Virus record (IMG/VR): IMGVR_UViG_3300032224_001621
Coordinates: 1 to 27,341 of that record
Length of the DNA: 27,341 nucleotides
Direction: 5' to 3' (one strand)
Origin: a virus
The notes under the pieces were generated by a model, which did not search any database, was not told where the DNA came from, and worked only from the letters and a program-made list of their open reading frames with translations. Shown here piece by piece: positions 1 to 27,341 of this stretch. Numbering within the stretch: the first letter of the stretch is position 1; every line of letters starts with the position of its first letter. The translations under genes were made by a program, and so were the position numbers.

Positions 1-7
1 AAAGGTT

Positions 8-274
8 ATGAAAAACGCATTATCAACAGCAAAAATGGTATTAATTAATCATGCAACTGATTTATATACCGACCGTAGAATAGATCTACCATTAACAGAG
101 TATCCAGAGCATTATGAAAATTTAGGATTATTGGTTCAGCAAATTGATCAATACCCTTCCCTTGGTCATATCATTTCTGATATGGAAAATGGTAAATTGG
201 AAGTATTGGGTTATTTCCAAGGAGAAGACTATGCTGTAATGGAATTCTTAAAAGCAGTACAGGAATCAGTTTAA
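8..274 (+). CDS. Hypothetical small phage protein (88 aa)
   Basis: The start codon sits at the end of an AAAGGTTATG context that recurs before many genes of the left region, which supports this start. The product is 88 aa, soluble, and has no signal peptide or membrane segment. The N-terminal part is mixed and the C-terminal part (about residues 60-88) is acidic and helix-prone. I recognise no family. It lies immediately upstream of the tRNA and is probably co-transcribed with it from a promoter outside the window. By position and size it belongs with the early accessory genes that follow. The reading frame is well supported; the function is unknown. Confidence 0.75.
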   Translation: MKNALSTAKMVLINHATDLYTDRRIDLPLTEYPEHYENLGLLVQQIDQYPSLGHIISDMENGKLEVLGYFQGEDYAVMEFLKAVQESV

Positions 275-283
275 TTCTTTACC

Positions 284-357
284 GGACCCTTAGCTCAGTT
301 GGTTAGAGCAGCAGACTCATAATCTGCGGGTCGCTGGTTCGAGCCCGGCAGGGTCCA
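284..357 (+). tRNA. tRNA with CAU anticodon, probably tRNA-Ile2 (lysidine type, reads AUA)
   Basis: A full cloverleaf can be drawn. The acceptor stem 284-290/350-356 has 7 perfect pairs, the D stem is 293-296/306-309, the anticodon stem is 311-315/323-327 with loop CTCATAA, and the T stem 333-337/345-349 has a TTCGAGC loop. The anticodon CAT is at 318-320, the discriminator base is A357, and CCA is not encoded. The first acceptor pair is G-C and the anticodon stem lacks three G-C pairs, so it is not an initiator. Acceptor pairs C4:G69 and C5:G68 and the overall sequence resemble bacterial tRNA-Ile2, whose C34 is changed to lysidine by TilS so that it decodes AUA. Elongator tRNA-Met remains the alternative. 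Confidence 0.9.
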
Positions 358-368
358 CAAAAATAAAG

Positions 369-399
369 TTGCTCGTCTGAGATATTACTCCCATATTTA
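369..399 (+). promoter_or_regulatory. Bacteroidota-type promoter, copy 1 of the shared early element
   Basis: The -33 box TTG is at 369-371, followed by a 20-nt spacer and a -7 box CATATTTA at 392-399. The 16-nt string AAAGTTGCTCGTCTGA around the -33 box recurs exactly at three further promoters (near 941, 1912 and 2372). It begins only a few bases after the tRNA and drives the gene starting at 419. The Bacteroidota primary sigma consensus is TTTG-N19-TAnnTTTG, so the match is good except for the first base of the -7 box. Confidence 0.65.
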
Positions 400-418
400 G
401 GTATAAAGAAAAAAGGTT

Positions 419-664
419 ATGAAAACATTTAAAGATTTAGAATTTAAGCCTCATCCTAACGGTGCAGGAGGTGTGCAGGCTACTATCGATTTCGATAACG
501 GTAGAGGTGCAAGTGTTGTATGTGCTCCGTGGAGTTACGGAGGTAAATCAGGACTATACGAATTGGCTATCTATCACAATGATGTATTAGGTCTTGATGT
601 TCGTGGATGGTTAACTGAAGATGAAGTAACTAAGTACTTAATAGAAGCACAGAAGCTGAAATGA
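419..664 (+). CDS. Conserved-looking small phage protein (81 aa)
   Basis: The start is fixed by the AAAGGTTATG context, about 20 nt after a promoter -7 box. The 81-aa product has a compact pattern: a GGVQATIDFDNGRGASVV stretch near residues 18-35, an SYGG-x4-LYELAI stretch near residues 40-52, and a C-terminal GWLTEDEV helix. From memory this resembles small conserved proteins in many tailed-phage genomes whose function is unknown; I cannot name a family. There is no membrane segment. It is translationally coupled to the next gene through an ATGA overlap (661-664), so the two are probably one operon expressed early. Confidence 0.75.
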   Translation: MKTFKDLEFKPHPNGAGGVQATIDFDNGRGASVVCAPWSYGGKSGLYELAIYHNDVLGLDVRGWLTEDEVTKYLIEAQKLK

Positions 665-936
665 AAGATCACGTAGAAAGAATCCCGAATAAGCTATCTA
701 CCAAGGAGATGAATACTATCTTCCAGTATGTGAATGAGTCCTTAGGGATTACCATATCAGATAAAGGGAAGAAGGTAGTAAAGGGAGATATCAAGTTCAG
801 AATGCTTCAATACAGCAATGATGTGGAGAAGGTAATGAACTACTTCAAGAACTATGATCAGGAGCTAGGTAAGCTTTATATAGCATGGGAATCATATGAT
901 AGGAGTACTTTTATATATCATTTGACTAGAAAGTAA
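661..936 (+). CDS. Hypothetical protein (91 aa), coupled to the upstream gene
   Basis: The ATG overlaps the TGA of the preceding gene (ATGA), a usual sign of translational coupling, and this gene lacks the AAAGGTTATG context found at independently started genes. The product is 91 aa, basic and Lys-rich, mostly helical by inspection, with aromatic-rich patches towards the C-terminus (residues 60-88). I recognise no motif. It is followed directly by promoter copy 2 with no visible terminator, so read-through into the DUF932 gene is likely. The function is unknown. Confidence 0.7.
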   Translation: MKDHVERIPNKLSTKEMNTIFQYVNESLGITISDKGKKVVKGDIKFRMLQYSNDVEKVMNYFKNYDQELGKLYIAWESYDRSTFIYHLTRK

Positions 937-944
937 AAATAAAG

Positions 945-975
945 TTGCTCGTCTGAGAACTTACTCCTATATTTA
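945..975 (+). promoter_or_regulatory. Bacteroidota-type promoter, copy 2 of the shared early element
   Basis: The TTG is at 945-947, then a 20-nt spacer, then TATATTTA at 968-975. The 16-nt extended -33 string at 942-957 is the same as in copies 1, 3 and 4, and the stretch GGTATAAAG after the -7 box is shared with copy 1. It drives the DUF932 gene at 1020. Confidence 0.7.
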
Positions 976-1019
976 GGTATAAAGTAATTAATTAATCAAC
1001 AAACAAAAAAATCAAAGTT

Positions 1020-1847
1020 ATGAAAGAATTAGTAGCATTATCAAAAGAACAAATCATGGAAGCGGCTCCTGCAGTATATACTACTCAGCCTCATCCTAAA
1101 GTATCAGACAAGTATTCATTCCTACCTACTTACCGCATCGTAGATGATATGGAGAAGCTAGGATGGTCAGTATCAAGTGCTAAGATGTCTAAGACCTCTA
1201 ATAAGGACCAGACGAAATACGGTAAGCATTTAATCCAGTTTTTTAACCCAGAGATCGCTATCAAAGACGAGCAGGGTAATGTAGAAGCTTATCCTCAGAT
1301 CCTAATCGTTAACAACCATAGAGGTTATGGTAAGTTAAGATTCGAGTTAGGAGTATTTAGAATGGTATGTGAGAACGGATTGGTAGTTAAAGAAGAGGGT
1401 AGAGACTTTGGAGGGTTTACTTTACGTCATATGGGTTATTCATTCGGAGAGTTAAAGGACTTAGTTAACCAGGCTGTAGAAGCTTTACCTAAAGTGGTAG
1501 CTAAGATTAACCAGTTCACCGAACGCATCATGACTAAAGAGGAGCAGAAAGCATTTGCAACCAGAGCTCTAGAGATTAGATTCGGTGAAGAGACTGTATC
1601 CAGAGTAACTGATGCTCAGATCCAGGAGATGTTAAGTCCTTTACGTAGAGAGGATGCTGGAGATGATTTATACAAAGTATTCAATAGAGTGCAGGAAGCA
1701 GTTATCAGAGGCGGATTTAGTATAGCCGGTCAGACTAAGAAAGGTACCAAGAAGGTAAGACGCATAAGCAACATGCTTAAAGACTTAGATGTGAACGGCC
1801 AGTTATGGGTACTAGCTGAAGAGTTCGCAGAGCCTGCGATGGCATAA
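1020..1847 (+). CDS. DUF932 family phage/plasmid-like protein
   Basis: The product is 275 aa. The order of features matches the DUF932 (phage/plasmid-like protein, TIGR03299-type) family: a substrate-like N-terminal part, a central beta region with an NNHRGYGKLRFELGVFRMVCENGL stretch around residues 98-121 (the R-x-VCxNGL signature), and a helical C-terminal half. The family is widespread on phages and plasmids; its biochemical role is not established. The start follows an AAAGTTATG context, and a dedicated promoter lies about 45 nt upstream. A terminator follows at 1869-1903, making this a single-gene unit. Isoleucine is coded mainly by ATC here, unlike the ATA/ATT-rich structural genes downstream, which suggests selection for high early expression or a different origin. 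Confidence 0.85.
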   Translation: MKELVALSKEQIMEAAPAVYTTQPHPKVSDKYSFLPTYRIVDDMEKLGWSVSSAKMSKTSNKDQTKYGKHLIQFFNPEIAIKDEQGNVEAYPQILIVNNHRGYGKLRFELGVFRMVCENGLVVKEEGRDFGGFTLRHMGYSFGELKDLVNQAVEALPKVVAKINQFTERIMTKEEQKAFATRALEIRFGEETVSRVTDAQIQEMLSPLRREDAGDDLYKVFNRVQEAVIRGGFSIAGQTKKGTKKVRRISNMLKDLDVNGQLWVLAEEFAEPAMA

Positions 1848-1868
1848 AGATCGTTTGTTTGTTTAATT

Positions 1869-1903
1869 GAAGGAGAGGAGGGCTAGTCTCTCCCTTCTTT
1901 TTT
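1869..1903 (+). terminator. Intrinsic terminator after the DUF932 gene
   Basis: The stem is GAAGGAGAG (1869-1877) with CTCTCCCTTC (1888-1897), one unpaired C and a 10-nt loop, followed by TTTTTT. It ends the DUF932 transcript just before promoter copy 3 starts. Confidence 0.75.
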
Positions 1904-1915
1904 GTTAAATTAAAG

Positions 1916-1946
1916 TTGCTCGTCTGATATATTACTCCTATCTTTA
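1916..1946 (+). promoter_or_regulatory. Bacteroidota-type promoter, copy 3 of the shared early element
   Basis: The TTG is at 1916-1918, then a 20-nt spacer, then TATCTTTA at 1939-1946. The same 16-nt extended -33 string is present (1913-1928), and AAGTATAAAG follows the -7 box. It drives the 52-aa gene at 1985 and probably the gene at 2154. Confidence 0.7.
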
Positions 1947-1984
1947 AGTATAAAGAAATTAATTATTCACTTAAACAAAAGGTT

Positions 1985-2143
1985 ATGATTGTAACAAATG
2001 ACATGCAAGCTGTAATGATAAAAATACAGCATAGTAAAATTGATCCTGATTATATTAGTCCAAATTTAGTAGCTAGTATAGCTTATGATATGGATGTGAA
2101 TTTAACATCGGAGCAGATAGTATATATTTCAGATAATTATTAA
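1985..2143 (+). CDS. Small hypothetical protein (52 aa)
   Basis: This small gene starts at the ATG of a perfect AAAGGTTATG context, about 40 nt after a promoter -7 box, and ends with TAA at 2141-2143. The product begins MIVTNDMQAVMIKIQHSK and ends SEQIVYISDNY; it is acidic, with no membrane segment. The next gene starts 11 nt later with the same context, so the two form an operon. The start context and promoter make a real gene more likely than a chance frame. The C-terminal pattern (a helix, then an EQ-x-VYI strand) gives no family. The function is unknown. Confidence 0.7.
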   Translation: MIVTNDMQAVMIKIQHSKIDPDYISPNLVASIAYDMDVNLTSEQIVYISDNY

Positions 2144-2153
2144 TCAAAAGGTT

Positions 2154-2387
2154 ATGATAAAAGAAACATTCCCGCAAACAGTAGAGACTATTATCCATAT
2201 GTTAAATCATATAGATGTAGATGGAGAGACCATGCAGTACATTCTAAAAGAGACTGGTATGGAGTATCAGATGTTAAAGCAGCTAATGCTAACATCTAAC
2301 ATCATTCATGTAAAGGACTTCTATAGAGAGGCTATAGATCAAGAGAGTGATGAATACTTAAAAGATAGATTAAAGTTGCTCGTCTGA
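2154..2387 (+). CDS. Small helical protein (77 aa) whose C-terminus is encoded by the next promoter
   Basis: The start is set by AAAGGTTATG, 11 nt after the preceding gene. The product is 77 aa, acidic and nearly all helical by inspection, with repeated Met/Leu hydrophobic positions; I recognise no family. Its last codons (…LKLLV-stop) lie inside the 16-nt conserved -33 element of promoter copy 4: TAAAGTTGCTCGTCTGA is read as (T)TA AAG TTG CTC GTC TGA. The terminal residues and the stop codon are therefore dictated by the promoter, which suggests that the gene and promoter were joined as a cassette or that the original stop was lost. It probably lies in one operon with the gene at 1985. Confidence 0.7.
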   Translation: MIKETFPQTVETIIHMLNHIDVDGETMQYILKETGMEYQMLKQLMLTSNIIHVKDFYREAIDQESDEYLKDRLKLLV

Positions 2388-2406
2388 TATAGAGTCCGTA
2401 TCTTTA
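2376..2406 (+). promoter_or_regulatory. Bacteroidota-type promoter, copy 4 of the shared early element, overlapping a gene end
   Basis: The TTG is at 2376-2378, then a 20-nt spacer, then TATCTTTA at 2399-2406. The extended -33 string is intact, but the sequence after it (spacer end and post -7) differs from copies 1-3, marking the 16-mer as the conserved core. The TGA in the string is the stop of the preceding gene. It drives the gene at 2447. Confidence 0.65.
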
Positions 2407-2446
2407 TATCAATAAGGAATTAATTAAACACTCAAACAAAAAGGTT

Positions 2447-2749
2447 ATGACATTAAAAGAATTACTATCAGGAACAAAATTTAAGTATGGTCACACCAGC
2501 TACTACTCTTTAGAGACTCTATCAAATGGAGATACAGTAGTATGTCAGTTCGGACAGTATCTAGCTAACATAGAGAAGATGACTAAGAAGTATGTATATG
2601 CTTATACTTACGTAATGGATAAGAAGGTTGACCTGAAGATCGATATCTCAAAATGTATCGATATGGAGCAGCAGGAGAATAAAGACTTTCAGATCCAGGA
2701 GATGGTAATCCGAGAACGGCATAGGAGCTTACCAGGAGTAAAAAAATAA
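2447..2749 (+). CDS. Hypothetical protein (100 aa)
   Basis: The start is set by AAAAAGGTTATG, 41 nt after a promoter -7 box. The 100-aa product has an N-terminal beta-rich half (a YxLETLSNGDTVVCQFG stretch near residues 20-37, then aromatic YVYAYTYV) and a charged, helical C-terminus. The strand pattern is that of a small beta-barrel-like fold, but I recognise no family. It forms a single-gene unit: its TAA is at the very base of a terminator hairpin. The function is unknown; by context it is an early accessory gene. Confidence 0.72.
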   Translation: MTLKELLSGTKFKYGHTSYYSLETLSNGDTVVCQFGQYLANIEKMTKKYVYAYTYVMDKKVDLKIDISKCIDMEQQENKDFQIQEMVIRERHRSLPGVKK

Positions 2750-2794
2750 AGATAGGGAGTTAGTTGGAAGACTGCTCCCATCTTCTTATCTTTA
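2749..2794 (+). terminator. Terminator hairpin that carries the next promoter's -33 box in its loop
   Basis: AAGATAGGGAG (2749-2759) pairs with CTCCCATCTT (2775-2784), giving ten pairs with one bulged A. The 15-nt loop holds the TTG at 2764-2766. The T-rich 3' tail contains TATCTTTA (2787-2794). The hairpin starts at the stop codon of the preceding gene. The T-run is interrupted, so terminator strength is uncertain. Confidence 0.6.
2764..2794 (+). promoter_or_regulatory. Bacteroidota-type promoter overlapping the terminator hairpin
   Basis: The TTG is at 2764-2766, then exactly 20 nt, then TATCTTTA at 2787-2794, with the same spacing and -7 box as the early promoters but without the GCTCGTCTGA extension. 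It drives the gene at 2818, and its position rules out translation starting upstream at 2764. Confidence 0.6.
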
Positions 2795-2817
2795 TATCAA
2801 TAAATCAAATCAAAGTT

Positions 2818-3042
2818 ATGAAAGCATCAATCAAAGAAAGAGAATTAAGAGAGGTAGTAGGTAAGACAATATCATGTAATGCTTCTCCTACCTTAAGAGC
2901 CAAGCTCATAAAGATAAACAGGAAAGACTGTGTCTTACAGGTAGAACCGTCCTTCTATACTAGGACTGCTGATCTAAACAGAGATATAGGTAAAACCTTT
3001 AAAATGCCTATAGACTATACATGGAACGCATATTTCTACTAG
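2818..3042 (+). CDS. Small hypothetical protein (74 aa)
   Basis: The frame is open upstream to an ATG at 2764, but that ATG falls on the promoter -33 box. The ATG at 2818 follows the CAAAGTTATG context and lies 23 nt after the -7 box, so the shorter 74-aa form is preferred. The product starts MKASIKERELREVVGKTISC, is basic, and appears to be a small alpha/beta domain with an IKINRKDCVLQVEPSF strand region near residues 31-46. I recognise no family. It is followed at once by a strong terminator, so it is monocistronic. Confidence 0.7.
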   Translation: MKASIKERELREVVGKTISCNASPTLRAKLIKINRKDCVLQVEPSFYTRTADLNRDIGKTFKMPIDYTWNAYFY

Positions 3043-3043
3043 T

Positions 3044-3066
3044 AAGGGCCCTTCGGGGCTTTTTTT
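3044..3066 (+). terminator. Strong UUCG-capped intrinsic terminator
   Basis: The stem AAGGGCCC is closed by a TTCG tetraloop and followed by GGGC and a run of seven T (GCCC-TTCG-GGGC core, extended by G-U and A-U pairs). It starts two bases after the stop codon at 3040-3042. It marks the end of the left block of small genes. Confidence 0.85.
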
Positions 3067-3180
3067 GTGACCGGTCAACTGACACCCGACTGCCGGCAGT
3101 ATGGTACCACTATTCCACCAACGTAGTTACGGCCCATAGGCGGTATTAGGGAGAACAGTGTTACTTAATCGCTGTTAGAC
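3067..3180 (+). ncRNA. GC-rich structured intergenic region, candidate non-coding RNA
   Basis: There is no ORF of useful length here on either strand. The stretch is visibly richer in G and C than everything around it and contains successive pairing elements: the palindrome GACCGGTC at 3069-3076, the 12-bp palindrome ACTGCCGGCAGT at 3089-3100, an arm ATGG-TA-ACTA/TAGT-TA-CCAT between 3101 and 3137 with an 11-nt loop, and the hairpin AACAGTG/CGCTGTT at 3154-3176. No tRNA fold or CRISPR pattern fits. It could be a structured RNA, a protein-binding region or an origin-like element; the assignment as RNA is inference. Confidence 0.35.
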
Positions 3181-3226
3181 TCGAATCAAATTTTTGAAGG
3201 TATGGTAATATATATTGATATATTAG

Positions 3227-3257
3227 TTGCTTTATTGATAAAAAAGTATTATCTTTA
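3227..3257 (+). promoter_or_regulatory. Bacteroidota-type promoter for the membrane-protein operon
   Basis: The TTG is at 3227-3229, then exactly 20 nt, then TATCTTTA at 3250-3257, followed by AGTATAATAAG, which is similar to the early copies. It lacks the GCTCGTCTGA extension. The gene at 3282 starts 24 nt after the -7 box. Confidence 0.65.
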
Positions 3258-3281
3258 AGTATAATAAGAAGTAAAAAGGTT

Positions 3282-3473
3282 ATGATAAAAACAATTCTAC
3301 ATTACATCCTTGCAGGTATCATCCTTATCGGACTCTGCTATACCGGTATATGGTTCATTACAGGTAATCCTAATGTTTATGAATGGTCTCAGTATAGTAG
3401 ATTATATATTACTATATTTGGTATATATGGATTAACCAGTTTTCATAAAAAATACTTATCAGAGGAGGAATAA
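3282..3473 (+). CDS. Small membrane protein (63 aa)
   Basis: The start is set by AAAAAGGTTATG downstream of a promoter. The 63-aa product has one clear transmembrane helix (about residues 7-28, rich in I, L, G and aromatic residues) and a second probable one (about residues 39-55), and ends in a charged KKYLSEEE tail. Few charges flank the first helix, so topology is uncertain. I recognise no family. It is the first gene of an operon: the next ATG is one base after its TAA. Small membrane proteins in such a position in phages may act on host membrane processes or superinfection, but nothing in the sequence shows this. Confidence 0.7.
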   Translation: MIKTILHYILAGIILIGLCYTGIWFITGNPNVYEWSQYSRLYITIFGIYGLTSFHKKYLSEEE

Positions 3474-3474
3474 T

Positions 3475-3759
3475 ATGAGTTATTATAAGAAAAAACAAGA
3501 AGAATTAGAGCAGTCTAGGAAGTTTATACGGGAGAGAACAGATTCAGAGGGTGTTAAACATATATGGAAGTATAACTTAGATAAGTTTAAGAACGGTCCT
3601 TATGAAGTAGAGATTGTTTATCCTAAAGATTTCCTTACAGTATCAGAAAAAATCAAGAAAGAAAACAAGAAACTCCCTAAAAGTCAGCAGAGATTCCTAA
3701 ATCCGGACAACGGACGTATGGTAGGATACTATCGGGCAAAGACTTTAGGTATTATTTAA
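3475..3759 (+). CDS. Hypothetical basic protein (94 aa)
   Basis: The gene follows the preceding one with TAATATG spacing. An AGAGGAGG string, 7 nt before the ATG, looks like a Shine-Dalgarno site but is also the Glu-codon-rich end of the upstream gene. The 94-aa product is strongly charged, with Lys/Glu-rich helices at residues 1-25 and 55-70, and a short beta part around residues 40-52 (PYEVEIVYPKDFL). There is no membrane segment and I recognise no family. It is flanked by two membrane proteins in the same operon, so a role linked to them is possible but unproven. Confidence 0.7.
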   Translation: MSYYKKKQEELEQSRKFIRERTDSEGVKHIWKYNLDKFKNGPYEVEIVYPKDFLTVSEKIKKENKKLPKSQQRFLNPDNGRMVGYYRAKTLGII

Positions 3760-3774
3760 CTAAAAACAAAGGTT

Positions 3775-4152
3775 ATGGCAATTTTATTATTAAATTTATG
3801 GTGGATAATCCCATTATTAATTATTGGGTATATCTTTTTTATGATTTATTATATGGCAGTTCATCTAGGTCATACTAATAAGTTCTCTTTTATACTCGTT
3901 TCTATACCTTTAAGGCTGTTTGTAAGTTTATTTAAGGGTTTAATTACTTCTTTAGTTGTTACTTTTTACGGTTTTATCACTTTAATGTTTATTGCAGTAC
4001 CTATTCATTTAATGACATACTGGGCTCCTTTGAAAGATATATGTGTATTTCTTACTATTATCATGTTTTTCGCACCTTTCTTCTATCATTTTATTAAAAC
4101 TTTTAAAGAAGAACTAGAATTATATAAAATCATGCATGGTTCCAAACGATAA
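3775..4152 (+). CDS. Multi-pass membrane protein (125 aa)
   Basis: The start follows AAAGGTTATG, 15 nt after the upstream stop. The 125-aa product is very hydrophobic, with transmembrane segments at about residues 4-28, 57-79 and 89-107; the stretch 38-52 is also hydrophobic and may be a re-entrant or amphipathic part. The C-terminal tail (108-125) is charged. Aromatic residues are frequent (WW at 9-10, FF pairs). I recognise no family and see no catalytic motif. It is the third gene of the operon starting at 3282. Confidence 0.72.
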   Translation: MAILLLNLWWIIPLLIIGYIFFMIYYMAVHLGHTNKFSFILVSIPLRLFVSLFKGLITSLVVTFYGFITLMFIAVPIHLMTYWAPLKDICVFLTIIMFFAPFFYHFIKTFKEELELYKIMHGSKR

Positions 4153-4217
4153 AAAAGTTTTTGAAACCAAAAAACCATAGCTCCATGAGAAGCAAAATTT
4201 TTCACCTATAACGAATA

Positions 4218-4227
4218 TATATTTATA
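4218..4227 (+). promoter_or_regulatory. Weak promoter-like AT box before the T5orf172-like gene
   Basis: TATATTTATA (4218-4227) contains both a -7-like TATATTTA and the TATTTATA core seen upstream of late genes. No TTG lies at the expected -33 distance. The ATG at 4233 is so close that a transcript from here would be nearly leaderless. Confidence 0.3.
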
Positions 4228-4232
4228 TCCAG

Positions 4233-4718
4233 ATGAAACGTATCACCAAAGAAGAATCCCAGTTCCATATACCTTTTGACACCGGTACTATCAATCCTTC
4301 AGTCAGGGTTCACGCTTTCTGCTTACATCCTCATGAAGATGGGTGGGAAAAGGTCCAGTACTATGGTGAATCCGTCTTAGATAGATACGGCAATGTCCGT
4401 AAACCCGAATGGATATATGTACTTGTTAATAGATTGATGCCCGGTATCATAAAGATAGGTATGACGACAACAACGGTTAATCAAAGAGTCAAAGAAATTA
4501 ATAGTACTACCGGGGTAATAGATAAATGGTACCCTATCTTTACATATAAATGCGTTCATTCTCATGACCTGGAACAGGAAATACATAAATACCTGCAGAA
4601 TCAAGGCCATAGAATCAATCCTAATAGGGAAGGCTTTGATCTAGATGTTAAGACTGCCATTAGTGTTATCAAGGATCTAGGCGAAAAATATCAAACACCT
4701 TTACTTAAGAACACCTAA
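4233..4718 (+). CDS. T5orf172/GIY-YIG-like domain protein
   Basis: The product is 161 aa. Residues about 60-150 match the T5orf172 pattern, a branch of the GIY-YIG nuclease superfamily: an IYVLVN strand (61-66), GIIKIGMT (71-78), an Arg in the following helix (R85, QRVKEIN), a His/Glu-rich HDLEQEIHKYL helix (111-121), and an NREGF motif (131-135) carrying the usual Glu, E133. Family members are found in phages and mobile elements and are thought to be DNA-binding nucleases or regulators. The N-terminal 60 residues are specific to this protein. It has its own AT-rich upstream region, with only 7 nt between a TATTTATA box and the ATG, so the mRNA may be nearly leaderless. Confidence 0.75.
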   Translation: MKRITKEESQFHIPFDTGTINPSVRVHAFCLHPHEDGWEKVQYYGESVLDRYGNVRKPEWIYVLVNRLMPGIIKIGMTTTTVNQRVKEINSTTGVIDKWYPIFTYKCVHSHDLEQEIHKYLQNQGHRINPNREGFDLDVKTAISVIKDLGEKYQTPLLKNT

Positions 4719-4833
4719 TCCTCTTTCATCTCCATAGCAGAGTCTTTCTCTCTCTAATTATCTTTATAAAGTAATAAGAATGGTTAATAGAAATATTATC
4801 TTTAAGGAGAGCTTAGATATCTTAATTAATTAC

Positions 4834-4847
4834 TATTTATAATATAT
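4834..4847 (+). promoter_or_regulatory. Candidate late-type promoter motif TATTTATAATATAT (copy 1)
   Basis: This 14-mer occurs identically at 11475 and 21244, each time just upstream of a gene that begins a new block. It contains the reverse complement of the T4 late box TATAAATA. Here it lies 12 nt before the ATG at 4860. The intergenic stretch 4719-4859 also contains two TATCTTTA boxes (4759-4766 and 4797-4804) without a -33 TTG. Confidence 0.45.
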
Positions 4848-4859
4848 CAATATATAATT

Positions 4860-5147
4860 ATGGCTACTATAGAAAATTCTGAACTCGATTTTTCCGAACT
4901 GAATGAAATGTCTGATTTAGAGTTAGATATATTTTTTGATGTTATGGTTCAGGCAAATACTGCTTTTAGAGAATCATTAATTGATGATAATTTTTTAAAT
5001 TCCTTAGAAGCGGAACAAATACTGCTTCTTAAAGAAAGATATTTACAAATTTGTAAACTTTTTATTGATTGGGAACTACTTGATAATCTAGAAGATCCTA
5101 TATTTATTTATGAAGCTTTAGAAAATTTTTCAAAAGATTTTACCTAA
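4860..5147 (+). CDS. Hypothetical acidic helical protein (95 aa)
   Basis: The product is 95 aa, strongly acidic (many Asp and Glu, few Lys) and apparently all-helical, with regularly spaced Leu and Ile. Such small acidic phage proteins may be DNA mimics or bind host enzymes, but no signature shows this. Pattern landmarks are an LSDLELDIFFDVM-like helix near residues 18-31 and a C-terminal EALENFSKDF helix. It starts 12 nt after the AT-rich 14-mer and stands apart from its neighbours, with its own upstream signals and a promoter directly after it. I recognise no family. Confidence 0.7.
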   Translation: MATIENSELDFSELNEMSDLELDIFFDVMVQANTAFRESLIDDNFLNSLEAEQILLLKERYLQICKLFIDWELLDNLEDPIFIYEALENFSKDFT

Positions 5148-5151
5148 ACAG

Positions 5152-5182
5152 TTGCTTTTCTGCTAAAAAAACCTTAACTTTT
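5152..5182 (+). promoter_or_regulatory. Bacteroidota-type promoter for the glutaredoxin operon
   Basis: The TTG is at 5152-5154, then exactly 20 nt, then TAACTTTT at 5175-5182 (consensus TAnnTTTG). The gene at 5214 starts 31 nt downstream. It matches the spacing of the left-end promoters but not their extended -33 string. Confidence 0.55.
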
Positions 5183-5213
5183 TGTTCCTCAATTAACATA
5201 GCAAATAATAAAA

Positions 5214-5501
5214 ATGAAAATGACAACAGTATTTGCACTTCAAGGATGTGATAGATGTAAGGAATTAATAAACAAATTAAAGCAAAAGAACATATCATGT
5301 ACCGTAGTATATGATGAGGGTAACGATTCCTTATTTGATAGAATAGAATCTATAGTAAAAACTAATACTTACCCAATAGTTAGAATATCGAATAATAATT
5401 CGTATACTTATATAGTATATTTAGATAGTAGATCTTTTAATAATAATATAATCAAATACAATAAAGTAGATGATATAATAAACATAATAAATAATATATG
5501 A
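5214..5501 (+). CDS. Glutaredoxin/thioredoxin-like protein
   Basis: The product is 95 aa, the usual glutaredoxin size. A first strand (TTVFAL, 4-9) leads to a redox motif GC-DR-C (C12 and C15) at the start of a Lys-rich helix, followed by a second strand (CTVVYDE). A TYPIV segment (52-56) gives the cis-Pro (P54) that packs against the active site in this fold. Phage glutaredoxins (such as T4 NrdC) donate electrons to ribonucleotide reductase or regulate host thiols. The C-terminal third is rich in Asn and Ile and diverges from the family. It overlaps the next gene by ATGA, and a promoter lies just upstream. The ATG two codons later (5220) is an equally possible start. Confidence 0.75.
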   Translation: MKMTTVFALQGCDRCKELINKLKQKNISCTVVYDEGNDSLFDRIESIVKTNTYPIVRISNNNSYTYIVYLDSRSFNNNIIKYNKVDDIINIINNI

Positions 5502-5680
5502 GACAGAAGCAGTTAGTTACGCAAAAATTAGAAAGGTTAGATAATGAACTAACCAATCTTCTATCTATTCTATCCTATAGTAAGGATATTAGAGAAGTTA
5601 AGGAAAAAATATTTACGATTAAAGAAAGCATCGGTGATATTCAAACTTTAATTAATAATGAAGGTAGTGATTGGAATTAA
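5498..5680 (+). CDS. Small coiled-coil protein (60 aa)
   Basis: The gene overlaps the glutaredoxin-like gene by ATGA. The 60-aa product is charged and helical, with heptad-like spacing of Leu and Ile through residues 5-55, consistent with a coiled coil or helical hairpin, and a short EGSDWN end. I recognise no family. Its tight coupling to the redox protein upstream and the HD-domain gene 17 nt downstream suggests one operon, but gives no function. Confidence 0.65.
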   Translation: MRQKQLVTQKLERLDNELTNLLSILSYSKDIREVKEKIFTIKESIGDIQTLINNEGSDWN

Positions 5681-5697
5681 ATAAAAATAAAATAGTT

Positions 5698-6474
5698 ATG
5701 AAATTTACAGCAGAACAACTTCAAGAAAATTATTCTCTATTCCTATCAAATATTAACAATTATATTTCTTCTCCTAGAAAAGAACAGTTATTAGACTTTT
5801 ATAAAGAAAAAGAAGAGATACTAGTATTAGCTCCTGCTTCTTCAAGAGAAGCTTACCATAGTGCTTTTCCTGGAGGATACGTAGATCACGTTAATAGAGT
5901 AGTTAAGGTTTCCTTAGATTTATATGTATTATGGAACTCTTATAGAGAGATAGATACTTTTACTAAAGAAGAATTAGTATTCTCAGCTATTAATCACGAT
6001 TTAGGTAAGCTAGGAGTAGGTGATAAGCCTAGTTATATTCCTAATGATTCGGAATGGCATGTAAAGAATCAAGGTCAAATATATAAAACTAACTCAGAAT
6101 TACCATTCTTTACAGTTCCTGATAGGAGTTTATTTGTACTTCAGCAAGCAGGTATAAATTATTCAGAGAATGAATATTTAGGTATTAAATTACATGACGG
6201 GTTATATGATGAAGTAAATAAGCCATATCTTATATCTTATAATGTAGAATCTAGATTAAGAACTTCTTTACCTTTAATATTACATCAAGCAGACTTCCTG
6301 GCTTCTAGAGTAGAATGGGAAGATCAATGGTTAGGTAAATTAGGTAAAAAACAAGAAACTAAAGTAAATAATTATAAATCAACTAACGGATACTCTAAAG
6401 GTCCTTCTCAACAGGCTTATAAACAGCTAGCTAATAAGAATCAAGGATTAATGGATGCATTTAAAAACATTTAA
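5698..6474 (+). CDS. HD-domain phosphohydrolase
   Basis: The product is 258 aa from the ATG at 5698, which follows an ATAGTTATG context; an in-frame TTG at 5671 would overlap the upstream gene and is less likely. HD-superfamily metal ligands are visible: H64 (YVDH), the H100-D101 pair in INHDLGK, H166-D167 (KLHDG) and H196/D199 in LHQADFLASR. HD proteins hydrolyse phosphoester bonds of nucleotides or cyclic nucleotides; phage members have been linked to dNTP pools or signal degradation. The substrate here cannot be read from sequence. The C-terminal 45 residues are Lys/Gln/Asn-rich and look flexible. It lies between the coiled-coil gene and the membrane-anchored protein leading to the sigma factor. 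Confidence 0.82.
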   Translation: MKFTAEQLQENYSLFLSNINNYISSPRKEQLLDFYKEKEEILVLAPASSREAYHSAFPGGYVDHVNRVVKVSLDLYVLWNSYREIDTFTKEELVFSAINHDLGKLGVGDKPSYIPNDSEWHVKNQGQIYKTNSELPFFTVPDRSLFVLQQAGINYSENEYLGIKLHDGLYDEVNKPYLISYNVESRLRTSLPLILHQADFLASRVEWEDQWLGKLGKKQETKVNNYKSTNGYSKGPSQQAYKQLANKNQGLMDAFKNI

Positions 6475-6477
6475 AAA

Positions 6478-6750
6478 ATGGAAACTTTATTAAATATAGC
6501 ATTATGGGTGCTAACGATTTTAGGATATGTAATATATAATTTATACTCTAAAAATGTTAAATTAGAGCAAATGGTTGTAAATCGCGACCAAACATTAAGA
6601 AATCTAAGCGACATTATAAATGAATCAGATAGAGTATTAAAAGAAGTAGATCGATTAGGAGCATTTAAGAGTGATGACGAAATAGGATTTTTCTTTAATA
6701 CTGTTAAAGCTATTCAAACCACATTAAACGAATTTAGCATTAATAACTAA
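6478..6750 (+). CDS. Membrane-anchored coiled-coil protein (90 aa)
   Basis: The product is 90 aa. A single hydrophobic helix at about residues 5-23 is followed by a charged helix with heptad spacing (residues 26-60), giving an N-terminal anchor and a cytoplasmic or periplasmic coiled coil; no signal-peptidase site is evident. The gene starts three bases after the HD-domain gene and ends one base before the sigma-factor gene, so it is in the same operon. I recognise no family. A membrane-linked role such as lysis control is possible but not shown. Confidence 0.7.
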   Translation: METLLNIALWVLTILGYVIYNLYSKNVKLEQMVVNRDQTLRNLSDIINESDRVLKEVDRLGAFKSDDEIGFFFNTVKAIQTTLNEFSINN

Positions 6751-6751
6751 T

Positions 6752-7507
6752 ATGATTATAGACGGCGAAGTATCGCTCACTCAGAAAGGTACTGTAAGGA
6801 AAAGAAAACCTAAACAATCTATTTTATATTTTACTCAAGAAACTGAGGATGCTATAGTAGAATACCTTATAACAGAAGACGAAGTTAAAAGGAATCAAAT
6901 ATATAATGATAAGATTGATTATGCTTTTCATAAATTAGCAGAGAACATTATTCATACTTTCAAGTTTTACTATACAGAAGTAAATACTATAAACGAGCTC
7001 AAACACGAGGTTGTTTGTGTATTATTAGAGAAACTCTCTAAATATAAACAAGGTAAAGGTAAAGCTTATTCGTATTTCGGCACAATCGCAAAAAGATATC
7101 TTATAGTATATAATACAAATAATTATAAAAAACTTAAAGGTAAAGCTACTTTATTAGAAGTTGATGAGGATAAAGAGATAACTAATGAGTTAATAAAAAA
7201 TTATGATGTCGATGTAGATCCTGAAGAGAGTCAATTAATAAACATATACGTAAATTACGTAGATAATAATCTCTTTAAATTATTTCCTAAAGAAAAAGAA
7301 GCTAGAGTAGCTGATGCTATCATGGAATTATTTCGTAAAAGAGAAAATATAGATGTTCTCTCTAAGAAAGCTATATACATTTATATAAGAGAGATAACCG
7401 ATACTTCAACTCCTATTATAACAAAAGTATTAAAAACTCTCAAAGAAATATATATTAAGATTAATAATGAATACCAACAACACGGTTATTATTCAGAAAA
7501 TCTTTAA
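6752..7507 (+). CDS. T4 gp55-like late sigma factor
   Basis: The product is 251 aa. Residues about 45-130 resemble sigma region 2 of gp55-type phage sigma factors: a helix around YNDKIDYAFHKLAENIIHTF, an ELKHEVVCVLLEKL helix, and an GKGKAYSYFGTIAKRYLIVY segment (101-120) that would contact promoter DNA. In T4, gp55 replaces sigma70 on host RNA polymerase and, with gp33 and the sliding clamp, reads late promoters. The length exceeds T4 gp55 (185 aa); the acidic segment near 140-160 and the C-terminal 90 residues are additional. It stands just before the structural block, as expected for a late-gene activator. No gp33-like gene is seen in the window. Confidence 0.8.
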   Translation: MIIDGEVSLTQKGTVRKRKPKQSILYFTQETEDAIVEYLITEDEVKRNQIYNDKIDYAFHKLAENIIHTFKFYYTEVNTINELKHEVVCVLLEKLSKYKQGKGKAYSYFGTIAKRYLIVYNTNNYKKLKGKATLLEVDEDKEITNELIKNYDVDVDPEESQLINIYVNYVDNNLFKLFPKEKEARVADAIMELFRKRENIDVLSKKAIYIYIREITDTSTPIITKVLKTLKEIYIKINNEYQQHGYYSENL

Positions 7508-7514
7508 TATTACA

Positions 7515-7529
7515 TATTTATTTAAAAAG
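7515..7529 (+). promoter_or_regulatory. Possible late-type promoter motif (degenerate)
   Basis: TATTTATTTAAAAAG lies between the sigma-factor gene and the first structural-region gene, 5 bases before the ATG at 7534. It shares TATTTAT with the 14-mer found at 4834, 11475 and 21244 but not the rest. In DNA this AT-rich the match alone is weak; position is the main support. Confidence 0.3.
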
Positions 7530-7533
7530 TATT

Positions 7534-7887
7534 ATGGAGTTTGATAAAGTAATCTTTGGAAATAAAACCTTTTCATCCCTATTAGAGGATATATACAAGA
7601 ATAGTAAAAATAAAGAAAAGCAAATCCGCGATATGATCATACAATTAAAAGATATGATCAACGAACCAGGAGATGCTATCATGATGGTTCCTTTATTACA
7701 AGGATATATGGAAGCCGGAATAAAAAATGATGAAGCATTAATTAAGATGGCAGGTATAGTTCAAAAAGCTATGAATGCTAGTAATACATCATCTGATGAT
7801 GGAAATTTTCTTACTGATAGAGATAAGGAGTTATTATTTGAAGAAATAAAAAAAATAGATAATAATCCTAAATTATTAGAAGCTTAA
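7534..7887 (+). CDS. Hypothetical protein at the head of the structural block (117 aa)
   Basis: The product is 117 aa, helical throughout, with Met-rich stretches (about residues 48-65, IMMVPLLQGYMEAG) and an acidic Ser/Asp linker before a C-terminal helix. It is separated by one base from the spike gene (TAATATG), so it is co-expressed with it. In tailed phages a small helical protein here could be a chaperone or assembly factor for the spike/hub, but no motif confirms this. I recognise no family with confidence. Confidence 0.7.
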   Translation: MEFDKVIFGNKTFSSLLEDIYKNSKNKEKQIRDMIIQLKDMINEPGDAIMMVPLLQGYMEAGIKNDEALIKMAGIVQKAMNASNTSSDDGNFLTDRDKELLFEEIKKIDNNPKLLEA

Positions 7888-7888
7888 T

Positions 7889-8827
7889 ATGGCATTCGAT
7901 TCCTCATTATATGGAATGAATAATAAGGGGTCTGAAAAAAACCCCTTTATTATTGGTAGAGTTACTAGAATAATTCTAGAAGGAATCGATGTAAATGATA
8001 ATATAAATAAAGATTTTGCTGATTTAGGTGAATGGGGAGCAGTAGGGTGTATTCAATTTAGTGTATTATACAGTAATAAACAAAGTACTAATGAAAGTTA
8101 TGCTAATCTTATAGCAAAACCATTATTTTCTAATATCAAACAATACCCTCTTATAGGAGAGATAGTACAAATAGTACCTGGTCCATCTGACGGACTTAAT
8201 GAAAGAAAAAGTAAACAAGATTATTACTATTACCCTCCTTTTAATACTTGGAATTCTACACATCATAATGCATTTCCTGATCTAAGAGAATATTCTCAAT
8301 TCATAATTGATAACAAAGTAAATTATAATCAAGTAGCTGAAGGAAATACTCAAGGAACTGATAGTAATGTAAATACAGAATATCCTTTAGGAAAAACATT
8401 TAAAGAAAAAGAAGTAAGAGACTTATTACCATTCGAAGGAGACTTTATACTAGAAGGACGCTGGGGTCAATCAATTAGATTCGGAAGTACAGTTAAACAG
8501 AAATCTGATTTAAATTTTTGGAGTAATACAGATTCTAAAGAAAACGGTGATCCTGTAACAATAATTTCTAATTATAGAAGTAAAAAATCATCAGATCCTA
8601 AAGAACCATATGTTCCGACTATCGAAGATATAAATAGCGATGGTAGTATAATATGTTTAAGTCATAATCAGCAAATAGAAATTAAAGATCTACAACTATA
8701 TCCTCTTGCTTCATTTGGTGCAAAAATCAAAACAACTCAAGATAACATTATTACACTACAACCTATATATAAGAGTAATTATAAAATATCACCTAAAGAA
8801 CAGGATAATAAAGATTTAAATATATAA
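7889..8827 (+). CDS. Baseplate spike protein with gp5/VgrG-like OB domain
   Basis: The product is 312 aa. Residues about 18-130 show a gp5-type N-terminal OB-fold pattern: NPFIIGRVTRI strands, then an AKPLFSNIKQYPLIGEIVQIVPGP stretch typical of the domain that joins hub and spike in contractile tails, then an aromatic PPFNTWNSTHH loop. Residues about 185-215 (EGDFILEGRWGQSIRFGS) and 250-270 (SDGSIICLS) are beta segments of the kind leading into the spike shaft. No lysozyme domain like that of T4 gp5 is inserted. The following gene supplies what looks like the next part of the spike, so the spike may be a two-gene assembly. It acts at the baseplate centre during injection. Confidence 0.72.
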   Translation: MAFDSSLYGMNNKGSEKNPFIIGRVTRIILEGIDVNDNINKDFADLGEWGAVGCIQFSVLYSNKQSTNESYANLIAKPLFSNIKQYPLIGEIVQIVPGPSDGLNERKSKQDYYYYPPFNTWNSTHHNAFPDLREYSQFIIDNKVNYNQVAEGNTQGTDSNVNTEYPLGKTFKEKEVRDLLPFEGDFILEGRWGQSIRFGSTVKQKSDLNFWSNTDSKENGDPVTIISNYRSKKSSDPKEPYVPTIEDINSDGSIICLSHNQQIEIKDLQLYPLASFGAKIKTTQDNIITLQPIYKSNYKISPKEQDNKDLNI

Positions 8828-8830
8828 TAA

Positions 8831-9274
8831 ATGCCTAAGCAAGTATATACTCCACAATTTCCATATAATGGTGATCAAGCTACGATTACCTCAGGAAGGA
8901 TTATATTTCACGCTAAAAATGATTCAATATTTTTATTTGGTCAAAATGCAATAGGATTATCTAGTCTAGGTCAAGTTAATATTGATTCATTAGAAGGTAC
9001 AACAATAAATTCTCCTATTATTAAATTAGGATTAAATGCACAGGATGCAGGAGAGCCTCTAGTTAAAGGATATCAAAATAATATACTATTAACAGAGATT
9101 ATAGGAGAATTAAAAAACGTATGCATTAATTTAAGTAAAATGTCAGAAACTAACCTAAATCAAGCCATACCAGGTATAATCAATAGTACTCAACAAGCAA
9201 TTGATAGTATGACTAAATTAGAAAGTTTTATTAACACTAATAGTAACCTGTCTAAAAAAACATACACACTGTAA
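8831..9274 (+). CDS. Spike C-terminal-like protein (VgrG/gp5 tail segment)
   Basis: The product is 147 aa. Residues 18-70 contain short beta repeats (SGRIIFHAKNDSIFLFG, IGLSSLGQVNIDS, TTINSPIIKLG) followed by EPLVKG (about residues 77-82), the pattern that ends gp5/VgrG-type spikes (IxSPxIxLGxxAxEPxVxG). The last 65 residues form a helical tail. It starts three bases after the OB-domain gene and overlaps the next gene by TAATG. It is most likely a spike-tip or hub-associated part of the baseplate; a separate tail-completion role is possible. Confidence 0.6.
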   Translation: MPKQVYTPQFPYNGDQATITSGRIIFHAKNDSIFLFGQNAIGLSSLGQVNIDSLEGTTINSPIIKLGLNAQDAGEPLVKGYQNNILLTEIIGELKNVCINLSKMSETNLNQAIPGIINSTQQAIDSMTKLESFINTNSNLSKKTYTL

Positions 9275-11451
9275 TGGCAAAAGATCCTATAATTACTACT
9301 ATACCTACTAAAGAACAAGTGCAAGAAACTTTTAGTAAAAGTAGTCTTACTGGTACTAAAGCTGAAAAATTAAAAGCTCAAATAAATGCCAGAATTAAAT
9401 ATCAGCAAGATTATGCTAAAAAGTCTAGTGAAAACCAAATTGATGGCAAAGGGTTCGAAGGATTTGTAACTAGAACTACAAAATCATTAAGTAAAATAGA
9501 AAAATCTATAGATGATATATATAGAGGTAATCCATTAAAGCAAGGAGGGGTAAAAGTACCTGGAAAAGAAGAAAGAATTAAAGGTATTATTAATTTCTTA
9601 TATTATTTAAATGATGTTGATTTCTGTAATTTAGTTAATTATATACTAAATACTATACAATTAGAAGGTAATGGAGTACCAAGTAGAGGTGAAGTTGCAG
9701 TTAATTTTATAAAAACTAAAGCAAAAGACGCTTTAAAAATAATAGATGCCGTTTTTGCTGATTCAGATCAATTATTAAATAACGCTATTACAATAGGTGA
9801 TAAAGTAATTTTACTTACTTATGTTAAAAATGTAGGAAATCAAGGAGAAACAATAACAATAGAAAACGATAATCAACTATCAGCTTTAAGAAGAAATCCT
9901 AATACATATACAAAAGAAAATACTAAATTTAAACGTACATTAAAAAATATAGGAACAGTTTTAAAAGAAATTTCTTTATTAATTGATGACCCCGATATAA
10001 AATATTTAGTACCTAAAATATCGAACGGTAACGGATTTATAGGTGATTATATTGCTAAGATAGATAGCACATATGCCCTAGATAGTATTCCTAATGAAGA
10101 TGTTAGAAATCTACTCACTAAATTAAGACAAGTAAGATCTATATTAGCATTGATTGCTGGAATATCTACTGCCGGGGATGCTTTAAATGCTATTCAAAGC
10201 ACTACAGGATTAAAGATTGATAAGCAAATACAAAAACTTCAAAAATTTTTAGATGTAAGTCAATTAATACCACTTGTTAATAGTATGATCAAGCAAGTAG
10301 ACTCTATTAACCAATCAGCTCAATTACTATTAAAAAATATTAAAATAGCTATTACTATTACTAATATAATAGGTGCAATAGTAAGAGTATTTAAAAAAAT
10401 AGTTAGGTTATTTGATAAACTATTTTTACCTTTAATATTCGGAACATATAGTGTAACATCAGTATTAGATGGTGTAAAATCAAAAGTTACTGTAGAATTA
10501 GAAAAAGCTATAAAAGTTATAGAACAAATTTCACAATTAATAAAGATAGTATATAAAATAATTGCCGGAATAACATTTAAATTACAAAATATCTCTACTC
10601 AATTACAAATATTGCAAACTAATTTAGAAGGATGTAATTCAACAGATAATTCACCACTTATAGACCAGATTAAAGACGCTAGAAGTAAGATAATATCATC
10701 AATACAGGAATTAGATACTTACAGTTCATTATTTCAATCAGTTAATAATAAAGATGAATATACGTATGGTCCTTATATTTTAAAAATAGTAGAAGAAAAC
10801 TTAGTAGATAGAGGTAAAACATTAAGACGAAGAAAAGGGATTGCATTAGATAATACTGGAGTTTTAATTGCAGAAACAGATCTTACATTTGCAACTGATA
10901 CTAGAATTATTATTGAAGAACTAAAATTAAAATTACAAAATAAAGGAGTAGATGAAGTATATGGTGGTGGAACAGGATATCCAGATGTAGATAAATTATT
11001 ACAAGAAACAGGTGGTAATGAAGATTTAGCTACAATGGAGCAAATAGATCAAGAAGATGCTGATGAATTAGAAATAAAAACCGATTTAGATGATGCATTA
11101 GATAGTATCAAAGGAATGAGAAGATTAAGAAGAAAAGTAAGAGCTAAAGTACAAGCATCTAAAATAGCTCTAGCTGAAGGACTTAAAACAGGAAAAATAA
11201 ATCCTAATAATAATGTAAGTAACTCTCTAACTATATCAGCAGAACCTACACAGACTAATACAGGTACTCCTGCAAAAGACACATCACCAGACATTTTATC
11301 TACTCAGGATAGAGCTAATATTGAAGAAAGTATAAGAAAATACAAATTACAGTTAAGAACAACTCCTTCAAGATCTGTTAGAGATTTAATTCAAAATAAA
11401 ATAAAAGAATTAGAAGTAAAATTAGAAAAAGATAGAATAGCTAGAGGTTAA
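9274..11451 (+). CDS. Large helical virion protein (725 aa), possible tape-measure or baseplate hub component
   Basis: The product is 725 aa, rich in Lys, Ile, Asn and Gln and almost entirely helical by inspection. Residues about 356-374 and 383-398 are strongly hydrophobic (IAITITNIIGAIV and LFLPLIFGTYSV) and another hydrophobic stretch lies near 415-435. These are followed by coiled-coil-like sequence (436-490). The C-terminus is charged, with an acidic stretch near 585-610 and a basic helix at the end. Long helical proteins with central hydrophobic segments between spike and wedge genes are often tape measures or hub/DNA-ejection proteins, but length and position do not decide this. The start overlaps the previous stop (TAATG). 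The frame is certain; the role is inference. Confidence 0.65.
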   Translation: MAKDPIITTIPTKEQVQETFSKSSLTGTKAEKLKAQINARIKYQQDYAKKSSENQIDGKGFEGFVTRTTKSLSKIEKSIDDIYRGNPLKQGGVKVPGKEERIKGIINFLYYLNDVDFCNLVNYILNTIQLEGNGVPSRGEVAVNFIKTKAKDALKIIDAVFADSDQLLNNAITIGDKVILLTYVKNVGNQGETITIENDNQLSALRRNPNTYTKENTKFKRTLKNIGTVLKEISLLIDDPDIKYLVPKISNGNGFIGDYIAKIDSTYALDSIPNEDVRNLLTKLRQVRSILALIAGISTAGDALNAIQSTTGLKIDKQIQKLQKFLDVSQLIPLVNSMIKQVDSINQSAQLLLKNIKIAITITNIIGAIVRVFKKIVRLFDKLFLPLIFGTYSVTSVLDGVKSKVTVELEKAIKVIEQISQLIKIVYKIIAGITFKLQNISTQLQILQTNLEGCNSTDNSPLIDQIKDARSKIISSIQELDTYSSLFQSVNNKDEYTYGPYILKIVEENLVDRGKTLRRRKGIALDNTGVLIAETDLTFATDTRIIIEELKLKLQNKGVDEVYGGGTGYPDVDKLLQETGGNEDLATMEQIDQEDADELEIKTDLDDALDSIKGMRRLRRKVRAKVQASKIALAEGLKTGKINPNNNVSNSLTISAEPTQTNTGTPAKDTSPDILSTQDRANIEESIRKYKLQLRTTPSRSVRDLIQNKIKELEVKLEKDRIARG

Positions 11452-11474
11452 TAAGTAAAAATTTATAATCAAAA

Positions 11475-11488
11475 TATTTATAATATAT
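11475..11488 (+). promoter_or_regulatory. Candidate late-type promoter motif TATTTATAATATAT (copy 2)
   Basis: This is identical to the 14-mer at 4834 and 21244. It runs into the start codon of the gene at 11487 (the last two bases are the AT of ATG), in a 35-nt gap inside an otherwise continuous operon. If it is a -10-type element, transcription would start at or just after the ATG. Confidence 0.45.
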
Positions 11489-11936
11489 GAGTAAACTAGA
11501 AGCTTTAAGAAAAATTATTAGAGAAGAAGTTAGAACAGTAATTAGAGAAGAGTTAAATTCTTTTATTAAAGAAAATAATAATACTATATCTAAACCTGTT
11601 GATAAAACTTATACCAATTCATTAAAAGAAGAAGTTGTAAAAAGTAAAAAAACTAAATTAGTTTCTACTGGAGATCCTATAATGGATATACTTAATGAAA
11701 CTCAAATGAATATGACTTCAGATGATTACAGAACTGTATTTAACGGAAACAGCAGTATGGTGCAAGGATTTAATCCTATGATGTCAAGTAATATATCAGA
11801 GGTACCTGTTGTAGAAAATGTGGATCAAATGCTTGCTAACGCAAGACCTGCATCTGATGTAACCCAAGTGCAAATAGATACAGTACCGGATTTTTCTGCA
11901 TTAATGAATAATATGAAAAATAAAGGACAATTATAA
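11487..11936 (+). CDS. Structural-region protein with N-terminal coiled coil (149 aa)
   Basis: The product is 149 aa. Residues 1-28 form an amphipathic, Arg/Glu-alternating helix (MSKLEALRKIIREEVRTVIREEL), likely an oligomerising coiled coil. The rest is Ser/Asn/Met-rich and probably extended, ending in a short helix. I recognise no family. It is set off from the upstream gene by an AT-rich gap and joined to the gp25-like gene by a TAATG overlap, so it belongs with the baseplate wedge genes; an adaptor or assembly role is an inference from that position. Confidence 0.68.
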   Translation: MSKLEALRKIIREEVRTVIREELNSFIKENNNTISKPVDKTYTNSLKEEVVKSKKTKLVSTGDPIMDILNETQMNMTSDDYRTVFNGNSSMVQGFNPMMSSNISEVPVVENVDQMLANARPASDVTQVQIDTVPDFSALMNNMKNKGQL

Positions 11937-12349
11937 TGGCCTATCAAATAAAAAATATTAACCCGCTAGATTTGCAGCCAAGCACTGGTATTGGAGTATC
12001 AATACCTTTTAGCTCTAAATCTGTTTTTAATACCGTGTATACTACTCAAGATCAATTAAAATATAATATCATTAATTATTTATTAACAGATAGGAGAGAA
12101 AGAGTTTTTAATAGTAATTTTGGCGCAGGGTTAAGAAGTCTATTATTTGAAAATATAACTAAAGATAGTATAGCGAATATAGAAGCAAGTGTTAGAAGCG
12201 GTTTAGAAATAAATTTTCCTAATATTAATATTAATCAATTATATATAACATCACAACCAGATGATAATCTGATTAATATATATTTTACATATAGCATTAT
12301 AAATACAGGTATAGTAGATGAAGTAAATATAAATCTCCAAAATGGATAA
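11936..12349 (+). CDS. gp25: Baseplate wedge protein, gp25-like
   Basis: The product is 137 aa, the usual size of the GPW/gp25 family. The family core is present: a hydrophobic start strand, a YNIINYLLTDRRERVFNSNFG segment (about residues 42-62) with the conserved R-E-R/N-x-x-FG pattern, then GLRSLLFENIT and a C-terminal beta part. In T4, gp25 is a wedge component that nucleates the sheath and joins gp6 and gp53. It overlaps the previous gene by TAATG and the gp6-like gene by eight bases, keeping the two wedge genes coupled as in many contractile-tail systems. Confidence 0.87.
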   Translation: MAYQIKNINPLDLQPSTGIGVSIPFSSKSVFNTVYTTQDQLKYNIINYLLTDRRERVFNSNFGAGLRSLLFENITKDSIANIEASVRSGLEINFPNININQLYITSQPDDNLINIYFTYSIINTGIVDEVNINLQNG

Positions 12350-14225
12350 TAAAAAAGATATAAAATACCTTAATAAGGATTTTACTGATTTTAAATCAGC
12401 ATTAATAGAGTATGCTAAAGCATATTTCCCTACAGCGTATAATGATTTTTCTTCTGCATCGCCTGGAACCATGTTTATTGAAATGGCATCTTATGTTGGT
12501 GATGTTCTATCTTTTTATCTTGATAATCAACTACAAGAAACATTTTTAGAGTATGCTAAACAAAAAGAAAACTTATATTCTTTAGCTTACATGCTAGGAT
12601 ATAAACCTAAAGTTACTTCTGCTGCTACAGTAGATGTTGATATATATCAAATTATTCCATCTACTGGTCCTTCAACAAATAAAACTCCTGATTATAACTA
12701 TGCATTAGTTATTAATGAGAATATGCAGATTAATTCATCCATTATTAAAAATGCTTCATTTCTAATACCCGATAAAATAAATTTTGCATCCTCCAATGTA
12801 TCCGATCTTACAGATGTTTCTATATATTCATACGACGGAATCGGAGATCCATTATTTTATTTATTAAAGAAAACTAAAAAAGCTATTTCAGGAGAAGTTA
12901 AAACAGCTACTTTTTCTTACGGATCTGCAGATAAATTTATAACATCATTAATTCAAGATACTAATATTATAGAAATTATCGATGTATATGATAGTAATGG
13001 AAATAGATGGTATGAGGTTCCTTTTCTAGCTCAGGATACTATACTAGACGATACATTAAATATTAATTATAACGACCCTAATTACAGTTCAGATGCAAGT
13101 AATGTTCCTTATTTACTAAAACTTAAAAAAGTACCTAGAAGGTTTGCAACAAGAATAAAATCAAATAATACAGTAGAATTACAGTTTGGATCAGGAATAA
13201 ATCAAAATGCTGAAGAATCTATAATTCCAGATAATAGTGTGGTAGGGTTAGGATTATTAGATAGCCTATCAAAAATTAATACTGCTTTTGATCCTACTAA
13301 TTTCACTACTACAGAAACATATGGATTAGCACCATCTAACACTACATTGACTGTAAGATATTTAGTTGGAGGGGGTACACAAGCAAATATTCCTAGTAAT
13401 CAGCTAAATACAGTCGTAAGTTTTACTTCTGGATTTTATGGTGGAACGGTTGATAATACCCTAGCTAATCAAGTACTAAAATCATTACAAGTTAATAATA
13501 CAACTCAAGCAGTAGGTGGTGGTGATGGTGATACTATAGAGCAGATAAGATTCAATTCACTAGCTCAATTTCCTACCCAAATGAGAGCAGTAACTCAACA
13601 AGATTATATGGCTCTAGCTTTAAGTATGCCTGGAAAATTTGGTCAAGTATCTAAAGCTTTTGTTACTAAAGATACGTTAACATTTAATAATACAACTACA
13701 GATACTAGTAATAAAGCTATCGATCCACTATCTACTAGCCTTTATGTTTTAGGATATAATCAAAATAAACAATTAATAACTCCACCGACTACCTTAAAAG
13801 AAAATCTTAAAACCTATATCTCTCAATATAGAATGCTAACTGATAGCATAAATATAAAAGATGCATTTATAATTAATATAGGTGTTAATTTTGATATTAT
13901 ACTTAGACCAAATTATTCAGGAAGAGATATCATTTTACAATGTCTTGATTTATTAAAAAATTACTTTAAAATAGATAAATGGGAAATTAATCAACCGATA
14001 GTATTATCAGAATTATATACTTTGTTAGATTCTGTTAACGGAGTTCAAACTGTTAATAATATAGAAATATATAATTTATCTGGGGTAGAATTAGGGTATT
14101 CAAAATATTCTTACGATATTAAATCAGCCACATTAAATAAAGTTATATATCCTTCATTAGATCCTTGTATATTTGAAGTTAAGAATCCAGAAAACGATAT
14201 TCAAGGTAGAATAGTAACATTTTAA
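12342..14225 (+). CDS. gp6: Baseplate wedge protein, gp6/baseplate-J-like
   Basis: The product is 627 aa, similar in length to T4 gp6 (660 aa). Near residues 40-90 it has the typical N-terminal pattern SPGTMFIEMASYVGDVLSFYLD followed by a KxxNLYSLAYMLGYKPK segment. The central region has the baseplate-J signature (VRYLVGGGTQANIP near 340-355, then RFNSLAQFPTQMRAVTQQDY near 405-425), and the C-terminus carries the NxxxxxDxIL strands and a VNGV-x-NIEIYN end. It forms the dimeric ring of the wedge with the gp25-like protein, acting in baseplate rearrangement. The gene overlaps the gp25-like gene by eight bases. Confidence 0.88.
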   Translation: MDNKKDIKYLNKDFTDFKSALIEYAKAYFPTAYNDFSSASPGTMFIEMASYVGDVLSFYLDNQLQETFLEYAKQKENLYSLAYMLGYKPKVTSAATVDVDIYQIIPSTGPSTNKTPDYNYALVINENMQINSSIIKNASFLIPDKINFASSNVSDLTDVSIYSYDGIGDPLFYLLKKTKKAISGEVKTATFSYGSADKFITSLIQDTNIIEIIDVYDSNGNRWYEVPFLAQDTILDDTLNINYNDPNYSSDASNVPYLLKLKKVPRRFATRIKSNNTVELQFGSGINQNAEESIIPDNSVVGLGLLDSLSKINTAFDPTNFTTTETYGLAPSNTTLTVRYLVGGGTQANIPSNQLNTVVSFTSGFYGGTVDNTLANQVLKSLQVNNTTQAVGGGDGDTIEQIRFNSLAQFPTQMRAVTQQDYMALALSMPGKFGQVSKAFVTKDTLTFNNTTTDTSNKAIDPLSTSLYVLGYNQNKQLITPPTTLKENLKTYISQYRMLTDSINIKDAFIINIGVNFDIILRPNYSGRDIILQCLDLLKNYFKIDKWEINQPIVLSELYTLLDSVNGVQTVNNIEIYNLSGVELGYSKYSYDIKSATLNKVIYPSLDPCIFEVKNPENDIQGRIVTF

Positions 14226-14236
14226 TAAAAAGAAAA

Positions 14237-15346
14237 ATGGCAGTATATAAAATATTTCCTAATAAAGACGCTTCAATATATTCAAGATACCCTAGTTTGA
14301 ATGCCGGTAGAGATGAAATATTAGAAATTTCTGTAAAAAATAATACCAGTATTGCAGGTACTTCTGATAATGTAGGAGCAACTACATTAGATGATATAAG
14401 AAGAACATTAATTTCATTTTCTGACACAGATATCAGTACTATAAAATCTTTTAATAGTTCATCATTTAATGCTAATTTAAGATTATTCTTAGCAAGTGCA
14501 GAAAATTTATCACAAAACTATTCAGTAGAATGTTTTCCTTTAACTCAAAGTTTTACAATGGGTACTGGAAAATTCAACGATAATCCTACTACTACAAATG
14601 GAGTGTGCTGGTCTACAGTTGGTCCGATATCAAGTTCTGCAAGATGGGCAGAAGTAGGAAATAATTTTTCTTATTTATTTACTAGCGGTGGCGGTTCATG
14701 GAATTCATCTTATAAAACAACTCAAAGCTTCGATTACACAGTAAGTAAAGATTTAAATCTAAATGTAACTTCAATATTAAGTAACTGGTTTAGTGGCTCA
14801 TTAAATTACGGTGTAATATTAAAACATTCATCATCAATAGAACTAAATAGCGGTTCTTTTATCGATTTAAAATTCTTTTCAATTGATACACATACAATAT
14901 ATCCTCCCTGTTTAGAATTTAAATGGGATGATTCTTCTTATAATACAGGTAGTAACGGTAACGGAACAATAACAAGCGATAACTTTATATTAAATGTAGG
15001 AAATAACCTAGGAGAGTTTAAAAAAGATAATAATTATAAATTTAAATTAAAAGCAAAAGATCAGTTTCCAGCTAGACAATTTACTACATCTTCTGTATAT
15101 TTAAATTGGAAATATCTACCTCCAACATCTTACTGGGCAATTCAGGATTACAAAACAACAGAAATGGTTATTGATTTTGATAATAACTACACTAAAGTTA
15201 GTGCTGATAATACAGGTAATTTTTTTACTGTATATATGAATGGTTTAGAACCTGAAAGAACTTATAAATTATTAGTAAAAACAACATTACCTAGTTCAGA
15301 ACAAGTGGTAGTAGATAACGACGTTTTATTTAAAATAGTAAGATAA
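14237..15346 (+). CDS. DNRLRE/CBM96-like virion protein
   Basis: The product is 369 aa. The N-terminal part (about residues 5-215) follows the DNRLRE/CBM96 pattern: a KDASIYSRYPSLNAGRDEILEI opening, strands with LISFSDTDIS near 60, then a long beta-rich stretch closing with GVILKHS and FFSIDTHT. This module is common in extracellular and phage structural proteins. The C-terminal part (about 220-369) is a further beta-rich region, possibly Ig-like. It lies between the gp6-like protein and a small gene before the large tail protein, in the place of peripheral wedge proteins in T4-like phages. Its exact role is unknown. Confidence 0.6.
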   Translation: MAVYKIFPNKDASIYSRYPSLNAGRDEILEISVKNNTSIAGTSDNVGATTLDDIRRTLISFSDTDISTIKSFNSSSFNANLRLFLASAENLSQNYSVECFPLTQSFTMGTGKFNDNPTTTNGVCWSTVGPISSSARWAEVGNNFSYLFTSGGGSWNSSYKTTQSFDYTVSKDLNLNVTSILSNWFSGSLNYGVILKHSSSIELNSGSFIDLKFFSIDTHTIYPPCLEFKWDDSSYNTGSNGNGTITSDNFILNVGNNLGEFKKDNNYKFKLKAKDQFPARQFTTSSVYLNWKYLPPTSYWAIQDYKTTEMVIDFDNNYTKVSADNTGNFFTVYMNGLEPERTYKLLVKTTLPSSEQVVVDNDVLFKIVR

Positions 15347-15687
15347 TGTCACAAGAACTAAATCTATATAGAGAAGTATATGGGCAGAATACATATACTA
15401 GAGTTGTTGATACAGAATTTAAACAACTAGTAGATCCAGTCGAAACAAATGTTATACAAGATATAACAGTAGAGGAGTTTTTTAATCTATATGAAAGTTT
15501 ATTTTTCGAAATACCCATCAATGGTGATACTAACACTCATGAATATCTAGTAAGAAGAAGCACAGAATACCTAGGAGGATCAGTAATATCTGATAATGAA
15601 AAAGCATTATTAGAAGAAATTAATAGCTTAAGACAGCAATTATTAGATACTAATTCAAGTCTAATAGATATATCTAAATTAACATAA
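15346..15687 (+). CDS. Hypothetical structural-region protein (113 aa)
   Basis: The product is 113 aa. It begins with a charged mixed region, has an FFNLYESLFFEIP stretch (about residues 45-57) and ends with a leucine-rich acidic helix (about residues 80-108) likely to form a coiled coil. The TAATG overlaps at both ends tie it to the DNRLRE-like gene and to the 1841-aa gene. I recognise no family; a small assembly or linker protein of the baseplate is the likely class by position only. Confidence 0.68.
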   Translation: MSQELNLYREVYGQNTYTRVVDTEFKQLVDPVETNVIQDITVEEFFNLYESLFFEIPINGDTNTHEYLVRRSTEYLGGSVISDNEKALLEEINSLRQQLLDTNSSLIDISKLT

Positions 15688-18600
15688 TGGAAATAACAAA
15701 TATAAATTATCTAGGTTCTAATCGAGAATTTCAAGAATATAATAGTAAGGATACTTCTTTAATTAGTAGTAATATTATATCTAGAAATTTCGGTGAATTA
15801 GATGATTATATAGAGTATTTTATTACTGATTTAAATAATAATCAATTAACTTCAAATTATAACGTTACTTCTTATTCTATTAAGAATACCGATGCAGTTA
15901 ATCAATCTGGAAATATAGTATTACTAAATCCTGATCAAGATGTATTAAACGAAGGATACGATAGAGGTGCAGTAAATATTACTTACAATTTTTTTAGAAA
16001 AATATTTAATAGTAGCTTTGATAGTAGATTTTGGATAAATGAAATTTCTACTGATAGAACAGAATTAAGGGTATATAGACAAGATCTATCTAATGATGAT
16101 CTATTAAATTATTTTAATGAATACAATCTTAATTCATCTACAAAAAATTACTACCCAGATTTTTATCTTAACTTTGGAGATAATAAAATATTAATCGGTG
16201 TAAATTTATTATATTCTCTTAATAATGAAGAAGCTAATTTATTAATTAAATTATACGAACCACTTCCTGCAGAATTAGGAACTAAAGATACTTTCTGGTT
16301 AGTAGATAAATTAGCAGAGCCAGCTACATATAATGTAGATATTCAAATTCCTGCTGAGCAAATTATTACAAGAGATCAATTAAGAGGTCCTAATTATAAT
16401 ATAGAAATATCTAAAAAAGTAGGTCAAAATACTGATTTTATTACATTAGGGAGTTTCTATACTGGTTCCTCTTTAACATCATATCAGCAGCTAAAAAGTC
16501 TAGTAGATGAAAAAGGAATAGACATAAATGTAGATTATACTAATTTTAATAACTTTACACATTTCTCTTCAGCATACGAAAGAATAAATAATTTTGCATA
16601 TAAGATCCAATTAATAGAAGGATATAATTCTGATATTAATTCGCTAAATAATATATTCTCTAATACAACAACAGTATCAAGTAGTAAATCATCTTTAGAA
16701 TCAAAGATTAATAACATAATAGAAAAATTCGACGGATACGAATATTATCTATATTATGAATCAAGCTCAAATGCTTGGCCTAAATCAAACAATACAAAAC
16801 CTTACTCGTTATATGCATACACTAGCAGTCAAGTAAGTAACTGGTTAGGAGGAGCTAATACTATTCCAACTAGTACTACTCAAAGTATATTATATTCAGC
16901 CTCTCTTTATGATTACAGTAACAAAGACTGGTTAATAAATACAATACCAGAATATTTAAAATCAGATCCTAATAATGAACCATATCAAATTTTCTTGAAT
17001 ATGATTGGTCAGCATTTTGATAATATATGGATATACATTAAAGATGTTACTAATAGATATAATGCAGAAAATAACCTAGATAAAGGCATATCAAGAGATG
17101 AAGTAGCTAATGCTTTAAAATCTTTAGGTATTAAATTATATACTAATACTAGTATATCTGATAATATATTCTATTCACTTCTAGGTGTAGGACCTAATGG
17201 TCAAAACCTACCTCCAACAGGCTCAGAGGTAATAACAAATTATGTAACATCATCTATTAGCACCTTACCTGCTGATAGTATTGCATCAGAATATTATAAA
17301 AGAATATATCATAATATACCTTATTTATTAAAAACAAAAGGTACTAAAACCGGATTAAGAGCATTAATAAACTGCTTTGGAATCCCTGATACCATTCTAA
17401 GAATTAATGAATTTGGCGGATCAGATAAATTGCAATCTACAGCTGATTTAGTTCAAGATGATTATATAGTATCTTATTACAATACAGGATCTGATAATAT
17501 TATATTACCCTGGGGTCCAGCAAAATATAATTATTTAAATACTGGAGATACAGGTAGTGCATCTTTTCCTAATAGTATAGAGTTTAGTTTTAGAAATATA
17601 CAAGGATACCCTAAACAATCTAATTATTATACTCAATCATTATTTCAAATAAACGGAACAGGATTATCTTCTAATAAACCTACATTAGGAATTAATCTAT
17701 CATATAATCCTACTTCTAGTATTACTGGTAGTTATAACCAATACTATGGTGATTTAAGATTTTATTTAAGCGGTTCATATGGGTATAGAGTAACTACTCC
17801 AATTTCATTACCGTTCTTCGATCCATCTCAATGGTGGACAGTTGCTATTCAGAGAGTAAGCGGATCCCAACAAGCTGGCTACTCTATTTACGTAGCTAAT
17901 AGTTTATATAATCAAGAAGGAGGAACTAATATTGGATGGAATGCTTCTGCATCAATTAATATTTCTGGTTCTATTTCCTCTAGCTATAATGATGCCTGGT
18001 CATCAACCACAAGTGATAGATTATCAGGTGTATTAGGAGGATATTCTAGCAGTGGAATTTTAGCACCTAACGGAATATCTTTCCAGGGTCTTGTAAAAGA
18101 ATTAAGATACTGGGCAGAACCACTAACAAGTAGTGTAATTTTTGAACATGCTCAAAATATTAATTCATATGCAGGAAATAATGAAACGTCTTCATTATTT
18201 AATTTAGTATTTAGATTACCTTTAGGTAATGCTAAAGATTTTCCTACTGGTAGTCAAAGTATATTCACTCCTTATAGCGGTTCTTTACTTAGAAAATATA
18301 GTATATATAAATCGACCTTACCTTCATATCATCCTGCAATAAGCGGTACATTCTATGTAAATCCAACATATCCTACATTCACTAATATAGGCTCTATTAT
18401 AAGCGGATCAGCTGTTAATAATACCAATATAAATTACGGATATTTTATATCATCAGGAAGTAAAACATTTGTTTCTGAACAGAGATATAATTTAATCGCA
18501 ACCCCTTCTACCGGTCTAGACCAGAAAGTTAGTAATAAAGTAAATGTTGTAAATCAAGATTATCTAGAAGAAAATCTATTATCAAGAGATACAACTATTC

Positions 18601-21212
18601 AGATATATAATGATGATATGAGTCCTAATTCTCACGATATAGAAGTAGGATTTTCACCATCAGATTTAATAGATGAAGATATTGCAAATCAATTAGGATA
18701 TTTTAATATTGATGATTTTATAGGTAGTACTAGTGATTTATACTTAGATAATTATTCTGATTTAGATAACTTAAGAAAAACATATTTTCAAAAATACCAA
18801 AGCTCATTTAAATTATGGGATTTCGTAAGACTTATTAAGTATTATGATAACTCATTATTTAAAATGATTAAAGATTACGTTCCTGCAAGAGCTAGTCTAT
18901 CAACTGGTATTATTGTTAAACCTCACATTTTAGAAAGATCTAAATACAAAAGAAACGAACCTGTATTTACTTTTAATGATTTTAGTCAATCGATTGATAT
19001 GACTGATATATCTGGATCTAACCCAGAAGGATTAGATATTAATACTAATTATGTAGGATATATTTCTTCATCTTTAGGATTATTAACTAAAAGCTTTACA
19101 GATAAAAGTCAACCATTTACCGGAGAGTTTGGAGGAACTGAATTTAAACCTACTACTTCGGAATTTAAGCAATACGGTATATCTAGTATTACTACACCTA
19201 CATCTTCATATTATGTAACATATTCATTAGATCCATTATTTAATAACGTATCATCTAGTGTTAAATCTAAATTTATATTAGATATTGACTATTCTTCAAA
19301 TCCTAATATACCTGTTAATAATGATTTAATAACTGGAGCATTTAATCAATATATTAGCAGGTCTAATAATATAAACTATACCGGTTTATCTTCACCTTAT
19401 TGGCCTTTTGCAGAAATTCAAGATTATAACTATAATTTATTCAGCTTTATAAGTTCCCGATATACAGGATCAAAAGTAAGCAGTGTAGCATATAACATAT
19501 ATACAGAACCGAATGAAGCTTATATCGGTGATCAATCATATGGAAGAAATCCTGCTATTAATTACTATACCAGTAAATTAGGTTTATTCTCGGGTATAAT
19601 AACAAGTTCATTTTTTAACAATAGAAGTCAAATTTCACTATTATATTTAGTAGATAGAAATGGTGATTATATTACTTTAAATAAAAACAATAAAAATTTA
19701 TTCGAAGTACAAAATATATTTAAACAAGATACATTAACTGTAGATTTATTTGATCCAAAACAATACAGTAACCAGTTAAAAAGTAACGGTGTAAAAAGTA
19801 TATATAGTGTGGGATATGACTATGTACCTATGTTATATACTTCCGGAACTGCCGTTTCAATGAGTTTTGAAATACTTAACGGTACCAATAGAACAGATCT
19901 TTATTATTATACCCCTCCTATCGGACTTGTTAGCAGCTCTTTATATTCTACCGCATCAGTATTATACAACGGTCAAATCTGGAGAAGCGTATATAATATA
20001 TATAGAACAGGTTCAGATGCAACAAATTTTACAACCAACCAATTTAGAGTAGGTGTCTCATCGTCAGCAGTAACAAACTCTTACTTTCAGCCTTCAGCTT
20101 CTGGATACTATAATTTTTATAATAATATTAATATAGATGTAGCAGGAACTGCAGGTGAAGTTATTACAGCTAATCTAAGAATTTTTAAAACCGGATCTAC
20201 AGGCGGTCAGCAAGTACAATCTACTACAGGTCAAACATTTATAGGATCTAATAATTATTATTCTTCAAGACCATATACATTCTTAGGATATGATTATCTG
20301 GAAAGTGTAAATGCTTTTGGTGTATTAGGACCAGTTACTGAAGATCTTTATATAGATGCTGCTATTCCATATACTATTGAAGGAGGATTTACAATAGATG
20401 AAATTAATATCTATTACCTAGAACCAAACTTCAGTATTAAAGTATATCAGGTTAGAGGTACCGGATTATATTTACAATATTTACCATTTTTAGTTAATGG
20501 TCAAACTAACGGAACTTTAAATCTCACAAGCACAATTAATAATTTATTCTTTGATAGTACAAATAATGATAGGTTAGAATTTCAAGTATTGATATCATCA
20601 TCACTTGGAGCACCATATGCTGGAATAAGTTCAGCAACACTATATAATAGCGTATTAGGAGGATCAGGTAATGTTCCTACTAGTAATCCGTTTTATTTAG
20701 GATTAGATGTAACTGGTGTTAATAATAATTTAACATTAACCGGATCTATTGCTGGTTTATATTCCGATAATGTAAATTTACCTCAAGCTTTATTTCTAGC
20801 TACCGGTTCTAATTTATACAATAGATACGGAGATGTTACTGAACCCTTCACTTTAGAATCAGGAGATAAAATATTATTTAACTTAAAAAACAGAGCTGCT
20901 TTTTATGAATATGATATAGTTGATTCTTTTCAAAGAAATACTAATAGAGTAGATATAACAGTTATTCCTCAACTGCCTTCTAACTTATTTTCCGGATCAG
21001 CAGCAGACGGGCTTTTAAATACTATTATATTCTTAAAGAAGAAAAAAGATGAAACTTCAATATATGTAAATTATGTTAAACCTGAAGGTAAAACCTCTTT
21101 TGGATTTACTATACCAAAAGATGTTAATCCTAACGTACTAGAAAATATTGATACAATAACTAAGGAAATTCAGTCTAAAAAATTAATAAATGATGTAAAC
21201 AATAACATTTAA
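15687..21212 (+). CDS. Giant multidomain tail/baseplate protein (1841 aa)
   Basis: The product is 1841 aa. Residues about 413-578 match the tail-protein-I-like fold of contractile baseplates: a YLKSDPNNEPYQIFLNMIGQ helix, a GISRDEVANALKSLG stretch, and NIPYLLKTKGTKTGLRALI followed by CFGIP. Residues about 628-825 look like a LamG/concanavalin-type beta sandwich (SIEFSFRN, a WWTVAIQRVSGSQQAGYSIYV core, VKELRYWAEPLT). Residues about 1375-1800 are further Ser/Gly/Tyr-rich beta domains, and the last 40 residues are a charged helix. The combination suggests a wedge or tail-fibre-network protein like T4 gp7 in position and size, with added carbohydrate-binding-like modules. Many GSxS repeats are typical of surface beta proteins. 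Confidence 0.75.
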   Translation: MEITNINYLGSNREFQEYNSKDTSLISSNIISRNFGELDDYIEYFITDLNNNQLTSNYNVTSYSIKNTDAVNQSGNIVLLNPDQDVLNEGYDRGAVNITYNFFRKIFNSSFDSRFWINEISTDRTELRVYRQDLSNDDLLNYFNEYNLNSSTKNYYPDFYLNFGDNKILIGVNLLYSLNNEEANLLIKLYEPLPAELGTKDTFWLVDKLAEPATYNVDIQIPAEQIITRDQLRGPNYNIEISKKVGQNTDFITLGSFYTGSSLTSYQQLKSLVDEKGIDINVDYTNFNNFTHFSSAYERINNFAYKIQLIEGYNSDINSLNNIFSNTTTVSSSKSSLESKINNIIEKFDGYEYYLYYESSSNAWPKSNNTKPYSLYAYTSSQVSNWLGGANTIPTSTTQSILYSASLYDYSNKDWLINTIPEYLKSDPNNEPYQIFLNMIGQHFDNIWIYIKDVTNRYNAENNLDKGISRDEVANALKSLGIKLYTNTSISDNIFYSLLGVGPNGQNLPPTGSEVITNYVTSSISTLPADSIASEYYKRIYHNIPYLLKTKGTKTGLRALINCFGIPDTILRINEFGGSDKLQSTADLVQDDYIVSYYNTGSDNIILPWGPAKYNYLNTGDTGSASFPNSIEFSFRNIQGYPKQSNYYTQSLFQINGTGLSSNKPTLGINLSYNPTSSITGSYNQYYGDLRFYLSGSYGYRVTTPISLPFFDPSQWWTVAIQRVSGSQQAGYSIYVANSLYNQEGGTNIGWNASASINISGSISSSYNDAWSSTTSDRLSGVLGGYSSSGILAPNGISFQGLVKELRYWAEPLTSSVIFEHAQNINSYAGNNETSSLFNLVFRLPLGNAKDFPTGSQSIFTPYSGSLLRKYSIYKSTLPSYHPAISGTFYVNPTYPTFTNIGSIISGSAVNNTNINYGYFISSGSKTFVSEQRYNLIATPSTGLDQKVSNKVNVVNQDYLEENLLSRDTTIQIYNDDMSPNSHDIEVGFSPSDLIDEDIANQLGYFNIDDFIGSTSDLYLDNYSDLDNLRKTYFQKYQSSFKLWDFVRLIKYYDNSLFKMIKDYVPARASLSTGIIVKPHILERSKYKRNEPVFTFNDFSQSIDMTDISGSNPEGLDINTNYVGYISSSLGLLTKSFTDKSQPFTGEFGGTEFKPTTSEFKQYGISSITTPTSSYYVTYSLDPLFNNVSSSVKSKFILDIDYSSNPNIPVNNDLITGAFNQYISRSNNINYTGLSSPYWPFAEIQDYNYNLFSFISSRYTGSKVSSVAYNIYTEPNEAYIGDQSYGRNPAINYYTSKLGLFSGIITSSFFNNRSQISLLYLVDRNGDYITLNKNNKNLFEVQNIFKQDTLTVDLFDPKQYSNQLKSNGVKSIYSVGYDYVPMLYTSGTAVSMSFEILNGTNRTDLYYYTPPIGLVSSSLYSTASVLYNGQIWRSVYNIYRTGSDATNFTTNQFRVGVSSSAVTNSYFQPSASGYYNFYNNINIDVAGTAGEVITANLRIFKTGSTGGQQVQSTTGQTFIGSNNYYSSRPYTFLGYDYLESVNAFGVLGPVTEDLYIDAAIPYTIEGGFTIDEINIYYLEPNFSIKVYQVRGTGLYLQYLPFLVNGQTNGTLNLTSTINNLFFDSTNNDRLEFQVLISSSLGAPYAGISSATLYNSVLGGSGNVPTSNPFYLGLDVTGVNNNLTLTGSIAGLYSDNVNLPQALFLATGSNLYNRYGDVTEPFTLESGDKILFNLKNRAAFYEYDIVDSFQRNTNRVDITVIPQLPSNLFSGSAADGLLNTIIFLKKKKDETSIYVNYVKPEGKTSFGFTIPKDVNPNVLENIDTITKEIQSKKLINDVNNNI

Positions 21213-21243
21213 TTGTTAGTTGTAATAATTTCAAAATTTTTTA

Positions 21244-21257
21244 TATTTATAATATAT
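21244..21257 (+). promoter_or_regulatory. Candidate late-type promoter motif TATTTATAATATAT (copy 3)
   Basis: This is identical to copies at 4834 and 11475 and lies in the 57-nt gap after the 1841-aa gene, 12 nt before the ATG at 21270. No -33 TTG is present at the usual distance, in keeping with a non-host sigma. Confidence 0.45.
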
Positions 21258-21269
21258 ACTTAAAACAAT

Positions 21270-21926
21270 ATGGGATATTTAAATAATACTAGCGTAGTAG
21301 TTGACGCAATCTTAACCAAAAAAGGTAGAGAACTATTATCAAGAAACGATGGTTCTTTTAAAATTACTCAATTTTCTTTATCTGATGATGAAGTAGATTA
21401 TACTATGTATAATCCCAATCACCCTTCAGGTTCAGCTTATTACGGTGAAGCTATCGAAGCAATGCCTGTTCTAGAAGCATTTCCTGATGATACTCAAATA
21501 ATGAAATATAAGTTAATTACTTTACCTCGAGGTACTGCTAAGATTCCTACTCTAGATTTAGGATACTCTTCTATTACTCTAAAACAAGGTGCTTCTCTAG
21601 CTATTACTCCTCAAACTCTTAATTATTTAGGAGCTAATTCTACATTTGAGCAATCAGGATATCTTGCCACTATTGGTGATGTTAGATTAATGGCTTCATT
21701 TACAGGTACAGGAATCAATACTGCAGAAGCTACAAATGCTAACTCTACAACTACACTAGGAACAAATGTAAGTAAAACAGTAATTGGAGCTACTATTAAC
21801 TTAACTGCAACTACAGTTAATACACTATTCGGCTCTAATACTCAATTACAAACTAATTTAATTATAGTAGGTAGAGACTCTGGAGCTAGAGTAACAATAC
21901 CAGTAACTATTACAAAACAACAATAA
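21270..21926 (+). CDS. Virion structural protein (218 aa)
   Basis: The product is 218 aa. The N-terminal half (about residues 1-75) has a striking conserved-looking sequence: GYLNNTSVVVDAILTKKGRELL, then FKITQFSLSDDEVDY and a YGEAIEAMPVLEAFPD segment. The C-terminal half is beta-rich and Thr/Asn-rich, typical of an exposed or trimerising domain. From memory similar proteins occur beside tail genes in uncultivated marine T4-like phages, annotated only as structural. It starts after a candidate late promoter and heads a three-gene group of tail proteins. The role in the tail is unproven. Confidence 0.65.
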   Translation: MGYLNNTSVVVDAILTKKGRELLSRNDGSFKITQFSLSDDEVDYTMYNPNHPSGSAYYGEAIEAMPVLEAFPDDTQIMKYKLITLPRGTAKIPTLDLGYSSITLKQGASLAITPQTLNYLGANSTFEQSGYLATIGDVRLMASFTGTGINTAEATNANSTTTLGTNVSKTVIGATINLTATTVNTLFGSNTQLQTNLIIVGRDSGARVTIPVTITKQQ

Positions 21927-21936
21927 AACATAAAAT

Positions 21937-22980
21937 ATGAGCTTTGTATCAATAGATCCAACCGATTTCGTAGTTAGTGCTGATTCAGTTACTGCACCAG
22001 CATGGAGTAATAATGCAACCGTTTTAACCTCCTTTGCAACCCAGAGTACAATATCTAACTCTCCTACTTTCTACATTGATGTTTATTCATCAGCAAGCGT
22101 TGCAACAGGTCCTGAATTTTCTATAGCATATGGTAATGTTAATGGATATGGATCAGTTTATTATAACTCCTTAGTTAGTACTCAATCTCCATCTAGAACC
22201 GTTTATGGTCAATATAGAACATTGGTATACGGAGATGAAAATAAAAATTTTAATTTTGGTACAGGAAATAGCAATTCTCAAGATATATACGTAATTAATA
22301 TTAATAGAACTAAATATAAAGAAAAACTATTCTTATCTACATTTAATTTATATCTTAGTGGATCAACCGGTGTTAATAAAATTCAATTAACTAATAATAG
22401 TGCTACAACTACTACTACTACATTTTTAGATTGCGGTAGAGTATACGATATCGTTAGTGGAAGTAACGGTACTCCTTCTAGCGCAACTCCTGCAGGTTCA
22501 TCCAAAGCAGGATATACAGCTTCAGGCTCTTACGGATTATTCTTACCAGATGTAGGTTTGATAATTTTAAATCCAGGGGCGTTAGATTTAACTGCAGTAA
22601 GTGGTGGTTTAGATTTAGGTACAGCAAAAACTGTAAACACTAATACAACTAACTTTACTAAATTATATAATGCTATTAATAGAGCAGGATCAGTAAGTAG
22701 TAATACTGGATTCCAATTAAATAGTGAAGAAACTATATCTTCTAATTATATTTTCGTTAGAGTTAAAAATGCTGATTTTAATTATACTACTAACCCATCT
22801 ATGATAAGTGGAAGTGGTGAATTAGTATACTCTAGCTTAATTAATAATCCGCAAACTTATGTAACTACAGTAGGATTATATAATGATAATGAAGATTTAT
22901 TAGCAGTAGCTAAATTATCAAAACCTCTACCTAAAGACTTTACAAAAGAGTCATTAATAAGAGTTAAATTAAATTGGTAA
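21937..22980 (+). CDS. Virion protein with tail C-terminal module, paralogue 1 (347 aa)
   Basis: The product is 347 aa, beta-rich, Ser/Thr/Asn-rich. A QYRTLVYGDENKNFNFG stretch (about residues 90-107) and a YVININRTKYKEKLFL stretch follow the N-terminal part. The last about 75 residues (from around 271) form a module FNYTTNPS, TYVTTVGLYNDNEDLLAVAKLSKP that recurs at the end of the next protein. The two proteins also align loosely along their length, so they look like diverged tandem duplicates. They probably sit at the tail periphery, but no receptor-binding motif is visible. The start is 10 nt after the previous gene. Confidence 0.65.
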   Translation: MSFVSIDPTDFVVSADSVTAPAWSNNATVLTSFATQSTISNSPTFYIDVYSSASVATGPEFSIAYGNVNGYGSVYYNSLVSTQSPSRTVYGQYRTLVYGDENKNFNFGTGNSNSQDIYVININRTKYKEKLFLSTFNLYLSGSTGVNKIQLTNNSATTTTTTFLDCGRVYDIVSGSNGTPSSATPAGSSKAGYTASGSYGLFLPDVGLIILNPGALDLTAVSGGLDLGTAKTVNTNTTNFTKLYNAINRAGSVSSNTGFQLNSEETISSNYIFVRVKNADFNYTTNPSMISGSGELVYSSLINNPQTYVTTVGLYNDNEDLLAVAKLSKPLPKDFTKESLIRVKLNW

Positions 22981-22990
22981 AAAGTGAAAT

Positions 22991-23881
22991 ATGAGCTCTG
23001 CTATAAAATCACTAAAAGGTACAGATCTTACAGTATCTCCATTTAAAGTATTTAAACAATATACTATACCAAGTTCTTCATTTGGTGATAATAATATATT
23101 AGTATATACTGGAAGTTATAGTAGTGAAAAAACAACACCAGTATCCCAAAGTCTAATAAATTATAATTCTATAAAACAGTTATATTATTCTGGATTCTTA
23201 ACCTCTTCATTTCAAAAAAATAATATAAGTGGATCATTTTATGATAATTTCATTCAATCCACTGCAGCTTCCGGAACGTTAGAATATGAAAACAGATCCT
23301 TTCCTATAGATTCAGGATCTACTATATATACTCTATCAATACCACAAACACTTTACGGAGAGCAAATTAAACCAGGTAATTTTGTTTTTGAAAAGACTGG
23401 TTCTTTTTATTTAGTAGATGACGGCAACGGTAACCTATACGATGTATTACCGTATTTTACATTATATGTGCTGAGCGGATATGTTTTAGATGGATACGTA
23501 ACAGGGTCAGGTAGTGATTCAAAAGTAGGAAATATTTTTTACTCACATGGAATATTTGTATTAACAAACCAAATATACACAGTTCCTAGTACTATAACAT
23601 CTTCATCACTTTCATTTAAATCTACTAATACTATATACGAAACTCAGGTTAGATGTCAAGTTAGTGAAAATGAATTTAATTTAACGCAAAACCCATCAGC
23701 AGTTTCAGGATCTCAAGGAGATTATTACCCATATATTACTGGTTCAGATTTTAACCCTTACGTAACAACAGTAGGTTTATACAATTCAAGTGATGAATTA
23801 TTAGTGGTTGGTAAATTAGCCCAACCTTTTAGAATGCCTTCAAATACAGATGTAACATTTATAGTAAAATACGATAGTTAA
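22991..23881 (+). CDS. Virion protein with tail C-terminal module, paralogue 2 (296 aa)
   Basis: The product is 296 aa. A QLYYSGF stretch near residue 56 and an AASGTLEYENRSFPID segment near 92-107 are its most distinctive parts; a strand-rich core then leads to a C-terminal module (about residues 217-296) with FNLTQNPSAVSGS and PYVTTVGLYNSSDELLVVGKLAQP, matching the end of the preceding protein. The shared module suggests a common docking site on the baseplate or fibre. It is joined to the GIY-YIG gene by a TAATG overlap. The function is inferred from position only. Confidence 0.65.
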   Translation: MSSAIKSLKGTDLTVSPFKVFKQYTIPSSSFGDNNILVYTGSYSSEKTTPVSQSLINYNSIKQLYYSGFLTSSFQKNNISGSFYDNFIQSTAASGTLEYENRSFPIDSGSTIYTLSIPQTLYGEQIKPGNFVFEKTGSFYLVDDGNGNLYDVLPYFTLYVLSGYVLDGYVTGSGSDSKVGNIFYSHGIFVLTNQIYTVPSTITSSSLSFKSTNTIYETQVRCQVSENEFNLTQNPSAVSGSQGDYYPYITGSDFNPYVTTVGLYNSSDELLVVGKLAQPFRMPSNTDVTFIVKYDS

Positions 23882-24336
23882 TGAGAAAATGGTTATATGT
23901 AAGTGAGAAAGATAAATCTCGCTTTATCGAATCCTTAGAGGATTTTCCTGAAAATTGTATAGGTTTTATTTATCTTATAAAAAATCGAACAACCGGTAAA
24001 ATTTATATAGGTAAAAAATCTTTATACTCAAATACAAATAAAAAGCTTACCAAAAAAGAATTAGCTGAACAAACTGGACCAGGTAGAAAACCTACTAAAA
24101 AGCTAGTTACTAAAGAAAGTAACTGGAAAGTTTATATGGGTTCATCTAAAGAACTTTTAGCTGATATAAAAGAATTTGATGAGGATGTATATATGAGAGA
24201 TATATTACATTTTTGCTATTCAAAAAAACAACTTACATATTACGAAATTAACTACCAGATGAAATATAACGTTTTAGAGGTAGATTCATACAACGATAAT
24301 ATCTTAGGTAAATTCTACAGAAAGGACCTAATTTAG
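23881..24336 (+). CDS. GIY-YIG domain endonuclease-like protein
   Basis: The product is 151 aa. The GIY-YIG core is visible: GFIYLI (28-33, Y31), KIYIGKKS (40-47, with Y42-I43-G44), a WKVYMGSS segment (82-89) and YYEINYQ (120-126) with the likely catalytic Glu E122. A Lys/Thr-rich insert (about 50-78) separates the first two motifs from the rest. Similar proteins are common in T4-like phages of aquatic bacteria, often annotated as Seg-type endonucleases; they may be homing-type or genome-processing nucleases. It overlaps the last tail gene by TAATG and precedes a promoter, so it ends the structural operon. Confidence 0.78.
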   Translation: MRKWLYVSEKDKSRFIESLEDFPENCIGFIYLIKNRTTGKIYIGKKSLYSNTNKKLTKKELAEQTGPGRKPTKKLVTKESNWKVYMGSSKELLADIKEFDEDVYMRDILHFCYSKKQLTYYEINYQMKYNVLEVDSYNDNILGKFYRKDLI

Positions 24337-24367
24337 TTTGAATATTGAAGATTTATTCTTATATTTA
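24337..24367 (+). promoter_or_regulatory. Bacteroidota-type promoter for the primase gene, nearly leaderless
   Basis: TTTG is at 24337-24340, then a 19-nt spacer, then TATATTTA at 24360-24367, the closest match in the window to the TTTG-N19-TAnnTTTG consensus. The ATG at 24372 is only 4 nt after the box, so the transcript would start at or near the start codon. Confidence 0.6.
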
Positions 24368-24371
24368 AGCT

Positions 24372-25322
24372 ATGAATAACTCTATGGTTTTACTAGGCTT
24401 TGTAGAAAGCGTACTAGATAAAGGGAAACATACCTCTAGATCTAATTATGCTTTTCATTGCCCTTTCTGCCATCATCATAAACCTAAATTAGAAATTGAT
24501 TTAAATACTAATTCCAAAGGTGTAAACACTTGGCATTGCTGGACTTGTGATGCTAAGGGTAAATCTCTGTTCTCTCTATTGAAAAGAATGGATGTCTCTA
24601 AAGATAAGATAAATGAACTACAATCTTATGTAAAATATTTACCCGTCGGGAGAGAAGAGGAAACTAGGGAAGAATTCAAAGTAGAGTTACCTAAAGAATT
24701 TAAATCATTAATTAATCCGGCAGGAAATTCTATTACTTTAAAGCAGGCAGTTAATTATGCCAAGACTAGAAGAATAAACCGTAATGATATCGTAAAATAT
24801 AATATTGGATACTGCGATTCAGGAAGATATGCTAATTCGTTAGTCATACCTTCTTATGATAAAAATGGTAAGATTAATTACTTTATTGCAAGATCCTTTG
24901 AAAAAGACCCTTTTAGAAAATATAATACTCCTAGATGTAATAAAAATGAAATTATAGGATTAGAGTACTTTGTTAATTGGAATATTCCCATCATATTATG
25001 TGAAGGAATGTTTGATGCCTTAGCAATTAAGAGAAATGCAGTACCATTATTTGGTAAAACTATTCCTCAGGCATTAATGATGAAATTAGTAGAAAATAAT
25101 GTAAAGACAATTTATATAGCCTTAGATAACGACGCATTAAAAGACGCTTTAAAACACGCAGAAAAATTAATTAATCTAGGCAAAGAAGTATATCTGGTAG
25201 AACTTCAGGGTAAAGATCCATCAGATATCGGTTTTGAAGAATTCACTAAATTACTACACAAAGCAACCCAACTAACTTTTAGCCAACTATATGCTAAAAA
25301 AATCGAACTAAATTATGGATAA
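24372..25322 (+). CDS. DnaG-type DNA primase
   Basis: The product is 316 aa, close to T4 gp61 (342 aa). A zinc-binding domain uses C30-x2-C33 and C56-x2-C59 (CPFC and CWTC), typical of primase zinc ribbons. The TOPRIM region follows: CEG with E211 at 210-212, the acidic LDND motif (251-254), and KDPSD (281-285). Primases of this type make RNA primers for lagging-strand synthesis and work with a replicative helicase, which is not seen in the window. The gene has its own host-type promoter and overlaps the nuclease gene by eight bases (25315-25322), indicating early co-expression of replication functions. Confidence 0.85.
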   Translation: MNNSMVLLGFVESVLDKGKHTSRSNYAFHCPFCHHHKPKLEIDLNTNSKGVNTWHCWTCDAKGKSLFSLLKRMDVSKDKINELQSYVKYLPVGREEETREEFKVELPKEFKSLINPAGNSITLKQAVNYAKTRRINRNDIVKYNIGYCDSGRYANSLVIPSYDKNGKINYFIARSFEKDPFRKYNTPRCNKNEIIGLEYFVNWNIPIILCEGMFDALAIKRNAVPLFGKTIPQALMMKLVENNVKTIYIALDNDALKDALKHAEKLINLGKEVYLVELQGKDPSDIGFEEFTKLLHKATQLTFSQLYAKKIELNYG

Positions 25323-26115
25323 AGAACTAGAGTTACTTAGAGATTCTAATATAATTAGAGATCCGAAAGTAAAGAGATTAGTAGAGTACAGCGAAAATTC
25401 TAAACAGATTAATATCTTAGATACTCGTTTTTACAGAAGAGATGATAAATTTTATCCTTCAGTAACATCAGTATTAAATTACTTTCCTAAGAACCAATTT
25501 TTCTACGGATGGTTAAAAGATGTAGGTCATAACGCTGAAATTATTGCTAATAAAGCAGCATCAGAAGGTACAGCGGTACATAAAGCTGCTGAAAGATTAA
25601 TTAACGGTGAAACGTTAAATTGGATCGATGAAAGAGGCAATGTTATTTACAACCTTTTAACATGGAAAATGATATTAAGATTTGCTGATTTCTGGAATAC
25701 TCATAAACCAGAACCAGTAGCTATTGAATATCATTTATTCTCTGATGAGCACGAATATGCAGGTACAGGAGATATTATTTGTAGATTAAATGGTGAATTA
25801 TGGTTATTAGATATTAAAACATCTAACTATCTACACACTAGTTATGATTTGCAGTTAGCAGCTTATGCTCAGGCATGGAATGAAACTCACAGTGAACATA
25901 TTACTCAAACAGGTATTATTTGGTTAAAGGCTCACACCAGGGGGGCAGATGGTCAAGGTAAAAAAATGCAAGGTAAAGGATGGCAGATAAAAGATGTAGG
26001 TCATATTGAGAAAAACTTTGAGATGTTCAAAAGAATATATGAAATATATAGACTTGAAAACCCCGATATGAAGCCTCATACCGAGACTTTACCTACAACG
26101 ATCAAATTAGATTAA
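25315..26115 (+). CDS. RecB/Cas4-like PD-(D/E)XK nuclease
   Basis: The product is 266 aa. Motifs of the RecB-type PD-(D/E)XK family are present: GTAVH (85-89), E138 in IEYHLF, AGTGDIICR with D153, LLDIKTS with D166 and K168, and QLAAYAQAW with Q180. This is a metal-dependent DNA nuclease, probably a 5'-3' or single-strand-specific exonuclease used in replication or recombination. No helicase domain and no Cys cluster of the Cas4 iron-sulphur type is seen. It overlaps the primase gene by eight bases, so the two are expressed together. Confidence 0.85.
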   Translation: MDKELELLRDSNIIRDPKVKRLVEYSENSKQINILDTRFYRRDDKFYPSVTSVLNYFPKNQFFYGWLKDVGHNAEIIANKAASEGTAVHKAAERLINGETLNWIDERGNVIYNLLTWKMILRFADFWNTHKPEPVAIEYHLFSDEHEYAGTGDIICRLNGELWLLDIKTSNYLHTSYDLQLAAYAQAWNETHSEHITQTGIIWLKAHTRGADGQGKKMQGKGWQIKDVGHIEKNFEMFKRIYEIYRLENPDMKPHTETLPTTIKLD

Positions 26116-26123
26116 TATTTAAC

Positions 26124-26137
26124 TATTTATTATAAAG
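26124..26137 (+). promoter_or_regulatory. Possible late-type promoter motif (variant)
   Basis: TATTTATTATAAAG lies in the 30-nt gap after the nuclease gene and 8 nt before the ATG at 26146. It matches nine of the first ten bases of the 14-mer found elsewhere. It may separate the nucleotidyltransferase pair from the replication genes. Confidence 0.35.
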
Positions 26138-26145
26138 ATAGATCT

Positions 26146-27108
26146 ATGATTAAATTAGGCGATATAGTAAAAGAATTACTAATAGAAGGAGGAAACGTAT
26201 TTGGTGATACTTCACCGATTAAAAAACAATACATCGATCCTACATTAAATATGTTTGCAGGAGAGCTTTCAAGAATCTTTCCTAAAAAACGTGCTTCTTT
26301 TGGTACATTTGAAAAACTAGGATCAGCCGGTAAAAAACCAGTTTCTGGTGATATCGATCTAGCATATGATATAGAAAATATAATGCCTGGAGGTAAGCCT
26401 GATTTAGTTGGATGGAGTATCGATCCATATGAATTCAGTGCAGCAGTAGATAAAATTCAGAAAAGAGCTAGAACAGCTACTTTACAACAATCACAGTTAA
26501 GAGCTATGATTGAATTTATTGGTAATAGAATTAATCAAGAAACTGATCTTATTCAAACCGATTTAAAACAATCAACTGCAGGTTCATTATTCTGCAAAGC
26601 TGTTCAATACGACCAGCACGGTGATGAAACTAATAAAACTGTTCAGATTGATATTAACGTAGGTGACCCTAAATGGTTAAGGTTTAGCTATCACTCTAGT
26701 ACTTATAAAGGTAACGTTAAAGGTCTACATAGAACTCAATTATTAGTTGCTTTATTTGATCATAAAGGTAAAATGTTCAAACATGCTCAAGGAGTTCTAG
26801 ATAGAGAAACAAGAGAATTACAAGCTAAAACACCAGAAGAAGTATTAGAATTACTTAATAAATTATACGGTATTAATTTAACTCAGGATACATTAGATGA
26901 TTATTTCAAATTAATGGACTATCTTAAGAAAAATTTAGCCGATGATGATTTACACGGCATTTACGATAAATACTTAAAGATATTAGACTCTACTAGAGCT
27001 GATATTCCAGAAGATTTACAGCAATACTGGATCAAAAATAAAGAAAGATTAGGCCTGAAAGGTAAATTTTTACCAGATGATTCAAAACTAAAACAATACA
27101 TACAATAA
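26146..27108 (+). CDS. Nucleotidyltransferase-fold protein, first of a tandem pair
   Basis: The product is 320 aa. The Pol-beta-type nucleotidyltransferase signature is visible: LGS at 58-60, then SGDIDL with D69 and D71, and a later VQIDINV segment that supplies a third Asp. The rest is helical, with an FDHKGKMFKHAQGV region and a Lys-rich C-terminus. Such enzymes add nucleotides to RNA, protein or small molecules; the acceptor cannot be read from sequence, and tRNA-end repair, RNA tailing or antibiotic-type modification are all possible. The gene ends in a TAATG overlap with a second gene carrying the same signature. Confidence 0.72.
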   Translation: MIKLGDIVKELLIEGGNVFGDTSPIKKQYIDPTLNMFAGELSRIFPKKRASFGTFEKLGSAGKKPVSGDIDLAYDIENIMPGGKPDLVGWSIDPYEFSAAVDKIQKRARTATLQQSQLRAMIEFIGNRINQETDLIQTDLKQSTAGSLFCKAVQYDQHGDETNKTVQIDINVGDPKWLRFSYHSSTYKGNVKGLHRTQLLVALFDHKGKMFKHAQGVLDRETRELQAKTPEEVLELLNKLYGINLTQDTLDDYFKLMDYLKKNLADDDLHGIYDKYLKILDSTRADIPEDLQQYWIKNKERLGLKGKFLPDDSKLKQYIQ

Positions 27109-27341
27109 TGTCAGGTTCAGCAGGAGGAAATAGAGTAACAAGACAAGCAGTTCAAAATACTGTAGATTCATACATTGATAAAGTATTAAAGAAATTTAAA
27201 GCTTTTGAAAATGCTAAGATTTCTGGTTCTTATAACGCTGGAGATAAAGAGGATTTCGGTGATATTGATTTAATTGTTACCTTAAAAGGTGATGATAAAA
27301 AGCAAATTAAAAAAGAATTAGCAGATTATTTAAACTCTTTA
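27108..27341 (+). CDS. Nucleotidyltransferase-like protein, second of the pair (truncated by the window end)
   Basis: The frame is open to the window edge (78 codons seen). The start overlaps the TAA of the preceding gene (TAATG). The visible N-terminus begins MSGSAGGNRVTRQ, has a helix to residue 33, then SGSYNAG (39-45) and FGDIDLIV (50-57), with D52 and D54 as the catalytic pair of the same fold as its neighbour. The spacing from GS to DID (about 11 residues) is typical of minimal nucleotidyltransferases. The rest, and whether it is a stand-alone enzyme, cannot be seen. Confidence 0.65.
   Translation, partial: MSGSAGGNRVTRQAVQNTVDSYIDKVLKKFKAFENAKISGSYNAGDKEDFGDIDLIVTLKGDDKKQIKKELADYLNSL

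Follow-up and report, generated by a model that had tools for sequence, protein, structure and literature searches.

The window, by which we mean the whole stretch of 27,341 nucleotides analysed here, is an IMG/VR fragment of a T4-like phage whose baseplate wedge matches phrog_6/219. Immutovirus immuto, which infects Flavobacterium sp. LMO8 and whose annotation includes T4-like gp20 and gp23, shares 48% identity with the window phage over the whole baseplate protein. This kinship suggests a Bacteroidota host for the window phage, and phages of this T4-like group probably infect Bacteroidota.

Promoter sites in the window

Exact copies of the 16-mer AAAGTTGCTCGTCTGA lie at 365, 941, 1912 and 2372, always on the plus strand, and no further site in the window matches it with up to three mismatches. 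The count of four, against 0.18 expected at that tolerance, was reached in none of 100 shuffles. Each copy is followed by 11 nt and a -7 box, which places the box 20 nt after TTG (Table 1). The original prediction had described this arrangement of four identical strings, TTG-N20 spacing and -7 boxes, and the window bears it out. The TGA of the copy at 2372 is at the same time the stop codon of ORF 2154-2387. The hairpin at 1869 follows the DUF932 gene and lies just upstream of the promoter at 1912. At the other end of the cluster, a tRNA-Met (284-358) adjoins the promoter at 365 on its upstream side; it is ~90% identical to one in the related record G001, and a tRNA resembling it is present in the uncultured phage cr131_1.

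Three further sites, with TTG at 2764, 3227 and 5152, possess the TTG-N20 core that had been claimed for them. The site at 2764 does lack the extension, but mere lack does not describe it, as a terminator-like hairpin spans its -33 box and spacer. This hairpin begins a few bases past the stop of ORF 2447-2749, encloses the AGTTG at 2762-2766, and is followed by the T-rich ATCTTCTT; with its flanks it folds at -16.7 kcal/mol (z -3.3). Judged by its sequence, the composite would terminate ORF 2447-2749 and start ORF 2818-3042. The site at 5152 likewise has the core without the 16-nt extension, but rather than belonging to the same class it represents a separate conserved subclass, AGTTGCTTTTCTGCTAAAAAAACCTTARCTTTT, which precedes glutaredoxin-like genes in relatives. 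The subclass AGTTG[CT]TTTTCTGCTAAAAAAACCTTARCTTTT, comprising the window site and L131, L132, L133 and L134, fronts glutaredoxin-like genes, and in these divergent relatives the spacer is conserved too.

Table 1. Predicted features of the window (E-type, with extension; S-type, with stem-loop in the spacer).
Feature	Position	Strand	Remarks
E-type promoter: AAAGTTGCTCGTCTGA, N11, -7 box CATATTTA	365..399	+	After tRNA-Met, before ORF 419-664; -7 box 392-399
E-type promoter	941..975	+	Precedes DUF932 ORF 1020-1847; -7 box TATATTTA 968-975
Terminator-like hairpin with T-run	1869..1900	+	RNA fold -14.9 kcal/mol, z -1.7; from hairpin scan
Left repeat copy flanking indel, with promoter	1904..1988	+	Aligns to G003 10524-10440
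E-type promoter	1912..1946	+	Precedes ORF 1985-2143; -7 box TATCTTTA 1939-1946
Right repeat copy, same promoter repeat	2366..2450	+	Aligns to the same G003 stretch
E-type promoter	2372..2406	+	Precedes ORF 2447-2749; -7 box TATCTTTA 2399-2406
S-type composite	2755..2794	+	Hairpin GGGAG...CTCCC 2755-2779, T-rich tail, -7 box TATCTTTA 2787-2794
AGTTG-N20-TATCTTTA promoter, diverged extension CTTTATTGA	3225..3257	+	Before ORF 3282-3473
Second-subclass promoter AGTTGCTTTTCTGCTAAAAAAACCTTAACTTTT	5150..5182	+	Precedes glutaredoxin-like ORF 5214-5501
Sigma-like ORF	6752..7507	+	Weak late-sigma match; conserved in relatives scanned

Spacing and consensus

In 20 related records (1.17 Mb), the pattern AGTTG-N20-TA[TC][AC]TT[TA]A is found at 224 sites, against 0-6 at each other spacing between 14 and 27. 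Of 241 sites, 215 (89%) have an ORF start downstream, counted where an ATG opening an ORF of 30 codons or more lies no farther than 60 nt away, versus 15-42% for control spacings, and the median ORF after a site has ~94 codons. When sites are gathered by GTTG and the -7 box alone, a procedure unbiased for the extension, the nine extension positions hold 5.4 bits of information, the next seven 0.9, and the last four of the spacer, which read TTCn, 3.1; GGTAT follows the -7 box. The extended -33 consensus is AGTTG[CG]T[AC]GT[CA]TGA, and the final base of the -7 box is A in 236 sites and G in 4, a background level. In immuto, 28 AGTTG-N20 sites stand against 0-1 at other spacings; they are clustered at 60.9-76.2 kb and include in-spacer hairpins.

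The fixed spacing, the position before genes and the wide occurrence argue, as had been proposed, for a family of promoters whose -33 region is extended. The promoters had also been called early, which the small genes they precede suggest, which form a block apart from that of the virion genes. We infer promoter activity, timing and termination here from sequence; our literature search found no paper on the promoters of this phage group.

Distribution of the motif

The 16-mer was sought in the contigs of relatives and in the window, itself a fragment of the phage's own genome. Absence elsewhere would have refuted the original prediction; for relatives this refutation fails, since the motif occurs in dozens of other phage contigs. 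The exact 16-mer is present in 17 stretches of an IMG/VR scan; where it is accompanied by a -7 box and a downstream gene, the stretch belongs to a phage contig, with lengths of up to 191 kb. Five matches (L007, L014, L016, L017 and L018) are without a -7 box and were set aside as chance, as were many matches without the preceding AG, which fall in coding sequence.

The degenerate query AGTTGSTMGTMTGA-N11-TAYMTTWA matched 71 stretches in viral contigs versus 4 among 84,980 genomes of bacteria and archaea. The four cellular matches comprise one phage contig, probably misbinned (L073), and single matches in Photobacterium, Nostoc and Staskawiczbacteria; the latter three look like chance matches, about two being expected by our estimate. 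The motif is therefore phage-specific, and phage mimicry of a host motif was rejected, with no convincing cellular match among the 84,980 genomes. The MAG contig CALMEO010000055 (L073) is a phage contig carrying 15 tRNA genes and several ORFs resembling GIY-YIG homing endonucleases; it sits in a small-genome bacterial MAG of a phylum CPR-like in look, probably through misbinning.

Two types of spacer

About half of the AGTTG-N20 sites carry the extension and are termed E-type. A minority of the remainder have strong hairpins inside the spacer with the 20-nt spacing kept, such as AGTTGGCCCTTCGGGGCCTTTTACTTATCTTTA (G004 7513) and AGTTGCTCCTTCGGGAGCTTCTTCTTATATTTA (G007 45660). Hairpins of -11 kcal/mol or lower are found at 15 of 132 non-E sites, where 1.0 is expected, versus none of 111 E sites. 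A second scan, covering 216 sites, found strong hairpins at 27, of which 14 lie within the spacer and 13 directly upstream. The upstream hairpins end at -27 to -14 (11 of 13 E-type) and the in-spacer hairpins at +13 to +21 (14 of 14 non-E), with none between. The mutual exclusion of extension and hairpin is partly geometric, because a hairpin usually cannot contain the extension. The extension itself was considered as a hairpin and rejected, E-type sites folding no better than shuffles.

One type can take the place of the other upstream of an orthologous gene: the site at G004 5496 is S-type and that at G022 32503 is E-type, while the 70 nt compared in the downstream gene region are identical. 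At G004 3934 and immuto 68715, an E-like extension (GCTAGTCTCC and GCTAGTTCCC, respectively) pairs with an upstream arm as a terminator; these hybrids are possible intermediates between E-type and S-type.

Recombination and constraint

Positions 1912-2371 of the window are an indel relative to the contig G003. Both flanking repeat copies align to one G003 stretch, so that two promoters and two small ORFs in the window correspond to a single promoter in G003. Among 11 repeat-flanked indels between relatives, drawn from a few closely related pairs, the flanking repeat includes a promoter in 8 versus 1.48 expected (P = 4e-6). Copying is also seen in the spacers: in 14 E-type pairs of G004, against 0.8 expected, the non-consensus part of the spacer agrees at no fewer than 10 of its 11 positions, and the genes behind them are non-homologous; the window sites at 369 and 1916 form another spacer-sharing pair before non-homologous genes. 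None of 528 downstream gene pairs is homologous. Because near-identical spacers front non-homologous genes, the promoter is copied or recombined independently of its gene, and duplication of gene plus promoter was rejected. The earlier suggestion that the promoter is copied as a cassette is thus supported by the promoter-to-promoter indels and shared spacers, but its rider, with each small gene, is contradicted by the non-homology of the genes.

In orthologous promoters, the proportion of differing positions is 0 in AGTTG, 2.3% in the -7 box, 13.2% in the extension and 13.0% in the spacer that follows. In these promoters no excess of purifying selection on the extension over the following spacer was seen. 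In immuto the extension varies (GTTGCTAGTTACA). Since it varies there and differs as often as the spacer among orthologues, the extension is best regarded as an optional, exchangeable module.

Interpretation

We consider it fairly probable (roughly 0.7) that the sites form one recombining promoter family of T4-like phages, read by host polymerase, with an exchangeable E or S spacer and working much like the promoter-early stem-loop (PeSL) cassettes of T4-like phages, insofar as these are described in a paper that cites them. The unit consists of an A-rich tract, AGTTG at -33, an invariant 20-nt spacer with TTCn at its end, the -7 box TAT[AC]TTTA, and GGTAT. Such sites most likely recruit host RNA polymerase with a Bacteroidota-type primary sigma factor. 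The first part of the spacer is an exchangeable module, filled by the E extension or the S hairpin. The former, [CG]T[AC]GT[CA]TGA, probably adds a contact for polymerase or another factor that strengthens or gates the promoter; the latter is seen to preserve the spacing and would end the upstream transcript. Comparison of relatives shows that promoter copies recombine with each other, whereby small genes are gained, lost and given new promoters in steps of a single promoter-gene unit. Host recognition is plausible but unproven, because the -7 box ends in A where the host has G, and the spacer is fixed where that of the host is variable; the same two traits would also be compatible with a sigma factor that is modified or of another kind.

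From its sequence, the extension may serve RNA polymerase as an extended contact or else be bound by a phage factor. In our analysis the extra polymerase contact, for which T4 early promoters with their additional consensus offer a parallel (PMC2988021), seems preferable to the phage regulator that the original prediction had allowed for. The regulator would take the form of an activator or sigma-appropriating factor that binds at -33 to -24, making the promoters middle-like or gated. We hold this to be possible but doubtful. The conserved 9-nt block adjoins the -33 box and is absent from cellular genomes, lineage variants such as that of immuto fit a co-evolving reader, and the -7 box departs from the host consensus. 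Set against this, roughly half of the sites do without the extension, an S-type spacer takes its place ahead of the same gene, and no reader was found. MotA (PF09114) was detected in 0 of 32 records at E up to 0.1, some of the large records being possibly incomplete (T4 control 3e-63), and AsiA (PF09010) in 0 of 11 records (T4 control 2e-43); the sequence also has no TGCTT core of a MotA box. With neither family detected and both T4 controls positive, a MotA/AsiA middle promoter was rejected. A composite version, in which a phage factor recognises the extension at -32 to -24, the S-type spacer doubles as the preceding gene's terminator, and recombination moves this 20-nt slot about as a switchable module, strikes us as rather unlikely.

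A conserved 67-aa protein (G001 78558-78758), with homologues in G005, G007, G010, G019, G022 and at immuto 48985, appears ribbon-helix-helix-like by eye and has no Pfam match. Upstream of its gene there is usually an AT-rich palindrome, for instance TATTTATATATAAATA, which may be the operator of that gene. The protein was considered as a reader of the extension and rejected, since this palindrome, and not an AGTTG-N20 promoter, usually lies upstream, which leaves no link between the two.

The extension could instead be a functionless mark of copying, homogenised by recombination and gene conversion, which we regard as unlikely. Spacer copies common to non-homologous genes, indels that run from promoter to promoter, and the finding that the extension shows no extra constraint between orthologous promoters are all consistent with such a mark. 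The disparity of 5.4 versus 0.9 bits between the extension and the next seven positions persists across divergent phages, however, and the recurrence of the motif in dozens of contigs likewise speaks against it.

It is also conceivable that a phage sigma factor of the gp55-like family of ORF 6752-7507 reads the promoters. The family is present in related records, including Mel-JY01, and immuto gp118 is a homologue annotated as hypothetical. Two homologues match the late sigma family phrog_234 weakly (E 8e-4), and sigma region-2-like folds were matched by a structure predicted with moderate confidence (pLDDT 69); the ORF is a probable late sigma factor. Such a factor as the reader of these promoters nevertheless seems very improbable: Mel-JY01 has a homologue and no AGTTG-N20 site, G021 has one site, and T4 gp55 belongs to late transcription. 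T4 gp55 is not known to have a region 4 that reads a -35 element. That the sites repeat by chance, or form a repeat element other than a promoter, is hardly credible in view of their strict spacing, strand and association with ORF starts.

The preferred reading, a recombining promoter family read by host polymerase, bears on several matters. Transcription control in Bacteroidota phages is poorly described, and with a consensus of fixed spacing one can annotate the transcription units of large uncultured phages on sequence alone. Dozens of small genes in this phage group would stand under near-copies of one promoter, and recombining promoter cassettes would explain how such genes, probably host-directed, are exchanged one at a time. 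The putative in-spacer terminators would form a compact terminator-promoter part.

Comparison with known systems

The closest parallel is offered by the PeSLs of T4-like myoviruses (Arbiol et al. 2010; Comeau et al. 2014), known to us through a citing paper (PMC4503421). As portrayed there, both systems place a composite of promoter and terminator between small genes, here with strong hairpins at 27 of 216 sites; in both, recombination between copies leads to gene gain and loss in intensely shuffled regions; and the phages concerned are T4-like, as the baseplate wedge and the relative immuto indicate for the window. The present sites differ from the PeSLs so described in their Bacteroidota-type elements, the fixed 20-nt spacer, and the S-type hairpin inside the -33/-7 spacer. 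The arrangement in T4 was compared by a limited regex scan, in which a terminator lay upstream of a -35 box (at T4 15287) and no spacer was seen to contain one. PeSL-like shuffling may extend past the T4 relatives in which it was described.

T4 early promoters combine host recognition elements with additional consensus regions and are repeated through the early genes (Hinton 2010, PMC2988021). The present sites resemble them as strong-looking phage promoters with host elements plus extra consensus; T4 uses the E. coli sigma70 -35, TGn, -10 and UP elements, whereas AGTTG-N20-TATMTTTA with an extension ending in TGA is found here. In T4 middle promoters the MotA box, (a/t)(a/t)TGCTT(t/c)a at -30, stands in place of the -35 element (PMC2988021). 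A phage-specific sequence around -30 beside a host-type downstream box is common to both, but AGTTG[CG]T[AC]GT[CA]TGA differs from the MotA box, and MotA and AsiA were undetected in the records searched here.

The Bacteroidota host has a reported -7 consensus of TAnnTTTG (PMC9723704, PMC7366714) and a promoter spacer of variable length (PMC7366714). The TTG element and TAnnTTT box of the phage sites occupy the same relative places as the -33 TTTG and -7 TAnnTTTG of primary-sigma promoters. In contrast to these, where the -7 box ends in G and the spacer varies, the phage sites end the box in A and combine an invariant 20-nt spacer with an extended -33 region and TTCn.
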